From Bifidobacterium crudilactis (GTDB lineage: Bacteria; Actinomycetota; Actinomycetes; Actinomycetales; Bifidobacteriaceae), in the NCBI RefSeq assembly GCF_000738005.1, contig NZ_JHAL01000002.1, positions 186,001-250,000 of the forward strand: DNA of 64,000 nucleotides, written 5' to 3'. The translations under genes and the position numbers were made by a program. A model generated the notes under the pieces. That model had not been told where the DNA came from, did not search any database, and saw only the letters and a program-made list of their open reading frames with translations. Positions 1-64,000 of this stretch are shown piece by piece; position 1 is the first letter of the stretch; each line of letters opens with the position of its first letter.

Positions 1-1
1 A

Positions 2-2296
2 ACGCAGCCGCTGGTGTTGAGTCAGCAGTTTGCCGTCAACTCCATTCTGGACTCACTCTCGGGGAATCCGGGGATTGTGGGAGTCAATGGGCCGCCAGGT
101 ACGGGGAAAACCACCATGTTGCGTGATTTGATGGCAGATTTGATTGTTCGTCGGGCAATTAAATTGATGACGTTGGAAAAGCCAGCGCAAGCCTTCGCTA
201 GCAAGCCACTGATCAGTAAGTTCCAAGATCATCGCTATGTTGCATACCCTTTACGCCCAGAGTTCTCAGGCTTCGAGATCGTACTTGCTTCTGCCAATAA
301 TGGTGCAGTTGAGAACGTATCCATGGAAATTCCCCGTCTTGATGCCATTGATGAGCAGTGGCATGAATTAGCTGGGGATGTGGATTATTTCCAGGATTTG
401 GGTTCGGCAATTCTGAATACAGACGATAGAGGGCAGAAGGCTTGGGGCTTGCTTTCGGCGCGACTTGGGAACAAAGGGAATTGCAGCAAGTTCGCTGAGC
501 GCTTCTACTGGCAGAAAGCGGGTCGGGAAGATGGCGTTCCAAGTGGTATGTATGAGGCGTTGAAAAAGGTTGATCAGTCGACTATTGAGTCGTGGGCGGA
601 TGCCAAGAGTCGATTCTCAAAAGCGCTGCAAGCCAGCAAGTTTGAGCAGCAAGCTCGCCAGAGACTGTTCGACGCCACTGCAGAGATTAAGTCGTTGACT
701 GGCGAATTATCGAAAATGCGCCGAGAATCTGCCGCTGTCGAGGCTGCCATAGCAGAGGCAAAGCATGAGGTCGATGACTGCCAGTTCAGTTGTGACCATT
801 GGTGTGTCGAACTCAACCTGGCCAATGATCAGAGGCGACTTCACCAAGCACAGCGTCCTGGACTGTGGACCACCATCCTCAGCTTCGGTAAGGATCTTCG
901 CAGATGGAACGAACGCGATCAGAAGCTCGCGAGCGTAATGGATCAAGCGGAAGATCAACAACGTGAAGCTCATGCAAATCAATATGGTTTGGAAATGCGT
1001 GAGCGTGATCTTAAGAAGGAGTATCGGCGAATTCGTGGGAGGATATGTTCGCAAAGCGAAAGAAAAAAAGCTTTGGAGCAAATCTGTGTTGAAGCCCAGG
1101 GTTGGCTTGGCGATAGTTTTCCCAAGTCAGAATGGTGGTCAGCCTCAGCGCGGAAAAGCAGGGAGTGTGGGAATCTTTGGACGGACAAGACTTGGAATCA
1201 TGCTCGCAGTGCTCTATTCCTAGAAGCTCTTCGACTGCAAAAGTCTTTCATACTTCATAATGCGGGTACTATGCGGAAGAATCTGGGTACCGCGGTCGGT
1301 GTTATGAAAGGTGTGCGTGTTGATGACCAGGTCGCATATGCGGCGTGGCAGTCCTTCTTCTTGACGGTACCTGTCGTATCAACCACTTTCGCCTCATTCG
1401 CAAGACTATTCTCCGGAGTTGGACACCAGCAACTAGGTTGGCTTTTGATAGACGAGGCTGGACAAGCCTCACCGCAGCAAGCAGCTGGAGCTATATACCG
1501 GGCAAAGCATGCTGTCGTGGTGGGTGACCCGAATCAACTTGAGCCAATAACTTCCATGCCTTTCAAGGCAGAGCAGGCGATTCGTCAAGGATTCGAGTTG
1601 GATGAACAGTGGTTGGTTTCTAAACAGTCTGCGCAGAGGCTCGCTGATCGAGCCACAGAGTGGGGAACCTATCTTCCCGATCCGGTGAGTGGTGAGAACT
1701 CATGGGTAGGACTACCACTGGTCGTCCATCGGAGGTGCGACGACCCCATGTTCTCAATATGCAACGAGATTGCTTACAACGATACGATGGTTATGGGGAC
1801 TTCAGAAGAAGCGAGCAAACGATTCCGTGAAAGTCATCCGAGGCTTCCTCCTTCTAAGTGGATTCATGTGCCATCCACCATGTCGAGTGGAAACTGGGTG
1901 CCCGCTGAGACAGAGCAACTATGCAAAATTCTCGACTGCCTCAGAGACAAACTGGCCTTTGATATGTCAGATGTGCTCGTAATCTGCCCGTTTCGAGATG
2001 TGGCGCGACAAGTAAACAGATTGGTGCAACAGAGCTACAAAGGTCTCAAGGCAGGAACGATACACACTGCCCAAGGGAAGGAAGCGAGCATCGTGATTCT
2101 TGTTTTGGGAGGTGATCCGGGGAAGCCGGGGGCAAAAAATTGGGCATCGAAGTCGGCCAACCTTCTCAATGTTGCTGTGAGCAGAGCAAAACGACGGTTA
2201 TACGTGATTGGAGATCAGGAGAAATGGAAGGAGTGTCGCTTCTTCGGTATCTTGAGTACGGAACTCTCGAAGAACAACAAAAACTCCGTTGCGTGA
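2..2296 (+). CDS. SF1 (Upf1/AAA_11-AAA_12-like) helicase, 5'-truncated by window edge
   Basis: This is the C-terminal part of a large ATP-dependent helicase-like protein. The reading frame is open to the window edge, and the GTG at 14 is unlikely to be the true start, because helicases of this type have several hundred residues before Walker A. Counting from that GTG, Walker A is GPPGTGKTT at residues 26-34. A charged, probably coiled-coil insertion lies at about 200-360. Motif II is LIDEAGQ, motif III is GDPNQLEPI, and the C-terminal RecA domain ends with the motif VI-like NVAVSRAKRRLYVIGD. The motifs place it in superfamily 1; the substrate cannot be read from sequence. It lies tail-to-tail with a GIY-YIG nuclease gene in a lower-GC block, so a role in an accessory or defence locus is possible but is inference. 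Confidence 0.85.
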   Translation, partial: TQPLVLSQQFAVNSILDSLSGNPGIVGVNGPPGTGKTTMLRDLMADLIVRRAIKLMTLEKPAQAFASKPLISKFQDHRYVAYPLRPEFSGFEIVLASANNGAVENVSMEIPRLDAIDEQWHELAGDVDYFQDLGSAILNTDDRGQKAWGLLSARLGNKGNCSKFAERFYWQKAGREDGVPSGMYEALKKVDQSTIESWADAKSRFSKALQASKFEQQARQRLFDATAEIKSLTGELSKMRRESAAVEAAIAEAKHEVDDCQFSCDHWCVELNLANDQRRLHQAQRPGLWTTILSFGKDLRRWNERDQKLASVMDQAEDQQREAHANQYGLEMRERDLKKEYRRIRGRICSQSERKKALEQICVEAQGWLGDSFPKSEWWSASARKSRECGNLWTDKTWNHARSALFLEALRLQKSFILHNAGTMRKNLGTAVGVMKGVRVDDQVAYAAWQSFFLTVPVVSTTFASFARLFSGVGHQQLGWLLIDEAGQASPQQAAGAIYRAKHAVVVGDPNQLEPITSMPFKAEQAIRQGFELDEQWLVSKQSAQRLADRATEWGTYLPDPVSGENSWVGLPLVVHRRCDDPMFSICNEIAYNDTMVMGTSEEASKRFRESHPRLPPSKWIHVPSTMSSGNWVPAETEQLCKILDCLRDKLAFDMSDVLVICPFRDVARQVNRLVQQSYKGLKAGTIHTAQGKEASIVILVLGGDPGKPGAKNWASKSANLLNVAVSRAKRRLYVIGDQEKWKECRFFGILSTELSKNNKNSVA

Positions 2297-2447
2297 GCGG
2301 GTTATGGCTGATAAGTGCTTGTGGCTTGAGGCAACTGTTGTTTACCGCATATCAGATATGAGGCTGTTGGTGCTTGCAAAGCGTCGGCGTTGTGGAGATC
2401 AGGCCAACCGAAATGCAGTTAGGGATACCTCACGCAGGCCTTAGTAG

Positions 2448-3347
2448 CTAGAGTGATGTATCCGCATTCGTCTCCACATTTTTCAGTGTTTTCCCATCAG
2501 CTGTTTTCCACTCAATACGACCGTTCGTCGGAGAGCCTAGCACGAATGCCGAGGCGCCTGAAGGTGTTCTGAAGAGAATATTCTTAATGACTTTGCCGCT
2601 ATCGTCGATGTTCTCCTTATTGATTTCCCGAGAAATCCTTATCGAATCCGATGCGCTGGGAGATAGCTCCTTACGGACGATGCTTTCGGCAAGCACAACG
2701 AAACCTTCACTGGTCAGTACGCCGTTAGCATTGGCGCCGCTCCTTTGGATAACAAAGTGTGCGTCGGTCTCTGTTGCTGAACCTTCGGGTAAAGGTGCCG
2801 TGGAAGCAGTTTGAATCAGTGGTTCGAAAACTTTGTGCCCAAGCGTGCCGATAGCGATTTTCGCGTAGTCCAAAAAATCCTCTAGTTCGCTTTCCTTTTC
2901 CTCGGTGATATGGCCTGGAGACGGTTCGTTCGCGTTCCTCACGATATACCGATTAGCTTCCTTGGCGATATTGCAGAAACGGTTTTCTAAATAACTGATT
3001 TCCGTGGGGCCAAATGAGTTGTTTGAGGTAGTGAAAACCACGGCCTCTGTCCAGTAGCTTTCCTCAGGATTTCTTTTGTGTTCCATGAGACGGTCACGTA
3101 GACCTTCTCCATTTTTTCGCACTCCAGCTTGGCCGATGTACACCAAGTCCTCATCGATTTGCTCGTCCGTGCCAAACAGAAGATAGACGCCACTTTGTGT
3201 GAGGACATCCAAATTCCTGCATCTGTCGAGTTCCGTACGAGGGATAAGATAAGTGATACCAGTCCAGTTGGCGAGTGTCACCTTGATGCGGCCGGTTGGG
3301 ATCCCGTCCATGAGAAACATATTTATGCTTTTGCCACGAGCAGCCAT
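2448..3347 (-). CDS. GIY-YIG nuclease family protein with C-terminal DUF4357
   Basis: The 299-residue protein has a GIY-YIG-type fold signature with GVY at 53-55 and YIG at 70-72, followed by a GLRDRL segment carrying the expected arginine and YLENRF (about 119-124) carrying the conserved glutamate. This suggests an intact nuclease active site. Residues about 240-295 (GKVIKN, FRTPSGASAFVLG, IEWKTADG) match DUF4357, which is often fused to GIY-YIG domains. No strong Shine-Dalgarno sequence precedes the ATG at 3347; MFLMDG ten residues later is an alternative start. A TTGACA-N16-TATCTT promoter lies just upstream on the minus strand. The cellular target is unknown. It is convergent with the helicase gene and divergent from the HicA-like gene. 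Confidence 0.8.
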   Translation of the reverse strand: MAARGKSINMFLMDGIPTGRIKVTLANWTGITYLIPRTELDRCRNLDVLTQSGVYLLFGTDEQIDEDLVYIGQAGVRKNGEGLRDRLMEHKRNPEESYWTEAVVFTTSNNSFGPTEISYLENRFCNIAKEANRYIVRNANEPSPGHITEEKESELEDFLDYAKIAIGTLGHKVFEPLIQTASTAPLPEGSATETDAHFVIQRSGANANGVLTSEGFVVLAESIVRKELSPSASDSIRISREINKENIDDSGKVIKNILFRTPSGASAFVLGSPTNGRIEWKTADGKTLKNVETNADTSL

Positions 3348-3389
3348 GAGAATGAACGTACCACTCTATTTCGACGCAAAGTTCTTCAC

Positions 3390-3417
3390 AAGATACCAAC
3401 TCCCAAAGTGGTGTCAA
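3390..3417 (-). promoter_or_regulatory. sigma-70-type promoter for the GIY-YIG gene
   Basis: On the minus strand TTGACA (3417-3412) is followed after 16 bases by TATCTT (3395-3390). It points into the gene starting at 3347 and leaves about a 35-base leader. Confidence 0.55.
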
Positions 3418-3435
3418 TAGTGGTATTATTATGTA

Positions 3436-3688
3436 ATGCCGAGTGTGGAGAAGATACTGAAAGCAATGAGGAACAATCCCGCCGGGATTACATTCTCGGA
3501 GCTTGAGAAAGTGTGTGACCATTATTTCGGTAAGGCGCGAACAAGGGGTACGTCTCACTGTTTGTATCGCACACCTTGGCGAGGGGACCCTTTTTGTGAA
3601 TATCCAGAATAGTCACGGCAAGGCTAAAACCTATCAGGTGCGCCAAGTGATTCAGGCAATCGACAAACTGGAAAGACGGGAACAATGA
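3436..3688 (+). pseudogene. hicA: HicA-like toxin, frameshifted in a T5 run
   Basis: The ATG at 3436 opens a frame reading MPSVEKILKAMRNNPAG, then ITFSELEKVCDHYF and GTSHCLYRTPWRGDP. This is the usual start of a short HicA-type mRNA-interferase family that includes the GTSH histidine. At the T5 run (3591-3595) the frame shifts: the original frame stops at 3610-3612 after 58 codons, while the next frame continues with VNIQNSHGKAKTYQVRQVIQAIDKL to a stop at 3688. Removing one T restores a full HicA of about 83 residues. The stop overlaps the hicB start (ATGA). The gene is either disrupted, affected by a homopolymer sequencing error, or expressed by slippage; the sequence cannot decide between these. 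Confidence 0.7.
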
Positions 3689-4017
3689 GTGAACTGACAC
3701 GACGGTATTCATACCGTATACAGTGGTCGGATGAAGACGATGAATTCGTGGCTACGGTGGCTGAACTTCCATCCTTGTCATGGCTTGCGGACAACGAGAT
3801 CGACGCTTTGCGCGGGATTCACACGGTGGTCGATGAAGCGCTTGAAACACTTTCCGAGGATGGGGAAGATGCACCTCAGCCGTTTGCGGACCGGCATTAT
3901 TCAGGCAAGTTCACGCTTCGCCTTCCCCCACAGGCACACCGCAAGCTTGCGGTTGAGGCAGCTGAGCAGGGAGTGTCCATCAACCGCTATGCAGCCATGA
4001 AACTCGAATCCGCATAG
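3685..4017 (+). CDS. hicB: HicB family antitoxin
   Basis: The 110-residue protein has the HicB layout. An N-terminal partial RNase H-like fold (YSYRIQWSDEDDEFVATVAELP, then LSWLADNEIDALRGI) is followed by a C-terminal ribbon-helix-helix-like DNA-binding segment (FTLRLPPQAHRKLAVEAAEQ, then GVSINRYAAMKL). It would neutralise the HicA-type RNase and autoregulate the operon. Its start overlaps the stop of the restored toxin frame by four bases, typical of translational coupling. It is intact although the toxin gene is frameshifted. A strong hairpin terminator lies about 250 bases downstream. Confidence 0.85.
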   Translation: MSELTRRYSYRIQWSDEDDEFVATVAELPSLSWLADNEIDALRGIHTVVDEALETLSEDGEDAPQPFADRHYSGKFTLRLPPQAHRKLAVEAAEQGVSINRYAAMKLESA

Positions 4018-4170
4018 CCCGTAGTCATCGATATAGTTACAGAGCTGGAAGGTCCACTGGGTCCGTGAAATAAACGGTTGCAACCGGTGGAGTGCTTTCC
4101 AGCTTTACGTAATTCCTGAACTCTCATTGTTCCTTGGGTGTCCGTGAAAGTGACTGATAAACCATAATAT

Positions 4171-4207
4171 AGGTGGTAAATCAGGTGGTAACGGTTTCAG
4201 GTGGTAA
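4171..4207. repeat. three direct AGGTGGTAA repeats
   Basis: AGGTGGTAA occurs at 4171-4179, 4183-4191 and 4199-4207, all in the same orientation, in the non-coding end of the low-GC block. Clusters like this can be arm-type binding sites of tyrosine integrases, but no integrase gene is visible nearby, so that reading is only a suggestion. Confidence 0.4.
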
Positions 4208-4271
4208 GGCTAAAGTCAATATTCTCAACGGGTTTAGGGCTTTTATGCGGTATCTCGCCCTGTCCGCATTC

Positions 4272-4303
4272 AAGGGCTTTGGACTTAGGTCCAAAGCCCT
4301 TTT
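4272..4303 (+). terminator. intrinsic terminator downstream of hicB
   Basis: The stem AAGGGCTTTGGAC / GTCCAAAGCCCTT has a three-base loop and runs into a short T tract. It is a strong rho-independent terminator for rightward transcription, and its symmetry would also work leftward. Confidence 0.7.
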
Positions 4304-4338
4304 CATACCCATCTATGAGATAACTGGGTTATACGACA

Positions 4339-4409
4339 GATAACTGCACTAAAAGGACAGCAATTCGGTAATAATTTCTCCGAAAAGCTGTCCTTTTAGT
4401 GCAGTTATC
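4339..4409. repeat. family A palindromic repeat, copy 1
   Basis: This 71-bp element has perfect 23-bp inverted arms (left 4339-4361, right 4387-4409; the left arm begins GATAACTGCACTAAAAGG) around a 25-base A/T-rich centre that is not shared with the other copies. It lies between hicB and the pyruvate oxidase gene, inside a non-coding stretch (4018-4686). Confidence 0.9.
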
Positions 4410-4686
4410 GTATTTAGCGCAGAACCAGAGACTGGGGCGCTCGATGCCGGCCGGAGGGCCGGAGCATCAGTCGGGAGGCATTCCGAAGCCGCTGATGTTC
4501 CGCCAACATTCCTCACTCCATGAAGACTGTGATATTGCACACAAGGCATTGCGCACAGCCCACAGCTGACATTCTGCATTTTTCAATCCTCGCGTAATAG
4601 GATGCCCTCAACGAGCGAAAACGCTGGTGTGCATGGGGCGCACGACGTATCGATCGCATGAAAGTCCTACAGGGAGGTAGCAGACA
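4410..4686. other. non-coding upstream region of pyruvate oxidase
   Basis: This is the remainder of the 670-base gap after hicB. It contains a small GC-rich hairpin (GGCCGGAGGGCC area near 4449-4464) and ends with the Shine-Dalgarno AGGGAGGT before the ATG at 4687. No convincing gene or promoter pair could be picked out. Confidence 0.5.
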
Positions 4687-6432
4687 ATGTCCTCAACAAT
4701 CAATGCCGGAGATGCGGTGCTCAAGGTCATCGAGGAATGGGGTGTTCCACGAATCTACGGATTGCCGGGTGGTTCATTCGACTCGATGATGAACGCTCTG
4801 CACAATGAGCGTAAACGTATCGATTTCATCCAGGTTCGGCACGAAGAGGCGGGTGCGTTAGCTGCTGCCGCCGAAGCGAAGCTTACCGGACGCATCGGCG
4901 TCTGCTTCGGCTCATCGGGGCCAGGTGCCGTCCATCTGCTCAACGGTCTCTATGATGCCCGAGAGGACCGTGTTCCGGTGCTCGCCCTCGTTGGCCAGGT
5001 GCCTCAGGCCTTCATGAACATGGACTTCTTCCAGGCCATGGACGAGGAGCCCATATTCGAGGACGTCGCAGTCTTTAACCGTACCGCGACCAATCCCGAA
5101 GGACTGCCTGCGCTCATCGATGAAGCCATACGTCAGGCGTACAAGCATCATGGTGTTTCGGTCATCACGATTCCGAAGGATCTGGCCTGGACGCCGATTG
5201 ATTGGCAGCCCGTCGCATCTGCGAAGAATTTCCGCAAGCCGCTGCCGCTGCAACCGCATCATGACCTGGTCGAGCAGGCCGTGAAGCTGATTGCCGACGC
5301 CGAGGCTCCGCTCTTGTATTTCGGCAAGGGAGCCAGCACCGCACACGACGAACTGGTCGAAATGTCAGAGAAATTCAAGATGCCGATGGTGTCCACTCAT
5401 CCGAGCAAGGGCGTGGTGGAAGATACCCATCCTGCATTCCTCGGGTCGTCGGGCAGGGTCGCCACCAAGCCTGCCAGCGAGGCCAGCCAGGCAGCCGATG
5501 TGATCGTCTGGGTCGGCAACGACAATCCCTTCGCATCCAAACTGGTAGGACCACAGGCTCGCATCATCCAAATCGACAATGATTCCGAGAAGCTCGGCAA
5601 GCGCCTTCAGGACCGCATGGCCGTGGCGATTCAGGCCGACGCCAAGCTCACCTTGCGTGAGATGATCGACGCAGGCGAGGAGCTGCCGGGAACGGCGTTC
5701 TACAGAGCCTGCCTGGCGAACAAGCGCAATTGGGAGGAATGGATTGCCTCCTTCAACGACGATGATCGTGTTCCTCTTCGTCCTGAACCGATTTTCGACA
5801 TTATCAACGCCCAGACCGATCCGGATGACATCTTCATGATTGATGTCGGCAACATCAACATCAATTTCGCCAGGCTTTCGCATCTGCAGCCCAGCAACAA
5901 GTGGGCTACATCCGGCAAGCATGCGACGATGGGATTCGCCGTCCCCGCGGCACTTGCGGCAAAGCTCGAATACCCGGATTCGACGGTCTACAGCCTGAGC
6001 GGCGACGGTGGCTTTGCCATGCTTTCCGAGGAGATTCTCGCCCAGGTCAAATACCGTACCCCAGTCGTCAACGTCGTCTTCTCGAACCAGACGCTTGGCT
6101 TCATCGAGGCCGAACAGCGCGACGATTCGCATCAGCCGCTTTCGGGAGTCGATCTGATCGACACGGATTGGGCGAAGGTGGGCGAAGGATATGGTGCTCT
6201 TGGCTTCACGGTGCGTACCAGGGAAGAGGCCAAAGTCGCCTTCGCCGAGGCCAAGGCGGCCGACAGGCCTTCGGTCATCGATGTGAAGCTCACGGGCGAG
6301 ATGCCCTTCACCACGATGTACATGCATCTGTCGGAGCATGACGATCCTGAAGCGGTGAGGGAGTTCAAGGAGCATTACGAGGCGCAGCCTTTGAAGGCGC
6401 TGGACTATTGGTTGGAGCAGGAGCAAGCCTGA
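4687..6432 (+). CDS. poxB: pyruvate oxidase (TPP- and FAD-dependent)
   Basis: The 581-residue protein has the three-domain layout of TPP enzymes and close resemblance in remembered motifs to the phosphate-dependent pyruvate oxidase of lactobacilli. These are GLPGGSFDSMMNAL near residue 25, QVRHEEAGALAAAAEAKLTG with the TPP-activating glutamate at about residue 54, and GLYDAREDRVPVLALVGQ. The TPP/Mg motif is GDGG at 439-442 with N467 about 27 residues on. The family converts pyruvate, phosphate and oxygen to acetyl phosphate, CO2 and hydrogen peroxide; a quinone-reducing variant is the alternative. A strong AGGGAGGT ribosome site precedes the ATG. It is monocistronic and ends in a long hairpin shared with the convergent TetR operon. 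Confidence 0.9.
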   Translation: MSSTINAGDAVLKVIEEWGVPRIYGLPGGSFDSMMNALHNERKRIDFIQVRHEEAGALAAAAEAKLTGRIGVCFGSSGPGAVHLLNGLYDAREDRVPVLALVGQVPQAFMNMDFFQAMDEEPIFEDVAVFNRTATNPEGLPALIDEAIRQAYKHHGVSVITIPKDLAWTPIDWQPVASAKNFRKPLPLQPHHDLVEQAVKLIADAEAPLLYFGKGASTAHDELVEMSEKFKMPMVSTHPSKGVVEDTHPAFLGSSGRVATKPASEASQAADVIVWVGNDNPFASKLVGPQARIIQIDNDSEKLGKRLQDRMAVAIQADAKLTLREMIDAGEELPGTAFYRACLANKRNWEEWIASFNDDDRVPLRPEPIFDIINAQTDPDDIFMIDVGNININFARLSHLQPSNKWATSGKHATMGFAVPAALAAKLEYPDSTVYSLSGDGGFAMLSEEILAQVKYRTPVVNVVFSNQTLGFIEAEQRDDSHQPLSGVDLIDTDWAKVGEGYGALGFTVRTREEAKVAFAEAKAADRPSVIDVKLTGEMPFTTMYMHLSEHDDPEAVREFKEHYEAQPLKALDYWLEQEQA

Positions 6433-6470
6433 ATCCATAACCACGACCTGTATGTGAGGGCGTGACCCGA

Positions 6471-6535
6471 CAGGCCCGGCCGCAATGCGGCGAACGGTAT
6501 TCCACGTTCAACGCATTGCGGCCGGGCCTGTTCTG
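6471..6535. terminator. bidirectional hairpin between poxB and the TetR operon
   Basis: A perfect 19-bp inverted repeat (6471-6489 and 6512-6530, beginning CAGGCCCGGCCGC) lies between two convergent genes. The long T tract is missing, so termination may be only partly intrinsic. Confidence 0.6.
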
Positions 6536-6603
6536 CTGCAGCACGTCGTAGGGTGTCGACGCCACTGATGCGATGGTTAATGATGCCGGTAGCCGCGTTG
6601 TCT

Positions 6604-7287
6604 CTAAGCGGTAGCCGGGGAGAGGCCGTGCCGCAGGAAGTCCACGATTTGTTCGGTGGCGAGGTCCAGATTCAGGGGCTGGGCGGCAGCTTCGTCGTCG
6701 TCGCCCATCAGTACCACTGGCAGGGCGTGACTGATGATGGCGGCGGCCGTGTATCTGACGATTTGGCGCACCGGCCACTTCACCAGTTGACCCTCACGCT
6801 GATAGTGGGAGAAGATTACGGTAAACCGTGCCTCGACTCCCTCGACGGCTTGGGAGACCTTGTCGAGCAAGGCCGTGGCCTCATGCTGATTGTTGAATAT
6901 CCCGGCGAACAGGATGCGGACGAGCTTCCGGTTCGTGACGACCAGCTCGAGACGGTCCCGCACCACGAAGCTCAGATAATCGCCGAAATCGGGAAGATGC
7001 CGGGCGCTTACCGTTTCGGAAAAATCCACTGCCAGTCGCGGGATGATGTCGTCGATGAAGGGTTCGATGAGCGCTTCGAGGATATCGTGCTTGGTGGCGA
7101 ATCGCTTGTATACGGTGCCTTGGGAAACCTGTGCCAATTCCGCGATTTCCTGCGTGGTGGTCCGGTCAAAACCTTGCCGGGAGAACAGTGTCAGGCTGGC
7201 CTGCAGCACGGCCTTCTGCTTCGTTGAGAGCTCCGAGGAATCCAGGGCCTGTGCGAACAGATCCTCCACCGTATTGCTCTTGCCCAT
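6604..7287 (-). CDS. TetR/AcrR family transcriptional regulator
   Basis: The 227-residue protein has an N-terminal helix-turn-helix at about residues 18-65 (KAVLQASLTLFSRQGF, TTTQEIAELAQVSQGTVYKRF, KHDILEALI), the classic TetR DNA-binding domain. Its all-helical C-terminal half would bind a ligand. The start MGKSNTVEDLF at 7287 is chosen because GGGAGAG stands directly before it; longer upstream frames have no ribosome site. It is the last gene of the ATPase-permease-regulator operon (all minus strand). It very probably binds the palindrome TGAGTGA-N4-TCACTCA upstream of the ATPase gene, making it the local repressor of the exporter. Confidence 0.88.
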   Translation of the reverse strand: MGKSNTVEDLFAQALDSSELSTKQKAVLQASLTLFSRQGFDRTTTQEIAELAQVSQGTVYKRFATKHDILEALIEPFIDDIIPRLAVDFSETVSARHLPDFGDYLSFVVRDRLELVVTNRKLVRILFAGIFNNQHEATALLDKVSQAVEGVEARFTVIFSHYQREGQLVKWPVRQIVRYTAAAIISHALPVVLMGDDDEAAAQPLNLDLATEQIVDFLRHGLSPATA

Positions 7288-7378
7288 ATGCTCTCCCGTT
7301 GATGCCACGTTCCCGATGGATGCTCTGCTGCGACTGTTGCCGCAGCGCCCGTTGTTGCAGCATTGTAGCCGCAGCCGT

Positions 7379-8611
7379 TCAGACCCGACGGTATTTGCGC
7401 ATGACCACAAGGTTCAATCCCAGAAACACCAGGATAAATGCTAGGAGCATACCAAGATTTGGTGCAATCTGCGCCAGACTGGCACCTTTCACCACCACGT
7501 CGCTCATACCGCGTGAGCCCCAGTACAAGGGCATCGCGTGGGCGACCGCCTGCAACCATCCGGGCATCGACTCCACGGGGATGATTCCGGAGAAGAATAT
7601 CTGCGGGATGACGATGATGGGGATGAACTGCATCATCTGGAATTCCGTTGCCGCAAAGGAAGATACCAGTAGGCCGAGGGTGAGTGCTGCGCCCGCGATC
7701 ATGAGGTTCAGCAGCACCACATTCCACAGGCTCCCGAGTATCTGCGTCTTGAATACCACGAGGGTGTAGCCGACCACGACGGCGGTCTGCACGATGGCCA
7801 CGATGCCGTAGCCTACGAGGTAGCCGAAGATGATCTCGCGCTTGCGAATCGGTGTGGCGAGCAGTCGGTTCAGTGTGCCGGTGGTGCGTTCGTGCAGCAG
7901 GCCGATGCCTGAGATGAGGAACACGAAGAAGAAGATGACGAATCCCATCATGATAGGCACCAGAGTGTCGAAGAATGTGGAATCCTCGCTGCCGTACAAG
8001 TACTTCACGGTGACCGAGGATGGTGCCGCCCCTGTACTCTGCTGGATTGAAGGTGCTTGGGCATCCGTGCCTGCCGAGGATTGCGCTTGGCTTGCCGCAG
8101 CACCGGGACTTGCCGCTTGGATGGCTTGCAGCTGTGTGGTCAGCTCCGCGACGGTGCTTTGCAGCTGTTTGAGTGCTGCTGCTTGCGAGGCGATGGTGGC
8201 CGAGGCGGCTTTGGCGGAGAGCTTGGTCTGTGCGGTTGTGAGGCTTTGCAGAATCAAGCCGCTTTGCGATTGGTCGGCCCCGGCGAGCGTCAGAGTCAGG
8301 GAATCGTCACTCTGGCTGAGGAAACCGGCGTAGTCGTTGTCGCGTATGACCTTTCGGGCATGTGCTTCGGTGTCGTCGTCCGCTGCGGTACCGCTGACCT
8401 CGTGGATATGCAGGCCATCAATCTTCATGGCGGACACGAGGTCGGCATCGACCGATTGCACGGCGATATCGGCGTTGATGTTGTTGGCTCCCTGGAACAG
8501 AAAATACATCAGCGTCAGAATCAGCAGGGGAGCGGCGAACATCAACGCCAATGTCCGTCTGTCTCGCAGAAGCTCCGTCAATACTCGTCTAATCATTGCT
8601 ATGGTGCGCAT
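7379..8611 (-). CDS. ABC-2 type transporter permease
   Basis: The 410-residue permease has the ABC-2 exporter layout: one N-terminal membrane helix (LMFAAPLLILTLMYFLF), a large external domain with a coiled-coil stretch (about residues 135-165) and an Ala/Ser/Gln-rich region, then five membrane helices (first at about 225-250, IMMGFVIFFFVFLISG). The C-terminus is MRKYRRV. The start MRTIAMIRRVL at 8611 follows AAAGGA. It overlaps the 3' end of the ATPase gene by 23 bases, so the two are translationally coupled and form one export complex. The family moves drugs, lipids or peptides; the substrate here is not readable. Confidence 0.88.
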   Translation of the reverse strand: MRTIAMIRRVLTELLRDRRTLALMFAAPLLILTLMYFLFQGANNINADIAVQSVDADLVSAMKIDGLHIHEVSGTAADDDTEAHARKVIRDNDYAGFLSQSDDSLTLTLAGADQSQSGLILQSLTTAQTKLSAKAASATIASQAAALKQLQSTVAELTTQLQAIQAASPGAAASQAQSSAGTDAQAPSIQQSTGAAPSSVTVKYLYGSEDSTFFDTLVPIMMGFVIFFFVFLISGIGLLHERTTGTLNRLLATPIRKREIIFGYLVGYGIVAIVQTAVVVGYTLVVFKTQILGSLWNVVLLNLMIAGAALTLGLLVSSFAATEFQMMQFIPIIVIPQIFFSGIIPVESMPGWLQAVAHAMPLYWGSRGMSDVVVKGASLAQIAPNLGMLLAFILVFLGLNLVVMRKYRRV

Positions 8612-9359
8612 CTTGGTCCTTTCCCGCTTGTACGAAGGCATCCATGATGCTCGTCACGTGAAAATGGTCTTTAACGTGTTCCGGGGAGCCTACGGCTATT
8701 GCCTCGCCCTGACGAATCATCATCAGGGTGTCCGCCTCCGCCGCATCCGCCATCACGTGGGTGGTGAGGATGATGGTGCGTCCCTGGTCGGCGATGCGGT
8801 GCAGCTCGCTCCAGAGTTCGCGGCGCAGCTCAGGGTCGATGCCGACGGTCGGCTCGTCCAGGATGAGCACCGGAGGGTCGCTGATGAGGGCGATTGCCAT
8901 CGAGAGACGCCGTTTCATACCTCCTGAGTAATTCGCCACCCTGCGGTCCAGCGCGTCCTCGAGGTGGACGACACGGGCGGCGCGCCTGGCCGCGTCGGCG
9001 AAATGACGTTTGTCGACGTGTTGAAGGGAGGCGAAGAATCTGAGATTCTCCATGCCGCTGAGATTCATGTACAGGGCGTCGGTCTGCGCCATAAAGCCGA
9101 TGTTGCCGAGTTCCTTTCGGTTGGGCATCGTCGTGCCGAGTACGCTCACCGAACCGGATTTGGGCGGCATCATGCCCATGATGGTGCTGATCAGGGTCGT
9201 TTTGCCGGAGCCGCTGGGGCCGATGAGAGCCAGTATCTCCCCGCGTCGTACCTCGACATCGATGCCACGGAGTACCACCGTTTTCCCGTATCCCTGCACC
9301 AACCGGGATACTGCAATCGACACCGATTCATGGTCCGGTGCCTTGGTACCGTTTTCCAT
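8589..9359 (-). CDS. ABC transporter ATP-binding protein
   Basis: The 256-residue ATPase carries Walker A GPSGSGKTT, the Q-loop (GFMAQTDALY), the signature YSGGMKRRLS, Walker B VLILDEPTVGIDP and the switch histidine in ILTTHVMAD, so it should be active. It energises the ABC-2 permease encoded next. The start MENGTKAPDHES at 9359 is preferred, because AGGAGG lies five bases upstream; the ATG just before it would be too close. It is the first gene of the exporter operon, and the presumed TetR operator lies about 50-70 bases upstream. Confidence 0.9.
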   Translation of the reverse strand: MENGTKAPDHESVSIAVSRLVQGYGKTVVLRGIDVEVRRGEILALIGPSGSGKTTLISTIMGMMPPKSGSVSVLGTTMPNRKELGNIGFMAQTDALYMNLSGMENLRFFASLQHVDKRHFADAARRAARVVHLEDALDRRVANYSGGMKRRLSMAIALISDPPVLILDEPTVGIDPELRRELWSELHRIADQGRTIILTTHVMADAAEADTLMMIRQGEAIAVGSPEHVKDHFHVTSIMDAFVQAGKDQDAHHSND

Positions 9360-9411
9360 CATCGCCTCCTGAATGAGTGAATTTTCGTGTTGTCGATACA
9401 TCGATTATTGG

Positions 9412-9429
9412 TGAGTGACAACTCACTCA
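9412..9429. promoter_or_regulatory. palindromic operator of the TetR-controlled exporter
   Basis: TGAGTGA (9412-9418), CAAC, TCACTCA (9423-9429) is a perfect 7-bp inverted repeat of the size TetR proteins bind. An extra half-site TGAGTGA lies at 9374-9380, close to the ribosome site of the ATPase gene. Confidence 0.7.
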
Positions 9430-9768
9430 TTCTTAGCACAACGCCTTCGGCTCGGCAAATATGTTCCGTCGGGGGAGTTTCGTCAGTTAACTGGTAAAAC
9501 GTTCTGATTTCCGGAGTTCTATCAGTGCACCGGCAACTGTGGGCGATTGCTGTCGCACCCTATGCGGCTGCCTGTGCTGAAATAAACCATTAATATAACC
9601 ACCCCGCTTCGTTACTGCTCCGTAACAGTGCGACCGTGATTCAACCGCACGGCTCTGCAAGAATTCACATCACGGAGGGGGATTCAGCGCACAATCGGCA
9701 CTCGGGAATGACGTGTTCGCGATGCCGTCGCCGCTGCTTCTCCACAACAGACAGAATCGGGGTTCGCA
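9430..9768. other. non-coding region between exporter operon and kinase gene
   Basis: No gene is seen. An AT-rich stretch near 9580-9600 (TTAATATAAC) may be a promoter -10 region for the rightward kinase gene, but no matching -35 is clear. Confidence 0.4.
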
Positions 9769-10836
9769 ATGTCAGAAGTTCTGCGCGTGCTTGATGAGCC
9801 GGAGCAGTCCGTCAGTCTCAATGCCTTCAGCAATCTCAGCAAGGGGGATCCTGCGCCCTTCTGGCTCTTCAGAGGAGTCTGCGCGTGCTGGGGTCTCGAC
9901 AACGCCACCACCACGCTTGACCTGATCACCGTCTCCGAGAACGCCACCTTCGTACTGCGCATCGACGGCAAGGACGAGGGCGTGGTAAGGGTGTCACAGC
10001 CCGGATACGTCGGCGGGCCCGAAGCCGTGGCCTCCGAGATCCTCTGGTTGAACTCTCTCCACGATGTCGAAGGGGTTAATCTCATCAACCCCGTGCCGAC
10101 CATTCGTGGGACCTTCGTGGGCACGGTGAGAGACGGCAACGGAGTCGGGTGGACGGTGATTTCCACCAAGTTCGTCACGGGAACGGTGCTTGAGGATATG
10201 GAGAATCCGGCTCCGTACTACACCACCATCGGAGCCTGGGCAGCAAAGTTCCACCAGCATTCCCGTTCTTGGGATGCACCGCGTGGCTTCAAACGGTTCA
10301 ACTGGGATATCTCCGACATGGTCGGCCCTTCTCCGCGCTGGGGACGCTGGGAGAACGCCTCTCTCAGCAACGAGGAACGGGCGGTCTGCGAGCAGGCCTT
10401 GTGGAAGGCGATGGATGTGGTGATGAAAACGCCACGGACCCAGCAGACATGGGGGCTCATCCACGCCGACCTGCGCCCCTCGAACATCATCAGGGATGCC
10501 GACGGCAAGCTCACCATCATCGACTTCGACGATGCCGGATACAGCTGGTATCTCTACGATTACGCCTCCTCGCTGAGCTTCATCGAACACATGCCGTATG
10601 CGCCGGAACTTGCCCGCTCCTGGGTCAAAGGCTACGAGCAGGTCGCCGGGGCATTCAGCGAGGACCAGCTTGAGGTGATGTCGGCGCTGTCGATGATTCG
10701 CCGACTGCAAATGCTCGGCTGGACGACGAACCACCGTGAGGATGCTCTTCCCGAAGAACTCGCCACCACACAGGCCAGCGGCTCCGTGCTCTGCGCACAG
10801 CGGTATCTGGAGGATTCGCGATGGCTTCTCAACTGA
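9769..10836 (+). CDS. APH-fold small-molecule kinase, likely ethanolamine/amino-alcohol kinase
   Basis: The 355-residue protein belongs to the aminoglycoside phosphotransferase/choline kinase fold. The catalytic loop is HADLRPSN with H232, D234 and N239, and the Mg-binding motif is IDFDDAG with D252 and D254. Both are intact. Antibiotic resistance is possible for the family but unlikely here, because the next genes are an ethanolamine-type permease and an AGXT2L-type phospho-lyase. In animals the same pairing (APH kinase plus class-III phospho-lyase) degrades hydroxylysine or phosphoethanolamine. The inferred role is phosphorylation of ethanolamine, or a close amino-alcohol, after uptake. A 203-base gap separates it from the permease. 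The ribosome site (CGGGG) is modest. Confidence 0.75.
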   Translation: MSEVLRVLDEPEQSVSLNAFSNLSKGDPAPFWLFRGVCACWGLDNATTTLDLITVSENATFVLRIDGKDEGVVRVSQPGYVGGPEAVASEILWLNSLHDVEGVNLINPVPTIRGTFVGTVRDGNGVGWTVISTKFVTGTVLEDMENPAPYYTTIGAWAAKFHQHSRSWDAPRGFKRFNWDISDMVGPSPRWGRWENASLSNEERAVCEQALWKAMDVVMKTPRTQQTWGLIHADLRPSNIIRDADGKLTIIDFDDAGYSWYLYDYASSLSFIEHMPYAPELARSWVKGYEQVAGAFSEDQLEVMSALSMIRRLQMLGWTTNHREDALPEELATTQASGSVLCAQRYLEDSRWLLN

Positions 10837-11039
10837 TAGCTCTCGGTGCGGGCGACTGTCTGGCCGATGACGCCTTCCGCTAGCGACCTGTTGGGAGAAA
10901 GTGCGCATCTGAGGGCTTCGGCATGCGGCACGGGCAACGAACAACTCCACCGACGGTGATGCGAACAGCTCCGCCAACGGTGACACGAACAAGCAGTATC
11001 GGCAGCATCAGCAAGGTATACAGAAAGAAGGTTCCGGAC

Positions 11040-12539
11040 ATGTCGACAACGACGACTCAGGAAACCAGCAAAGGTCTGGGTGGCGTCACCTACGTGACCA
11101 CGGACGAAGAATATTTCAAAAAACGGCAGTTGAAGCGCACCACAGGTGCTTTCGGACTATGGGCCATCGGCATCTCGGCCGTCATCTCCGGCGATTTCTC
11201 CGGCTGGAACGGCGGCATCGCCCAAGCGGGTTGGGGTGGCATGCTCATCGCCGCAGCGGTGGTGTACACGATGTATGTGCTGATGTTGAACGCCATCAGC
11301 GAGATGGCCTCGGCCATGCCGCACACCGGCGGCGCCTACTCCTTCGCCCGTGCGGCCATGGGACCCTGGGGCGGGTTCTTCACCGGTCTGGCCGAAACCA
11401 TCGAATACGTGATGACCGCCGCCGTGGTGGTCTACTTCTCATCGGCCTATGCGGATGCCATCGTCTCCGACCTCACCGGATATTCCTTGGACGCCCACGG
11501 GCTGATGTGGGTGTGGTGGCTGGCCCTGTACGTGATTTTCGTCGCGATCAACTGGGCAGGTGCGGAAACCTCGTTCAGATTCGCGCAGATTGTCTCCATC
11601 GCCGCCTTGGCCATTGTGGCTATCTTCGGCATAGGTGCCATCGTCGCAGGCAAAGTCGACTTCGGCAGTCTGCTGAATATTGCACCGAGTGCCGGAAACA
11701 CGCCATTCCTGCCCTTCGGCATCGGTGCGGTGTTCTATGCGATGCCATTCGCGATGTGGCTGTTCCTCGGCATCGAGCAGCTCCCGTTGGCCGCCGAGGA
11801 GGTTCGTGAACCGGAACGCAACATCCCGAAGTCCTCACGTCTGTGCATCTTCACTCTCGGTCTCTCCGCGCTGATTATCGTATTCCTCAACCCGGCCGTG
11901 GTCGGTTCCAAGGCGCTCGCGGCATCCGACGAACCATTGCTTGACGGGTATCGGGCCATTCTGCCCGGGAATCTCGCCGCGGTGCTCTCTGCCTTCGCGC
12001 TCATCGGTCTGCTGGCCTCGGTGCAGGGCATCATGTTCGCATACGGCCGCAACCTGTATTCGCTTTCACGCGCCGGCTATTACCCGGCGTTCCTGTCGCT
12101 GACCGGCAAGAAGAAGACGCCGTACTGGGGCCTGATCGTCGGCGCCGTCTTCGGATTCGCCGCACTGTTCATCGTGGCTTACGGTGGGCAGGGCGCAGGT
12201 TCGGTGGTGCTCAACATCGCGGTGTGGGGAGCGGTGCTCGCATACCTGCTGCAGATGATCTCCTATGTCATTCTCCGCAAGCGCATGCCGGATATCGAAC
12301 GACCCTTCGTGAGCCGATTCGGTGTGCCCGGCGCCGTGATTGCAGGTCTGGTATCGCTGGTGATTTTCATAGCCGTGCTGCTGAACCCCGATTATCGGCT
12401 GGCCGTGTATGTGATGGTCGTCATCTATGTGCTTGCCCTGATATTCTTCGCGGCATATGGACGCAAGCATCTCGTGCTCTCACCGGAGGAGGAGTTCGCC
12501 GCTTCGGGTGGGAAGGCCATCTACAAAACCGAAGAGTAG
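11040..12539 (+). CDS. APC-family amino acid/ethanolamine permease
   Basis: The 499-residue permease has about twelve membrane helices. It carries stretches typical of the ethanolamine permease branch of the APC superfamily: VISGDFSGWN in helix 1, AMPHTGGAYSFARAAMG, and FAMWLFLGIEQLPLAAEE followed by PERNIPKS. The cytosolic C-terminus is short. The start MSTTTTQETSKG at 11040 follows GAAGG; a longer frame upstream (from 10923) is low-complexity and lacks a ribosome site. It sits between the APH kinase and the phospho-lyase on the same strand, with only 67 bases to the latter. This supports import of the substrate they metabolise. Confidence 0.82.
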   Translation: MSTTTTQETSKGLGGVTYVTTDEEYFKKRQLKRTTGAFGLWAIGISAVISGDFSGWNGGIAQAGWGGMLIAAAVVYTMYVLMLNAISEMASAMPHTGGAYSFARAAMGPWGGFFTGLAETIEYVMTAAVVVYFSSAYADAIVSDLTGYSLDAHGLMWVWWLALYVIFVAINWAGAETSFRFAQIVSIAALAIVAIFGIGAIVAGKVDFGSLLNIAPSAGNTPFLPFGIGAVFYAMPFAMWLFLGIEQLPLAAEEVREPERNIPKSSRLCIFTLGLSALIIVFLNPAVVGSKALAASDEPLLDGYRAILPGNLAAVLSAFALIGLLASVQGIMFAYGRNLYSLSRAGYYPAFLSLTGKKKTPYWGLIVGAVFGFAALFIVAYGGQGAGSVVLNIAVWGAVLAYLLQMISYVILRKRMPDIERPFVSRFGVPGAVIAGLVSLVIFIAVLLNPDYRLAVYVMVVIYVLALIFFAAYGRKHLVLSPEEEFAASGGKAIYKTEE

Positions 12540-12606
12540 ACGATACACCCGGGATGACCGGAATAGTCAGAACACCAACAGAAATCATTACGACAAAGAA
12601 GGAAAC

Positions 12607-13971
12607 ATGGCAGTTCGCTCGACGATTATGGATACGAATAGCTTCCGACCCGGCATGGAAGAGGGCCTCGACCCCGAGACGCGAAAAATGGCGCATGAGC
12701 GTGAGGTTCTGGGACCGGCGTATCGCCTGTTCTACCGTAAACCGGTGCATCTGGTTCGGGGCAAAGGCAGCCATCTCTGGGATGCCGACGGCGTCGAATA
12801 CCTCGATGTCTACAACAACGTCGCTTCCGTAGGGCATTGTCATCCCCGAGTCGTCGAAGCCATCACGCGTCAGGCTTCGATGCTCAACACCCATACCCGC
12901 TATCTGCACGAGAACGTGCTCGGATACGCCGAGGACATCCTTTCGACGATGCCCGACGAAGTCAACCGCATCATGTTCCAGTGCACCGGTTCGGAAGCCA
13001 ATGACCTGGCGATTCGTGTGGCGCAGACCTACACCGGCGGTGAGGGTGTTATCGTCACGCACGAGGCGTATCACGGCAATTCGGCACTGACGTCCAAACT
13101 GTCGCCTGCGCTGGGAACAGCTCAGACGCTCGGATTGACCATGCGCATGATTCCCACTCCCGACACCTACCGTGTCGATATCGACGGCAAAACCGCAGGG
13201 GAGTGCTCCGCAGAGGTGTTCGGCGCGTGGATGGCCGAGGAGCTGAGGAAGCAGGTCGAGGATATGCGTCGACACGGCATTCCCTTCGCGGCATTCCTCG
13301 CGGACTCGATATTCTCCTCGGACGGTGTGTACCCGGGGCCTGTCGGCTATCTCAAACCGGTGATCGACATGGTGCACAAACTCGGCGGGGTGTTCATCGC
13401 CGACGAGGTGCAACCGGGCTTCACCCGTACAGGGGATGCCTTCTGGGGTTTCCAACGCCATGGTGTAGTGCCCGATCTGGTGACCTCGGGCAAGCCCATG
13501 GCCAATGGTCTGCCGACCTCGCTGATGGCCGCCCGGGCCGAAGTGCTGGAACCCTTCGCCGGGTCGATTCCCTATTTCAACACCTTCGGAGGGAATCCCG
13601 TCTGCATGGCGGCATCTCAGGCGACGCTCGACGTGATGCGCGACGAGGACACCATGGGCAATGCCAAGAAGGTCGGCGGCATCTTCATGCAGGCTCTGCG
13701 TGGATTCCAGGCGGAACACCCCTGCATCGGGGACTTGCGCGGAACCGGCCTGTACATCGCCTGCGAAATCGTCAAACCCGCCACCAAGGAAGCCGATCAG
13801 CAGACCGCGCTGGATATTCTCGAAACGCTGCGCGACAATCACGTGCTCACCTCGGTGTGCGGACGATACGGCAACATCCTGAAGCTGCGCCCGCCGCTGG
13901 TGTTCAGCGAAGCCGACGTGGATTGGTTCTCCGACGCTTTCGGCAAGACCCTCAAGCAATTGGGGCTGTAG
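12607..13971 (+). CDS. class-III PLP enzyme of the AGXT2L type, likely ethanolamine-phosphate phospho-lyase
   Basis: The 454-residue PLP enzyme has the class-III aminotransferase fold. The Schiff-base lysine is K296 in TSGKPMANG, and GSEAND, AYHGN, ADEVQPGFTRTG and YFNTFGGNPVCMA are all present. The pattern matches the AGXT2/AGXT2L branch rather than ornithine or GABA aminotransferases, especially NNVASVGHCHP, PTPDTYR and GKPMxNG. AGXT2L enzymes do not transaminate: they eliminate phosphate and ammonia from phosphoethanolamine (giving acetaldehyde) or from phosphohydroxylysine. With the adjacent kinase and permease that is the best reading. An ordinary omega-aminotransferase is the alternative. 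The start follows AAGGAAAC; the frame upstream lacks support. Confidence 0.8.
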   Translation: MAVRSTIMDTNSFRPGMEEGLDPETRKMAHEREVLGPAYRLFYRKPVHLVRGKGSHLWDADGVEYLDVYNNVASVGHCHPRVVEAITRQASMLNTHTRYLHENVLGYAEDILSTMPDEVNRIMFQCTGSEANDLAIRVAQTYTGGEGVIVTHEAYHGNSALTSKLSPALGTAQTLGLTMRMIPTPDTYRVDIDGKTAGECSAEVFGAWMAEELRKQVEDMRRHGIPFAAFLADSIFSSDGVYPGPVGYLKPVIDMVHKLGGVFIADEVQPGFTRTGDAFWGFQRHGVVPDLVTSGKPMANGLPTSLMAARAEVLEPFAGSIPYFNTFGGNPVCMAASQATLDVMRDEDTMGNAKKVGGIFMQALRGFQAEHPCIGDLRGTGLYIACEIVKPATKEADQQTALDILETLRDNHVLTSVCGRYGNILKLRPPLVFSEADVDWFSDAFGKTLKQLGL

Positions 13972-14220
13972 GTCGGACTTTGACTCCGGGCTGTGACGGC
14001 AGCAGCGATGCAGCTGGCAGAGCGGTTGACATCGTCGACCTGAAATATTCATCGCTTATCCTTGCCCTGTGACAGGACACGCGAGTGCCGTTTGCCATGG
14101 CCTTCTCGGTGACGGCGCTCCGTGGTGGCGAGGACATGCCGGAAGGGATGCGGGACTCAGAACGACCGCCGCCGGAAACGCACGGTGTCCAAGGCGGGAG
14201 ATGGGAAGGGGAAGAATCAC

Positions 14221-15051
14221 ATGTCAGCATCGGCATCTGCTCCGAACCCGGAATCCGCAACTGCTTCGCGAGGGCAGGTGGCGCGCGCCAACCGCTCCGA
14301 CACCATACGACTGCTGAGAACGGTGATTCAGGAGCGTGAACTCCTGCCAGGCGAGCGTCTGGGCTCCGAGCGTCAGATCGCATCCCAACTGGGCGTCACG
14401 CGAGCGGATCTGAGAATCGCGCTCGCGGCTTTGGAATCAAGTCATGAGGTGCTTCGACGAATCGGCAGGGGTGGGGGCATCATCGTTTCGGACAGCCGGT
14501 TGGAACGCAATATCAACACGGTCGAGTCCTTGCCGATTATCGCCCGCAGACAGGGGCGAATCCTCAAATCCGATGTGGTCTCCGCGATGATAGCCCCTGC
14601 AACGTGCTCCGACGTCAGATTGTTGGGACTTGATAGAGTCGCTTCCGGTGCCGTACGCAACATCTTCGACATCACCCGTGTGCGGTATGTGGATGGAACC
14701 CCGTTGTCCTTGGAAATCAGCCATCTGCCCGCAGACCTGTTCCCGGGCTTCCTGACGAAGGACCTCACCACTTCCTTCTATGCCCGATTCGCCGACGAGT
14801 ACGGAATTCATCCTGCCGTGGTGGATGAGACCTTGGAGTCCATCATCCCCAGCAAACGGCAGGCCGAACTGCTGCGAGTGGATGAGGGCACGCCCCTGAT
14901 GCGTATTCGCAGAGTCGCACGCACGCAGGAAGGCAGACCCTTCGAAAGGGCGACCGATGTCTATGTGGCATCTCGGATGCGCTTCACGATGCACCATTCC
15001 GGCTATGTGCGGCTGTCCGCCACCGTTCCGCAAGAGCCGAAGCAAGGCTGA
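14221..15051 (+). CDS. GntR-family (HutC/UTRA) transcriptional regulator
   Basis: The 276-residue regulator has an N-terminal winged helix at about residues 20-85 (TIRLLRTVIQERELLPGERL, SERQIASQLGVTRADLRIAL) and a C-terminal UTRA ligand domain at about 105-255 (FDITRVRYVDGTPLSLEISHLP; RRVARTQEGRPFERATDVY). HutC/UTRA regulators usually sense the pathway substrate or a phosphorylated intermediate and repress the neighbouring operon. It is the last gene of the kinase-permease-lyase cluster, 249 bases after the lyase. The start MSASAS at 14221 follows GGGAAGGGGAAG; the longer upstream frame looks non-coding. Confidence 0.85.
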   Translation: MSASASAPNPESATASRGQVARANRSDTIRLLRTVIQERELLPGERLGSERQIASQLGVTRADLRIALAALESSHEVLRRIGRGGGIIVSDSRLERNINTVESLPIIARRQGRILKSDVVSAMIAPATCSDVRLLGLDRVASGAVRNIFDITRVRYVDGTPLSLEISHLPADLFPGFLTKDLTTSFYARFADEYGIHPAVVDETLESIIPSKRQAELLRVDEGTPLMRIRRVARTQEGRPFERATDVYVASRMRFTMHHSGYVRLSATVPQEPKQG

Positions 15052-15221
15052 AGGTGTGCGGTACCTCGCATCCACGGTATGCGAGTGCGCAATGCTCTGC
15101 AGCTGCATCGTGATGTTCGACGTGCTATGCCGGTGTTGCAAACTCTCGCCTATCATGCACTGTTCGCATGGTTTCCAGCGCGATAAAGGGGCCTTAGCAG
15201 GGGTCTCGATATGATAAGCGC

Positions 15222-15827
15222 ATGCGCAATGTGATATTCGACTTCTGCGGGGTCCTCCTGGATTGGCGGCCTCGACTCACGCTCGAAGGCCAATATCCCC
15301 AAGGGGTGATTGACATGTTCTTCGATACGGCTGACCCGCGTGGCTTCGACTATTATGACCGCAAGTCGGACGAAGGATGGAGTCAGGAACGCATACTCAA
15401 GGAATACGAGGAATCTCACGGTCCTGCGGTGGCATGGGTGTTTCGTACCTACTTCGAGCATTTCGAGAAGTCCCTGTACGGCATGATGCCCGGGATGCCG
15501 GAGCTGATGCGTGAACTCGAGGCCCGAGGGGTGCAGCTGTGGGGTCTCACCAACTTCACCGCAGAATACGTCGATGCCGTTCGTGCGAAGTTCCCTGAAT
15601 TCGGACTCTTGCGGGATGTGGTGGTCTCGGCGGAAGTATCGCTGGCCAAGCCTGATGCGCGAATATATGAGTTCGCCGCCAGGCGTTTCGGCGTCGAAAC
15701 CGACACCTGCATCTTCGTGGACGATACTCCGGAAAACGTCGATGGAGCACGTACAGCCGGCATGCAGGCCATCCACTTCACCGATGCCGAAACCCTCCGT
15801 ACCCAGCTGCTGTCTGCCCTGGAATAG
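15222..15827 (+). CDS. HAD-superfamily phosphatase (YihX/IA-like)
   Basis: The 201-residue protein has HAD motif I as DFCGVLLDW (nucleophile D7), motif II LTNFTAEY, motif III lysine in SLAKPDARIY and motif IV VDDTPENVDGA. These are all present, so it should be an active phosphatase. The DFCGVL form and overall length resemble glucose-1-phosphatase YihX-like proteins; the real substrate is unknown. The gene is single. Its TAG stop overlaps the first base of a family A palindrome, so the palindrome becomes the 3' end structure of this mRNA. Confidence 0.85.
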   Translation: MRNVIFDFCGVLLDWRPRLTLEGQYPQGVIDMFFDTADPRGFDYYDRKSDEGWSQERILKEYEESHGPAVAWVFRTYFEHFEKSLYGMMPGMPELMRELEARGVQLWGLTNFTAEYVDAVRAKFPEFGLLRDVVVSAEVSLAKPDARIYEFAARRFGVETDTCIFVDDTPENVDGARTAGMQAIHFTDAETLRTQLLSALE

Positions 15828-15897
15828 ATAACTGCACTACAAGGACAGCTTTTTCCTGGAATTATCACGAAATTGCTGTCCTTGTAGTGCAGTTATC
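15827..15897. repeat. family A palindromic repeat, copy 2 (compensated variant)
   Basis: This 71-bp palindrome has arms 15827-15849 and 15875-15897. Compared with the other four copies, base 14 of the left arm is C instead of A and the mirrored base in the right arm is G instead of T, so pairing stays perfect. The central loop is nearly the same as in copy 3. Confidence 0.92.
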
Positions 15898-15983
15898 CCA
15901 ATTTCAAGGAGTTGGTTGAATATCATACGATGCGTCTACTGTATTCTTGGGTGCCACAGCTGCGGATCTGCCGGAGGAATACG

Positions 15984-16595
15984 ATGTCGAAACTGTTTGA
16001 TCAGGAGAATCCTGTATTCAAGACCATGAGTGTGGTGTTCAGTCTGATTCACCTGAATCTGCTCACTTTGGTATGTTCCCTGCCTATTTTCACCGCAGGG
16101 GCGGCGTTTACCGCAATGCACCGCGTGCTGTGGAGGTTGGTGCGCCATGAGGAAACATATATCACGAAAGAGTTCCTCGATGCGTTTCGGAGGAACTTCA
16201 AGCAGGCCTCCGTGCTGTGGTTGTGCGCACTGCTGTCCTTCGTGGTTTTGGGCGTGGATATATGGGTTGTACGGGTGTCCTCTTCCGGTGTCCAGCATGC
16301 AGCAGTGTCTATGCTGGTGATTGTTACAGGCGTGGTATGCGCATTTTTCCAGTATTCGTTTATTCTGCTGTCTCGCTACGAGTATTCCTTACCGATGATC
16401 GTGAGGAACGCCGCTTTGCTGATGCTTGGGTATTTTCCAAGAACCTTGGGTATGCTTCTTGTCCTTGCTTGCTTCGGTGGAGTGTACGCGATCGTGGGCG
16501 TTCAGGCGATTCCCCTGGTGCTCTTGTCGGGTGTTGCGCTGCCGCAATATCTCTGTGCGTTGCTCTATGAACCGATTCTCAAGAAGCTTGGCTAA
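15984..16595 (+). CDS. YesL/DUF624 family membrane protein
   Basis: The 203-residue protein has about five membrane helices and opens with MSKLFDQENPVFKTMSVVF, then LIHLNLLTLVCSLPIFTAGAA, the hallmark start of the YesL (DUF624) family. These proteins are found beside CUT1 sugar transporters; their biochemical role is not established. The ATG at 15984 follows GGAGG. Here it lies 330 bases before a CUT1 binding-protein gene on the same strand, consistent with that association, though the binding-protein gene has its own promoter. Confidence 0.85.
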   Translation: MSKLFDQENPVFKTMSVVFSLIHLNLLTLVCSLPIFTAGAAFTAMHRVLWRLVRHEETYITKEFLDAFRRNFKQASVLWLCALLSFVVLGVDIWVVRVSSSGVQHAAVSMLVIVTGVVCAFFQYSFILLSRYEYSLPMIVRNAALLMLGYFPRTLGMLLVLACFGGVYAIVGVQAIPLVLLSGVALPQYLCALLYEPILKKLG

Positions 16596-16787
16596 TTCTG
16601 CGGAAGGTTAGTTGTTTCGGCTGCACGCCGCTTCTTACGCCTCTTGGTGATGTCAAAAAATGACTTGAAAACACCTCAGATGAGTGTTGGCAATATCGGA
16701 GATGGTGTTACGGCCTGAAATGGAATGCCGGACCTACGGTAAGTCAGGATACAGAGGCCCTAGAACACATTCGATAAATTATACAAA
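16596..16787. other. non-coding stretch before the CUT1 promoter
   Basis: This is part of a 330-base gap between the YesL gene and the binding-protein gene. Nothing gene-like is seen here; the promoter and operator follow at 16788-16829. Confidence 0.5.
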
Positions 16788-16829
16788 TTGACAAAACTAC
16801 GATAATGCGTTAATTTCGAACCGGTTCGA
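16788..16829 (+). promoter_or_regulatory. promoter with overlapping LacI-type operator for the CUT1 transporter
   Basis: TTGACA (16788-16793), 17 bases, TAATTT (16811-16816) form a promoter. The -10 box runs directly into a perfect 14-bp palindrome TCGAACCGGTTCGA (16816-16829) with a central CG, the form bound by LacI-family sugar repressors. This position would block initiation. Confidence 0.7.
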
Positions 16830-16926
16830 TATTGAGAGAAGAAGCACGAATTATCAATCATGTAATTCCTTCGTCTCCGGTCAGCCCCTTGAACAGCAAT
16901 GTTGCTCGTAGAGAAAGGTACACCCC

Positions 16927-18207
16927 ATGAACAACATCGGATGGAAGCGATTCGGCGCCGTGGCCGTAGCATCCTTGATGTCGGTTGGCATGCTTTCCGC
17001 ATGTGGATCCGGCAGCGCAAACGACACCCAGATCACCATATTCAACTCCAAAATGGAGATCCAAGAGCAGATGGAGGATATGGCAAAGGAATATTCGGAA
17101 ACGAAGGGAGTGGATGTCGAAGTGTACTATTCGAGCGATACCGTATCCGCTCACTTGGCAACCAAATATGCATCGAATGAGCCATACACGCTATCTATGG
17201 TTGATGCGAAAGACATTTATTCTTTGGCAAAAGACCACGCAGTGGATCTCAGCGACCAGTCGTGGGTGGACGACACCGATCAGGCGATTGCCATCGATGG
17301 CAAGACCTACGGATTCCCGTTGAGCATCGAAGCTCGCGGACTGATATACAACGCCGATCCTATCGAAAAAATCACCGGAGAAGAGTTCGATCCAGCGAAC
17401 TATGCGACGCTCGATGCCTTCAGGGAGCTCATCGCCACATTAAAGAAAGGTGGTTTGGAGGCACCCACCGGTGTGATGAAGGAGGACTGGTCGCTAGCTG
17501 CCCACTTCCTCGGCGAAGTCTATGAGGAACAGGATGATCCAGCAGAATTTATCAACGAACTCCATGAGGGCAAGATCAATCTGACGGACAATGATAAATT
17601 CAACGCTTTGATGGATACCTTCGACGTGCTCAAAGAGAACAACTACGCTGCGTCGAAAGCCATTTCGGCAGAGCGTGAGGTGAGCGAGCAGAAACTGGCA
17701 GAAGGTGAAATCGCCTTCATGTTCGGAGGCAATTGGGATTGGGCGGTACTCAACCAGTATGAGCCATCAGAGAACATGGGCATGATGCCGGTGCCACAGG
17801 ATACTGACGACGGCAGCAACCAGAAGCTCGTCGGTGGTGGTTCGAAGTTCTTCTTCATCGACTCCTCGGAGAATACCTCGGATGCACAACGCACAGCGGC
17901 CAAGGATTTCCTTGATTGGCTCGTGAACGACAAGGAAGGTCAGAAATTCATCGTCGAGGACTGCTCTCTCGTGTCCCCGTTCACCAACAACACTTTGCCC
18001 GTCGCCGACCCGTTGGGTGCTTCAGTCAAGCAATATGCTGATGCTGGTGAACTCATCGAAAGCTACAACTACATGCCGGACGATCATTATTCCGTGCTGG
18101 GTGCGGCGTTCCAGAAGTATCTCGCTGGCGAATCGAACCGCGTGCAGTTTGCGGAACAGATCGAGTCCTACTGGAAGACCGCAAAGATTACTACTCCAAC
18201 AGAGTAG
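16927..18207 (+). CDS. CUT1 ABC transporter sugar-binding lipoprotein
   Basis: The 426-residue lipoprotein has a signal peptide with lipobox LSAC (lipidated C26). It also shows the type-1 extracellular solute-binding fold: ITIFNSKMEIQEQMEDMAKEY at the start, GKTYGFPLSIEARGLIYN in the hinge region, and AFMFGGNWDWAVL with RTAAKDFLDWLV later. It would capture an oligo- or monosaccharide and deliver it to the two permeases encoded next. The sugar cannot be deduced, as no glycosidase accompanies the genes. AAAGG precedes the ATG. Expression is probably repressed through the CGAACCGGTTCG palindrome upstream. Confidence 0.9.
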   Translation: MNNIGWKRFGAVAVASLMSVGMLSACGSGSANDTQITIFNSKMEIQEQMEDMAKEYSETKGVDVEVYYSSDTVSAHLATKYASNEPYTLSMVDAKDIYSLAKDHAVDLSDQSWVDDTDQAIAIDGKTYGFPLSIEARGLIYNADPIEKITGEEFDPANYATLDAFRELIATLKKGGLEAPTGVMKEDWSLAAHFLGEVYEEQDDPAEFINELHEGKINLTDNDKFNALMDTFDVLKENNYAASKAISAEREVSEQKLAEGEIAFMFGGNWDWAVLNQYEPSENMGMMPVPQDTDDGSNQKLVGGGSKFFFIDSSENTSDAQRTAAKDFLDWLVNDKEGQKFIVEDCSLVSPFTNNTLPVADPLGASVKQYADAGELIESYNYMPDDHYSVLGAAFQKYLAGESNRVQFAEQIESYWKTAKITTPTE

Positions 18208-18284
18208 TCGTCATCGACCAATGACCGGTGTGGGCGGTGCAGCGTGATCGCGCAGCGCTCACACCTCATGCAACATGAATGAGA

Positions 18285-19172
18285 TTGATGATGAAAAGTA
18301 ACAAGATCTCTTATAAAATCGGCCAGTTTTCAATGTTTGCAGGTCCTGCAACGGTGTTGTTCTGTGCTGTGGTGATCATGCCCTTCGCTTACGGTCTGTA
18401 TCTCACCTTCACGAGTTGGGATGGGGTCTCTCTTGATAAGCCCTTCGTCGGTCTGCAAAACTATGTCAACGCAATCCATGATTCCGCATACTGGGATTCT
18501 CTGTGGCGTACGGTGATCTATTCGGTAATCACGGTGGTATTGGTGAATATCGTGGCTTTTACCTTGGCGTATTTCGTGACCAAAGGGCTTAAAGGTCAGA
18601 ACCTTTTCCGCGCCGGGTTCTTCATCCCGAACCTTATCGGAGGCATTGTCCTCGGATACGTATGGAAATTCGTATTCAACCGTGCCTTCGTGGCCATAGC
18701 GGAAGCGGCGACGCAGGACTCTTCCTCAGCTTCGTTACTGTCAACGCCCAACGGGGCGATGTTCTGTCTGATCCTCGTTTCGGTCTGGCAATACGCCGGA
18801 TATATGATGCTGATTTACGTCGCAGGTTTCATGAGCGTTGACAACTCTTTGAAAGAAGCTTCACTCATAGATGGTTGCACTCCATCACAGGCAATGAGAC
18901 ATGTCATTATTCCCTTGATGCGTGCCTCTTTCGTGCAGTGTCTATTCCTGAGCACGACCCGATGCTTCATGGTGTACGACATCAATCTGTCGCTGACCAA
19001 GGGCGAGCCCTTTAACTCTTCGGTGTTGGCAGCAATGCATGTGTATAACCAGGCTTTTGTCTATAAGGATTACGGTACGGGCCAAGCTGAAGCGCTGGTA
19101 CTGTTCGCCGTGTGTGCGGTTATCGGCATTGCTCAGGTATTTGTTGGTAAGCGTGGGGAGGTGGAGGCCTGA
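18285..19172 (+). CDS. CUT1 ABC transporter permease (MalF-type)
   Basis: The permease of about 295 residues has six membrane helices, beginning with SMFAGPATVLFCAVVIMPFAYGLYLTF. The EAA cytoplasmic loop is EASLIDGCTPSQAMRHVIIP, which contacts the shared ATPase. The start could be either of two ATGs (18285 or 18288) in AGATTGATGATGAAAAG; the upstream GAATGAG is a weak ribosome site. It follows the binding protein by about 75 bases and its stop overlaps the next permease start (ATGA). No ATP-binding subunit lies here, so a multitask MsmK-type ATPase elsewhere must power it. Confidence 0.88.
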   Translation: MMMKSNKISYKIGQFSMFAGPATVLFCAVVIMPFAYGLYLTFTSWDGVSLDKPFVGLQNYVNAIHDSAYWDSLWRTVIYSVITVVLVNIVAFTLAYFVTKGLKGQNLFRAGFFIPNLIGGIVLGYVWKFVFNRAFVAIAEAATQDSSSASLLSTPNGAMFCLILVSVWQYAGYMMLIYVAGFMSVDNSLKEASLIDGCTPSQAMRHVIIPLMRASFVQCLFLSTTRCFMVYDINLSLTKGEPFNSSVLAAMHVYNQAFVYKDYGTGQAEALVLFAVCAVIGIAQVFVGKRGEVEA

Positions 19173-20035
19173 TGAAAAGCCCTCAACGTAACAATGTCAG
19201 AGCAACGGTGTCTAAGGTTGTCGTGACACTCGTGTTGTCAATCGTGCTGGTGCTCTTTGTTTCTCCTTTCGTTCTGGTCATTATCAATGTGTTCAAGCCG
19301 ATGTCGGATATCACTACCAACCCGCTCTCACTGGTCGGCAAGCATGGCTTCACCTTCGATAATTTCATTGAGGCGATGGAGAAGATGCGCTTCTGGACGG
19401 TGGCTGCGAACTCCACGATTATCACGGTTTCGGCGACGGTTCTGACGGTGCTGGTTTCGGCCATGGCGGCATATGTGATCGTGCGGAATCCTCGATGGAA
19501 GGCGGGGGCAATCCTGTTCTCACTGATGATTGCATCCATGGTCATCCCATTTCAGGTATTGATGGTTCCTTTGGTCTCGGTATACGGAGGGATGTTCCAT
19601 GTGCTCAACGATCGCTTGACGCTGATTCTGATGCATGTTGGATTCTCCGTATCTTTGGCAACCTTCATGTTCCATGGTGCGATTCGTACGAACATTCCGA
19701 TGGAATTGGAGGAGGCTGCGGAAATTGATGGTTGCAGCAAGTGGGGAACCTTCTGGAAAGTCGTGTTCCCGCTGCTGAAACCAACGATTGCCACGGTTAC
19801 GATCATTGATGCGATGGCGTTCTGGAACGACTATCTGCTGCCTTCACTGGTCCTCGGACGCAAAGAGCTGTACACGATTCCCATCGCCACGCAGGCTTTC
19901 TACGGTACGTATTCCACGGATATCGGCCTCATCATGGCGGCGTTGCTGTTGGCGATGCTACCGATTCTGATCCTGTATGTGTTCCTGCAGCGTTTCATCG
20001 TCGAGGGTGTCACTGCAGGAGCGGTAAAAGGCTAA
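19172..20035 (+). CDS. CUT1 ABC transporter permease (MalG-type)
   Basis: The 287-residue permease has six membrane helices and the MalG-type EAA loop EEAAEIDGCSKWGTFWKVVFPLLKP (conserved EAAxxDG). It ends in LQRFIVEGVTAGAVKG, a C-terminus typical of this subunit. It pairs with the upstream permease, with which it overlaps by one base (ATGA arrangement). It is the last gene of the operon and is followed within 20 bases by a family A palindrome that separates it from the convergent response regulator gene. Confidence 0.9.
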   Translation: MKSPQRNNVRATVSKVVVTLVLSIVLVLFVSPFVLVIINVFKPMSDITTNPLSLVGKHGFTFDNFIEAMEKMRFWTVAANSTIITVSATVLTVLVSAMAAYVIVRNPRWKAGAILFSLMIASMVIPFQVLMVPLVSVYGGMFHVLNDRLTLILMHVGFSVSLATFMFHGAIRTNIPMELEEAAEIDGCSKWGTFWKVVFPLLKPTIATVTIIDAMAFWNDYLLPSLVLGRKELYTIPIATQAFYGTYSTDIGLIMAALLLAMLPILILYVFLQRFIVEGVTAGAVKG

Positions 20036-20052
20036 TCTGCCACCCTTAAAGA

Positions 20053-20122
20053 GATAACTGCACTAAAAGGACAGCTTTTTCCTGGAATTATCACGAAAAG
20101 CTGTCCTTTTAGTGCAGTTATC
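20053..20122. repeat. family A palindromic repeat, copy 3
   Basis: This 70-bp palindrome has arms 20053-20075 and 20100-20122 and lies between the convergent CUT1 permease and LuxR-type regulator genes. Two further flanking bases also pair (GA / TC). The loop matches copy 2 closely. Confidence 0.92.
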
Positions 20123-20142
20123 TCGATTTCTCGTTCCCGTGG

Positions 20143-20838
20143 TCAGATGAGGCGGCGATCCGCAGCCCAGCGGGTGAGTTCGTTGCGGTTGGAGAGCTGC
20201 AGTTTGCGCAGCACCTTGGATACATGCGTCTCGACGGTCTTGACGGAGATGAACAGCTCCGCGGCAATCTCCTTGTAGGTGTAGCCACGGGCGATGAGTC
20301 GCATGACCTCCTGCTCGCGGGCGGAGAGACTGTCGAGTTCGTCGTCCCCGCCGTGACGACCGGATGGCAATGGTGCACCCTGAAATGCGGAAAGCACGAA
20401 GCCCGCGAGTTTGGGTGAGAACACCGCATATCCTTCGTGCACTTGCCGAATCGAGGAGACCAGATCGTCACCGGAGATGGTTTTCGTCACATAACCCCGT
20501 GCTCCGGCGCGGATAACCGAACCGACATCCTGTGGAGAATCGGAAACCGACAATGCCAGAAACACGGAATCGGGGGAGAGCGGCTGCGCATTCAGCAGAA
20601 TCTCGGAACCGCCACCTCCCGAGCCTCCGGGCACATGCACATCGAGGAGCACCACATCCGGTCTGCTTTCGGCAATCATCGCCTCGGCACCCTCGACATC
20701 GGCCGCCTGTGCCACGATGTCGAAATAGGGTTGCAGCGTCGAAATCACCCCGGTGCGAAACATCTCATGGTCGTCGATGACGGCCACGCGTATTCTGGCC
20801 TCATCCGCTGACCCGCTCCTGCTTTCAATGTCGCTCAA
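20143..20838 (-). CDS. NarL/FixJ (LuxR-type) response regulator
   Basis: The 231-residue regulator has a receiver domain with acidic pocket D22/D23 and phospho-acceptor D66 in VVLLDVHVPGG, then a serine/glycine-rich loop. A LuxR-type helix-turn-helix follows at about 165-225 (LSAREQEVMRLIARGYTYKEIAAEL, then SVKTVETHVSKVLRKL). It is the partner of the PspC-containing kinase encoded immediately upstream, whose 3' end overlaps it by 14 bases. Targets are unknown; the divergent PspC/LiaF-like gene is the obvious candidate. Confidence 0.92.
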   Translation of the reverse strand: MSDIESRSGSADEARIRVAVIDDHEMFRTGVISTLQPYFDIVAQAADVEGAEAMIAESRPDVVLLDVHVPGGSGGGGSEILLNAQPLSPDSVFLALSVSDSPQDVGSVIRAGARGYVTKTISGDDLVSSIRQVHEGYAVFSPKLAGFVLSAFQGAPLPSGRHGGDDELDSLSAREQEVMRLIARGYTYKEIAAELFISVKTVETHVSKVLRKLQLSNRNELTRWAADRRLI

Positions 20839-22270
20839 TGCTCGTGCCTCCGGCGTTGTCGGGTGTTTGCTCAGGCGCTTGGTCTGGCGTGTTGTCAGGC
20901 GCCTGGTCTGATGGGTGATCGTGTGCGGCTTGCGTCCCTTGCTCCTGCCCGGCCTGTCTGGCCTGTCTGGGCGTTGGGTCGATAGGCATGTGCATTCGCA
21001 CCTCCGTGCCCCAACTTGGGCGCGACACTATCTCCACAGTACCGCCCTTCCGACGCATCCTCCCGATGATGGATTCGCGGATGCCAAGTCTGTCTTGGGG
21101 AATGCCATCCACGTCGAAGCCCTTGCCGTGGTCGCGCACGAACACGTCGACGACGTCGTCATGAGCCTCGCAGTAAACGGAAATCGGTTCCCCACCATGT
21201 GTGGCGGCATTCGTCAGAGCCTGTCTGGTGGCGTCAAGCAGCGCCTCGCTTCGTTCGGATGGCAGGGCGTCCCCGACGGTGACCACTTCGATAACGGTAT
21301 GGTGAGCGAGCTCCATACCCGCCGCTATGTCGCGTATGCCCGAACTCACGGAGCGCTCTGCCGGTGTCCGCTCCTGATAGAGCCAGTCCCGTAAGGAGCG
21401 TTCCTGCGAGCGGGCCAGAGTCGAAACGGTTTTGGGTTCGGCGGCGTGCAACTGAATCAACGCGAGGGTCTGCAATACACCGTCATGCAGATGAGCGGTC
21501 ATGTCGGCGCGTTCCTCTTCGCGTTCTTTCATGGCGCGTTCGGCGCTGAGCTTCTGCACCAGGGAATTCGCCCAGGGAATCAGCGCGAGAGTGACACCCG
21601 CGAGCAGCAAGGCGGCGATGAACAGGACCTGGGATGCCTGTGGGAACGCGTATGTGGTGAAGGCGTAAATCACCAGAGAGGCGAGCATCAAGGCGATGCT
21701 GACGACCAGCGTGGTGATGTTGGTGCCGTCGCTGTCCACACGGAGCCACGATATGCCCACACCGAAGGCGGTCATCAACAAGGGGATGATGATGTTGACC
21801 GGCAATCCTCGTGCGGCGAACAGCAGACCGAAGGCCAAGAGAATAACGCCTGCGGCGAGTCCGGCCAATGGCAGCGACGTCCGTCGGAGTATCTGCAGCA
21901 GTCCCTCAGGCTTCTGCCCAAGCTGCTCGTCAGGAGTGTTGCCTTTGGCGATAGGTGCGTCCTGTGGCGGGGATTGGGGTGATTGCGGTCTGGTGGGGTC
22001 CCCCGAAGGGATGCAGATGATGAGCAGCATGTAGGCGACGATTCCCGCGCCGAAGAACGGAACCATCACCAGGGTTATCAGTCTGACGAGCCATGTGTGC
22101 ATGCCCAGATGGAGTGCCACGCCACGGCACACGCCGCTGATGATTCTGCCTTGCTTTGGCCTGAGCAATGGGTATCTGGCGGGGAGCAGCGCCGGCTGCG
22201 TGCCGGAGGTGCTCTCTCCTGACGGCATGGAACGCCGATGCCGGGTTCCTGAATCCGATGAAAAGGGCAT
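20825..22270 (-). CDS. PspC-domain sensor histidine kinase
   Basis: The 481-residue kinase starts with a PspC domain (about 33-90, RIISGVCRGVALHLGMHTWLVRLI) and further membrane helices to about residue 235. It then has a HisKA_3 dimerisation segment with phospho-acceptor H262 in HLHDGVLQTL and a HATPase domain (ALTNAATHGG; DHGKGFDVDG). All core residues are present. The C-terminal tail is a proline-rich repeat of PDxxP-like units. PspC kinases of this kind sense envelope stress in actinobacteria. It is cotranscribed with the NarL-type regulator and divergent from another PspC protein gene. Confidence 0.9.
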   Translation of the reverse strand: MPFSSDSGTRHRRSMPSGESTSGTQPALLPARYPLLRPKQGRIISGVCRGVALHLGMHTWLVRLITLVMVPFFGAGIVAYMLLIICIPSGDPTRPQSPQSPPQDAPIAKGNTPDEQLGQKPEGLLQILRRTSLPLAGLAAGVILLAFGLLFAARGLPVNIIIPLLMTAFGVGISWLRVDSDGTNITTLVVSIALMLASLVIYAFTTYAFPQASQVLFIAALLLAGVTLALIPWANSLVQKLSAERAMKEREEERADMTAHLHDGVLQTLALIQLHAAEPKTVSTLARSQERSLRDWLYQERTPAERSVSSGIRDIAAGMELAHHTVIEVVTVGDALPSERSEALLDATRQALTNAATHGGEPISVYCEAHDDVVDVFVRDHGKGFDVDGIPQDRLGIRESIIGRMRRKGGTVEIVSRPSWGTEVRMHMPIDPTPRQARQAGQEQGTQAAHDHPSDQAPDNTPDQAPEQTPDNAGGTSIERH

Positions 22271-22393
22271 ACTGCCATTATTGTCCGGCTAAGCTGTCGT
22301 AGGGGATTATCAGGCTGCTTTCGGGCAAGAATCAGGGATAAATCAGGGTGTTCCCCGAGCCTGACAGCACTTCCGACTTGGTGTAATGGAAGC

Positions 22394-24172
22394 ATGAACA
22401 ATACACACATGAACACTCCGACTCCGCCCGATGCCGGGTCGCGGTTTTTCGCTTGGATTAGGGGAAGTGGTCTTGAACGTTCCGACCAGCGCTGGATGGC
22501 GGGTGTGAGCGGAGGCCTGGCAAAGAGACTCGGGTGGGATGTGGTGCTCGTGCGGGTTCTTCTGGTGGCCTCGGTGCTCTGCTTCGGCTTTGGGGCGGCG
22601 TTGTATGGACTGTTCTGGTTCCTGATACCGGACCCTCGTACGAATACCATCCTTCTCGAGGAATTGATTGAGGGCCGGTGGGACTGGAGCTGTGTGGGGG
22701 TGTTCCTGTGCCTCGGCCTGGCTCTGATTTTTCCCGGTGCGGGATTCTTCGTATTCGGATTGGCGTGCCTGGCGATATTCATGCTGATGACATGGAGCAG
22801 AAACAGGGCAGACTCCACGAATACCGGCGGTCCGACTTGGACGAACGGAAGCGGACATGGGGGTGCGCAGCCTGACGGTGCGCATTACGATGCCAACTCC
22901 CGTGCGATGAACTTTGGCGGCGCCGCAACCCCAGGAAACACTCCTGACTCTGGTAACGCGACCGGCTTCGGCAACGCGAGCAACACTGCTTTCGATGCCG
23001 GCTCCGGCAACGGGACGGCAGCGGGAACCAGCCACGGTGAAATGCCGTCTGACCAGTCCGCGCACTCCTCGACATCCTCTGGTACCGAAGCCTTCAACAC
23101 TGCAACACCTAACGCCGCGCCCTCTTGGAGGTACCCCGGTACCGAACCCCTATACTCCGCGCCGAATGCACAGGGGACCCCTGCAGCGTCGAACGCGGCT
23201 TTTGCGCAAGCCGCCACCGCCAACCGCACGACCTACCAATACATGCCCAGAACGGTGTATGCACGTCGACGCCCAGCAGGAGCGATTATCGTGAGCGCCG
23301 TCGTAGGAACGATTCTTGTCGCTGCCGCCGTGGTGTTGCTGATTGCGTCTGCACGTCAGGTAAGCCTCATCGAAACCGTGAGGATGATGACGATATGGTC
23401 TTGTGCGAGTACGGTCCTCCTGGGCGTCGTACTGATACTGCTGGGCTGCGCAGGCAGGCGCGCGGGTGGGCTGATTCCCTTTGCCCTGCTGTCGCTGGTG
23501 GTCACCGTGACCTTGGCAGGCGTTTCGGGAAGCTATGCATATGTGAGTGTTGCATCCGCCCATAACACGAGCGGGTATGAGCGTGTATCCGTGACCGCCG
23601 ACACCGCGCTGGGGTCCACGCCGAGCGAGATGAAACGCTATCAACAAGGCATCGTATTCGACGGCAGCGGCAGGGGAGAAGACTGGAATGACTGGAATGA
23701 ATCCTTCCGTTGGTCCCGTGATTCTTCACGGAGTACGGCAGATTCCCGGAATCGTTCATGGAATCGCACGGATGCCGCAACCGACGGACACACCGCGACC
23801 ATAGACCTGCGCAACTACGAGCGTGACAACGGTCGGCACTCCGTCGTCAAGAGCGACGGCACCAGCAGCGAATCCGCTTGCCCCACCGGGAGCATTCATA
23901 TGAGCGTCATACAGACGAAGGTCAACGTGGTGCTGCCCAAAGAGTGCTCATACAGCATCAACGACAGCTCCGGCACCTCGGATGCGAGTACGCGAATCGG
24001 CGGAACCTTCGTCCGCATGGGTGATTCGGGAATGATGTCGCTGGACTATTGGGTGAACGTGGATGATGAGGGCGCGTCCGGAAGTTTGCCCGAGGGATTC
24101 GACCATGCGGAGCTCAGCATCGATGCGACCGCCATTGTTGATGGGCAGGTGACCGTTGGCTATGAGCATTAG
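22394..24172 (+). CDS. PspC-domain membrane protein with LiaF-like C-terminus
   Basis: The 592-residue protein has a PspC domain at about 28-80 (SDQRWMAGVSGGLAKRLGW, then VVLVRVLLVASVLCFGF) and a second hydrophobic pair at about 100-140. A long Gly/Ser/Asn/Thr-rich linker follows, then four membrane helices (about 297-395). The external C-terminal half resembles the beta-rich LiaF-type domain (SIHMSVIQTKVNVVLPK). It is divergent from the PspC kinase operon with a 124-base shared promoter region, so it is probably a regulated target or a modulator of that system. Exact function is not known. Confidence 0.8.
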   Translation: MNNTHMNTPTPPDAGSRFFAWIRGSGLERSDQRWMAGVSGGLAKRLGWDVVLVRVLLVASVLCFGFGAALYGLFWFLIPDPRTNTILLEELIEGRWDWSCVGVFLCLGLALIFPGAGFFVFGLACLAIFMLMTWSRNRADSTNTGGPTWTNGSGHGGAQPDGAHYDANSRAMNFGGAATPGNTPDSGNATGFGNASNTAFDAGSGNGTAAGTSHGEMPSDQSAHSSTSSGTEAFNTATPNAAPSWRYPGTEPLYSAPNAQGTPAASNAAFAQAATANRTTYQYMPRTVYARRRPAGAIIVSAVVGTILVAAAVVLLIASARQVSLIETVRMMTIWSCASTVLLGVVLILLGCAGRRAGGLIPFALLSLVVTVTLAGVSGSYAYVSVASAHNTSGYERVSVTADTALGSTPSEMKRYQQGIVFDGSGRGEDWNDWNESFRWSRDSSRSTADSRNRSWNRTDAATDGHTATIDLRNYERDNGRHSVVKSDGTSSESACPTGSIHMSVIQTKVNVVLPKECSYSINDSSGTSDASTRIGGTFVRMGDSGMMSLDYWVNVDDEGASGSLPEGFDHAELSIDATAIVDGQVTVGYEH

Positions 24173-24249
24173 TGCACAAGATGCCGATGCGCGCAGTGGC
24201 ATCGACGAAGAGATGTTGCGGAATACACCACGGAGAGTAGGAAAGACCA

Positions 24250-24750
24250 ATGGCTGACACGCATCAGGATGATTATCGGAACGCCTATCAGAACCAGGAC
24301 ACGGACAGGCAACACGCGAAGGACACGGATAGGCAGGAAGCGGACACCATCAGTTTGAGTACCATATCCGAGCCGGAAGCCGAAGATGTTGCTGCCGAAC
24401 ATGACGCCGCCGAGGAGGCTATTCCTATGGGAGGCGCGGCACCTGCTGCTCGCGTGCCCTTATACACCAAGCATCAAGTGACCGACGACAGCGAAATCGA
24501 CGCGCGGGGGAATCGCATTCTGCGCAGGCAGGGGGCGAGCACGCCGACAATCGTGCTGGGCTCCATACTGGTCGTCGTGGGCATCGTCGCCGTCATGATT
24601 GCAGGGCAATATCCGCAGTCATTGTTCGCATCGGTGGGTTGGAATTGGCCGGTGGTTCTGGCCGTGGCGTTGGCGGCAGTGGGAGCCGTGCTGCTGCTTT
24701 CCTCCCTGTTCTGGACGATAAGCGCCATCATCAGAAGAATCGCGAGATAG
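24250..24750 (+). CDS. small membrane protein, function unknown
   Basis: The 166-residue protein has an acidic, disordered N-terminal half rich in Asp/Gln and a C-terminal pair of membrane helices (STPTIVLGSILVVVGIVAVM; PVVLAVALAAVGAVLLLSSL), ending in a basic tail. GAGAGTAGGAAAG precedes the ATG. It lies 77 bases behind the PspC/LiaF-like gene on the same strand and is probably cotranscribed, which suggests a shared envelope-stress context. No enzymatic motif is seen. Confidence 0.75.
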   Translation: MADTHQDDYRNAYQNQDTDRQHAKDTDRQEADTISLSTISEPEAEDVAAEHDAAEEAIPMGGAAPAARVPLYTKHQVTDDSEIDARGNRILRRQGASTPTIVLGSILVVVGIVAVMIAGQYPQSLFASVGWNWPVVLAVALAAVGAVLLLSSLFWTISAIIRRIAR

Positions 24751-24825
24751 CGGAACGTCGAGGCGCACTCGCAGGCTGCGGAGGCACGGTGCTCCAACTG
24801 CGATGCATCCCGGTGCCGTTCGGTG

Positions 24826-26433
24826 TTACAGCGTGTAAAGACCCCAGAAGGCGAGTGAGATCATGACCAGCACCGAAGCCACCAATCCAAGGAGCACGAC
24901 CGCCAGATGACCCGAGCCATGTGCGATGCGGACATCTTGGCGAATTTGTGCTGAGGACCCGTTTCCATGGCCGATTCCAGCAATCATGGATGAGCATAGC
25001 CAGCCGAACAGCAGCACGAGGATGATGGCCGCCACGCGCAACATGGTCCACACGCCGCTGAATGCAACGCTCGCATGATGAAGGCTCAGAGCCTGCACTG
25101 CGGAAGAGCCCACATACCATAGCGTCGCCAACAGGCTCAGAGTCGACAGCGATACCAGCAGGGTCAGAGGTGCTGCGATGCCCTGGCCGAAACCGGGCAA
25201 TCTTCCTGAACCTTCCTGCTGCGATCGTCGACCACGAGAGCGAATCCGCGAGTTGATGCCCACGCCTGCCGCACACAGCCCGCACAGGACGGATGCTCCC
25301 AGAGCCAGGCCGAGCAGTGTCAGCAGCACGCCGAGTGAAGATATTATTCCGGGGGACACTGAAGTTGGAGCGCTGTACCGCTGTGAGGGCTGAGCTCCTG
25401 CAATCATGGGAGTCGACCAATCCGATGCGGTGGCCCCCATCGTCACACTGTTGATCCAATCCTCGAGATTCCTGGTATACGAGGATTCCAACGGCAGTCC
25501 GGGGCGAGAGAGATGGCTGCCCGTCCTCATCTGATGATTCGCGGGATAGTACCGAACGGTGACGTTGCTGTTCCCTGCGGACGCCGTTTGTTTGAGGATG
25601 GTTTGCGCGCCTTGCTCGATGGGCATCGAGAGGTCTCCGGTGCCGTAATTCACCAGAACAGGCTGGGTGAGTTTGCTCAGATATGGCGTGGAATCGAAAT
25701 TCGCGTATTCAAGGCCCAGTGCGCTGAAATCCATCGAAGTGAGTTTGGGCACATCGTTGATGAGGCTTCGAGGAGCGCCGCTGTCGGCAAAATAGGTGCT
25801 TGCCGCCATGGTCATCTGCTGTCGGCCCGAAACGACCGGAGCTGAAGTCAGGATGCTGAATGCGACATCCTTGCGGTTCGCGGTGATGATGCTGGAAATC
25901 CAAGTCCCTTCGGACTCCGCATACAGACCCGTCTTCTGCGCGTTCACCCCCGGCCAGTGTTTGAGTGTATCGAAAGACCTGCCGTAGTCTTCGGCCATCT
26001 GTGGATAGTCACGATGGAGCGTGGAATAGTTGTCAAGGCGTTTATCCGGCACCAAGGTCACGATTCCGGCGGATGCCATCGCGGAAGCCACATCGCCGTA
26101 GACTTCCGAGGAATCACCGGTTCCCGCGCCATGCAGGAAGAGACACGCCGGTCGTGCGCCTGAGGCTCCGATGGGCTCTCTGACGACGGCATGAATGCTG
26201 ACGGCATCATTGAGCCGGATGGTGATTCGACTTTCCTTGGTCTGATAGCTGCCCTCGTGAGGGACCGTGAATCCGCTTGCCGCGATTCCGGTATCAGGTG
26301 ATTGCACCGTGACATGCTCGGTATTCGCTGTGATTCCTGTTGGCGAGGTCATCAACGACCCGAGGACAACCAGCAGGAGGAGCATGACCAATGATGAACA
26401 GGCGGCGGAAATTAGTCGTTTCAAAGCAGACAC
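24826..26433 (-). CDS. membrane-anchored alpha/beta hydrolase
   Basis: The 535-residue protein has an N-terminal signal/anchor helix (SLVMLLLLVVLGSLM), then an extracytoplasmic alpha/beta-hydrolase domain. The oxyanion region is FLHGAGTG (about 99-106), the nucleophile elbow is YAESEGTW with likely S174 (AxSxG form), and the C-terminal catalytic histidine is probably in PANHQM. Four more hydrophobic helices occupy about 350-535, an unusual C-terminal membrane extension. The start is GTG. The hydrolase could be an esterase or peptidase acting outside the membrane; the substrate is unknown. No operon partner is evident. Confidence 0.78.
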   Translation of the reverse strand: MSALKRLISAACSSLVMLLLLVVLGSLMTSPTGITANTEHVTVQSPDTGIAASGFTVPHEGSYQTKESRITIRLNDAVSIHAVVREPIGASGARPACLFLHGAGTGDSSEVYGDVASAMASAGIVTLVPDKRLDNYSTLHRDYPQMAEDYGRSFDTLKHWPGVNAQKTGLYAESEGTWISSIITANRKDVAFSILTSAPVVSGRQQMTMAASTYFADSGAPRSLINDVPKLTSMDFSALGLEYANFDSTPYLSKLTQPVLVNYGTGDLSMPIEQGAQTILKQTASAGNSNVTVRYYPANHQMRTGSHLSRPGLPLESSYTRNLEDWINSVTMGATASDWSTPMIAGAQPSQRYSAPTSVSPGIISSLGVLLTLLGLALGASVLCGLCAAGVGINSRIRSRGRRSQQEGSGRLPGFGQGIAAPLTLLVSLSTLSLLATLWYVGSSAVQALSLHHASVAFSGVWTMLRVAAIILVLLFGWLCSSMIAGIGHGNGSSAQIRQDVRIAHGSGHLAVVLLGLVASVLVMISLAFWGLYTL

Positions 26434-26511
26434 CCGTTTACTCTACTCCAGGGCCATACAGGTCCATTCACCTCGATATCGTTGCTGGGCATGGCCGAAG
26501 GCGGTTGCCCA

Positions 26512-27210
26512 TCAGCTGCTCGATTGCTGCTGAAAAGACCGTTCCGCCTCCTGCAGGGAGCTGAAACCCGTGATGCGCATGGTGTTGTCCACAATGGATT
26601 CCGTGAGGTTGCATCCGCGCTCCAGCAGACCTTGCATCATGGATTCGTAGAGATTCAGCGTGGCGTCACTGTAGGTGCCGAGTTCTCCCCGTAGGTAGGT
26701 TTCAAATGACGTCTGTTCGGCGCTGTCGTCCGTGGTGCGCAGCGTGCGCATGGAGGCTCCGAGAGCGGGGAAGCGTTGCATGAAATCCTGGGCCCAGCCG
26801 AGCTGTATGACGATGATGCGCTCCTGGCGGGTTCTGCGCTGAGCCGAGAGGCGAGGGAGATACGCCTCCACGCTTTGGTGGAATTCCTCGGGGGCGGTTG
26901 AAGCCATCATCCTGCCGTATTTTTCGGTCAGCAGGTTGCGCCCCTCGGTTTTGGCCTGTTCGAGGTCGCGGAGATAGCTGGAGAGCAAGTCGTAAGGCCA
27001 TGCAAGGAACTGGCTGATCCTCATCTGATGGAATACGGTCCAATTGCTCTGGCAGCTTGCGGGTCCGCCTTCATTGTTGACCCGTTGGAACTGCGACCAC
27101 TCCAGCCGCACCACGTGTTCGGCGAGATGCCGGAGCTTCTCCTGTGCGCTTGCCGGGGTTGTGGATGTCGTCTGCTCGGTGGAGCTTGCTGGTGTTGTTG
27201 CAGGAATCAT
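26512..27210 (-). CDS. DUF4125 family protein
   Basis: The 232-residue protein matches my memory of DUF4125: a Thr/Ser-rich leader, then EHVVRLEWSQFQRVNNEGGP, CQSNWTVFHQMRISQF, and EGRNLLTEKYGRMMASTAP. It is largely helical with many conserved charged and aromatic residues, but the family has no assigned reaction. It follows the TPR-DUF4037 gene on the same strand with a 164-base gap that contains a 15-bp tandem repeat. DUF4037 and DUF4125 are recurrent neighbours or fusions, so a joint function is likely. Confidence 0.82.
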   Translation of the reverse strand: MIPATTPASSTEQTTSTTPASAQEKLRHLAEHVVRLEWSQFQRVNNEGGPASCQSNWTVFHQMRISQFLAWPYDLLSSYLRDLEQAKTEGRNLLTEKYGRMMASTAPEEFHQSVEAYLPRLSAQRRTRQERIIVIQLGWAQDFMQRFPALGASMRTLRTTDDSAEQTSFETYLRGELGTYSDATLNLYESMMQGLLERGCNLTESIVDNTMRITGFSSLQEAERSFQQQSSS

Positions 27211-27335
27211 GGTTCATGCGTCCTTTGCAAGGGATGTGATGGTGTCAAAGTCGATATCTGGTTCGAGACGGTGTGTGCGAGGGCATCCTGGACGTTCGCA
27301 CTGCTTGTTTGCGAGGTCGGGCGTCGGAGGCGATT

Positions 27336-27380
27336 GTCGTGAAGTCAGATGTCGTGAAGTCGGATGTCGTGAAGTCATAG
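27336..27380. repeat. three tandem 15-bp repeats at the end of the TPR-DUF4037 gene
   Basis: Near-identical units GTCGTGAAGTCAGAT at 27336-27350, 27351-27365 and 27366-27380 differ by one to three bases. The last unit contains the stop codon of the TPR-DUF4037 gene (27375-27377, minus strand). Confidence 0.85.
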
Positions 27381-29381
27381 GCTGTGCAGACTCGATTCGG
27401 CACTGACGATGTGCTCTTCGACGTAGGGACGATGCCATTCGAGAAACGATTCTCTGCAGGAGCTCAATCCCTGTTCGCGTAATTCTGCAGCGATGTCGGC
27501 GCATATTCCTTCGATTACGGCTTCCACACGACTGACGGCGGTGCGAGAACCCGGGTCGCCCTCTGCTGCGCCATGGCCGCCGAAACATGCGGCAGAGGCC
27601 AGATGCAGCATTGTCTCCAGGTTTTCGCAAAGGCGGGGGAGCCGCGATGCCATCCTCGCGCTCAGGCGACGCAATGCGGCGAATGACCACTTGTAATACG
27701 GCAGATATCCTGCGCTCACCGGCGTATTGATAAGGAACACGAGAGATGAGACGGCCTTGGTGAATTCGTTGATGCTCAGGAATGCCGCAGCTCCGTCGCC
27801 TCGGGCAATCATGCGTGGAAAATTGTATTGCCCCGCCTGTGCAATCATGCCCAGACGTCGGGAAATCAGCGACAGCCTCACGTCTTCCGGCATCATTTTG
27901 AAACCCTGACGCGTGCGGGAGAACTCGCCGAAGGGGTCGGCGAACACGCTGCCGTTGGTCGCCGCTGCCAAGGTGGGTTCTTCCAACATCAGCCAGGCGG
28001 CGTGTTGGGACTGCGCCGGGGCTTGTGGGTATCCGGTTATCGTGGTGAAGAATTCGCCGATATCGAACACGCCGACTCTTCGCATGGCATCGCTGGCTCG
28101 CGGCGTGGATGCTCGCGTGCCGAAGCCCATGAATTCCTGTGGCAAAGAGCAGTAATCCTTTTGCAACGATTCCCCGATGCGCTGATAATCCTCATGGGTG
28201 AGCCACAGACAGAATCCCGGCCCGAAATCATGGTCCTGAGAGAGGTGGTCATCGAAGCCGTAGCATTCGGACCCGTGTCCAACCAGACCTGCGGCGATGC
28301 GTCCGCTGTATTCGGGATAACGGTCGTGTATCAGTGCTTTCCCGTAGCGCTCCCAGTATGCCCGCGACAGCTGCATTCCCGTGATGTGCTGCCGAGACGG
28401 AGTCGAAGTCTTGCTCGCTGTTGCTTGAGTCTTGGGAACCGGTGCTTCAGGTGATGCCGGGGTCGCCGACGACTCGGAGATCATGGCCGGTACGGGTGAT
28501 GGAGAGGGGGCGTTCGTTCCTTGTGGCGCCCTCTCGGCGAGCAGGGAACGAGCCACCTTCAGATTCTGTGCCGTTGTCCGGAAATACTCGGTCTGCCGAC
28601 CATAGTGCAATTCAATGACGTCGAGTGCGCGCTCATAGTTCTCAATCGCTTCCTGCACCTGCCCGCAGTGCAGCAGGGCCTGAGCGTATGCGGCCAGCGT
28701 CGCAGCGAAATGCGCCCTTCCCTCCAGATGCCCGTGACGATACATCGTCATCGCCTTGCGTGCCTGCTCCAACGCCTCCTGCTCATGGTCGGGGATGTTG
28801 AGCAGCAGCAGAGCGAGATTGGTGTGCGAGGACGCGATATCCACATCCTCGTCAGGATGCGTGCTGGCTTGTTCGAGTATGCTGAGCGCCAGACTCAGTT
28901 CCTCGCGAGCCTCGGCATATCGCTGTGTCGAGGAATACAACATGGACAGATTGTTGTGCAGTGCAGCCAAACGTCTGTCATCGTCGTCCAGGAGCGATGA
29001 AGAGGCCGACAGAGCCTGCCTGTAAAGGTGCTCGGACTGCGCGTAGTCTCCCGCAGCCCTCAGACTCGTCGCCGCATTGATAAGCGTGGTGAGCCACGAT
29101 TCCGTGCCTTTGATGCCCATCCGGTCGCTTAGGGCCAAGGATTGCCGGACGATGTCGATATTGTCGTCGTGCCTGCCCTGCGAGCGAAGAAAACCCATGA
29201 GTTCGTTCAGCACCGTAAGGGAGGCGGCGTCATCGTGCGTTGCCTCGGCGCGGTGCAGAGCATCCAGCAGATACGGCTCAGCCTGCGTCGCAGCATGGTT
29301 GGCAGCAAATATGGCATCGAGACCTGCGAAGAAGCCGTCAATGTCGAAACCGGCATCATCGGCTCCATAGTGTTGATTCAT
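27375..29381 (-). CDS. TPR protein with C-terminal DUF4037 nucleotidyltransferase-like domain
   Basis: The 668-residue protein has about six tetratricopeptide repeats in its first half (repeated A-x-Y-x-Q/S-x-H-L-Y-R patterns such as GDYAQSEHLYRQALSAS) and a Pro/Ser/Thr-rich linker. From about 335 onward a DUF4037 domain begins YWERYGKALIHDRYPEYSGR, then GLVGHGSECYGFDDHLSQDHD. The GS-x(n)-D-x-D pattern suggests a nucleotidyltransferase-like fold. The start MNQHYGADD at 29381 follows AAGGGGCCGGGG; a longer frame to 29477 lacks a ribosome site. The DUF4125 gene follows. The substrate is unknown. Confidence 0.82.
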   Translation of the reverse strand: MNQHYGADDAGFDIDGFFAGLDAIFAANHAATQAEPYLLDALHRAEATHDDAASLTVLNELMGFLRSQGRHDDNIDIVRQSLALSDRMGIKGTESWLTTLINAATSLRAAGDYAQSEHLYRQALSASSSLLDDDDRRLAALHNNLSMLYSSTQRYAEAREELSLALSILEQASTHPDEDVDIASSHTNLALLLLNIPDHEQEALEQARKAMTMYRHGHLEGRAHFAATLAAYAQALLHCGQVQEAIENYERALDVIELHYGRQTEYFRTTAQNLKVARSLLAERAPQGTNAPSPSPVPAMISESSATPASPEAPVPKTQATASKTSTPSRQHITGMQLSRAYWERYGKALIHDRYPEYSGRIAAGLVGHGSECYGFDDHLSQDHDFGPGFCLWLTHEDYQRIGESLQKDYCSLPQEFMGFGTRASTPRASDAMRRVGVFDIGEFFTTITGYPQAPAQSQHAAWLMLEEPTLAAATNGSVFADPFGEFSRTRQGFKMMPEDVRLSLISRRLGMIAQAGQYNFPRMIARGDGAAAFLSINEFTKAVSSLVFLINTPVSAGYLPYYKWSFAALRRLSARMASRLPRLCENLETMLHLASAACFGGHGAAEGDPGSRTAVSRVEAVIEGICADIAAELREQGLSSCRESFLEWHRPYVEEHIVSAESSLHSL

Positions 29382-29489
29382 CCCCGGCCCCCTTGCCCAC
29401 GAATCAATCCCCCTGGATGTGCTTCCATACTCAGTGTAGGCGACAGGCTGCATGGATGCGCCGTGGGGCAACGGCACATCCTCGGCAGC

Positions 29490-30710
29490 TTAGACCTGTG
29501 TGATCTCAGGCGTGGAACCGATGGCTTCGGGGTGAACCTGGCGCAGGCGGTTGATTGCACCGGTGTGCGTTTCGTGCCTCCACGAATAGACGATGAGCAG
29601 CACTACTGCGAACACCGCGAACGGAACACCGGCCAGAGCAGGGAGGTGATAATCGCCGCCGTCGGCAAGCGCAATGCCTCCGACCAGAGAACCGACGGCA
29701 TTACCCAGATTGAAAGCCACCTGAACCGCAGCTCCGCCAATGAGTTCGCCCCCGCCTTCTCCCGCCTCGACCATCAGAATCTGCTGCGGTGATGAAATGA
29801 AGAACAGGCCGAACGCCACCCAGAAAGTCAGGATTCCCGTGCTCACGGCTGAGCCCGGTATCAGGAACACCAGCAGCAGGCCGATGGCCGAAATGGATTG
29901 ACCGAGCGCCGCGGTGCCCGCATGCCTCCAGTTGTCGGTCAGCATACCGCCGCTCAAACCCCCGACGACCATGCCGAACCCGGCCAACATCATCAGCGCG
30001 GGGACCACCGAAGCCGAGAAACCACCGATATGGATGAGCCAGGGCGAAACATAGCTCCACCAGCAGAAGATGCCGGTGTTGCCGACGAATACCGCACCCA
30101 GAATGAACCACGGTCCACGTCTGCGTAGAAAACGGAATTGCCCCGCGATGCCGGCATCGTTGATTGCCGCCACATCCGGTACCCACAACACCACGAGGAG
30201 CAGCGTCAGCAGAGCCCATATGCTCAGCGCGGCGAAGGTCATACGCCAGCTCATATGCTGAGCGAGGAGCGTACCTGCAGGCACCCCAATCATATTTGCC
30301 ACGGTCTGACCCGTCACCATCATTGACACGGCTTTGGCCTCTTTGCCTGGGTCTGCGACGGACTTCGCAATCAAGGTGGCCGTACCGAAGAACGCTCCAT
30401 GAGGCAACCCGGCAATGAATCGCGCGGCTATCAGCATCGGAGCGTTCAGCGAAAGAGCGGACAGCAGGTTGCCGATGATAATCAGCACGATGAATGCCAG
30501 AATAAGACGTTTAGGCGGGATTTTTCGTCCGAAGACCAGAATGACCGTACCCGCACAGACGCCGATAGCGTATGCGGATATGAAATGTCCCGCAGAGGGT
30601 ATGCTCACGTGCATCGCCTCGGCCGCCTGGGGGAGTATCCCCATCATCACGAATTCCGCGGCACCGAGCGCGAAGGCGCCTGCGGCCAGTGCAAGTAAAC
30701 TCTTCTTCAT
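29490..30710 (-). CDS. MFS transporter, DHA1/AraJ-like exporter
   Basis: The 406-residue transporter has twelve membrane helices and opens with SLLALAAGAFALGAAEFVMMGILPQAAEAM, the family start of AraJ/chloramphenicol-exporter type DHA1 proteins. RFIAGLPHGAFFGTATLIAKSV and a motif C-like GxxxGxPxG segment (ANMIGVPAGTLLAQ) support an antiporter. It may export drugs, sugars or arabinosides; the substrate is not readable. It is a single gene on the minus strand, separated by about 100 bases from the start of the TPR-DUF4037 gene upstream of which it ends. Confidence 0.88.
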   Translation of the reverse strand: MKKSLLALAAGAFALGAAEFVMMGILPQAAEAMHVSIPSAGHFISAYAIGVCAGTVILVFGRKIPPKRLILAFIVLIIIGNLLSALSLNAPMLIAARFIAGLPHGAFFGTATLIAKSVADPGKEAKAVSMMVTGQTVANMIGVPAGTLLAQHMSWRMTFAALSIWALLTLLLVVLWVPDVAAINDAGIAGQFRFLRRRGPWFILGAVFVGNTGIFCWWSYVSPWLIHIGGFSASVVPALMMLAGFGMVVGGLSGGMLTDNWRHAGTAALGQSISAIGLLLVFLIPGSAVSTGILTFWVAFGLFFISSPQQILMVEAGEGGGELIGGAAVQVAFNLGNAVGSLVGGIALADGGDYHLPALAGVPFAVFAVVLLIVYSWRHETHTGAINRLRQVHPEAIGSTPEITQV

Positions 30711-30846
30711 CGTCGCTCTCTCAAGCTCATCGTGACTTCCTTCTTGGCGTCACTGCGAACACGCTAAAAACAAGACCAAGGTATCACCAGGTTTATACCC
30801 GTCATGGCACGGTTTTGCGCCTGATTCGACGGCTCCGCCCATAACG

Positions 30847-30881
30847 CAAAAAACGGTTCCGCATAATCATGCGAAACCGTT
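30847..30881 (-). terminator. terminator downstream of tRNA-Pro
   Basis: Read on the minus strand, the AACGGTTTCGCAT / ATGCGGAACCGTT stem is followed by TTTT, a standard intrinsic terminator about 85 bases after the tRNA. Confidence 0.75.
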
Positions 30882-30964
30882 CCCTGCATCCAGATGCACC
30901 ATGTTGTTTGCGGCGTGCGCTCGATACTTCACGCACTGCGACAAAAGATCCACAGGATCATTTG

Positions 30965-31038
<74 letters not shown>

Positions 31039-31222
31039 GTACAACGTGTCAGATGTTACACCGACCCCGGACCAAACGCCAAACGAAGCGAATCACGGGG
31101 TTTCGCAAGATGGTGTCCGGGGCATCCGGCACCTGCTGCGCCGCGTCGCTCGAAGTCTTCAATACCTTCGGGCAGACTCGTCCCGACCCGCGTGTATTGG
31201 CTCCTGCGTACACTGTGGGCTT

Positions 31223-32911
31223 ATGACCGAGTCGAATCAGCATGTATCGCCAAGCCAAGTCTCCGACCAGCAGGAGCAGAGCCAAAACCCCGAAGATTCC
31301 GCAGTACGAACGATGACCACGGTCGAGCGTGCCACATTGCTGCTCGACCAGGATGGTGCGATTCAGCAACGCGTGGAGCAGGGCGCTTCCCTTGATGAGG
31401 CGATAGACCCCAGCAACGCCCAATTTGGGTCGAACGCCCATCCGGAGCAGGTGCAGATGCGTGTGGCCAAGCGGGCCATGATGCTCAAGGAAGGACTGGA
31501 ACCGTATCCTGTCCACTTGAACGTCACGACGACGATTGATGAGCTTCGTGCACGGTACGAGGGCACTTTGGAACCTGGTCAGGAAACCGAGGACGTGGTC
31601 GGCATAGCCGGACGAGTGCTGTTCCTGCGCAACGGCGGTGGGTTGTGCTTCGCCCAGCTGTCAGCCGGTGACGGGGTGCGCATTCAGGCGATGATATCGA
31701 AGCGTGAGGTAGGAGCCGATTCTCTCAAGCAGTTCAAACAGCTGGTTGACCTGGGAGACCACCTTTTTGTGCGGGGGCGTGTTATCGCCTCCAAAACCGG
31801 AGAGCTTTCCGTATTCGCCACGGATTGGGCGATTGCCGCAAAGGCGCTTCAGCCTCTGCCCGCCTTGCATAAGGAGCTGAACGAAGAGCAGCGTACGCGC
31901 AAGCCGTATATCGGCATGATCGCCGACGAGCATATACGCAATATGGTTCGTCGCCGTTCCGCCACGGTTGCCTCACTGCGCAACACCTTCGGCAGTCATG
32001 ACTTCCTCGAGGTTGAGACCCCTATGCTGCAGACCGTCCACGGCGGAGCCGCGGCGCGACCGTTCACGACCCATATGAACGCCTTCGACATCGACCTGTT
32101 CCTGCGCATCGCTCCTGAGCTCTTCTTGAAACGGTGTCTCGTCGGTGGCATCGAACGCGTCTTCGAAATCAACCGCAACTTCCGCAACGAGGGCGTCGAC
32201 GCCACGCACGCACCCGAGTTCACCATGCTGGAGGCCTATCAGGCATACGGCACGTATGACACGATTGCGGATTTGGTCAAGGAACTCATCCAGGGCGCGG
32301 CGAAGGACGCATTCGGCTCCACCAAGGTCACCTTGCTGGATGGCACCGAATACGACTTCGGCGGCGAATGGAAAACCATGACCATGTACGGCTCGCTTTC
32401 CGAGGCATTGGGTGAGGAAATCACACCCGAGACCAGCGTGGAGCATCTGCGCTCAATCGCCGACAAGCTCGGGCTTGAGCAGGAAGCTGCGGAGAACCAC
32501 GGCAAGCTGGTCGAGCACCTGTGGGAGCACTTCTGGGAGGACAAGCTCTACGAGCCGACTTTCGTCCGTGATTTCCCCGTCGAAACCTCTCCCTTGGTGA
32601 AGTCTCACAGGAGCATTCCCGGCGTGGTAGAGAAATGGGATCTGTATGTTCGTGGATTCGAGCTTGCCACGGGCTATTCCGAGCTCAACGATCCCGTGGT
32701 CCAACGTCAGCGCTTCGTCGAGCAGGCGAAGATGGCGATGGCCGGTGATGTGGAGGCCATGGATATCGATGAGGACTTCCTCGAAGCGCTCGGTGTCGGC
32801 ATGCCCCCGGCCGGAGGCATGGGCATGGGCATCGACCGCTTGCTCATCGCGCTGACGGGTGCGACGATACGAGAGACGATTACATTCCCTCTGGTCAAGC
32901 CACTGAACTAG
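31223..32911 (+). CDS. lysS: lysyl-tRNA synthetase (class II)
   Basis: The 562-residue enzyme has an N-terminal OB-fold anticodon-binding domain (GIAGRVLFLRNGGGLCFAQL) and the class-II catalytic core. Motif 1 is around FLEVETPMLQTVHGGAAARPF, motif 2 is RVFEINRNFRNEGVDATHAPE, and motif 3 is GGMGMGIDRLLIAL. It charges tRNA-Lys. It is longer than the E. coli enzyme because of about 55 extra N-terminal residues, as in related actinobacteria. TACACT eight bases before the ATG and the lack of a Shine-Dalgarno sequence suggest a near-leaderless transcript; an internal ATG (MTTVER) is an alternative start. Confidence 0.95.
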   Translation: MTESNQHVSPSQVSDQQEQSQNPEDSAVRTMTTVERATLLLDQDGAIQQRVEQGASLDEAIDPSNAQFGSNAHPEQVQMRVAKRAMMLKEGLEPYPVHLNVTTTIDELRARYEGTLEPGQETEDVVGIAGRVLFLRNGGGLCFAQLSAGDGVRIQAMISKREVGADSLKQFKQLVDLGDHLFVRGRVIASKTGELSVFATDWAIAAKALQPLPALHKELNEEQRTRKPYIGMIADEHIRNMVRRRSATVASLRNTFGSHDFLEVETPMLQTVHGGAAARPFTTHMNAFDIDLFLRIAPELFLKRCLVGGIERVFEINRNFRNEGVDATHAPEFTMLEAYQAYGTYDTIADLVKELIQGAAKDAFGSTKVTLLDGTEYDFGGEWKTMTMYGSLSEALGEEITPETSVEHLRSIADKLGLEQEAAENHGKLVEHLWEHFWEDKLYEPTFVRDFPVETSPLVKSHRSIPGVVEKWDLYVRGFELATGYSELNDPVVQRQRFVEQAKMAMAGDVEAMDIDEDFLEALGVGMPPAGGMGMGIDRLLIALTGATIRETITFPLVKPLN

Positions 32912-33000
32912 CGGCCTTGTCGCCGGTGGTGACGCTAGCGGCGGGTTCGCTCATGTTCGGACACGGTCGTGTTCATGTACGTGGCCTCGGTAACACAGCC

Positions 33001-33050
33001 CTGACAACACATCTCTGACAACAGTGCGCTGACAACATAGACTGAGCAAC
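33001..33050. repeat. four tandem about 14-bp repeats before menA
   Basis: CTGACAACA-like units begin at 33001, 33015, 33029 and 33042 (the last is CTGAGCAACA and runs into the menA ATG). CTGACA also resembles a -35 box, so the array may influence menA transcription. Confidence 0.6.
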
Positions 33051-34037
33051 ATGAATTGGAAGCTGTGGATTAAGGGTCTCAGGCCCAAGACCCTGCCTGC
33101 CAGCGTCGTCCCCGTTCTGGTGGGTGCTGCCTCGGCATGGCGGGGATTGCGACAATCGACGGTGTGCCCTGATATCTACCCTGTTCCACGCTCATGCATC
33201 ACCGCACTGAACATCTACCATGATGCGGTATCCCGTTTTGCAGCCGTACTGCTCGCCTGTGCGATGCTGGCCTTGTTTCTGCAGATAGCCGTGAATTTCG
33301 CCAACGATTATTCGGATGGCATCCGAGGGACCGACGCCTCAAGAAGTATCGATGAGGCGGAGGGCGGAAAACCCGAACGTTTGGTCGCATCTGGCGTCCG
33401 GCCCGTCAACGTGTTGGCTGCAGCCGGGGTCAACGCTGCGATCGCCTGCATATTCGGTATGGGCGTCGTCTTGCTTTCAGAGCAGTATCTCTTGCTGCCC
33501 GTAGGCGCGGCATGCCTCCTTGCCGCTTGGTTCTACACAGGTGGAAAGCATCCTTACGGCTATATGGGCTTGGGGGAGCTGTTCGTGTTCCTGTGCTTTG
33601 GTTGCGTGGCAACCTTGGGTACGCAGTACGCGTTGGCCGGGCGAGTCGACCTGTTCGGCGGCATCGGAGCACTGTGCACGGGACTGCTGTCATGCGTCAT
33701 GCTGATGGTGAATAATCTGCGTGATGTGCAGGATGATGCGGCATCGGGGAAGCGGACTCTTGCCGTCCGGCTTGGTCGCCGCCGTGCCGAGATGCTGCTC
33801 TTTGCGGTGTTGGCGGTTCCTGCGATGATTCTGCTGATTGCCGGCCTTCTGGCACTGTATGCGAATGCGGCCCGCTTGTGGCCAGCAGCGCTTCTGTCCG
33901 TCTGGTGTCTGCGCTTCCTGTGGTCGGTGGCCGTTGCGGTACGTGAGCGGCGTTTCGCCGCCGCGTTGCCCCTGAGCAGCATGGCGTTGCTCACCTATGG
34001 TGCCGCGCATATCGCCGCGATGCTGCTGAGCGTGTGA
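33051..34037 (+). CDS. menA: 1,4-dihydroxy-2-naphthoate polyprenyltransferase-like UbiA-family enzyme
   Basis: The 328-residue integral membrane prenyltransferase carries the two aspartate-rich UbiA motifs, NFANDYSDGIRGTD (about 82-95) and NNLRDVQDDAASGKRTLAVRLG. They match MenA, which prenylates dihydroxynaphthoate in menaquinone synthesis. The loop after the first helix is enlarged by about 25 residues (near SCITALNIYH). No other men gene lies in the window, so the acceptor or the complete pathway is uncertain. There is no Shine-Dalgarno before the ATG. Confidence 0.85.
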   Translation: MNWKLWIKGLRPKTLPASVVPVLVGAASAWRGLRQSTVCPDIYPVPRSCITALNIYHDAVSRFAAVLLACAMLALFLQIAVNFANDYSDGIRGTDASRSIDEAEGGKPERLVASGVRPVNVLAAAGVNAAIACIFGMGVVLLSEQYLLLPVGAACLLAAWFYTGGKHPYGYMGLGELFVFLCFGCVATLGTQYALAGRVDLFGGIGALCTGLLSCVMLMVNNLRDVQDDAASGKRTLAVRLGRRRAEMLLFAVLAVPAMILLIAGLLALYANAARLWPAALLSVWCLRFLWSVAVAVRERRFAAALPLSSMALLTYGAAHIAAMLLSV

Positions 34038-34046
34038 TCGGCCCGC

Positions 34047-34080
34047 CGTCCGTGGCTTTGAACAAAGCCGGTCACGGACG
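34047..34080. terminator. hairpin between menA and gpmA
   Basis: CGTCCGTG / CACGGACG encloses a smaller GGCTTT / AAAGCC stem. There is no T tract, so it is a weak or factor-assisted terminator, or simply an mRNA structure. Confidence 0.4.
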
Positions 34081-34139
34081 TCTCCGGAGGTGTCGGCATC
34101 GTCCGATTTCCGGTCAAAGTGTCCGCATAGAATGCGTGT

Positions 34140-34886
34140 ATGACATACAAACTCATATTGCTCCGGCACGGCCAGAGCGCATGGAATAAAACCAATCAGT
34201 TCACCGGCTGGGTTGATGTCCCCCTGACCGAGCAAGGTGTCGAAGAAGCCAAGCACGGCGGCGACCTGCTCAAGGAAAAGAACGTCCTTCCGGACATCGT
34301 GTTCACCTCCTTGCTGCGTCGCGCCATCAACACGGCGAATCTTGCCCTCGACGAGGCAGACCGCCTGTGGATTCCGGTAAAGCGCAGTTGGCACCTCAAT
34401 GAGCGCCACTATGGAGCTTTGCAGGGGAAGAACAAGGCAGAGATTCGTGAGAAGTACGGCGATGAGAAGTTCATGATCTGGCGCCGTTCCTACGGCACTC
34501 CGCCGCCTGAAATCGATCCGAATGACGAGTTCTCGCAGAACGGTGATCCCCGCTATGCGGGTGAGCCCGTACCCGAGACCGAGGCGCTCGCTAATGTCGT
34601 CGAACGCGTGACCCCGTATTGGGAGAACGAGATCATCCCCGAGCTCAAGGCCGGCAAAACCGTGCTTATCGCAGCTCACGGCAATTCTCTGCGTGCGATT
34701 GTGAAGATGCTTGACAACTTGAGCGAAGAGGAAATCTCCAAGGTCAACATTCCTACGGCCATACCGCTGCTGTACGAACTCGACGAGAACTTCAAGCCTG
34801 TCAAGCCCCGTGGCGAGTACCTTGACCCGGAAGCTGCCGCGGCCGGTGCCGCAGCGGTTGCGGCTCAAGGCCAGCAGAAGAAGTAG
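34140..34886 (+). CDS. gpmA: 2,3-bisphosphoglycerate-dependent phosphoglycerate mutase
   Basis: The 248-residue glycolytic enzyme interconverts 3- and 2-phosphoglycerate. The catalytic motif is [10 protein letters not shown] (phospho-histidine H10), followed by [12 protein letters not shown], the conserved [13 protein letters not shown] segment ([15 protein letters not shown]), and the second histidine in [12 protein letters not shown]. The C-terminal tail is alanine-rich. It is single, with a good terminator hairpin 20 bases after the stop. Confidence 0.95.
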
Positions 34887-34905
34887 TCTGAGCCAAGAAT
34901 CGAAG

Positions 34906-34957
34906 GATGCCGCGTTTCCCGGGCGTATGTGTTCCGGGGAACGCGGCATCTGTTGTT
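34906..34957 (+). terminator. intrinsic terminator of gpmA
   Basis: The GATGCCGCGTT / AACGCGGCATC stem is followed by TGTTGTTT. Confidence 0.75.
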
Positions 34958-34996
34958 TGGCGTTCGTCATCCGCCGGGAAAACCGGTGTGTGGTCG

Positions 34997-35096
34997 TTTG
35001 TGTAGGGATTTACGAGTAGCTCGGACACAACAAGAACGAAAAATCGCCGTTTATCACCGGTTCAACCGGTGATAAACGGCGAAATCCCTACACAAA
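34997..35096. repeat. family B inverted-repeat element, copy 1
   Basis: This 100-bp element is bounded by perfect 15-bp inverted ends (TTTGTGTAGGGATTT at 34997-35011, complement at 35082-35096). Its centre holds a second perfect 15-bp stem (35046-35060 with 35066-35080). It lies between the convergent gpmA and phoU genes. Confidence 0.85.
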
Positions 35097-35129
35097 AGCT
35101 GGACGGGCCGGTGATGTTGCCCGAAAAAC

Positions 35130-35801
35130 TCAGTCGGGGTCCTCTCCACCGGGTTCTTTGGTGGGGTCGAAGCCGGAAACGATGTATACCACGCGGCGAG
35201 CCGCAGATACTGCGTGGTCGCCAAGGCGTTCCATGAAGCGTGCGAGCAGAACCATATCAATCATCTGCTGCTTTGAACCGGTCCACTCGTCCGAAAGAGC
35301 CAGGTCGAAGGTCTGGTGGTGCAGATTGTCGAGCTTGTCGTCGTCCACGATGATCTGCTCGGCGGTTGTGGCATCTTTGTCGGCCAGCATGGAAACCAGA
35401 CGGTCTGCCGTCATGTCCAGGAACTGCTGCATCTCGGTGAAGAGCTCACGGGTTTCAGGGGGAAGCGTGGGCTGCGGATAGGTACGACGCGCCGTTTCGG
35501 CGATATGCCGTGCCAAATCACCCATACGCTCAAAGGTCGCGGACAGTCGAAGCGTGGAGACTATCACTCGCAAATCCGTTGCGACGGGGCTTTGCTTGGC
35601 GAGCAGACGGATGCATTGGTCGATGACGCTGGATTCGAGGGCATCGATTTCGATATCGCCGTCGATAACCGTTTGGGCGGCTTCCACATCTGATTTGAGG
35701 AGTGCGTTGCCTGCGCCGTGGATGGCTTGGCTGACATCCTGTGCCATTCGGTCCAGGTCGTCTGCGACCTGTTTCAACTCCTCGTTGAAAATAACGCGCA
35801 T
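35130..35801 (-). CDS. phoU: phosphate transport/signalling regulator PhoU
   Basis: The 223-residue protein has two repeated three-helix PhoU domains, with the metal-binding ExxxD patterns in each half (SATFERMGDLARHIAE at about 105-120 and LLARFMERLGDHAVSAARR near 190-208). PhoU restrains the Pst transporter and the PhoR/SenX3-type kinase when phosphate is ample. It is divergent from a SenX3-like kinase gene, the normal partner, although that kinase lacks its phospho-acceptor. No pst genes occur in this window. Confidence 0.92.
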   Translation of the reverse strand: MRVIFNEELKQVADDLDRMAQDVSQAIHGAGNALLKSDVEAAQTVIDGDIEIDALESSVIDQCIRLLAKQSPVATDLRVIVSTLRLSATFERMGDLARHIAETARRTYPQPTLPPETRELFTEMQQFLDMTADRLVSMLADKDATTAEQIIVDDDKLDNLHHQTFDLALSDEWTGSKQQMIDMVLLARFMERLGDHAVSAARRVVYIVSGFDPTKEPGGEDPD

Positions 35802-36026
35802 ATTCCGATACCCTCTCTTGTGACCGTTTACTCGTCCAGATTCAGTGTATCGGGAACGATGCCCAGAGGCATGTCAATACCGCAAAAATCACTGCGAGTT
35901 TGCTCACTGTTCACCAGTCATCGTGCGAAGTTCATTGCCTGCCGTGCCGCCTCGCAGGACGCATGGGTACAATATGCGGAGATGATGTCGGTATCGACGG
36001 CCAAAAGCGTTCGGAGGCAGACACCT

Positions 36027-37160
36027 ATGAGTTCCTTGGGAACCAGACTTCGTCATGTATTCGCCAGGGGGGACCGAGACGAGGTTTCGGAGAGTCTGGA
36101 CGACCTCGATGATTCCACGGCGGCGCTGCTCGCCATGTTGCCCACTGCGCCCATCGTGGTGGATGCCACGAACGAGGTGGTCCGGTCGAATCCGGAAGCG
36201 TACCGATTGGGCGTGGTTCGCAACGATGCCATCGTCGAGGCCAAAATACTCGAGGCGATAGAACAGGTGAGAGGCACCGGTGGCAAATGCCATCTGGATG
36301 TCACCACTGAAACGCCTCTTGAGTTCTTGCCTGCACGCGGCGATTCAGAACGACAGTCCTCCGAGCATAGCGAGGTGTCGCGTCCCAACTGGATACACGT
36401 CACGGTCGGGCGTATCAGTGATGCCTTCGTCGTGGTTCTGGTCAATGATGTCAGCGAGCGCATCCGATTCTCTCAAACGCGTGATGCCTTCATCACGAAC
36501 GTCTCGGAGCAGCTCACCAAGCCGATACAGGCGTTGCAGCAGTTGGCATCGCGTCTGGAAAACGGTCAGGAGCCACAGGATGTCATCGCCGATGACGCTC
36601 GGTCGCTGCGCTTGTACTGCATGCATCTGGAGCACACCATCGCCGATCTGATGCTGTTGATCAAAGCGCAGGAACAGATCATTCCCAACGACACCAACAG
36701 GGTCAATCTTCTGCAATTGTCGACCGTCGTGGTCGACTCCTTCCTTCCTCTGGCCGCCCAGCGCGGAATAGAGCTGCGGGTCGCTGGAGACTCCGATATC
36801 AGTGTCAATGCCGATGCGGAACAGATATCCGCGGCCTTGAAGAAGCTGGTGGAGAATGCCATAGGGTATTCGTCCCGAGGAGGTCATGTGAATGTGGCCG
36901 TAGAGCCCGCGAACGACGGCATGCATGCGGTGGTCAGGGTCATCGATCAGGGATGCGGCATCGCCAAGGGGGAGCGGGATAGAATCTTCGAACGTTTCTA
37001 CAGGGGTGAGAACCAGAACGACGAGACCGCAGACGGAGTTGGCCTCGGCCTGGCCATCGTGAAGCATGTCGCGTTGACCCATAACGGCTCGGTTACGGTG
37101 TGGAGCGCGCCGCGTCAGGGGAGCACCTTCAGCCTGATCCTGCCCAAGGCCAGCGCTTAA
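36027..37160 (+). CDS. SenX3/PhoR-like sensor kinase lacking the phospho-acceptor histidine
   Basis: The 377-residue protein has an N-terminal PAS-like region (about 40-145, LPTAPIVVDATNEVVRSNPEA), a HisKA-like dimerisation segment and a complete HATPase domain (KLVENAIGYSSRGG; VIDQGCGIAKGERDRIFERFY; GVGLGLAIVKHVAL). The H-box reads FITNVSEQLTKPI: the expected histidine is E161 and the following glutamate is Q, so it cannot autophosphorylate in the normal way. No membrane helix and no adjacent response regulator are seen, unlike senX3-regX3 pairs. The ATG at 36027 follows CGGAGG. It is divergent from phoU. Confidence 0.85.
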   Translation: MSSLGTRLRHVFARGDRDEVSESLDDLDDSTAALLAMLPTAPIVVDATNEVVRSNPEAYRLGVVRNDAIVEAKILEAIEQVRGTGGKCHLDVTTETPLEFLPARGDSERQSSEHSEVSRPNWIHVTVGRISDAFVVVLVNDVSERIRFSQTRDAFITNVSEQLTKPIQALQQLASRLENGQEPQDVIADDARSLRLYCMHLEHTIADLMLLIKAQEQIIPNDTNRVNLLQLSTVVVDSFLPLAAQRGIELRVAGDSDISVNADAEQISAALKKLVENAIGYSSRGGHVNVAVEPANDGMHAVVRVIDQGCGIAKGERDRIFERFYRGENQNDETADGVGLGLAIVKHVALTHNGSVTVWSAPRQGSTFSLILPKASA

Positions 37161-37197
37161 GCGGGTATTGTTCGCTTACCGGGTTCATACGGTAGGG

Positions 37198-37268
37198 GAT
37201 AACTGCACTAAAAGGACAGCTTTTCGGAGAGAAAATGAGCGAAAAGCTGTCCTTTTAGTGCAGTTATC
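37198..37268. repeat. family A palindromic repeat, copy 4
   Basis: This 71-bp palindrome has arms 37198-37220 and 37246-37268 and lies between the convergent SenX3-like and DUF2530 genes. The loop (CGGAGAGAAAATGAGCG region) is unrelated to that of copies 2 and 3. Confidence 0.92.
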
Positions 37269-37291
37269 GGGCGGGGACCGCGGTGCGGATA

Positions 37292-37546
37292 TTATTCGCC
37301 GAGTCTGCGGTATTCGCTTCGATTGAATCGTTCCCAGCCGAGCAGCAGCAGACCGATGACCACTCCGGCCGCACACACCAGAGCGGGTCCCAGCGTTTCT
37401 ATGCCGGTCAGCCATAATATGACTGCGACAACCAAGGCCAGTGACCATAGCGCGGTGCCGATGACGAAGACCTTTCTCAAATCGACCTGTATCGGTTTGG
37501 GTGATGGTCTGCGTGCCTCTGGTTTGAAGATTGGTGCGAACCTCAT
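37292..37546 (-). CDS. DUF2530 family small membrane protein
   Basis: The 84-residue protein has two membrane helices (VFVIGTALWSLALVVAVILWL and ALVCAAGVVIGLLLLGW) after a basic, proline-containing leader, and ends WERFNRSEYRRLGE. This is the pattern of actinobacterial DUF2530. Function is unknown. It is convergent with the SenX3-like gene and divergent from manA. Confidence 0.75.
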   Translation of the reverse strand: MRFAPIFKPEARRPSPKPIQVDLRKVFVIGTALWSLALVVAVILWLTGIETLGPALVCAAGVVIGLLLLGWERFNRSEYRRLGE

Positions 37547-37655
37547 ACCAGCACCATAGCGCAGAGGGTAACCTTGATTCGAGTTTGGGATGCGGCTTGT
37601 TGTCGCATACCATACGGTAGAAGCTTTAACGCCAGTATTGCAGGAGGGGGACTGC

Positions 37656-39107
37656 GTGTATCGGATTCAGCCTGTGCAGAAACCCTATGCGTGGGGGTCG
37701 CTGGATCGTCTGCAGAGCATGTTCCATCTCGGTGACGAATGTGCTTCAAGGGAGCTTGCCGAGATGTGGTTCAGCGGGCATCGACAGTCTCCTTCAACGG
37801 TGCAGTTGCCTGACGGTTCGTTTCAGGAAGTGCCGACGCTGATTAGGAGGCATCCCGAGCAAATGCTGGGGGAGAATGCATCTCACCTTTTCGGTCCGGT
37901 GATGCCATATCTCTTCAAGGTGATTTCCGCCAGAATACCGCTGTCCCTGCAGGTGCATCCCTTGGATTTTCAGGCGCGTGCGGGTTTCAACCGGGAGAAT
38001 GCGCTGAACATTGCCTTGGATGCTCCCGAACGCTCCTTCAAGGACACCTTGGCGAAGAACGAGATGGTTGTCGCCTTGGAACCGTTTACGGCGGCGGTCG
38101 GATTTGCGCCACCGAACGTGCAGCTCCGGCTCCTTGCATCGGTGCCGCATCCGGTCGCGCAGAGTATGGCGGCAATCCTCGCCGGAAACGCCGAAGCGCT
38201 GGTCGGATTGCCCGAGGCGGAACACCGGCGAGACGTGCTGGATGCGATGATGCCTCTGAGCGCCATCACGTGGCCTGAATCCAGGAAGCGTATCTTCCGT
38301 GCATTCGCTACCGCCATCACCGCGCCCTCCGAGTCCGGCGATGGACTGGAGGCTGCTTTGCGGGGGCTGAGCGAGGGGATGGACCCGCAGGCCTATCCCG
38401 CCATCGACAATGCCTTGCAGGCGGCGAGGGCTTTCCCCGGTGACCCCTCGGTGCTGTGCATGCTCATGACTGAACCTCCGGTGCGCCTTGATGAGGGGGA
38501 GTCGGTGTATATACCGGCAGGTACTCCGCACGCCTACATCCACGGCACCGCTGCAGAGATCATGAACAATTCCGACAATGTGCTCAGGGCGGGAATGACC
38601 GCAAAACACAAGGATATCGGCAATCTGCTCCATAGCCTGAATTGCCTGCCCGGGTCTCCGATAGACCCATCCAATACGCCTTTCGGCATATTGTCCACGC
38701 AGTATCTGGTGACGTACAGACCGCATGTCAATGAATTCATGCTGGCTTACGGGCATGTGGATGATTCCGCCTCTTCCTGGGCGATTGTGGGTCGTCTGGT
38801 GCGTCGCTACGGCGAGCTGCTGCAGCGGCTGCGCCCACAGACGTTGTTGCGGCAGCGTGTCCAGCTGCCCAGGAGTGGACCCAGGGTGCTGCTGTGTACC
38901 GAGGGTGCGATTCGCTGTTCAAGCGCCGAGGAATCTGTCGAGCTGACACAGGGAGAGGCGGTGTTCATCCCCTCCAGTGACGGACGGGTGGAGATTCGGG
39001 CGGCTGAGCATCATGACGATGGTCACGGTTCGGACGAGACGGGGGAGCCGAATGCCATGTCCGACGGCGGCAAGGGTTCGTATCTGCTGGCGTCCACGCC
39101 GCTGTGA
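37656..39107 (+). CDS. manA: mannose-6-phosphate isomerase, class I
   Basis: The 483-residue isomerase interconverts mannose- and fructose-6-phosphate. Zinc-site segments are visible: ELAEMWFSGH, PLSLQVHPL (QxH), then YIPAGTPHAYIHG and the following MNNSDNVLRAGMTAKH, the class-I signature. The cupin C-terminal domain ends in a non-conserved tail. The start is the GTG at 37656 (VYRIQPVQKPYAWGS), directly preceded by CAGGAGGGGG; the frame upstream has no support. It is a single gene, convergent with serC across a strong hairpin. Confidence 0.93.
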   Translation: MYRIQPVQKPYAWGSLDRLQSMFHLGDECASRELAEMWFSGHRQSPSTVQLPDGSFQEVPTLIRRHPEQMLGENASHLFGPVMPYLFKVISARIPLSLQVHPLDFQARAGFNRENALNIALDAPERSFKDTLAKNEMVVALEPFTAAVGFAPPNVQLRLLASVPHPVAQSMAAILAGNAEALVGLPEAEHRRDVLDAMMPLSAITWPESRKRIFRAFATAITAPSESGDGLEAALRGLSEGMDPQAYPAIDNALQAARAFPGDPSVLCMLMTEPPVRLDEGESVYIPAGTPHAYIHGTAAEIMNNSDNVLRAGMTAKHKDIGNLLHSLNCLPGSPIDPSNTPFGILSTQYLVTYRPHVNEFMLAYGHVDDSASSWAIVGRLVRRYGELLQRLRPQTLLRQRVQLPRSGPRVLLCTEGAIRCSSAEESVELTQGEAVFIPSSDGRVEIRAAEHHDDGHGSDETGEPNAMSDGGKGSYLLASTPL

Positions 39108-39169
39108 ATGGTCGCCGGATGCCGTGCTTGCTTCCCTCTTACGGACTCGTGCTCTTCTATTGACACGAG

Positions 39170-39214
39170 ACGGTGGCGCCGGACCGGTCAATGGAGGCCG
39201 ACCGGCGCCACCGT
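39170..39214. terminator. bidirectional terminator between manA and serC
   Basis: A 13-bp perfect stem (ACGGTGGCGCCGG / CCGGCGCCACCGT) lies between convergent genes. No long T tract follows. Confidence 0.65.
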
Positions 39215-39233
39215 AACAGGCGTGTAGGTTCTC

Positions 39234-40376
39234 TCAGAGACGTTCGGCCACATAATCTATGCAGTCGGTGAGCTTTTCGACGTCACTGGGGTCGACAGAC
39301 GGGAACACGCCTATGCGGAGCTGGTTACGACCCAGTTTGCGGTATCCGGAGGTGTCGACGATGCCATTGGCCCTCAGCGAGGCGATGATCTCGCTCGCGT
39401 TGAGCTCGTCGTCGACATCTATGGTGACCACACTGTTGGAGCGTGCCGCAGCGTCCTTCACGAAAGGCTGCGCGAAGGTCGAATGCTCGGCCCAACGGTA
39501 CAGATGCTCGGCTGATGTGGCGCAGCGCTGCGCGGTCCACGTCAAACCGCCGTGTTGATTCATCCACTTCAGCTGCTCGTTCATCAGCGTCAGGGTTGAT
39601 ATCGACGGAGTGTTCAGCGTTTGTTCCTTGCGGGAGTTGGCCAGGGCCGTGCTGAGTGAGAGGAAGGCAGGAACCCAACGTTTCGAGCCTGCGTGCTTGG
39701 CTTCGGATTCCACTCGTGCCGCGCGTTCAATCGCCGCGGGTGACAGGATGGCGAACCACAGCCCACCCTCGGAGCCGAAGGCCTTCTGCAGGGAGAAGTA
39801 GTAGACATCGCATTGGCAGATGTCAATGGGCAGTGCGCCTGCAGCGCTGGTACCGTCGATGACGACGAGCGAACCCTGCTCGGCGCTGCCCGGCACCCGA
39901 ATGATTGGCGCGGCGACACCGGTCGATGTTTCGTTATGCGCCCAGCAATATGTGTCCGCGTCGGGGCAGAAATCCGGAATGCGGTATGTGCCCGGGTCCG
40001 ATTCGAATAGGTACGTGGTGTCGATGAAGGGGGCGTCGGCGGCTTCCTGGGCGAATTTCCGGCTGAATGAGCCGTATACGCCGAATGCGGGGTTCTTCTC
40101 TATAAGGCTTGCACAGGCAATATCCCAGAACGCGCTCGCGCCGCCGTTGCCCAGTACGACTTCATAGCCCTCGGGCAACGAGAACAGGGTGGATAGTCCG
40201 CTGCGTATCGAAGCGACAAGTTGGCGGACCGGCTGCTGACGATGGGACGTTCCGAGCAGTTTCTTCCACTCCTGTGCCAGAGCGTCCACCTGTTCATGAC
40301 GAATCTTGCTGGGACCTGAACCGAATCTTCCGTCTGCGGGTAATAATTCCTCAGGTATTTCCACGCTATTGCTCAT
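39234..40376 (-). CDS. serC: phosphoserine aminotransferase (actinobacterial type)
   Basis: The 380-residue PLP enzyme of serine biosynthesis opens with LLPADGRFGSGPSKIRHEQV and LGTSHRQQPVRQLV, the actinobacterial SerC signature. GNGGASAFWD precedes the cofactor site and the PLP lysine lies in YFSLQKAFGSEGGLW. The C-terminal domain ends GRNQLRIGVFPSVDPSDVEKL. The start MSNSVEIPEE at 40376 fits the family length. The ribosome site is weak, and an ATG four codons upstream (MVLR) is an alternative. It transaminates 3-phosphohydroxypyruvate with glutamate. Confidence 0.93.
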   Translation of the reverse strand: MSNSVEIPEELLPADGRFGSGPSKIRHEQVDALAQEWKKLLGTSHRQQPVRQLVASIRSGLSTLFSLPEGYEVVLGNGGASAFWDIACASLIEKNPAFGVYGSFSRKFAQEAADAPFIDTTYLFESDPGTYRIPDFCPDADTYCWAHNETSTGVAAPIIRVPGSAEQGSLVVIDGTSAAGALPIDICQCDVYYFSLQKAFGSEGGLWFAILSPAAIERAARVESEAKHAGSKRWVPAFLSLSTALANSRKEQTLNTPSISTLTLMNEQLKWMNQHGGLTWTAQRCATSAEHLYRWAEHSTFAQPFVKDAAARSNSVVTIDVDDELNASEIIASLRANGIVDTSGYRKLGRNQLRIGVFPSVDPSDVEKLTDCIDYVAERL

Positions 40377-40766
40377 ACGCAACACCATATCCACACCGAT
40401 GGATTGCATACGCTGCCACAAACCTGCAGGAAGCATGTGAGTAGCCCGGAGGTCCGCATCGCGTATTTGGGCGCGCTGCCCGAAACCTTGCCAGACGCGT
40501 GAATATGACGGGTTGCGTGAAATTTAGACACGCCGAAAAATTTGCAGGCGCGTTGAAAATTGTCGGACGAGTATTCCTTGCTGGTCGGTACTTTGGAATT
40601 TCAGGCTTTTGAGCCTATGTCCATCCTCGGGAAAGGCCTGTTCTCGTCTGTTTCGGTCGTCCTGCATTGGACTTTGCCCAGCATTGCGTTGTAATCTGCT
40701 TTCTTGTGATGGTTGCGTGATGGATGTCACCGACAACCCCATAAACCTGTACAGGAGATTGTTTTT
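40377..40766. other. non-coding region between serC and the CHAP gene
   Basis: The region is 390 bases, divergent and AT-richer than its surroundings, and presumably holds both promoters. A short interrupted hairpin (GGTTG...CAACC, 40711-40738) lies just before the CHAP ribosome site. A c-di-AMP riboswitch was considered because such elements control wall hydrolases, but its core was not found. Confidence 0.45.
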
Positions 40767-41705
40767 ATGACGAATGCCGCGCACCGAACGAGGAGATCCT
40801 CACATGCGCACGCAAGGACTTCGGCTGTGTCATCATTGCGCGCCAACGGCACCAGAGCGGTCTCCAGACGAGCCACTCATGCGGTCGAGACGCTGAATGC
40901 CCTGGATAGTGCTTTGGCCGAAAAGCTCAATGAAGTTGCTCCTCCGTCGAGGAGAGCCATGAGGCTTGCCGCCAAGAAGCAAGCACAGAAAGCGCATTTC
41001 CTTGCCGGAACGGCCATGGCCGCACTGCTGGGCACGGCAGCCACGTCCATCGCCATAGCCTCTCCGAAATCGCAAAGGGCTTCGGCTTCAGGGGAAGTCA
41101 CCAGTTCGGTTATCGCGACGGCTCAGAGCGTTTCGACATCGTCTGCCGCGTCCCGTTCGCAGACCAGAATCGCGCTTGATGAGCAGTCGACATCCGCTGC
41201 CAACGATGGTGTCGAGGGCACCTGGGCGCTGGGCGATACGACAGAAACCACCTCCGATGTGACCAGGGCCAAGGCCGACAACGATGTCGTATCCAAGCTC
41301 CTGGACGTGAACAAAGATGTGCTGCCTTCCGGCTTCAATCCGAACCATGCCACCGGAGACAATGGGAACGCCTACTCCTTCAGCCAATGCACCTGGTGGG
41401 TCTACGTGCGCAGACATCAGCTCGGTCTGCCTGTCGGCTCCCATTTCGGTGACGGGCACCAGTGGGCAAGCTCCGCGCAGGCCCTGGGATACTGGGTGGA
41501 TGACACTCCGCGCAATGTGGGGGACATCATGGTGTTCCGTACGGGTCAGGAGGGTTCCTCCGCGGCCTATGGGCATGTGGCCATCGTCGAGAAAATCAAT
41601 CCCGATGGTTCTGTGGTCACCTCGGAATGCGGGTCGTCATACAACGGACAGACCTTCACGAGGACCTTCACCAACGTTCATGACTTCCAGTACATTCACT
41701 ACTGA
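40767..41705 (+). CDS. secreted CHAP-domain peptidoglycan hydrolase
   Basis: The 312-residue protein has a long basic N-terminal region, one membrane/signal helix at about 75-95 (AHFLAGTAMAALLGTAATSIAIA), a Ser/Thr-rich linker, and a C-terminal CHAP amidase/endopeptidase domain. The catalytic cysteine lies in SFSQCTWWVYVRR and the histidine in YGHVAIVEKI. It would cut peptidoglycan outside the cell, in division or remodelling. The ATG follows CAGGAG. An NlpC/P60 hydrolase gene follows on the same strand, so the two may act together. Confidence 0.9.
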   Translation: MTNAAHRTRRSSHAHARTSAVSSLRANGTRAVSRRATHAVETLNALDSALAEKLNEVAPPSRRAMRLAAKKQAQKAHFLAGTAMAALLGTAATSIAIASPKSQRASASGEVTSSVIATAQSVSTSSAASRSQTRIALDEQSTSAANDGVEGTWALGDTTETTSDVTRAKADNDVVSKLLDVNKDVLPSGFNPNHATGDNGNAYSFSQCTWWVYVRRHQLGLPVGSHFGDGHQWASSAQALGYWVDDTPRNVGDIMVFRTGQEGSSAAYGHVAIVEKINPDGSVVTSECGSSYNGQTFTRTFTNVHDFQYIHY

Positions 41706-42039
41706 GTGGTATCGAGTGCTGTCGAGCGGCACGGTCCGAACCGACTGAGCTCGACCCAGTTTCACCCGTCTGCTATGTATCGATGTCGGCATACGGCCTG
41801 CTTGCACTCTTCCGAGCGGCGGTCTGTTCAGAGGCACTCTCCATGACCGATTCGTTGCCCCTATGAGCTTGCGACAGTTGGTGAGAAGGGTTTTCGATAG
41901 CAGGGTTGGTGATGCTTGAGGTGCGAATATCCGGACAGGGTGTGTTGCGAAGTGATTCCAAGTGTCGGCGCTGAGGGTGCCGACCGATTTCCGGCCCGGA
42001 CTCTGCATTGCAAGATTCGTATGCTATTGTGTGGGATTG
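41706..42039. other. non-coding region between the two wall-hydrolase genes
   Basis: The region is 334 bases with no convincing gene on either strand. A TATGCT about 15 bases before the NlpC/P60 start may be its -10 box. Confidence 0.4.
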
Positions 42040-42795
42040 ATGAAGACCATACGAAAGCATATTGTTATTCTTGCGGCGGTTGCCGTCGCAGGCTCACTAC
42101 TTTCCTTTACCGCGCCCATGGCAAATGCGGCCGATAAGGATGGCGTCACTTCTTCACGCTCGTTCCCGAAAATCAACAAGACCAAAAAAGACCTCCTTGC
42201 GGAGTCGAAGTCGGTTGATGTCGAGTCCGATTCCTCGTGGCTTTCCACGACTATGAGCGTTCCGAAGACCAAGTCAAGCGCCGAGCAGCAGGCCGAGGCG
42301 CAAGCCGCACAGGAGCAGGCCGCGCGTGAGCAGGCCGCTGCCGCCGCCGCGGCTCAGGCATCGGCCGCAAGCCGTAGCCAGACGCGTAGTGCGACGCCGA
42401 GTACGGCTGCCACGACGAACACCACCACGACGACCGTGAACGCCAGTTCCAGCGCCGTAGTGTCCTACGCGGGTCAGTTCGTTGGGGTGTCGCCATATGT
42501 GTACGGAGGCACGAGCCCCACAAGTGGTTGGGACTGTTCGGGCTTCACTCAATATGTCTTCGCTCATTTCGGTATTTCGCTGCCTCGCACATCTGGGGCT
42601 CAGGCATCGGTGGGCACTGCGGTCGGCAGTCTTGCCGATGCGCAGCCCGGTGATTTGATTGCGAACAGCATGCATGTGGGCATCTATGCAGGCAACGGCA
42701 TGGTCGTCAATGCATTGAAGCCAAGCGTCGGCACCGCGTATACGCCTGTACAGTACGCATTCTCCGGAGGCTATTCCATCCGTCGCGTAATGTGA
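42040..42795 (+). CDS. secreted NlpC/P60 endopeptidase
   Basis: The 251-residue protein begins with a signal peptide (KHIVILAAVAVAGSLLSF, cleavage near ANAADKDG). An Ala/Gln/Glu-rich, probably helical linker and a Thr/Ser tract follow, then the NlpC/P60 domain. There, WDCSGFTQYVF holds the catalytic cysteine and MHVGIYAGNGMVV the histidine. It should cleave the peptidoglycan stem peptide outside the cell. The start is chosen for the signal peptide. A family C palindrome lies 20 bases after the stop. Confidence 0.92.
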   Translation: MKTIRKHIVILAAVAVAGSLLSFTAPMANAADKDGVTSSRSFPKINKTKKDLLAESKSVDVESDSSWLSTTMSVPKTKSSAEQQAEAQAAQEQAAREQAAAAAAAQASAASRSQTRSATPSTAATTNTTTTTVNASSSAVVSYAGQFVGVSPYVYGGTSPTSGWDCSGFTQYVFAHFGISLPRTSGAQASVGTAVGSLADAQPGDLIANSMHVGIYAGNGMVVNALKPSVGTAYTPVQYAFSGGYSIRRVM

Positions 42796-42814
42796 CGTTC
42801 CGTAACACTTCTCG

Positions 42815-42880
42815 AAACTGTGCATATTGGCACGCAAGGGCTGGAATTTCCGGTATCTTACGTGCAGATATGCACAGTTT
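42815..42880. repeat. family C palindromic element
   Basis: The 66-bp element has 13-bp perfect inverted ends (AAACTGTGCATAT at 42815-42827, complement at 42868-42880) with further GCACG/CGTGC pairing inside. It lies just after the NlpC/P60 gene. Only one copy was noticed in this window. Confidence 0.75.
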
Positions 42881-42990
42881 TCGCGTTTTGGGGTATTGCC
42901 GAAGGCGCACCTGCCGGATTGTCCGCGCTATTCTAATAAGTGGGTGAACGACGCTCTGTTGCGTTGTTCAAAGACCATAGGGAGGTCGTC

Positions 42991-44061
42991 ATGGTGAATG
43001 ATAAGGCCATACTCGTCGGGGTTGATGGGTCGGATGCGAGTTACAAAGCGACCTGGTGGGCGGCGAATTATGCCAAGCACGCAGGCCTGACGTTGCAGAT
43101 CGTATGCGCGTACTCCTTGCCGAGCTATGCTGCGGTGTCCTTCGACGCCACATACACGGCCCTTGGCGACGATAAGGCCGCGCACAACGATGCACAGGAA
43201 ATACTCTCGAAGGCGAAGGCCATCGCCGATGAACAGGGCGTCGAGGCGACGACGCTGATTGTCACGGGCGACCCCGCCTCGGTGTTCGTCGAATTGTCTC
43301 GCAATTACAACCTCATCGTCATCGGCAACCGCGGCAAGGGCGGTCTTGCCGAACGCTTGCTCGGGACGACGAGTTCCAGTCTTCCGGCTTACGCATACTG
43401 CCCGATTATCGTGGTTCCATACACCGACGATGATGGCAAGCTGATGCATCTCAACAACACGATAACCAAGGTGGCTGTGGGCTCCGATGAGACCCGCTGG
43501 GGTATCAAGGCCTTGGAGATAGCCGCATCCTTCGCCAACAGCTGGGGAGCGGAATTGGATGTGACGCTTGCTGTGCCGAGCATCGATGGCCTGACCGGTT
43601 CCGATTCCGATGAGGAGCACGGCATCATGGAGTCCTATATGGAGGATTTGGATGTGCGCATCAAGCCTTTGCAGGCAGCGTACCCAGATTTGCGTATCTT
43701 CAAGTCCATTGTTCCGGGTTCTGCCGTGCAGGCGCTGACGAAGGCGAGTCACGAGCACGATGTCGTCGTCGTTGGTTCCCGTGGCAGGGGAGGGTTCACG
43801 GGATTGCTGCTCGGGTCGACCAGCCAGGGTCTGCTGCAGCATGCGGTCAGCCCGGTATATGTGGTTCCCAGAAAGTATGTGGAGGCTTCAGAGTCGGGCA
43901 AGACGCCCAATTCTCCTGCCGATGTGCCGATTATGTCGCTTGAGGAAATCAGCGGAGTCCAGCAGGTCGATATTCCCAGTGCGGACGCTCAGCTGGCACG
44001 CGATATCGACGCTATCATCGACCCCTTGCGTCAGGACGACGGGGAAAAGAAGCCGGAATAG
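42991..44061 (+). CDS. universal stress protein with two UspA domains
   Basis: The 356-residue protein contains two UspA domains in tandem (about 5-145 and 160-300). Both keep the ATP-binding pattern G-x2-G-x9-G-S/T: GNRGKGGLAERLLGTTSSS and GSRGRGGFTGLLLGSTSQG. An acidic tail of about 50 residues follows. ATP-binding Usp proteins of this tandem type aid survival in stress; no catalytic role is claimed. The start MVNDKAILVGVDGS at 42991 follows AGGGAGG. Confidence 0.9.
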   Translation: MVNDKAILVGVDGSDASYKATWWAANYAKHAGLTLQIVCAYSLPSYAAVSFDATYTALGDDKAAHNDAQEILSKAKAIADEQGVEATTLIVTGDPASVFVELSRNYNLIVIGNRGKGGLAERLLGTTSSSLPAYAYCPIIVVPYTDDDGKLMHLNNTITKVAVGSDETRWGIKALEIAASFANSWGAELDVTLAVPSIDGLTGSDSDEEHGIMESYMEDLDVRIKPLQAAYPDLRIFKSIVPGSAVQALTKASHEHDVVVVGSRGRGGFTGLLLGSTSQGLLQHAVSPVYVVPRKYVEASESGKTPNSPADVPIMSLEEISGVQQVDIPSADAQLARDIDAIIDPLRQDDGEKKPE

Positions 44062-44103
44062 CTGCATATCCCGATGATTTGGCTCTGCGCGGCACCGGGA
44101 ACG

Positions 44104-44232
44104 ACGTTTGTGTAGGGATCGCCAAGTAGTTGCCGTTCCGGTTCGCGTACGAAAGACCGCGGTTTCGCGCTTCAGCGATTGACGGAGGGGAATGAATACT
44201 CCCTGTCTTGAAAAAAATCCCTACACAAACGT
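44104..44232. repeat. family B inverted-repeat element, copy 2
   Basis: The 129-bp element has perfect 16-bp inverted ends (ACGTTTGTGTAGGGAT at 44104-44119, complement at 44217-44232). An AGTAG follows the left end by five bases, as in copy 1. It lies between the convergent Usp and OsmC genes, next to the OsmC terminator. Confidence 0.85.
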
Positions 44233-44238
44233 AAAAAA

Positions 44239-44291
44239 AGACCGTGGGCGGCGACATTGAGTGAGAACTTCAATGTCGCCGCCCACGGTCT
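44239..44291 (-). terminator. intrinsic terminator of the OsmC gene
   Basis: A long stem (AGACCGTGGGCGGCGACATT and its complement, small GTGAGAA-type loop) is followed on the minus strand by a seven-base T run. It also lies downstream of the convergent Usp gene. Confidence 0.85.
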
Positions 44292-44315
44292 CTGGCGATA
44301 TCTGAACGCTCTGAA

Positions 44316-44729
44316 TCAGTGGCGGACGGTGACCTGCATGCGCACAGGGGTCTCGCGCTCATAGGTGTGCTTGACCGTGCAGGCTTTGTCGATATGCCTG
44401 GTGACGCGTTCCTTGAGCTTTTCCGCATCCTCGTCGCTCAGACCGGCTTCGCTGGCATCCACCGTGACCTGTTCGGTGAACGCCAGATACGCGTCGTCGT
44501 CGGCATCGTAGTTGCCGTCGATGACGACATGGGCGCCTGCCCCTTTGCCGAGGGCGTTTTCCACGGCGAAATTGCTTGACAATGCCGCGCAGGCACCGAG
44601 AGCGACCTTCATCAGATCTCCGGGAGTGAACACCCCTTTGCCTTTACCGAACTTGAGATGGGCGCCATCCTCGGAAAATGCATCCCAGGAACCGTCCTTG
44701 TTGCGTTCGACCCATAGCCTCTTGCCCAT
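44316..44729 (-). CDS. OsmC/Ohr-family peroxide-detoxifying protein
   Basis: The 137-residue protein has the OsmC fold, with its two redox cysteines in ALGACAALSS and DKACTVKHTYE. GKGVFTPGDLMKVALGACA is typical of this family, which reduces organic or fatty-acid hydroperoxides. Such a protein would be useful where pyruvate oxidase makes hydrogen peroxide. It is a single gene, divergent from thyA. Confidence 0.88.
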   Translation of the reverse strand: MGKRLWVERNKDGSWDAFSEDGAHLKFGKGKGVFTPGDLMKVALGACAALSSNFAVENALGKGAGAHVVIDGNYDADDDAYLAFTEQVTVDASEAGLSDEDAEKLKERVTRHIDKACTVKHTYERETPVRMQVTVRH

Positions 44730-44985
44730 GACTCCTCCAAACTCGTGTGAAGCACCGCGTGACCCACATTGATGGATGTGTTCTCACACCCTGACACTCC
44801 CAATCTAGTGTCCAACATCGTCAAAGGGGGAATTCTTCTCATAGCGCTGTTCAACAAGGATGCATGCCTACACGGCTCAGCAATGCACGGTGCCGGACCT
44901 GTCGGTCCTCCGGAAGGTGATGTTTTGCTGTGTGAAATGCCATGTCCTTCCAGCCACGGATTATTCCTGAGCTGCAGGCTGAGAG

Positions 44986-45014
44986 TCGACCATGCGGCAC
45001 CCCTTGGGTTAGAT
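44986..45014 (+). promoter_or_regulatory. thyA promoter giving a leaderless transcript
   Basis: TCGACC (44986-44991), 17 bases, TTAGAT (45009-45014); the ATG follows after only eight bases and there is no Shine-Dalgarno, so transcription should begin at or next to the start codon. Confidence 0.5.
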
Positions 45015-45022
45015 TAGACAGC

Positions 45023-45898
45023 ATGGCTTTAACAGAACACGAGTTGGCTGATATTCGTTCCAGAATTCCTGCACGTCCCGAAACCGACATTCCGATGCCG
45101 TACGAGGACCTGGTACGCAAGATTCTTCTTGAGGGGACATTGAAGTCCGACAGGACCGGCACCGGGACAATCTCACTGTTCGGTCAGCAGATACGTTTCG
45201 ACCTGCAGGATTCATTCCCTCTGCTCACCACCAAAACGGTGTTTTTCAAAGGATTGGCTTACGAACTGCTGTGGTTCCTGAAAGGTTCGAGCAATATTCG
45301 TTGGCTTCAGGAGCACAACGTCCACATCTGGGATGAATGGGCGGATACTGAGACGGGCGAGTTGGGTCCGGTGTACGGGGTCCAGTGGAGAAGCTGGCCG
45401 GCGCCCACGGCCGATGACCCGAACAGGACCATCGACCAGATATCCAAGGTGCTGGAGCTGGTCAAGCATCATCCTGATTCTCGTCGAATGATCGTGAGCG
45501 CCTGGAATCCGGCCGAGGTGGAGAATATGGCCTTGCCGCCATGCCATGCGCTGTTCCAGTTCTACGTGGCCGACGGAAAACTCAGCTGCCAGCTGTATCA
45601 ACGCTCATGCGACATGTTCCTCGGAGTGCCCTTCAACATCGCCTCGTATTCGCTGCTGACCTTGATGGTCGCCCAGCAGGCAGGCCTTGAGCCAGGCGAG
45701 TTCGTGTGGACCGGAGGTGACTGCCACGTGTATGACAATCACATCACTCAGGTGCTCGAACAGCTGTCCCGAGAGCCGTACCCGTACCCGACCATCAGCC
45801 TGAACAAGGCGGATTCCCTATTCGATTACCAGTATGAGGATTTCAAGGTTTCCGGATACCGGCATCACCCCACCATCAAGGCTCCCGTGGCGGTCTGA
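45023..45898 (+). CDS. thyA: thymidylate synthase
   Basis: The 291-residue folate-dependent enzyme converts dUMP to dTMP. The motifs are [19 protein letters not shown], the catalytic cysteine in [32 protein letters not shown] and the C-terminal [10 protein letters not shown]. It heads a thyA-folA pair with 53 bases between genes: the synthase makes dihydrofolate and folA recycles it. The start at 45023 lies eight bases after a -10-like TTAGAT and has no ribosome site, so the mRNA is probably leaderless. Confidence 0.95.
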
Positions 45899-45951
45899 GG
45901 GCATCATTACAATACTTTCTCGACACTGTTTAATAAGGAGCAATTGTTTAG

Positions 45952-46626
45952 ATGGAGCATGACAGTAGCAGTCGTAGCGGCTATCACGAACCCAAGCCCG
46001 GTAGGACCGGGCATGCCGATGACGAAGAAGACTGGGATAATTCGGAAAACACTCCGGGCAAGCCCTATTCGGTGAATCTCATTTGGGCTCAGGCCCGGGA
46101 CACCCATGGTCGTGATGGAGCGATTGGTTTCGAAGGTTCCATGCCTTGGCATCTGTCCGAGGATTTGCGTCGCTTCAAGGAACTGACCATATCGCACCCC
46201 GTGATCATGGGCAGGAAGACCTGGGAATCGCTGCAGGAGCGTTATAGGCCCTTGAGCAACCGCGACAATATCGTCGTGTCGCGCCAGCCGGACTACCGTG
46301 CGGCGGGAGCCACGGTCGTCGGCGATTTCGAAGCCGCCATGGATCTGGCCCGGCAGGAGTCCATTCCCGATGACGGGATGGATCGTACCGAGATATGGGT
46401 CATCGGAGGGGCGCAGCTTTTCGACGACGTGATTTCGCAGGCCGACAAAGCCTATGTCACGCAAATAGATGCACAGGTTGCAGCGGATACCTACGCTCCC
46501 GACATTCAGGACCTTGTGGACTCGGGACGCTGGTTTATCGTCGATTCCGGTGCCTGGCAGACGCCGCGCAAGGCGGATGGCGTCGTGCGGCGTTTCCGTT
46601 TCGTGAATTATCAGAAGGCCAACTGA
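45952..46626 (+). CDS. folA: dihydrofolate reductase with N-terminal extension
   Basis: The 224-residue protein has a typical DHFR core from about residue 40 (VNLIWAQARD), with IGFEGSMPWHLSEDLRRFKELT containing the catalytic acid, VIMGRKTWESL and IWVIGGAQLFDDVI. About 38 acidic, disordered residues precede the core, making it longer than the usual 160-170 residues. AAGGAG lies about 12 bases before the ATG. It follows thyA and precedes a low-molecular-weight phosphatase gene by 19 bases, so all three may be one transcript. Confidence 0.93.
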   Translation: MEHDSSSRSGYHEPKPGRTGHADDEEDWDNSENTPGKPYSVNLIWAQARDTHGRDGAIGFEGSMPWHLSEDLRRFKELTISHPVIMGRKTWESLQERYRPLSNRDNIVVSRQPDYRAAGATVVGDFEAAMDLARQESIPDDGMDRTEIWVIGGAQLFDDVISQADKAYVTQIDAQVAADTYAPDIQDLVDSGRWFIVDSGAWQTPRKADGVVRRFRFVNYQKAN

Positions 46627-46645
46627 CGGCATATTCGTGTGAGAA

Positions 46646-47167
46646 ATGAGTGTTATGACATCCGAACCCTATGTGGTGATGACCGTATGCACCGGCAATA
46701 TCTGCAGATCGCCCATGGCCCAGATTGTCTTGGCTGAATACTTCAGGAAACAGGGCCTAGGCGCGGATCGCGTACTTGTGGATTCCAGCGGTGTCAGCGA
46801 CGAGGAGTACGGCAATCCGATTGATCGGCGCGCTCAGAAGGTGCTGTTGGAGAGAGGATACGCTCTTCCCGAGCATCATTTCGCCCATCGCATCACTTGC
46901 GAGGAAGCGCTTGAATCCGACCTGCTGTTGCCGATGACGGCCGCACACATGCATTCCCTGCTGAGGATACTGCCGGCGGAAAAGCGTCAGGCGGTGCATA
47001 TGTATCGCAGCTTCGATCCCCAGGTCGCCAAGGTAGGAGGCTCTCAGGAGAGCGCGATGGATTTGGCCGACCCGTGGTATGGCGGCCCCGAGGAATTCGA
47101 GGTGGCGATAGACCAGATAGAGGAGGCCGCCCCGTATATCGTGGACTGGGTGAGCGAACAGCTCTGA
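46646..47167 (+). CDS. low-molecular-weight protein tyrosine phosphatase
   Basis: The 173-residue phosphatase has the P-loop VCTGNICRSPMAQ (nucleophile C15, R21) and the general-acid loop DLADPWYGGPEEF. The aspartate and aromatic residues are intact. It would remove phosphate from protein tyrosine or arginine residues; a target kinase is not in the window. The first ATG (46646) is used; MTSEPY three codons on is equally possible. It follows folA closely. Confidence 0.9.
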   Translation: MSVMTSEPYVVMTVCTGNICRSPMAQIVLAEYFRKQGLGADRVLVDSSGVSDEEYGNPIDRRAQKVLLERGYALPEHHFAHRITCEEALESDLLLPMTAAHMHSLLRILPAEKRQAVHMYRSFDPQVAKVGGSQESAMDLADPWYGGPEEFEVAIDQIEEAAPYIVDWVSEQL

Positions 47168-47310
47168 ATCCCTCTGCGACCCAGGTCTGCTCTGCCTTGT
47201 AACCAGGCCGGCGGTTGGCCGGAATTGGCGAATCATGGTCATCCCGTGCCATTTCGGACACCCCCTTTTCCTGTAGAATAGCGGTATACAGCCAAAGGGG
47301 GTGGATCACG

Positions 47311-47508
47311 ATGAAGTGTAATCCGTTCTATGTAGCCAATGGTCCTCGTTCGAAGTTCTACCACGACGATGATGAATGTCCGTTTGGCAAACGCATCCCC
47401 GTCGAAGATCGTATTGAAGGCAAGGATTCGCGTTTCCACTGCTGGGTCTGTGAGAGTCTGCAGGTGTCCGAATGCGAGGGTTCCAGAATGGACCCCCCTG
47501 TCCTGTAG
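47311..47508 (+). CDS. small Cys-rich protein, possible zinc ribbon
   Basis: The 65-residue protein begins MKCNPFYVANGP and contains YHDDDECPFGKRIP and FHCWVCESLQVSEC. The CxxC pair plus further Cys and His residues could bind zinc. AAAGGGGGTG stands 8-10 bases before the ATG and a TAGAAT box lies about 35 bases upstream, which supports a real gene. I do not recognise the family. Confidence 0.65.
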   Translation: MKCNPFYVANGPRSKFYHDDDECPFGKRIPVEDRIEGKDSRFHCWVCESLQVSECEGSRMDPPVL

Positions 47509-47576
47509 CCTTCCCTTCTGAATGCTCCGTCATACATGGTCACGGCGGGCATGATTCGGGAGATACCGTGCGGTGC

Positions 47577-47855
47577 TCACTGAAGATGGCGCTCGGCATC
47601 TTCGCGCATCTGTGCAAGCATCGCACGGTATTCTTCACGCTGCTCTGCTCGAATTGAAGTGCTGTCGCGCTCCGCATGATTCAGCAATACGCCCAACTTG
47701 GCCTTGAAGCCCCTCGCCTCCCGGAATTCCTTGAAATCCGCATTCTCAGAGCCTTTCACCGCTTCGAAGTGCTCTCGGTCGATGTCGTGCTGCAGTTTGG
47801 CGTCTTCCCGCATATTGTCGAAACTGCGTGCGAGGAAGGATTTGTCTGTAGTCAT
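47577..47855 (-). CDS. small charged helical protein, function unknown
   Basis: The 92-residue protein is rich in Glu, Asp, Arg and Lys, predicted helical throughout (SFDNMREDAKLQHDIDREHF; RAEQREEYRAMLAQMREDAE), without membrane segments or known motifs. The ATG follows AGAGAAAGAA. It lies downstream of a small membrane-protein gene on the same strand. Confidence 0.6.
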   Translation of the reverse strand: MTTDKSFLARSFDNMREDAKLQHDIDREHFEAVKGSENADFKEFREARGFKAKLGVLLNHAERDSTSIRAEQREEYRAMLAQMREDAERHLQ

Positions 47856-47958
47856 GATGAGTGTTCTTTCTCTTGTCTCTGGATTTTCTGGTACCGCTCA
47901 TATGCCGGAGGTGTCGTCGGTTGGGTGGGGGATTAAGTTCGCATTCCGGTGCCCCTGA

Positions 47959-48309
47959 TTATTCTTCGCTGCCGAATTGCCGTGAACGGTCCTTCGCGCT
48001 GAGGCGTGAGCTCCGAATCGCGGTAATCGACTGGTGAAGCGGAAGAGCGAGCAGGATGGCGGACAAGCCGATGATGAGCAGTATGCGACCATCGTTCGAA
48101 GCTGCTTGCTCGAAGATGGCTGTGCTGCCTGCAGTGATGTTGAGCATGCCGATGAGCCCGCAGAGCGATGCCAGCACCAATCCGGGAAGACGGATGTTCC
48201 TTCGCCGCGCCCGATTTCTGTGAGCCTCCTGCTGCTGTTCCAGCAGATGCCGTTTCCACATGGTGTTGACTTCCTGCTGGTCTTCGCTGGTCATGGGCAG
48301 GTCCTTCAT
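47959..48309 (-). CDS. small membrane protein, function unknown
   Basis: The 116-residue protein has a charged N-terminal half (QQEVNTMWKRHLLEQQQEAH) and two membrane helices (LPGLVLASLCGLIGMLNI and ILLIIGLSAILLALPLH), then a basic tail. The start MKDLPMTSED at 48309 follows GGAGGAGGAG and is preferred over a longer frame. The family is not recognised. Confidence 0.65.
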   Translation of the reverse strand: MKDLPMTSEDQQEVNTMWKRHLLEQQQEAHRNRARRRNIRLPGLVLASLCGLIGMLNITAGSTAIFEQAASNDGRILLIIGLSAILLALPLHQSITAIRSSRLSAKDRSRQFGSEE

Positions 48310-48573
48310 CCGTGCTCCTCCTCCGACATTTGAGCCGACACGGGCGGAATCCATTGTTCCGGCGTGCTGGCTTCACCGTATGAGGCAAATGTGTGATGTT
48401 TGTTGAAGAAGTATTTGAGAATCGTTAAGCCGCATGTGTACCGTGCGGAATCCGCTTGTTGATACATGCTCATCGCTTCGTCGCTGGGATGGTGGCGTGC
48501 GCTGCGCGATGCAGGGTTTCACTGAGTGCAGTGCGATATGGGGGTGATGCGGGGGAGAGGACCGTAAACGACG
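48310..48573. other. non-coding region before the tRNA terminator
   Basis: Nothing gene-like is seen in about 260 bases. It presumably carries the promoter of the leftward small membrane-protein gene. Confidence 0.4.
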
Positions 48574-48612
48574 AAAGCTCTCACACCAAGTTTCCAAGGT
48601 GTGAGAGCTTTT
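48574..48612 (-). terminator. terminator of the tRNA-Asp/tRNA-Phe unit
   Basis: The AAAGCTCTCACACC / GGTGTGAGAGCTTT stem is placed directly after tRNA-Phe on the minus strand, with a short T tract. Confidence 0.75.
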
Positions 48613-48616
48613 CCAG

Positions 48617-48689
48617 TGGCTCCGAGCGGCATCGATCCGCTGACCTAGCGATTTTCAGTCGCTCGCTCTACCAACTGAGCTACAGAGCC
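48617..48689 (-). tRNA. tRNA-Phe (GAA)
   Basis: The cloverleaf is on the minus strand: acceptor GGCTCTG with CGGAGCC, anticodon stem AGCGA/TCGCT with loop CTGAAAA (anticodon GAA), T arm AGCGG-ATCGATG-CCGCT. It is the second gene of a two-tRNA unit. Confidence 0.95.
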
Positions 48690-48740
48690 ATTGAATAGTT
48701 GAAAAAACCCGGCGAACCGGGTTTTCTGTTACCACTCAAG

Positions 48741-48814
48741 CGACCCCGGCCGGACTTGAACCGGTGACCTCCGCCGTGACAGGGCGGCGCTCTAACCAAC
48801 TGAGCTACGGGGCC
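48741..48814 (-). tRNA. tRNA-Asp (GTC)
   Basis: The cloverleaf is on the minus strand: acceptor GGCCCCG with CGGGGTC, anticodon loop CTGTCAC (GTC), T arm CCGG-TTCAAGT-CCGG. It is cotranscribed with tRNA-Phe. Confidence 0.95.
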
Positions 48815-48841
48815 GTGGCCACAAAAAGCAGCCAAGTGGAT

Positions 48842-48869
48842 ATCTTACAAGAAACTGCGCAACATGCAA
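48842..48869 (-). promoter_or_regulatory. promoter of the tRNA-Asp/tRNA-Phe unit
   Basis: On the minus strand TTGCAT (48869-48864), 16 bases, TAAGAT (48847-48842), ending 27 bases before mature tRNA-Asp. Confidence 0.6.
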
Positions 48870-48920
48870 ATTCGAGCCCCATACGGGTGCTTTCGGCGTG
48901 TCGCCAGCTTGGAGTTTCGG

Positions 48921-49796
48921 CTATTTTGCAGTGATATGGCCACCGAACTGACCTCGCAGCGCCGAGACCACTTTCAGCGCGTCGTCGCTGCCGCCACGCG
49001 ATGTCTGCCGGGCGAAGAGGGCGGCTGTCGTCGCGGGTACCGGCACCCCGAGTTCCAGGGCGACCTCGACCATCCAGCGTGCCTCGCCGGACTCGTTGGC
49101 CACGGGAGGCATCGAGGCGAGATCCGGGTCCTTCTTCAGCGCCAGGGCCAGAAGGTCGAGGAGCCAGGACTTGATGACTGTTCCCGAAGTCCAGGAATCG
49201 ATGACGGCTGTCGGATTCTTGATCAACTCGCTGTGAGTCATGGTGGCGTAGCCTTCGCCAAGAGCCTGCATCATGCCGTATTCGATGCCGTTATGGACCA
49301 TCTTGGCGAAATGCCCGGCTCCGACGGGACCGGCAAGCACGAGTCCGGCCTGGCCTTCGGGTTTCAGCGCCTCGAAAATCGGCAGGGCTCGGTTGAAATC
49401 TTCAGCGTCGCCTCCAATCATCAGCGCATAACCGTTTTGAGGGCCCCATACGCCGCCGGAGACGCCCGCCTCCAGGAAATGTATGCCGTGCCCGGCGAGC
49501 TGCGCTTGGTGAGGTGCGTCGTCGGTGTATTTGGTGTTGCCACCGTCGATTACCAGATCCCCGGCAGAGAGCAGCTCGCCCAGGGCGCTGACGGTGGAAT
49601 CCGTCGGTACTCCTGCGGGCAGCATCACCCATATGGTCCGTGGAGCTTCGAGCGCAGCCACCAGCTTCTCCAGGGAGTCCACATCCCGTCCGGAGTCCGG
49701 TGCGCGGTCGTATCCGACGATGGTATGTCCGGCCTCGCGGATTCGTGAAGCCATGTTGCCGCCCATACGGCCCAGTCCGATCATGCCCAGTTGCAT
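48921..49796 (-). CDS. gnd: 6-phosphogluconate dehydrogenase, decarboxylating (short GndA/YqeC type)
   Basis: The 291-residue protein is the short form of 6-phosphogluconate dehydrogenase. It has the Rossmann motif GMIGLGRMGGNMA at the N-terminus, LVIDGGNTKYTDD, the catalytic segment EAGVSGGVWGPQNGYALMIGG, and GPVGAGHFAKMVHNGIEYGMMQ with the catalytic lysine. It converts 6-phosphogluconate to ribulose-5-phosphate and CO2. The start MQLGMIG at 49796 follows GAAGG. It belongs to the leftward gntK-gntP-gnd cluster and completes gluconate entry into the pentose-phosphate pool. Confidence 0.93.
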   Translation of the reverse strand: MQLGMIGLGRMGGNMASRIREAGHTIVGYDRAPDSGRDVDSLEKLVAALEAPRTIWVMLPAGVPTDSTVSALGELLSAGDLVIDGGNTKYTDDAPHQAQLAGHGIHFLEAGVSGGVWGPQNGYALMIGGDAEDFNRALPIFEALKPEGQAGLVLAGPVGAGHFAKMVHNGIEYGMMQALGEGYATMTHSELIKNPTAVIDSWTSGTVIKSWLLDLLALALKKDPDLASMPPVANESGEARWMVEVALELGVPVPATTAALFARQTSRGGSDDALKVVSALRGQFGGHITAK

Positions 49797-49854
49797 GTTG
49801 CCTTCTTTCTTGTTGTTGACATCCGTGTTGATGATGTTTGCCTGTTCTTTCGCG

Positions 49855-51183
49855 CTACACCACAAGCGACAGCAGGAGCGTGAACGCCAGCCCCACGACG
49901 GAGAGCACGGTCTCCATCAGTGTCCAGGTCTTGAAGGTCTGTCCGACGCTCATGCCGAAGTATTCCTTGACCAGCCAGAAGCCCGCGTCGTTGAGATGCG
50001 AGAATATGACCGAACCCGCTCCGATGGCGAGCACCAGCAGGCAGAGGTGCGTGGGGCTGAGCCCGGATGCCAGGGGCACCATGATGCCTGCGGCGGTCAC
50101 TGTTGCCACCGTCGCCGAGCCTGTAGCCACTCGGATGAGCACCGCCACAAGCCACCCGGCGATGAGTGGGTTGATTGCCGACCCTGCGATGCCCTGCGCG
50201 ATGACGTCGCCAATGCCGGAATCCACGAGAGTTTGCTTGAAGCCGCCGCCCGCACCGACGATGAGCAGGATGCCTGAGACGGAGCCGATTGAGGTGCCGA
50301 CGATGGAGTTGAGTTTGTCGCGTCCAACTCCGTGCATCGTGCCCAGAACGACCATGGCGACAAGGGTGGTGATCAGCAGCGCTTCCAGCGGCTGACCGAC
50401 GAACACGAAGAATCTGCCGACGGGATTGCCGGTCTGCCCGGTCAGGTCGATGATGCTTCCGGCGAGCATCAGCACCACCGGCAGCAGAATCACGCTGAGA
50501 GCGGCGCCGAAGGATGGCTTGCTGCTCTGCGATTCGGCTGTTTCCTTGACCTTGGTGTCGTCAGGAGCCATGATCGGCACCCATCTCACCATGACCTTAG
50601 CCAGCAACGGTCCCGAGATGATGACGGTCGGTATGGCGACCAGAAGCCCAAGTCCCAGCGTCAGCCCCAGATTCGCGTGCAGGGCGCTGATGGCGGCCAG
50701 AGGGCCGGGATGGGGAGGAAGGAAGGCGTGAAGGGTGGAGAGACCGGCCAATGCCGGTATGCCCAGCAGAATCACCGGTTTGTTCGCTCGATGAGCGGCG
50801 AAGATGACCACCGGTATGAGGATGACCACGCCCACTTCGAAGAACAGAGGGATTCCCACGGCGAAGGCGATGAGTGCCATGGCCCAGGGGAGCAGGTGCG
50901 AAGGTGTTTTGCTGAGAATGGTATCGACGATGACGTCAGCTCCGCCTGAAACCGTCAGCAGCGTGCCGATGATACCGCCTAGGGCTATGAGGATGCCGAC
51001 GCTGGACACGGTAGAGCCGAGGCCGTCCGTGAAACTGGTGAATGATTTGTCGTAGCTGATTCCGGCGCTTACGGCCATGACGAAGGACCCGAGCATCAGC
51101 GCCAGGAAAGGATGCAGCTTGACGACGGATATCAGCAGAACGATGACGATGATGCCGATGAGTGCGGCAATGATGAGGTTCAT
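49855..51183 (-). CDS. gntP: gluconate permease (GntP family)
   Basis: The 442-residue transporter has about twelve to fourteen membrane helices and GntP-family marks: LHPFLALMLGSFVMAVSAGI near the N-terminus, GIPLFFEVGVVILIPVVIFAAHR, and LHAFLPPHPGPLAAIS. It imports gluconate with protons. CAAAGGAG precedes the ATG at 51183. The gluconokinase gene lies upstream and gnd downstream on the same strand. Confidence 0.93.
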   Translation of the reverse strand: MNLIIAALIGIIVIVLLISVVKLHPFLALMLGSFVMAVSAGISYDKSFTSFTDGLGSTVSSVGILIALGGIIGTLLTVSGGADVIVDTILSKTPSHLLPWAMALIAFAVGIPLFFEVGVVILIPVVIFAAHRANKPVILLGIPALAGLSTLHAFLPPHPGPLAAISALHANLGLTLGLGLLVAIPTVIISGPLLAKVMVRWVPIMAPDDTKVKETAESQSSKPSFGAALSVILLPVVLMLAGSIIDLTGQTGNPVGRFFVFVGQPLEALLITTLVAMVVLGTMHGVGRDKLNSIVGTSIGSVSGILLIVGAGGGFKQTLVDSGIGDVIAQGIAGSAINPLIAGWLVAVLIRVATGSATVATVTAAGIMVPLASGLSPTHLCLLVLAIGAGSVIFSHLNDAGFWLVKEYFGMSVGQTFKTWTLMETVLSVVGLAFTLLLSLVV

Positions 51184-51345
51184 GGAATCACTCCTTTGTG
51201 TTCGATGAGTTGTGGAAAGAGCGGGGTTTCGAGGTAATCCCGGGGAGAAGACGGTGCAGGGGGTCTGAACTGAGCAACGGGGCGGCATTGCGATGTCCTG
51301 TTCCCCGTTTCCCGGTATGACAGAGACGGACCGGCTCGGTGCGGG

Positions 51346-51900
51346 TCAACGTATCAGGGATTCTTCGCTTGCGGCGTGCTCGCGTACGGCCCGAATCGCA
51401 CGGTCGATCATCTCCTGTTGCGTGCCGGCGACGGATACTTCGATACCCGGTTCATCTGATTGCAGGGGCTCGAGGATGGCGAATTGGCTTGGCAGCAACG
51501 CCGGAGGCATGAAGTGCCCTTTACGCCGAGTCAGCCGATCCTGGATGAGCTCCTGTGACCCGACAAGATGCACGAAGAACACTGGTACATCCTTGCGAAG
51601 GATGTCCCGGTATGAGCGTTTGAGCGCCGAGCTGGAAACGACGGTTGACTCTCCGAGGGATTGACGTCCGAGCATCCAGCGGTTGATGACTTCGAGCCAG
51701 GGGCGTCTGTCCTCGTCGGTGAGCGGGATGCCATGAGACATCTTCTCGATGTTGGCTTTCGGATGGAAATCGTCGCCCTCGGCCATGGTGAACCCCAATT
51801 GATCTCTGATTGCTTCCGCGACGGTTGATTTTCCGCATCCTGCGACGCCCATGACTACGACGTGAACCGGGAGTTTGCTGTCATTGCTCTGACTGGTCAT
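51346..51900 (-). CDS. gntK: gluconokinase
   Basis: The 184-residue P-loop kinase has Walker A GVAGCGKSTV, the family segment EGDDFHPKANIEKMSHGIPLTDEDRRPWL, SSSALKRSYRD and the LID region RLTRRKGHFMPPALLPSQF. It phosphorylates gluconate to 6-phosphogluconate. It is the first gene of the leftward gnt cluster and is divergent from the GntR-family regulator gene, with clustered GAGTACT-type operators in the gap. Confidence 0.95.
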   Translation of the reverse strand: MTSQSNDSKLPVHVVVMGVAGCGKSTVAEAIRDQLGFTMAEGDDFHPKANIEKMSHGIPLTDEDRRPWLEVINRWMLGRQSLGESTVVSSSALKRSYRDILRKDVPVFFVHLVGSQELIQDRLTRRKGHFMPPALLPSQFAILEPLQSDEPGIEVSVAGTQQEMIDRAIRAVREHAASEESLIR

Positions 51901-52008
51901 CGTTATATCTACCTACCTTCTGCTTCGTTGCAGTTGCTGATGACGACGGGAGCTGCGGGACACCGAGTATCCGTCGTCGGATTATGGCTCAAATTGTAAT
52001 CACATACA

Positions 52009-52080
52009 GAGTACTAATCAAGTTAAAAAGAGTACTTAATGAGCAACATCACATTATGAATACTCATTGGTACTCTCATA
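52009..52080. promoter_or_regulatory. operator cluster of the gluconate genes
   Basis: GAGTACT occurs at 52009-52015 and 52030-52036, and the inverted forms AATACTC (52059-52065) and GGTACTC (52069-52075) follow. The complement of 52066-52080 reads TATGAGAGTACCAAT, close to the GntR-type gluconate operator I remember from Corynebacterium. It lies between gntK and the regulator gene. Confidence 0.6.
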
Positions 52081-52083
52081 ACT

Positions 52084-52800
52084 ATGTCGAATTATGGAGA
52101 GAGCGATTCAGAAGCGGTGCTGATGCATACGCCGGTCGCGCAGGAGCTGGCCATAGACATCATCGAAGGGCGCTGGGAGATTGGGCGCCCAGTAACCTTG
52201 GAAGAAATTCAGCGCAGATTCTCCATTTCGAGGACCGTTGCCAGGGAAGTGGCTCGGCAGCTGCAATCCGTAGGGGCCGTAGAGGTCAGAAAACGTCTGG
52301 GCATCGTTTCGCGGCCGGTCTCCGAGTGGTCGGCGCTCAATACGCAGGTGGTGAATTGGAAACTCCATTCCAACCAACGACGCAGCCAGCTCATATCGCT
52401 CACCGAGTTGCGCCTGGCGGTCGAACCGGCAGCGGCTGCAGGCGCTGCGGCGCATGCGCCCATGGACGTCAAGGCCAAGGTTGCGGTTCTGGCGGTCGAA
52501 ATGAGGAAAACCGGCGAGCAGGGGATGCTTGAACAATTCCACGAATACGATATCGAATTCCACTCGCTGCTGCTCAAATACAGCGGCAATGAGCTTTTCG
52601 CAGCGCTCGCGGACGTGGTGTCCACGATTCTTCGCGGCAGGGTCGAGATAGGCATGTATCCACAGCAGCCCGAGCCCGAAGCGTTGGACGCGCACCAGGA
52701 GGTTGCCGACGGCGTGCTGAAAGGCGACCCGGCGATGGCGAGAGAGGGCATGCGCCGCATCGTTGACGAGGTCGACGAAGCCGTGTCGCAAAACATCTGA
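52084..52800 (+). CDS. gntR: GntR/FadR-type regulator of gluconate genes
   Basis: The 238-residue protein has an N-terminal winged helix (about 15-75: VAQELAIDIIEGRWEIGRPV; EEIQRRFSISRTVAREVARQL) and an FCD ligand domain (LTELRLAVEPAAAAGAA; FHSLLLKYSGNELF; DAHQEVADGVLKGDP) with the usual Asp/His metal-ligand pattern. It most likely binds gluconate and represses gntK-gntP-gnd. The divergent position and GAGTACT operator cluster support this. Confidence 0.9.
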   Translation: MSNYGESDSEAVLMHTPVAQELAIDIIEGRWEIGRPVTLEEIQRRFSISRTVAREVARQLQSVGAVEVRKRLGIVSRPVSEWSALNTQVVNWKLHSNQRRSQLISLTELRLAVEPAAAAGAAAHAPMDVKAKVAVLAVEMRKTGEQGMLEQFHEYDIEFHSLLLKYSGNELFAALADVVSTILRGRVEIGMYPQQPEPEALDAHQEVADGVLKGDPAMAREGMRRIVDEVDEAVSQNI

Positions 52801-52840
52801 GCTGTAAACGGCTGGGGCTTTTGCCGGAGCACGGAGCATT

Positions 52841-52874
52841 GGAGCGGAACGTCTAAAGACGTTGCACTCCGTTT
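52841..52874 (+). terminator. terminator of gntR
   Basis: A stem with AACGTC-TAAA-GACGTT at its tip and GGAG/CTCC at its base is followed by GTTT; it lies 40 bases after the stop. Confidence 0.5.
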
Positions 52875-52957
52875 GGTGAGGGGGGGTACCTGTGACTTTA
52901 GAAGAGTGACAGTCTAGACGTATGCAAACCGAGCAGAGTACAAGGTGTGTCTGCGAG

Positions 52958-53755
52958 CTATCTGCCCAGAGTTGCGCTGTCTGCGCTTATAGCTGCTGTC
53001 GTCACGACTGTTGCGCTGGTTGCGTCATGATTCTGGAAATATGAGCGCAGCGCACTGTCGATGGCGTCGGAATCGTCGTCGCAGCCGTATCCGCTGTATG
53101 AGCTGCAGGACGGGTCGCTGTATGATTCGTAGTCCGTAAGCTCCTGATTGACGGCGTAAATCAGCAATCCGGCGAACAGCGCCACCACTGCAGTGTAGAT
53201 GCCACTGATGATGACGCCTGCGATGGCAAGTCCGTTTCCCCGTTCCCGGGTTTTGCGAATCTGGAAGATGGCGATGATGGAGATAACCAGTCCGGCGGGG
53301 AAGCACAGGAAGCTCAGGACGAATCCTACAATCGCCATGGTGTTCCACGGGGCATATGGTTGAACCATCGTTCCTTGAGGTGTCACATAGGAACCCTGTG
53401 ATACGTAACCTGGCTGTGAGTACCCCGTTTGTGTATAACCGGCCTGCGCATAGCCTGGTTGTGTGTAGCCGGCCTGTGTGTAATCGGGCTGCGCATACGA
53501 TTGCGGGGTATCGGTCGGCGACGTCCCGGCCTGCTGTGCCCAGGGCTGTTGAGGTCCAGGAATGTAAGGATTCCGATTATCCGAGTATGGCTGCCTCGGT
53601 GTCTGTCCACTCTGCTGTTGGTATTGCTGCGGCGGCACCTGACCTCGGTCTCGCTGTTGCTGTCCGGCTTGCCAGGGATTCTGTTGAGGGGCGGAATTGC
53701 CCTGAGGGTTCTGCCCTTGAGCGTCGTCTTGCGGGGTGCCAAAGTTATCGGTCAT
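52958..53755 (-). CDS. DUF4190 membrane protein with Gln/Pro/Tyr-rich repeats
   Basis: The 265-residue protein has a cytoplasmic N-terminal region rich in Gln, Pro, Asn and Tyr. It includes at least five tandem six-residue units of the form Y-T/A/S-Q-x-G-Y (about 90-120). A DUF4190 pair of membrane helices follows (AIVGFVLSFLCFPAGLVISIIAIFQI and GLAIAGVIISGIYTAVVALFAGLL), then an external Ser/Tyr/Asp-rich tail with two cysteines. Such proteins are common in actinobacteria and have no assigned role. It is a single gene. Confidence 0.8.
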   Translation of the reverse strand: MTDNFGTPQDDAQGQNPQGNSAPQQNPWQAGQQQRDRGQVPPQQYQQQSGQTPRQPYSDNRNPYIPGPQQPWAQQAGTSPTDTPQSYAQPDYTQAGYTQPGYAQAGYTQTGYSQPGYVSQGSYVTPQGTMVQPYAPWNTMAIVGFVLSFLCFPAGLVISIIAIFQIRKTRERGNGLAIAGVIISGIYTAVVALFAGLLIYAVNQELTDYESYSDPSCSSYSGYGCDDDSDAIDSALRSYFQNHDATSATVVTTAAISADSATLGR

Positions 53756-53902
53756 AGTGCAAAGTGTAGCCGTTTTCGAAACGGTGTTGGCTGGGAGAAT
53801 AGCGTTACGCGCGCTGCCTGTACGAAAACGGTGGAAACAGCGGAAAGAGCCACCGTATTTCGCGCAGGCAGTGCGCGTATTCGAGTGTAGGGGACGAAGG
53901 GC

Positions 53903-54913
53903 TCAGTCGGTCTGCTTCCAGTTCTCGACGTCGATATGGTGTTCGGGGTTTGCTTGCCATGCTTCCCAGGCAGAGCGCACAATGTCCTCGACTCCGTACT
54001 TGGCGTGCCATTCCATGGCTTCGTTGATGCGCTTCGGTGAGCCGATGAGATGCGGAGGGTCTCCTGCGCGGCGGGCCTTGATGGCTTCGGTGAAGGGGAG
54101 TCCGGTGACCTTCTTCACTTCATCCACAATCTGGCGGACCGAGGTGCCTTCCCCGGTGCCGACGTTGAACGCGTCGTATTCCCGCTCGTCCTTGTCCAGG
54201 TAGTGCAGTGCGGCAATATGGGCATCGGCCAGGTCGGATACGTGGATGTAGTCACGTACGCAGGTGCCGTCCGGGGTGGGGTAGTTGTCACCGAAGATTG
54301 CAGGCGCCTTGCCTTGTTTCAAGCGGTCGAAGAGCATGGGGATGAGGTTGAGTATTGCGGGGTCCTCGAGTTCTACGGGACCGCACCCGGCGACGTTGAA
54401 ATACCGCAGCGCGCAGAAGCGAACGCCGAAGGGCTGTTCGCAGGCCCGTGCCATCCACTCGCCGAAGAGCTTCGTCTGGCCGTACGGGTTGATTGGGACC
54501 ATCGGGACGACGTCCTCGGGTACCACATCGACAGGGGGGACGCCGTAAGTGGCCGCCGAGCTGGAGAACACCAGTTTCTTGACGCCTGCATCGGCCATGC
54601 CTTGCAGCACGTTGAGCATGCCGTTGATGTTCTGCTGGTAGTACCACAGAGGCTTTGCCACGGACTCGCCGACCTGTTTGCGCGCGGCGAAGTGGATGAC
54701 CGCATCCACGTGGTGTTCGGTGAGGATTTGGGCGATGAGCTTGTCGGACCCGGGCGCCGCGATATCCGCACCATACAGACGTGAGCCTTCGATGCGGGTA
54801 GACTTGCCGTAGCTGAGGTCGTCTATGACGACTACTTCCTCACCTGCCTCGTGCAGGGCGTGGACGACGTGAGCGCCGATGTAGCCGCAACCTCCGGTGA
54901 CGAGAACTGTCAT
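53903..54913 (-). CDS. galE: UDP-glucose 4-epimerase
   Basis: The 336-residue short-chain dehydrogenase-type epimerase has the NAD motif TGGCGYIGAH at the N-terminus, the conserved FAARKQVGESV, SSSAATYG, and the catalytic YGQTK (Tyr/Lys). YFNVAGC and NVGTGEGTSVRQIVDEV also fit GalE. It interconverts UDP-glucose and UDP-galactose (Leloir pathway). The start at 54913 follows GAAGGAAGG. It is a single gene, divergent from trmB; an 11-bp palindrome CACTTTAAGTG (54995-55005) lies in its promoter region. Confidence 0.95.
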   Translation of the reverse strand: MTVLVTGGCGYIGAHVVHALHEAGEEVVVIDDLSYGKSTRIEGSRLYGADIAAPGSDKLIAQILTEHHVDAVIHFAARKQVGESVAKPLWYYQQNINGMLNVLQGMADAGVKKLVFSSSAATYGVPPVDVVPEDVVPMVPINPYGQTKLFGEWMARACEQPFGVRFCALRYFNVAGCGPVELEDPAILNLIPMLFDRLKQGKAPAIFGDNYPTPDGTCVRDYIHVSDLADAHIAALHYLDKDEREYDAFNVGTGEGTSVRQIVDEVKKVTGLPFTEAIKARRAGDPPHLIGSPKRINEAMEWHAKYGVEDIVRSAWEAWQANPEHHIDVENWKQTD

Positions 54914-55113
54914 ATCTGGCCTTCCTTCGTGAGCGAAGGCGAACAAGAAAACACAATGTCTGTTCGCTTATGCTCAAATATGTTATCTTTTTTGCACTTT
55001 AAGTGTATCACACGAACATGATTGAACATCATGACAGTGAGGATACTCTGTATTAGGTTATTGGACCGCGAAGATTCAGCAATCGCGGCTTCACCGCCGC
55101 ACAAGGAGCGAAC

Positions 55114-55965
55114 ATGATTGAAGGTGTCCAGCCGGAATCCCCTGCGAGGGCAGCAGGCCCCGAGTCCGAAAGCGGAGCGTATCGTCCGGTGCTGTCGTTC
55201 GTCAGGCGGTCGGGCCGTTTGGACAAACGCCTGCAAAAAGCCTGGGACCGATATTCGTCAGAGTATCTGATTGAGCTGAACGACAGTGACACATCGCTCG
55301 GCGTCCGTGAGGGAATGCGCTTCGGCAGGAATTCAATCAAGCGATATTGGGGCAATACTCATCCACTGGTCGTCGAAGTGGGGACCGGTCAGGGCGAGAA
55401 CATCGCCGCAGCCGCTGCGGCACACCCGGAACTGAATTTTCTCGCGCTGGAGGTCTACGACCCCGGAATCGCCCACACCATGCTGCTGGCGGGAAAGCAA
55501 GGCCTGACGAATCTGCGCATCGCCCAGGTCAACGCTCCGGAATTGTTCGCCTGCATGGACAGTGGCAGCATCGCCGAGGTCTGGACCTTCTTCCCTGACC
55601 CCTGGCCCAAGATGAAGCACCATAAACGTCGCATCATCCAGGATTCCTTCGCGCGGGCGGTGAGCGAAGCGTTGGTCAAAGACGGGCTCTGGCGTATCGC
55701 CACCGACATCGAGGACTACGCCCTGCATGTCCATGAAGTGCTCGACACGATGGACTGCCTGAGCAATGTGGGGGATGTGACGGTATCGCTTCCGACTGAG
55801 CACGTCGGCAAGGGCAATGCCGGAGAGGCCGCGAATCTGCCGCATCAGGATTTCATAGAGTCCTCGCGATTCGAGGGGCGAGTGCTGACCAATTTCGAGA
55901 ACAAGGGCATCGCCGCCGGGAGGGTGATACATGATTTCACCTATCGTGCGGTGAATGACAACTGA
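55114..55965 (+). CDS. trmB: tRNA (guanine-N7-)-methyltransferase
   Basis: The 283-residue SAM-dependent enzyme methylates G46 of tRNAs. The motifs are [17 protein letters not shown] (SAM motif I), [10 protein letters not shown], the family signature [17 protein letters not shown], and [14 protein letters not shown]. The C-terminus ([17 protein letters not shown]) is normal for TrmB. AAGGAG precedes the ATG. A tRNA-Glu gene follows 110 bases downstream with its own promoter. Confidence 0.95.
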
Positions 55966-56036
55966 AATTCCGTTATGCGCCCCGGCACAGGGTTCGCGGT
56001 TCGGCGGGCAGCGATTCCACAACGCGACTCACCGGT

Positions 56037-56065
56037 TTGCCCAAGTCGCGCCTATCGCGTATTAT
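56037..56065 (+). promoter_or_regulatory. promoter of tRNA-Glu
   Basis: TTGCCC (56037-56042), 17 bases, TATTAT (56060-56065), ten bases before the mature tRNA. Confidence 0.6.
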
Positions 56066-56075
56066 GAACTCGTTT

Positions 56076-56147
56076 GCCCCCGTCGTCTAACGGTTAGGAC
56101 ATCAGACTTTCACTCTGACAACGAGAGTTCGACTCTCTCCGGGGGTA
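56076..56147 (+). tRNA. tRNA-Glu (TTC)
   Basis: The cloverleaf is on the plus strand. Acceptor GCCCCCG pairs with CGGGGGT (G-U first pair, usual for this tRNA in actinobacteria), the anticodon loop is CTTTCAC (TTC), and the T arm is GAGAG-TTCGACT-CTCTC. A toxin-antitoxin insertion follows it. Confidence 0.95.
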
Positions 56148-56407
56148 CTTCTACTGGAACAGGGTTTCCAGAATTCACTAATTGCCTACAAGACGGCTCA
56201 TGTCGCTACATTGTCGCTAGCCGACCGTCTCGGCATCACCGGCGTGGTCTGCTCAACTGCGCCTGCCCGAACCCAATGCTTACAGCGGGCACACCTATGC
56301 CTGGCTACCCGAAACCCTCGACGCATGTGACGGTGAACTATGAGACCATTGCGGAAGCCCCCGGCAATGAAAACAAGGTCATCAACCGCCCTCATTGTCT
56401 CTCGCAG
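56148..56407. other. non-coding stretch between tRNA-Glu and the toxin-antitoxin pair
   Basis: About 260 bases without a supportable gene. The position directly behind a tRNA 3' end suggests leftover sequence of an integrated element, but no integrase remnant or duplicated tRNA end could be recognised by eye. Confidence 0.4.
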
Positions 56408-56436
56408 TTGACACTTTATATACTGGAATATACAAT
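56408..56436 (+). promoter_or_regulatory. near-consensus promoter of the toxin-antitoxin pair
   Basis: TTGACA (56408-56413), exactly 17 bases, TACAAT (56431-56436). The toxin ATG at 56443 begins six bases after the -10 box, so the transcript should be leaderless. A TATA-N8-TATA symmetry across the spacer may be the autoregulatory operator. Confidence 0.75.
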
Positions 56437-56442
56437 TGTCGG

Positions 56443-56763
56443 ATGAGGATAGAATCGACCCGAGAGTTCGACGAATGGTTGGGTAAGCTGCGAGACCTCA
56501 AGGCGCGAACTTCTATCTATGCACGAATGGCCGCCATCCGAGAAGCGGGGCAACTTCTGGGAGACATCCAACCAATCAGCGGGCCACTGAAGGAGATGCG
56601 TTTTCATACAGGCGCAGGGTATCGCGTGTATTTCATTCAGCGCGGCACCACGTTGATTCTGCTGCTCGGCGGCGGTAACAAAACGTCGCAAAACAAGGAC
56701 ATCAGGAAACTGCAAAAGCAGTGCGACCAATGGAAGGGATGGCTAGACAATGGAAACGCATGA
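56443..56763 (+). CDS. higB: HigB/RelE-type toxin (Gp49-like)
   Basis: The 106-residue protein has the RelE/ParE-superfamily Gp49-like pattern. STREFDEWLGKLRD opens it, an ARMAAIREAGQLLGD helix pair follows, then GPLKEMRFHTGAGYRVYFIQRGTTLILLLGGGNKTSQ with the conserved Arg and Tyr. Toxins of this family cut mRNA at the ribosome. The ATG at 56443 lies immediately after the -10 box; an upstream in-frame start would lie upstream of the promoter. It overlaps the antitoxin gene by 14 bases. The toxin-first order is typical of HigBA. Confidence 0.88.
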   Translation: MRIESTREFDEWLGKLRDLKARTSIYARMAAIREAGQLLGDIQPISGPLKEMRFHTGAGYRVYFIQRGTTLILLLGGGNKTSQNKDIRKLQKQCDQWKGWLDNGNA

Positions 56764-57037
56764 GTTTGATATCAGCATGTTTCTGCGTGACGAACAGGAA
56801 ATCGCAGGATACCTGAACGCCGCAATGGAAGAAGGAGGGTCGCATCTCGTACAGGTCGCGCTGGGCGACGTGGCCAAGGCTCGCCGTCGCATGAGCCAGA
56901 CAGCAGAGGATGCCGGCATCACACGCGCCGGGTTATATCGTGCGCTTTCTGCGGACGGCAACCCATCCTACGAAAACATTGTGAACATCGCCAAAAGTCT
57001 AGGATTGGAACTCAAATTCGTCCCGGCACACCACTGA
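56750..57037 (+). CDS. higA: HigA-type antitoxin (XRE-like addiction module antidote)
   Basis: The 95-residue protein has a C-terminal helix-turn-helix (MSQTAEDAGITRAGLYRALS, then NPSYENIVNIAKSLGLELKF), the addiction-module antidote signature, and an N-terminal segment that would bind the toxin (FDISMFLRDEQEIAGYLNAAM). It neutralises the overlapping HigB toxin and represses the operon. The start codon lies within the last codons of the toxin gene. Confidence 0.88.
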   Translation: METHEFDISMFLRDEQEIAGYLNAAMEEGGSHLVQVALGDVAKARRRMSQTAEDAGITRAGLYRALSADGNPSYENIVNIAKSLGLELKFVPAHH

Positions 57038-57256
57038 CCACACATGTGGGAAGTCTGAGATTACTCTCGGACTTAGGTTCAAAACACCTCATTCTTACCA
57101 ACCGCAACTGCGAGAACATGAGGATGATGTTCTTCCGGTACAGCGCCGGAAGCCTGCAACCGGTCGGCTATCAGTTCGACCAAATCTCGCGCCGTGTTCG
57201 CATCGTGGCGAGTGAGGCGGGTCGGGCCAGCCAAGAGCTCACTCGAATGCCGTATC

Positions 57257-57460
57257 TCAATCGTGCAACGAAGCGTCGATGACAGCATCTAGGAATCGTT
57301 GTGATTCTTCCTGGGTGGTGCACGCCACATCATCGGTATTGTCCGCTTCGGCGCGGGCAGCGATAAACGCGCTAAGCGCGTCGCTGAATGTTTTTCCATG
57401 CTTACGTTCGGCATTCTCGGATCTACGCAGCACACCCGCGTCAACCGGAATGTTCAACAT
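57257..57460 (-). CDS. short ORF, possible antitoxin-like remnant
   Basis: The 67-residue frame begins MLNIPVDAGVLRRSENAERK, continues with FSDALSAFIAARAEAD, and is preceded by CAGGTG seven bases before the ATG. The length and helical, charged composition are compatible with a small antitoxin, but I do not recognise a family. It lies in the accessory patch behind tRNA-Glu, opposite in strand to higBA, and may be a remnant. Confidence 0.35.
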   Translation of the reverse strand: MLNIPVDAGVLRRSENAERKHGKTFSDALSAFIAARAEADNTDDVACTTQEESQRFLDAVIDASLHD

Positions 57461-57733
57461 GGTTCACCTGTGTTCATAGGATGCCGAATACGACTGGTTC
57501 GCAGAGCCAAACTGAACAATTTGTCCAACGATGGACAGGCCACGGTAATGAGCAACAAGAAACGAGATGCTTCTGGATTGACCTGCCGCAATACGTGTCG
57601 GGTTTCAACAGTGCTTTGGAGGACATGTGGTTTCAATTTCTGACCGATACTAGAGGGTTCACTGATGCGCTGAGTCCTGATGCGCGTTTTCTGGTGGAGC
57701 AGAAAGCAGCGCGCTGATTCTTGCTCGGCCTGC

Positions 57734-58213
57734 TCAGAGTACTTGGTGATAGATGAACTGTTCGCCTTTCGGCCCTTGATATGTTTCGCGCAGTTTGACG
57801 AAGCCACTGCCCTCGTAGAGTTTCTGTGCCGGGCGGTTGGCCGCGTTGACGCCAAGGACCAGTTCGTGGATATTCTCGTAGGCGGCATGAACAAAGTCGG
57901 GGAGCAGCGTCAGAGCCAGATGCGCGAAGCCTCTGCGGTGGAAACGGTCATCCGTCGAAAAACTCCGGATAAGCATGCTGTCCGAGCGCTTTGTGTACCG
58001 GTATTTGTCATCGCCATAATCCAACACGAGGAAGGTGGGGATTTCACCGCGTCCCGTAACCAGCAACACCGGATGGTATTCGTCCGATAGACGCGATACT
58101 CGGATGGCGTGTTCGGGGGTGCCGGTGAAGGAAAGATCCGATAGCTGGTAGCTCCCCAGTGCTTTGTCGAATGTTGGGTTGTATGCCAGCAGACTGACAT
58201 CGTCGCGTTCCAA
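57734..58213 (-). CDS. GNAT-family N-acetyltransferase
   Basis: The protein of about 159 residues has the GNAT fold. A beta-rich N-terminal half (PVLLVTGRGEIPTFLVLDYG) is followed by the acetyl-CoA loop STDDRFHRRGFAHLALTLLPDF (R-R-G-x-A form) and ELVLGVNAANRPAQKLYEGSGFVKLRET, the typical C-terminal signature. The substrate is unknown. The frame appears to start at a TTG (58213), with AAGGAG 13 bases before it; no better in-frame ATG or GTG is seen, so the exact start is uncertain. Confidence 0.8.
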   Translation of the reverse strand: MERDDVSLLAYNPTFDKALGSYQLSDLSFTGTPEHAIRVSRLSDEYHPVLLVTGRGEIPTFLVLDYGDDKYRYTKRSDSMLIRSFSTDDRFHRRGFAHLALTLLPDFVHAAYENIHELVLGVNAANRPAQKLYEGSGFVKLRETYQGPKGEQFIYHQVL

Positions 58214-58235
58214 AGTCGTAGGCTCACTCCTTCTG

Positions 58236-58268
58236 TCTGCCGAGTGGAACGATTGGCCACTCGGCAGA
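58236..58268 (-). terminator. hairpin downstream of the HdeD-like gene
   Basis: The TCTGCCGAGTGG / CCACTCGGCAGA stem with a nine-base loop lies just after the HdeD-like stop and immediately before the ribosome site of the GNAT gene. No T tract follows. Confidence 0.45.
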
Positions 58269-58279
58269 ACTATGGCCGT

Positions 58280-58792
58280 CTAGAAGGCGGCGGCCAGGTA
58301 GGAGATGCCGGAGAACAGGAAGTATGCTCCGACCAGGAACGCAGGGGTGAGCGCCGAGGACACCGGGTTGAACAGCAGAATGATGCCGAGAACTATGCCA
58401 AGGACGTTCATCACAATGTCGAACCAGTAATAGTTGCCTGCGGTGTTCCGATAGACGCTTGCCACGGCCAGCTCGAAAATCGAATCCAGGATGAACCAGA
58501 TGGCGAAGATGTAGGGGAGTGCGATCACCCCGACGCTCGCGTTGAAGATCAGGAAGACGCCCAGAAGAATATCCACGATGCCGAGCACCAGGATATAGAC
58601 GTTCTTGGCTCCGGTGAATTCGTCGATTCGTCGTCTCAGCGTCAGTTCGGACACGCCCTTGATGATTGCCAGAATAGCGAATCCGTAGACCAATGCGACC
58701 AGGTTGCTGGCAGGATTGCTGAAAGAGACGAGTGCGGTGATGATGAACAGAATCCCCACAAAGAAATAGTCCCAGTTGATTTTTTTAGTCAT
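58280..58792 (-). CDS. HdeD/DUF308 family membrane protein
   Basis: The 170-residue protein has six membrane helices in three pairs, the HdeD (DUF308) pattern: WDYFFVGILFIITALVSF, LVALVYGFAILAIIKGVSEL, VYILVLGIVDILLGVFLIF, and so on. HdeD of E. coli is linked to acid resistance at high cell density; the biochemical role is unproven. The start MTKKINWDYFF at 58792 follows GAAGGG; nine upstream codons from another ATG have no ribosome site. Confidence 0.85.
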   Translation of the reverse strand: MTKKINWDYFFVGILFIITALVSFSNPASNLVALVYGFAILAIIKGVSELTLRRRIDEFTGAKNVYILVLGIVDILLGVFLIFNASVGVIALPYIFAIWFILDSIFELAVASVYRNTAGNYYWFDIVMNVLGIVLGIILLFNPVSSALTPAFLVGAYFLFSGISYLAAAF

Positions 58793-58927
58793 TACTTTTC
58801 CCTTCGATATCCATTGCACTTCCCGGGTGCAGATATGCGCTCTTCACTCCCCAGTGTAGGTCAGATGCTGGCGGAGCGGGTTCTCGCCCACGCCGCTTGC
58901 CGACTCGAGACGAAGCGCCAGAGGCCG

Positions 58928-59500
58928 TCAGAGTCTGCGAGCCAGTTCGAAGCGTTCGAGAACCACCGGGGTATCGTCGTCCAAGGTGAAGTCCTCGCCG
59001 TATTCTGCAAGGTATTCATCGGAGGTCCAGAACTGACGGTGCACCTGTCGCCATCCGCTGGCATCGGTGTAGCCCTCGCCCTCATCCTTGGCATGTTGGT
59101 CGTCGACATCGATGAAGCGCGTGGTTGTTATCGCGGTGTAGCGCAGAATCGCGACATCGTTGCCTGCCGAATCGATGACGACGTTGAGGTCGCCCACTTT
59201 CGGCAACGCCTCCCCGGTGAGCTCGAAGTCGCGATACAGGCTTGCGGTGCTGGTTTTGGCACCTGAGAAAATCGCCTCTAGCAACGTGTCTCGTACAGGT
59301 CCTGGATATGCGAATTCATCTTTGGGGAGTTCCGCGATCATTTCAGGTGTCAAGGAGTCCGGGTCCGTGCTTGAAGGGTCGAAGGACGGTCCCTGTGCTT
59401 CATTTGCAGAGACCTGTTCTGTTGTTGCGTCCTGTGCGGCGGTTGCGGTGAGGTCTCCCTCATTCAGCTCTGTTGTGTTCATGTCGTTGTTGTTGTCCAT
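58928..59500 (-). CDS. ASCH-domain protein
   Basis: The 190-residue protein has an acidic, low-complexity N-terminal part of about 45 residues. An ASCH (PUA-like) domain follows with the conserved AIFSGAKTSTASLYRDF and, further on, VGDLNVVIDSAGNDVAILRYT and WRQVHRQFW. ASCH domains bind RNA or modified nucleosides, and some are amidohydrolases or nucleases; the role here is unknown. The start MDNNNDMNTTEL at 59500 follows GGGAGGAA. Confidence 0.85.
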   Translation of the reverse strand: MDNNNDMNTTELNEGDLTATAAQDATTEQVSANEAQGPSFDPSSTDPDSLTPEMIAELPKDEFAYPGPVRDTLLEAIFSGAKTSTASLYRDFELTGEALPKVGDLNVVIDSAGNDVAILRYTAITTTRFIDVDDQHAKDEGEGYTDASGWRQVHRQFWTSDEYLAEYGEDFTLDDDTPVVLERFELARRL

Positions 59501-59762
59501 CGCGCTTCCTCCCGCTGTGTGTCTGTTTGCTCTTATGGGCAGGTCCGGCCTGCGCATCGTCGGCGACGGTGATCGCCGGGTTCCATGAGCTCCTATGTTG
59601 TGAGCTTGCTATGTCGTGACGGCTTCCCGTCTTCTGTATACGCTTTCTCTCGTTTGCCTCTGCAGGCATGCCGCCCGTTTGGGAGCGGAGCATTGTCTAT
59701 CTTGCCCATCACTGTAACAGTGATGAATAACCGGGTACCCAGTCAGAGAGTCCAGAATACGT
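59501..59762. other. non-coding region between ASCH gene and small acidic protein gene
   Basis: The stretch (59501-59815 in total) holds the ASCH gene promoter region and the hairpin at 59763-59795. No gene is seen. Confidence 0.4.
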
Positions 59763-59795
59763 GAGCGGTCCACCCTGAATCAGGGTGGACCGCTC
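59763..59795 (-). terminator. hairpin terminator of the small acidic protein gene
   Basis: A perfect 15-bp stem (GAGCGGTCCACCCTG and its complement) with a three-base loop lies about 20 bases after the stop. It has no T run. Confidence 0.6.
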
Positions 59796-59815
59796 GATTG
59801 TGACCGTGGTATGCG

Positions 59816-59998
59816 TTACTTTTCCAGATCCGCCGGCGGCACGTCATAGGTGACGTCGCTTGTGGAGACTGGGGTTCCGGACACGTGGTCGTCCTTCTTT
59901 GACGTATCCCCGGAAATATCGGGGTCGGAAGGCACGGGCGCATCGTTGACGGGCACTCCGTTAACCTTCGGCTGTTCTTGCTTGTTCTCCTCAGTCAT
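59816..59998 (-). CDS. small acidic protein, function unknown
   Basis: The 60-residue protein begins MTEENKQEQPKVNGVPVN and is rich in Asp, Pro, Ser and Val, probably disordered. AAAGGAG seven to ten bases before the ATG and a good terminator after the stop support a real gene. No family is recognised. Confidence 0.65.
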   Translation of the reverse strand: MTEENKQEQPKVNGVPVNDAPVPSDPDISGDTSKKDDHVSGTPVSTSDVTYDVPPADLEK

Positions 59999-60216
59999 AT
60001 GACCACTCCTTTTGGGATTGAAATGTCCTAAGCCATTGCGGAACGCATTGTATCCAACGAATCCCGAACAACACTTGACAAACTACTACAAACAGCAGAG
60101 AAGGGGCTTTGCTAACAGGGCAATGCCTGTGTTGGATACGATAGCGGGAATACGACTGTGTGGATGGGCCTGTGTGGATATATGACTCTGTGGATATGAC
60201 TCTGCGGGAATAGCTG

Positions 60217-61404
60217 TTACCTCAATATGCGTGTGACGTTCTCGCAGCATCGCGAGAGATTCCCATATGCTTCGTGCATTGCCTGGTCAAGGGATACCGC
60301 ACCCGGCGAAATGCAGAATATCGCATCGATGCCCTGTTCGTACAGATTCTCGATGCCCTGACCGATGGCACCGGTGAATGCAATCACCTTGCAGTGTGGA
60401 GCAGTTGCCTTGACTGCTCTGGCGACGCCGATCGGGGCCTTGCCGTGTGCGGTCTGAGCATCGGTCCGGCCTTCGCCGACAAAGCAGTAGTCGGCGTCGA
60501 CGGCCTGCTCCTTGAGGTGAAGCATCTGAATCATGATTTCTATACCGCGGCGAATCGTGGCATTGGTGAAAGCGAGGCACCCGGCGCCGAGACCTCCGGC
60601 GGCCCCCGAACCGGGAGCGGATTCAATCTCCCTGTGCAGTTGCTCGCGGACGACTTGTGCATAGTGGCGCAAAGCGCGGTCCAGGATGCCGGTCATGTTG
60701 GGAGTCGCACCCTTCTGCGGGCCGAAGACGAGGGATGCACCAGAGGGGCCGGTAAGCGGATTGTCCACATCGCAGGCCAACTGAATATTCACATGCGACA
60801 AACGCTCGTCTTTCTTGGAGGTGTCGATGATGCTTAGCTCGGCAAGGGCTGCGCCGCCATATGGCAGGTCTCTGTTGCTGGCATCCAGCAGACGAATTCC
60901 CAGCGCCTGCGCCATGCCCGCTCCGCCGTCGTTGGTGGCGCTTCCGCCCAAACCAAGGATGATGGTGTCCACTCCCTGGTCGAGGGCGTCCCGAATAAGT
61001 TCGCCGGTGCCATAGCTCGTGGTGATAAGTGGGTTGGCGTTTGAGCTGTCGACATACTGCAGGCCGCTTGCCGAAGCCATCTCAATCACTGCGGTGTGAC
61101 CGTCGGCCATCAGCCCGTATGAGGCCAGCGTGTCTCTGCCAAGCGGATCGGTCACGCGGATGCTGCGAAGACGAGCCCCGGAGGCGTCTGAATGCTCGTG
61201 GCCATCCTGTTCTTCGATGCTGGCTGAGGTGATTCCCCTGAGCAGGGTTTCCACTGTTCCATCGCCGCCATCGGCAAGGGGCAGCATCACGCAGGTGGTG
61301 TCAGGGGCGGCTCGGGTGATGCCCTCAGTCATTGCGCGTGCTGCGTCGATGGCACTCAGCGAAGCCTTGAAGGAGTCGGGAGCGATGATGATTTTCATAG
61401 CCAT
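60217..61404 (-). CDS. glycerate kinase (GarK/GlxK type)
   Basis: The 395-residue kinase begins KIIIAPDSFKASLSAIDAARAM, the defining start of the glycerate kinase type 1 family. It continues with LPLADGGDGTVETLL, ILGLGGSATNDGGAGMAQALG and CDVDNPLTGPSGASLVFGPQKG, and ends with FVGEGRTDAQTAHGKAP. It phosphorylates glycerate to 2- or 3-phosphoglycerate. The start may be 61404 or two codons later, since the GGCGGG ribosome site fits the second ATG better. No glyoxylate or glycerate genes accompany it. Confidence 0.92.
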   Translation of the reverse strand: MAMKIIIAPDSFKASLSAIDAARAMTEGITRAAPDTTCVMLPLADGGDGTVETLLRGITSASIEEQDGHEHSDASGARLRSIRVTDPLGRDTLASYGLMADGHTAVIEMASASGLQYVDSSNANPLITTSYGTGELIRDALDQGVDTIILGLGGSATNDGGAGMAQALGIRLLDASNRDLPYGGAALAELSIIDTSKKDERLSHVNIQLACDVDNPLTGPSGASLVFGPQKGATPNMTGILDRALRHYAQVVREQLHREIESAPGSGAAGGLGAGCLAFTNATIRRGIEIMIQMLHLKEQAVDADYCFVGEGRTDAQTAHGKAPIGVARAVKATAPHCKVIAFTGAIGQGIENLYEQGIDAIFCISPGAVSLDQAMHEAYGNLSRCCENVTRILR

Positions 61405-61449
61405 CCCGCCTGCGGTGCCGCCCTGTTCACGATGATTTCGGTGGTTGTC

Positions 61450-61632
61450 TCAGAGTTCAGAGGCGGTGTCGTCCTTGCCGGTGCTTTCGGGCAGCAGTCC
61501 GCAACCCAAGCCCAGCAGTCCAGCTATGAGACCGCAGATTCCGGCGGCCGGACCGGGGGTGGCCAGCGAAAGGGCAAGGCTTACCGCTCCGAAGGCCAGG
61601 CTGACGGCACCAATGATGATTTTTACGTGCAT
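61450..61632 (-). CDS. small glycine-rich membrane protein, function unknown
   Basis: The 60-residue protein is mostly one or two hydrophobic, Gly/Ala/Leu-rich helices (IIIGAVSLAFGAVSLALSLA; GICGLIAGLLGLGCGLL) with a short polar tail. GAAGGGA lies before the ATG. It is upstream of the glycerate kinase gene on the same strand, 45 bases away. Confidence 0.6.
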   Translation of the reverse strand: MHVKIIIGAVSLAFGAVSLALSLATPGPAAGICGLIAGLLGLGCGLLPESTGKDDTASEL

Positions 61633-61802
61633 GATTCATTCCCTTCCATATGATTCCCGGCCCATGCCTAAGAATCTGAGCTCTTCCAACAGCATCAGCA
61701 TAACAGCGCAGCCAATAAACCTTGTGTATTACGCTTTATGTGACTCTTAGCCATTTCGCTTGCATGCGCCGGAGGCTGGGGCAGAAGGTAAGGGCCTAAT
61801 AC

Positions 61803-61873
61803 GATAACTGCACTAAAAGGACAGCTTTTGGCAACAATTTCTTGGGAAAAGCTGTCCTTTTAGTGCAGTTATC
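61803..61873. repeat. family A palindromic repeat, copy 5
   Basis: This 71-bp palindrome has arms 61803-61825 and 61851-61873. The arms equal copies 1, 3 and 4; the loop (GGCAACAATTTCTTGGG region) is different. It lies 30 bases after the stop of a leftward membrane-protein gene. Confidence 0.92.
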
Positions 61874-61902
61874 TGCTCCTTTGGGTGCAGATACCGATGG
61901 TG

Positions 61903-62181
61903 TTACCGTCCGATGACCGTGACGAAGACAGCGAAGAGGTAGATAAGAGAAAACAGGATGCCGATGGCTGCAAAAGCCTGAAATTGCCGCGATTGGGAGG
62001 ACCCGCAGATTCCCGAAAGCAATGATAGTATCGCCAGAATCACACTGAACGCCAAAGCGTGAGGAACGCTGGGATGCGCGATGGCGATGGTGCCGAGGAT
62101 GAAAGACGCAAAGCTCAGGACGGATACCCGTCTGTTCCGTCGCCTGCGCGCTTCTTTCCTGGTCATCACGAAATCGGACAT
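61903..62181 (-). CDS. small membrane protein, function unknown
   Basis: The 92-residue protein starts with a basic leader (TRKEARRRRNRR) and has three hydrophobic helices (VLSFASFILGTIAIAH, HALAFSVILAILSLLSGICG, FAAIGILFSLIYLFAVFV), similar to short DUF4190-like proteins. Its ATG follows the stop of the glycosyltransferase gene after one base, so the two are translationally coupled. Confidence 0.7.
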   Translation of the reverse strand: MSDFVMTRKEARRRRNRRVSVLSFASFILGTIAIAHPSVPHALAFSVILAILSLLSGICGSSQSRQFQAFAAIGILFSLIYLFAVFVTVIGR

Positions 62182-62182
62182 C

Positions 62183-63067
62183 TCAGTCCACCAGATCGCC
62201 GTCGTCGCGTCTGGCGATTTCTATCTGTTCACGCATCCAGACGCGTTCGGCGGGATTGATATCCATGCTGTCGAGGTATTTCTGGTACACCGGGTAGAAG
62301 GTGCGGAGCACGGGATAGAGTGCGTACAGCGTATGCTCCGGCTTTTCCGTCCTCCAGTGCTGGGGATGCGCGTCGAAGGTGTTCTTGAAACGCTTCATGT
62401 AGCTTCGGAACGACGAGAAGGATGTGTCCATCCTGCGCGCGCTCATACCGGCGATCATGCGTGGTGAGTATACGGTTTTGTATCCTTTGCCGAGCAGATG
62501 CAGGGAAATGTCGATGTCCTCGTGCATCACATCGGACTCGTCGCGGCATACCTCGCCTGCGATGGTGTGCCAGGCCGATGCACGGATGGCCATGTTGGAG
62601 CCGAAGAGTAGATAGTGTCCTCCATCGGCTCTGTAAATATTCTGCCTGATGCGGTTATCGCCTTTGAGGCCGATCTTTTTCCCGGGCATGTCGTAATAGA
62701 CCACAGGGCCGGTTGCACCCATCGCTTCGGGGTCTTCCGTGAAAATGCCCGACACCACCTCTGCCCAGTCGGGTTTCAACATGCTGTCGGCATCCACCCT
62801 TCCGAGGATGTCGCCGGTGGCATGGTTGAGACCCCAGTTACGGGTGGGAATCAGGCCCTGGTCGTCATCTTGGTGCAGAAGACGAACGTTGGCATCCGGG
62901 TGTTCCTGGATGAACCGTTCGGTGACGTTTACGGTGTTGTCGGTGGAACGGTTATCTACGACGATCACTTCGTGAGGTGGCACTGTTTGTCTGGTGGCAT
63001 TCAGCAGGCAGTCCGTGATGCGTTCTTCTTCGTTCCAGGCAGGAATGACTATCGAGACGGTCAGCAT
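62183..63067 (-). CDS. family 2 glycosyltransferase
   Basis: The 294-residue GT-A enzyme has TVSIVIPAWNEEERITDCL at the N-terminus, VVDNRSTDNTV, GLIPTRNWGLNHATGDILGRVDADS with the DxD metal motif, and HEDIDISLHLLGKGYKT in the acceptor region. No membrane helix is obvious. It would transfer a sugar from a nucleotide donor to a wall, lipid or polysaccharide acceptor; specificity is unknown. The start MLTVSIV at 63067 is chosen because it begins the first beta-strand and follows AGAGAG. Confidence 0.88.
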   Translation of the reverse strand: MLTVSIVIPAWNEEERITDCLLNATRQTVPPHEVIVVDNRSTDNTVNVTERFIQEHPDANVRLLHQDDDQGLIPTRNWGLNHATGDILGRVDADSMLKPDWAEVVSGIFTEDPEAMGATGPVVYYDMPGKKIGLKGDNRIRQNIYRADGGHYLLFGSNMAIRASAWHTIAGEVCRDESDVMHEDIDISLHLLGKGYKTVYSPRMIAGMSARRMDTSFSSFRSYMKRFKNTFDAHPQHWRTEKPEHTLYALYPVLRTFYPVYQKYLDSMDINPAERVWMREQIEIARRDDGDLVD

Positions 63068-63200
63068 GCTCTCTAGGATACGTGCCCGGGCATACACAGG
63101 CGGAACGGCACCGTCCAAACTCTGTGCCCGACGCCACCGAAGATGTGTTCGGTGCGCGATAATCCCCGATGTTGTCAGTTAACAGGACATAATGGTATCT

Positions 63201-64000
63201 ATGAGTGCTCAAGACAATCAACAGTTCGATCTGGCCGCGGTGTTCCCCCACAAGGGTGATCCACGGCGACCGCCCGAATGGTACGGCAGGGCACTTCTAT
63301 ACACCGGCATTGCGGTATATCTGGCGTGGTTCCTGTTCCGGTCGTGGGGCAAAGTGGAGTTCGTCGTCCTCGACATCGTGATTTCCATGTTCGTCGCCCT
63401 GGCCATGGAGCCGCTGGTGCAGATCCTTGTCCGTCATGGATGGCGAAGGGGGGTTGCGGCCGCCGTGTCGCTGGTGGTGTTGGTGCTGGTCACCATCGCG
63501 CTGCTGGTGATGTTCGGCAATATGTTCGTGCAGCAGGTGACTGGCATGGCCAACGGTCTGCCGGACTTCTACGAGCAGATGTCCAAGACCATAGAGCAGC
63601 AGACCTCCTGGCAGTTGCCTGCCATCTCCGATCTGGGCAATGAAATCGTGAAGAACATTCAGAGCTCCTGGGTGACCGATTTCGCCGGACAGGCGATTTC
63701 CACGACAGTAGGATTCATGAGCTTCCTGCTCAACTTCCTCACCGTCCTGCTGGTCACGTATTACATCTGCGCGGCTGGACCGAAGATGCGCCGAAGCATG
63801 TGCCAGTGGATGAGCCAGAAAAGCCAGCGCAAATTCGTTCTCGTCTGGACGGTGGCGCAGGATCAGATCTCAAGCTTCCTGTTCAGCCGGACGATACTTG
63901 CGGTGATTAACAGTGTGTGCATGTCGATATTCATGGTCATCATGCATGTGCCCTACTGGTTGCCTCTGGCTATTTTCTGCGGCCTGGTCTCCCAGTTCGT
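63201..64000 (+). CDS. AI-2E family transporter (PerM-like), 3'-truncated by window edge
   Basis: At least 266 residues are visible. A short cytosolic leader is followed by two helices (LLYTGIAVYLAWFLF; VVLDIVISMFVALAMEPLVQIL), then VAAAVSLVVLVLVTIALLVMFGNMF, an external helical region (NGLPDFYEQMSKTIEQQ) and GFMSFLLNFLTVLLVTYYIC. This is the AI-2E/PerM pattern. Members export autoinducer-2, ions or other small molecules; the substrate is not certain. The ATG at 63201 is the start of the visible frame, which stays open to the end of the window. Confidence 0.88.
   Translation, partial: MSAQDNQQFDLAAVFPHKGDPRRPPEWYGRALLYTGIAVYLAWFLFRSWGKVEFVVLDIVISMFVALAMEPLVQILVRHGWRRGVAAAVSLVVLVLVTIALLVMFGNMFVQQVTGMANGLPDFYEQMSKTIEQQTSWQLPAISDLGNEIVKNIQSSWVTDFAGQAISTTVGFMSFLLNFLTVLLVTYYICAAGPKMRRSMCQWMSQKSQRKFVLVWTVAQDQISSFLFSRTILAVINSVCMSIFMVIMHVPYWLPLAIFCGLVSQF

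Follow-up and report, generated by a model that had tools for sequence, protein, structure and literature searches.

A candidate ethanolamine operon with a kinase and a phospho-lyase in Bifidobacterium crudilactis

Ethanolamine is a piece of membrane fat. Gut bacteria that use it are usually recognised by the eutBC and shell genes of the Eut route, which depends on the B12-requiring ethanolamine ammonia-lyase. Ethanolamine breakdown by a kinase and a phospho-lyase was described in Erwinia by old enzymology, and this chemistry is already known from other organisms. Solved structures exist for human ETNPPL/AGXT2L1 (6TOR) and for a phospholyase of Arthrobacter aurescens (5G4I). In Streptomyces, an actinobacterial route without eut genes proceeds by GlnA4 glutamylation via gamma-glutamylethanolamide. 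For loci of the aminopropanol-type (Aut/RMM, 1-amino-2-propanol/aminoacetone) microcompartment, a GntR regulator, a permease, an aminotransferase and an APH phosphotransferase were predicted in PMC6620236. A term search for Bifidobacteri* in a 2018 review of the ethanolamine-use field gave no occurrence.

The locus was found in the window, the whole 64,000-nucleotide stretch of B. crudilactis DNA that was analysed (contig NZ_JHAL01000002.1, positions 186,001 to 250,000). ORF and domain calls confirmed the four same-strand genes of the earlier note at 9769-15051, all on the + strand with uninterrupted frames. The features were as follows:

9608..9629, no strand assigned: operator-like palindrome TTCGTTACTGCTCCGTAACAGT, putative site of the UTRA regulator; core GTTAC-N6-GTAAC at 9611-9626
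9769..10836, + strand: APH-fold small-molecule kinase, proposed ethanolamine kinase (355 aa; PF01636, 6EF6 match, motifs)
11040..12539, + strand: APC-family permease, proposed ethanolamine importer (499 aa from 11040; PF00324, TIGR00908)
12607..13971, + strand: class-III-fold PLP-dependent phospho-lyase, proposed O-phosphoethanolamine phospho-lyase (454 aa; 6TOR/5G4I, motifs, tree)
13492..13494, + strand: codon of Lys296 in GKPMxNG, aligned with the PLP-binding lysine (column common to 6TOR, 5G4I and 4ATP)
14221..15051, + strand: GntR/HutC-type regulator with a UTRA effector domain (PF07702 and PF00392)

The frames of the permease, the PLP enzyme and the regulator were open from 10923, 12457 and 14122, and the likely starts at 11040, 12607 and 14221 were chosen by us from conservation and upstream sequence.

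It was concluded from sequence comparisons, with a probability of roughly 0.75, that these genes form an operon for ethanolamine breakdown working through a kinase and a phospho-lyase, as the earlier note had read it. The permease would take in ethanolamine, the APH-fold kinase would convert it with ATP to O-phosphoethanolamine, and the PLP enzyme would eliminate the phosphate, releasing ammonia and acetaldehyde. The expected chemistry is the same as in the Erwinia route. Substrate and products would also be those of Eut, phosphate excepted, with ATP spent instead of B12; the Streptomyces route differs in its intermediate, which would here be phosphoethanolamine.

The PLP enzyme matched PF00202 (E 1.7e-70), and its best solved matches were 6TOR (2.2e-100, 40% identity) and 5G4I (1e-85, 38% identity), the next one reaching 7.5e-53. 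In the tree it fell with both in a 33-row clade (support 100/99); six rows lay outside this clade, three of them on long branches, and AGXT2L2 was not among the sequences. The alignment showed that the motifs NNV, RY/FL, GKPMxNG, FNT and NxLKx(R/K)PP of the window enzyme were the same as those of 6TOR and 5G4I; all five were absent from 4ATP, 9WRF and three class-III paralogues of the same genome, from which the enzyme was separated by the tree as well. Scattered substitutions in the motifs were seen elsewhere in the clade, and calling them phospho-lyase motifs is our own reading rather than a curated signature. Lys296 of GKPMxNG is presumably the PLP-binding lysine. The arginines of HGR and NVIR, which anchor the carboxylate in GABA transaminase, were absent from the aligned window enzyme (Asn158 and Lys426); this observation alone is not decisive, because one class-III paralogue of the genome lacks both too. 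Judged by clade and motifs, the enzyme is not a transaminase, and an ordinary transaminase identity was rejected. The earlier note had named clustering with transaminases beforehand as one finding that would count against it, and the tree and motifs gave the opposite placement. In clade and active-site motifs the enzyme is thus like 6TOR and 5G4I; it differs from them in lying, as known here from sequence, in a bacterial operon with a kinase, a permease and a UTRA regulator. Choline was rejected as a lyase substrate, since phosphocholine has no primary amine and so would form no PLP aldimine. Close relatives of the PLP enzyme carry the public annotation 'aspartate aminotransferase family protein'.

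The kinase belonged to PF01636 (APH; E 5.2e-22, 79.2 bits, cut-off 23.2) and carried the motifs HADLRPSN and IDFDD. The permease matched PF00324 (7.3e-43), and TIGR00908, 'ethanolamine permease', was by far its best NCBIfam, the next family scoring 142 bits. Some results count against the ethanolamine reading. Both proteins stayed under the cut-offs of the ethanolamine-specific families (kinase, 25.5 bits against 29 for PF01633, choline/ethanolamine kinase; permease, 321 bits against 381.75 for TIGR00908), and the best solved match of the kinase, 6EF6 (E 1.9e-49, 34% identity), is a 1-amino-2-propanol kinase of M. smegmatis. The regulator contained UTRA (PF07702; 6.1e-31, 107.6 bits, cut-off 23.8) and GntR (PF00392; 7.1e-9, 35.6 bits, cut-off 27) domains; no NCBIfam equivalog exceeded its cut-off, the best being TIGR03337 at 92 bits.

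The distribution of the genes also favoured the ethanolamine reading. A relative of the lyase was present in 39 and the kinase in 34 of 189 Bifidobacteriaceae genomes, and all 34 kinase genomes fell within the 39. The cluster is an accessory trait of the family, recurrent and not universal, which corrects the earlier note, where it was not regarded as a standard feature of bifidobacteria. Among 25 loci with close, nearly full-length lyase relatives, kinase, permease and lyase stood in the same order (type A) in 20, and a relative of the regulator adjoined the lyase in 23. The permease was 81-95% identical across the 19 other type-A loci, except at L033 (75%). Comparison of the four genes with their B. 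psychraerophilum counterparts gave rough dN/dS values of 0.03-0.10 (dS >1; regulator over 252 codons only). Together with the 20 of 25 loci, these values place the cluster beyond chance. A similar arrangement was seen on an enterobacterial (Chimaeribacter) plasmid, where a 59% identical lyase lies between a kinase and an annotated ethanolamine permease gene. The window permease shares only 29% identity with that one, which also counts against ethanolamine. On the plasmid the regulator is of the AraC type and the kinase is on the other strand, whereas the anaerobe-type actinobacterium of the window has a palindrome and a regulator of the UTRA type.

The genome context was consistent with the claim that neither B12 nor a microcompartment would be needed. 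No matches to EutB or to BMC shell genes were found in the genome, when the controls were positive in one (E. coli) and two of 14 genomes, respectively. An intact AdhE was present (1327 bits, cut-off 951), and no dedicated aldehyde dehydrogenase adjoined the cluster in the ORF and domain calls. From the acetaldehyde this housekeeping AdhE would form acetyl-CoA or, where an electron sink is used, ethanol. Use of phosphoethanolamine in the Kennedy pathway was provisionally rejected, as no phosphatidylserine decarboxylase was found in the genome.

As the main rival reading, the same chemistry could act on 1-amino-2-propanol and yield propionaldehyde; the cluster would then be related to the aminopropanol/aminoacetone microcompartment pathway but lack its shell. 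Besides 6EF6, this is favoured by the gene set predicted in PMC6620236 and by a microcompartment locus of Rhodococcus jostii with a related kinase (33%) and PLP enzyme (45%). Relatives of the window's kinase, PLP enzyme and GntR regulator thus occur in that system, the permease being part of the published prediction; the window cluster differs in having no shell genes and no adjoining dedicated aldehyde dehydrogenase. We considered this substrate unlikely, as BMC shell genes were not found in the genome, the microcompartment lyase fell just outside the group of the window lyase (88/95), and relatives of the lyase adjoin an annotated ethanolamine permease and, in close loci, choline/ethanolamine-type kinases.

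Less probable still was 5-hydroxylysine, processed by a hydroxylysine kinase and an AGXT2L2-like phosphohydroxylysine phospho-lyase. AGXT2L2 and AGXT2L1 are closely related, APH-type hydroxylysine kinases exist, and the APC permease family transports amino acids too. The motifs cannot tell phosphoethanolamine from phosphohydroxylysine, because AGXT2L2 was outside the comparison. However, the best family of the permease was the ethanolamine one, though under its cut-off, and close lyases were associated with choline/ethanolamine-type kinases. The earlier note had named hydroxylysine as the main alternative, a ranking that was not upheld: 1-amino-2-propanol was placed higher because of 6EF6, an aminopropanol kinase, and because microcompartment clusters predicted for aminopropanol carry relatives of the kinase and the PLP enzyme. 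A third alternative, in which the PLP enzyme is an ordinary class-III transaminase and the APH kinase next to it is unrelated and perhaps modifies an antibiotic, would agree with the public aminotransferase annotations and with a weaker kinase match to the amicoumacin kinase 6SUI (E 4.8e-19), but it is very improbable given the placement and motifs of the lyase and the strict co-occurrence of both genes in fixed order, and an antibiotic kinase was rejected on this linkage.

Under the preferred ethanolamine reading, the UTRA regulator would act at the GTTAC-N6-GTAAC palindrome, which precedes the start of the kinase gene by about 140 bases, and would probably sense ethanolamine or phosphoethanolamine. 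Of 21 upstream regions of kinase orthologues, 20 contained the dyad, when the best of 460 candidates in one shuffle set reached 8 of 21. The best dyads upstream of the lyase (10 of 23 regions) and of the regulator (9 of 12) also exceeded a shuffle maximum of 6. With a matrix built from 14 kinase-upstream sites, the window's own included, the palindrome scored 25.1 bits and the second best site of the window 12.8. The case rests on recurrence upstream of kinases and not on rarity, because the bare pattern is not rare: GTWAC-N6-GTWAC occurred at two places in the genome (eight for the reversed control), and with one mismatch allowed a match was also present in 40 of 100 window shuffles. The second genome site, C1:510814, lies upstream of an ABC permease-like ORF. 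Scans for sigma-70 promoters and terminators gave nothing above chance. The palindrome was regarded as a putative operator of the UTRA regulator. What is new is the operon layout in these bacteria and the palindrome as an apparent shared control site.

Weaker sites resembling the palindrome also preceded two alternative modules adjoining the same lyase. Module B consisted of an amidase, a choline/ethanolamine-type kinase and a sodium symporter, and module C of an ABC importer and a metallophosphoesterase. In five of the 25 loci the lyase orthologue adjoined this second kinase, which exceeded the PF01633 cut-off (1.9e-19), and had 3dxq (8.8e-29) and the choline kinase 4r77 (2.5e-18) as solved relatives. 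Counting against the ethanolamine reading, it also matched the guanitoxin kinase model GntI, under its cut-off (107 bits, cut-off 357). The similar sites suggest phosphoethanolamine as an intermediate common to the modules. We tentatively proposed, as a possibility rather than the probable case, a phosphoethanolamine-centred regulon of Bifidobacteriaceae with one phospho-lyase, one UTRA regulator/operator family and three interchangeable entry modules. Module A would supply free ethanolamine via the permease and APH kinase. Module B would supply amide-bound ethanolamine, e.g. short N-acylethanolamines, via the symporter, amidase and choline/ethanolamine-type kinase, and module C phosphorylated ethanolamine or its glycerol diester via the importer and phosphoesterase, the kinase being unneeded. 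With a palindrome that recurs and three apparent ways of entry, this is a concrete candidate regulon; if it is true, membrane-lipid head groups could be harvested without B12 or microcompartments. Such a route, carried under the 'aspartate aminotransferase family protein' label, would escape surveys based on eutBC or shell genes, both in a commensal genus and in Lachnospira eligens, a gut Firmicute.

For the module-C phosphoesterase of locus L018, no match to a solved structure was obtained at E 0.01. The B. subtile phosphoesterase has many relatives in bifidobacteria, and its association with the lyase may therefore be a generic one. A counterpart of module C was found around a 57% identical lyase in L. 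eligens, where the phosphoesterase matched purple acid phosphatases weakly.

Family searches returned four intact reading frames on one strand, the gene content that the earlier note had described:

9769-10836 (+), kinase of the APH family
11040-12539 (+), permease of the amino-acid permease family
12607-13971 (+), PLP enzyme of the class-III aminotransferase fold
14221-15051 (+), regulator, GntR with UTRA

The intergenic gaps were 203, 67 and 249 bases, in this order. The PLP enzyme was 99% identical to a Bifidobacterium crudilactis protein; the genome comprised 6 contigs and 2.36 Mb. The dN/dS values against B. psychraerophilum were 0.064, 0.035, 0.028 and 0.095 for the kinase, permease, lyase and regulator, respectively, and were rough because dS exceeded 1. 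Values of 0.10-0.24 were obtained against B. ruminantium, and for B. aquikefiri the ratio was computable for two of the four genes.

Ethanolamine breakdown by a kinase and a phospho-lyase is known from Erwinia enzymology, and AGXT2L2 is a phospho-lyase relative. Judged by sequence, the PLP enzyme is a phospho-lyase. Its top solved matches were the human ethanolamine-phosphate phospho-lyase 6TOR (2.2e-100) and the Arthrobacter phospholyase 5G4I (1e-85), followed by a racemase (7.5e-53) and GABA transaminase (1.8e-51). Besides the window enzyme and its 3 class-III paralogues from the same genome, the alignment of 39 proteins contained 4 PDB stretches, 8 plasmid-record proteins and 23 loci picked from 78 relative loci. 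The motifs NNV, RY/FL, GKPMxNG, FNT and NxLKx(R/K)PP were common to the window enzyme, 6TOR and 5G4I, and within this alignment were absent from the PDB entries 4ATP and 9WRF and from the three paralogues. Substitutions were scattered within the clade (among them GKPLGAG in Variovorax, GKPTAGG in Actinomadura, FST in Phycisphaerales). Asn158 and Lys426 stood at the columns of what we take to be the two carboxylate-anchoring arginines of GABA transaminase; one own-genome paralogue also lacked both, so arginine loss alone was not decisive. The anchoring by two arginines is described in an excerpt of PMC13224807.

A maximum-likelihood tree, a kind of check that the earlier note had proposed, grouped 33 rows, the window enzyme included, with 6TOR and 5G4I rather than with transaminases (support 100/99). 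Six rows fell outside, three of them on long branches, and the order within the clade was partly unsettled. The B12-free, shell-free chemistry suggested in the note, a kinase followed by a phospho-lyase, is most likely right. According to an excerpt of PMC8154272, the class-III lyases of such type documented before its own enzyme were ethanolamine-phosphate phospho-lyase and one close relative.

In proteins P0019 and P0021 the lyase (to about residue 430) continued in frame into the UTRA regulator; either a deletion fused the two genes in nature or the join is an error of assembly. Some bifidobacteria had a second phospho-lyase-like paralogue of about 41-44% identity (L060, L063, L077 and G006:C1:1044863-1047234, the latter being L094), accompanied by its own kinase in L063 and genome G006. 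On a Tsukamurella plasmid (L099:7944-10158) a kinase of the window family (35%) adjoined a class-III PLP enzyme, which the tree placed outside the phospho-lyase clade.

The kinase carried the motifs HADLRPSN and IDFDD and matched 6EF6 (E 1.9e-49, 34% identity), labelled in the database only 'Aminoglycoside phosphotransferase', which we take to be the M. smegmatis (S)-1-amino-2-propanol kinase. The best family of the permease was TIGR00908 'ethanolamine permease', with a score below the cut-off. Ethanolamine was the best candidate for the substrate, with a probability of about three in four.

Further, the neighbourhoods were compared in 25 close loci (L005-L027, L033 and L052; lyase identity at least 76%, nearly full length; the partial L066 and L072 were dropped). 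Type A, with the kinase and permease, was found in 20 of them. In type B, which occurred in five (L009, L017, L027, L052 and, beside type A, L033), a choline/ethanolamine-type kinase was accompanied by an amidase and a sodium:solute symporter. Type C, in which an ABC importer was paired with a metallophosphoesterase, occurred in three (L018 alone; L020 and L026 beside A). The modules are represented by:

L009:4441-9689, type-B module, lyase orthologue beside the amidase, kinase and symporter
L018:4149-9859, type-C module, lyase beside the ABC importer and metallophosphoesterase

The type-B domains were an amidase (9e-72), a choline/ethanolamine kinase (1.9e-19) and a symporter (5.2e-20), and this kinase matched the solved structures 3dxq (8.8e-29) and choline kinase 4r77 (2.5e-18). 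Type C contained SBP_bac_6, an ABC ATPase and a metallophosphoesterase, its ABC and phosphoesterase families being broad. A Microbacteriaceae locus (L030) united the kinase, lyase and regulator with a B-type kinase (34%) and amidase (40%). Lyases of 57% identity lay with an ABC importer and metallophosphoesterase in Lachnospira eligens (L088), with no annotated kinase within the 13 kb shown, and next to an ABC importer on an Enterobacter plasmid, with no kinase within the stretch seen. The stretch seen of L018 also held no kinase; L018 and L033 came from one assembly, therefore this genome does have one. A single lyase accompanied by two unlike kinases and by a kinase-free importer would be expected if phosphoethanolamine were the common intermediate. 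Type B suggests ethanolamine set free from amides, and type C possibly a direct use of phosphoethanolamine or glycerophosphoethanolamine.

A HAD-family hydrolase (15222-15827, +) lay directly downstream of the regulator. Among the loci compared, 8 of the 25 close ones and both partial ones had a relative of it in the vicinity of the lyase; it may be a system member or mere synteny.

Upstream of the kinase, 20 of 21 type-A regions contained the dyad GTTAC-N6-GTAAC (at most 3 mismatches of 12). In one shuffled sequence set, none of 460 candidates exceeded 8 of 21. The remaining type-A region, L005, had a 21.1-bit site just past the 260 bases searched. The bare palindrome pattern alone was not rare. 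With a matrix from 14 kinase-upstream sites, the window's own included, the window site scored 25.1 bits and the runner-up within the 64 kb 12.8 bits. In L009, L017 (duplicated by L097) and L052, the divergent promoter between amidase and lyase carried paired sites 137 bases apart (9.6-19.5 bits). L033 had a single site ahead of its amidase (11.8 bits), and L018 one ahead of its ABC importer (12.9 bits). The matrix scan gave no site in L027 or L096. An operator-like site was apparently shared across A, B and C promoters; since the background at 9.5 bits was 14 matches per 149 kb of shuffled sequence, the single B and C sites were weak and the recurring pairs carried the case.

Orthologues of the lyase (at least 88% identity) and kinase (at least 82%) occurred in the same 6 of 27 Bifidobacterium genomes examined. 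Across 189 family genomes, lyase relatives were found in 39 (E 1e-120) and the kinase in 34 (E 1e-60), all 34 within the 39 (Fisher 1.6e-32, kinship ignored). Three of the five kinase-less lyase genomes agreed with module-B loci in contig size or position (G140 = L009, G172 = L052, G173 = L017), and the remaining two had 57% lyases. Carriers among the matches listed included B. psychraerophilum, aquikefiri, thermophilum, ruminantium, merycicum, moukalabense, boum, subtile, tibiigranuli, choerinum, cuniculi and minimum; protein matches added B. pseudolongum and gallicum. The locus-based names came from the best 80 of 98 relatives and words from one protein, so absence from them means little.

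Among the literature matches listed, with subscription papers mostly outside the search, no title or abstract opening described the pathway in bifidobacteria. Excerpts of PMC6620236, on predicted 1-amino-2-propanol microcompartments with a GntR regulator, permease, aminotransferase and APH phosphotransferase, and of the ethanolamine review PMC5821096 contained no occurrences of 'Bifidobacterium' and 'Bifidobacteri', respectively. The GlnA4 route appears in the part seen of PMC6529630, and PMC9397018, likewise seen in part, is a related print source. The chemistry is of a known kind, and the addition here is at the regulon level.

Searches of the genome for EutB, a BMC shell and PS decarboxylase gave no match, and the controls were positive in 1, 2 and 6 of 14 named genomes, respectively. 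An intact AdhE was present (L092:368-3181; 1327 bits, cut-off 951), through which acetaldehyde could become acetyl-CoA or ethanol; ammonia could serve as a nitrogen source. A pyruvate oxidase was encoded at 4687-6432 (+) (TIGR02720, 768 bits, cut-off 637.85), an oxygen-using enzyme, yet the genus is usually called anaerobic.
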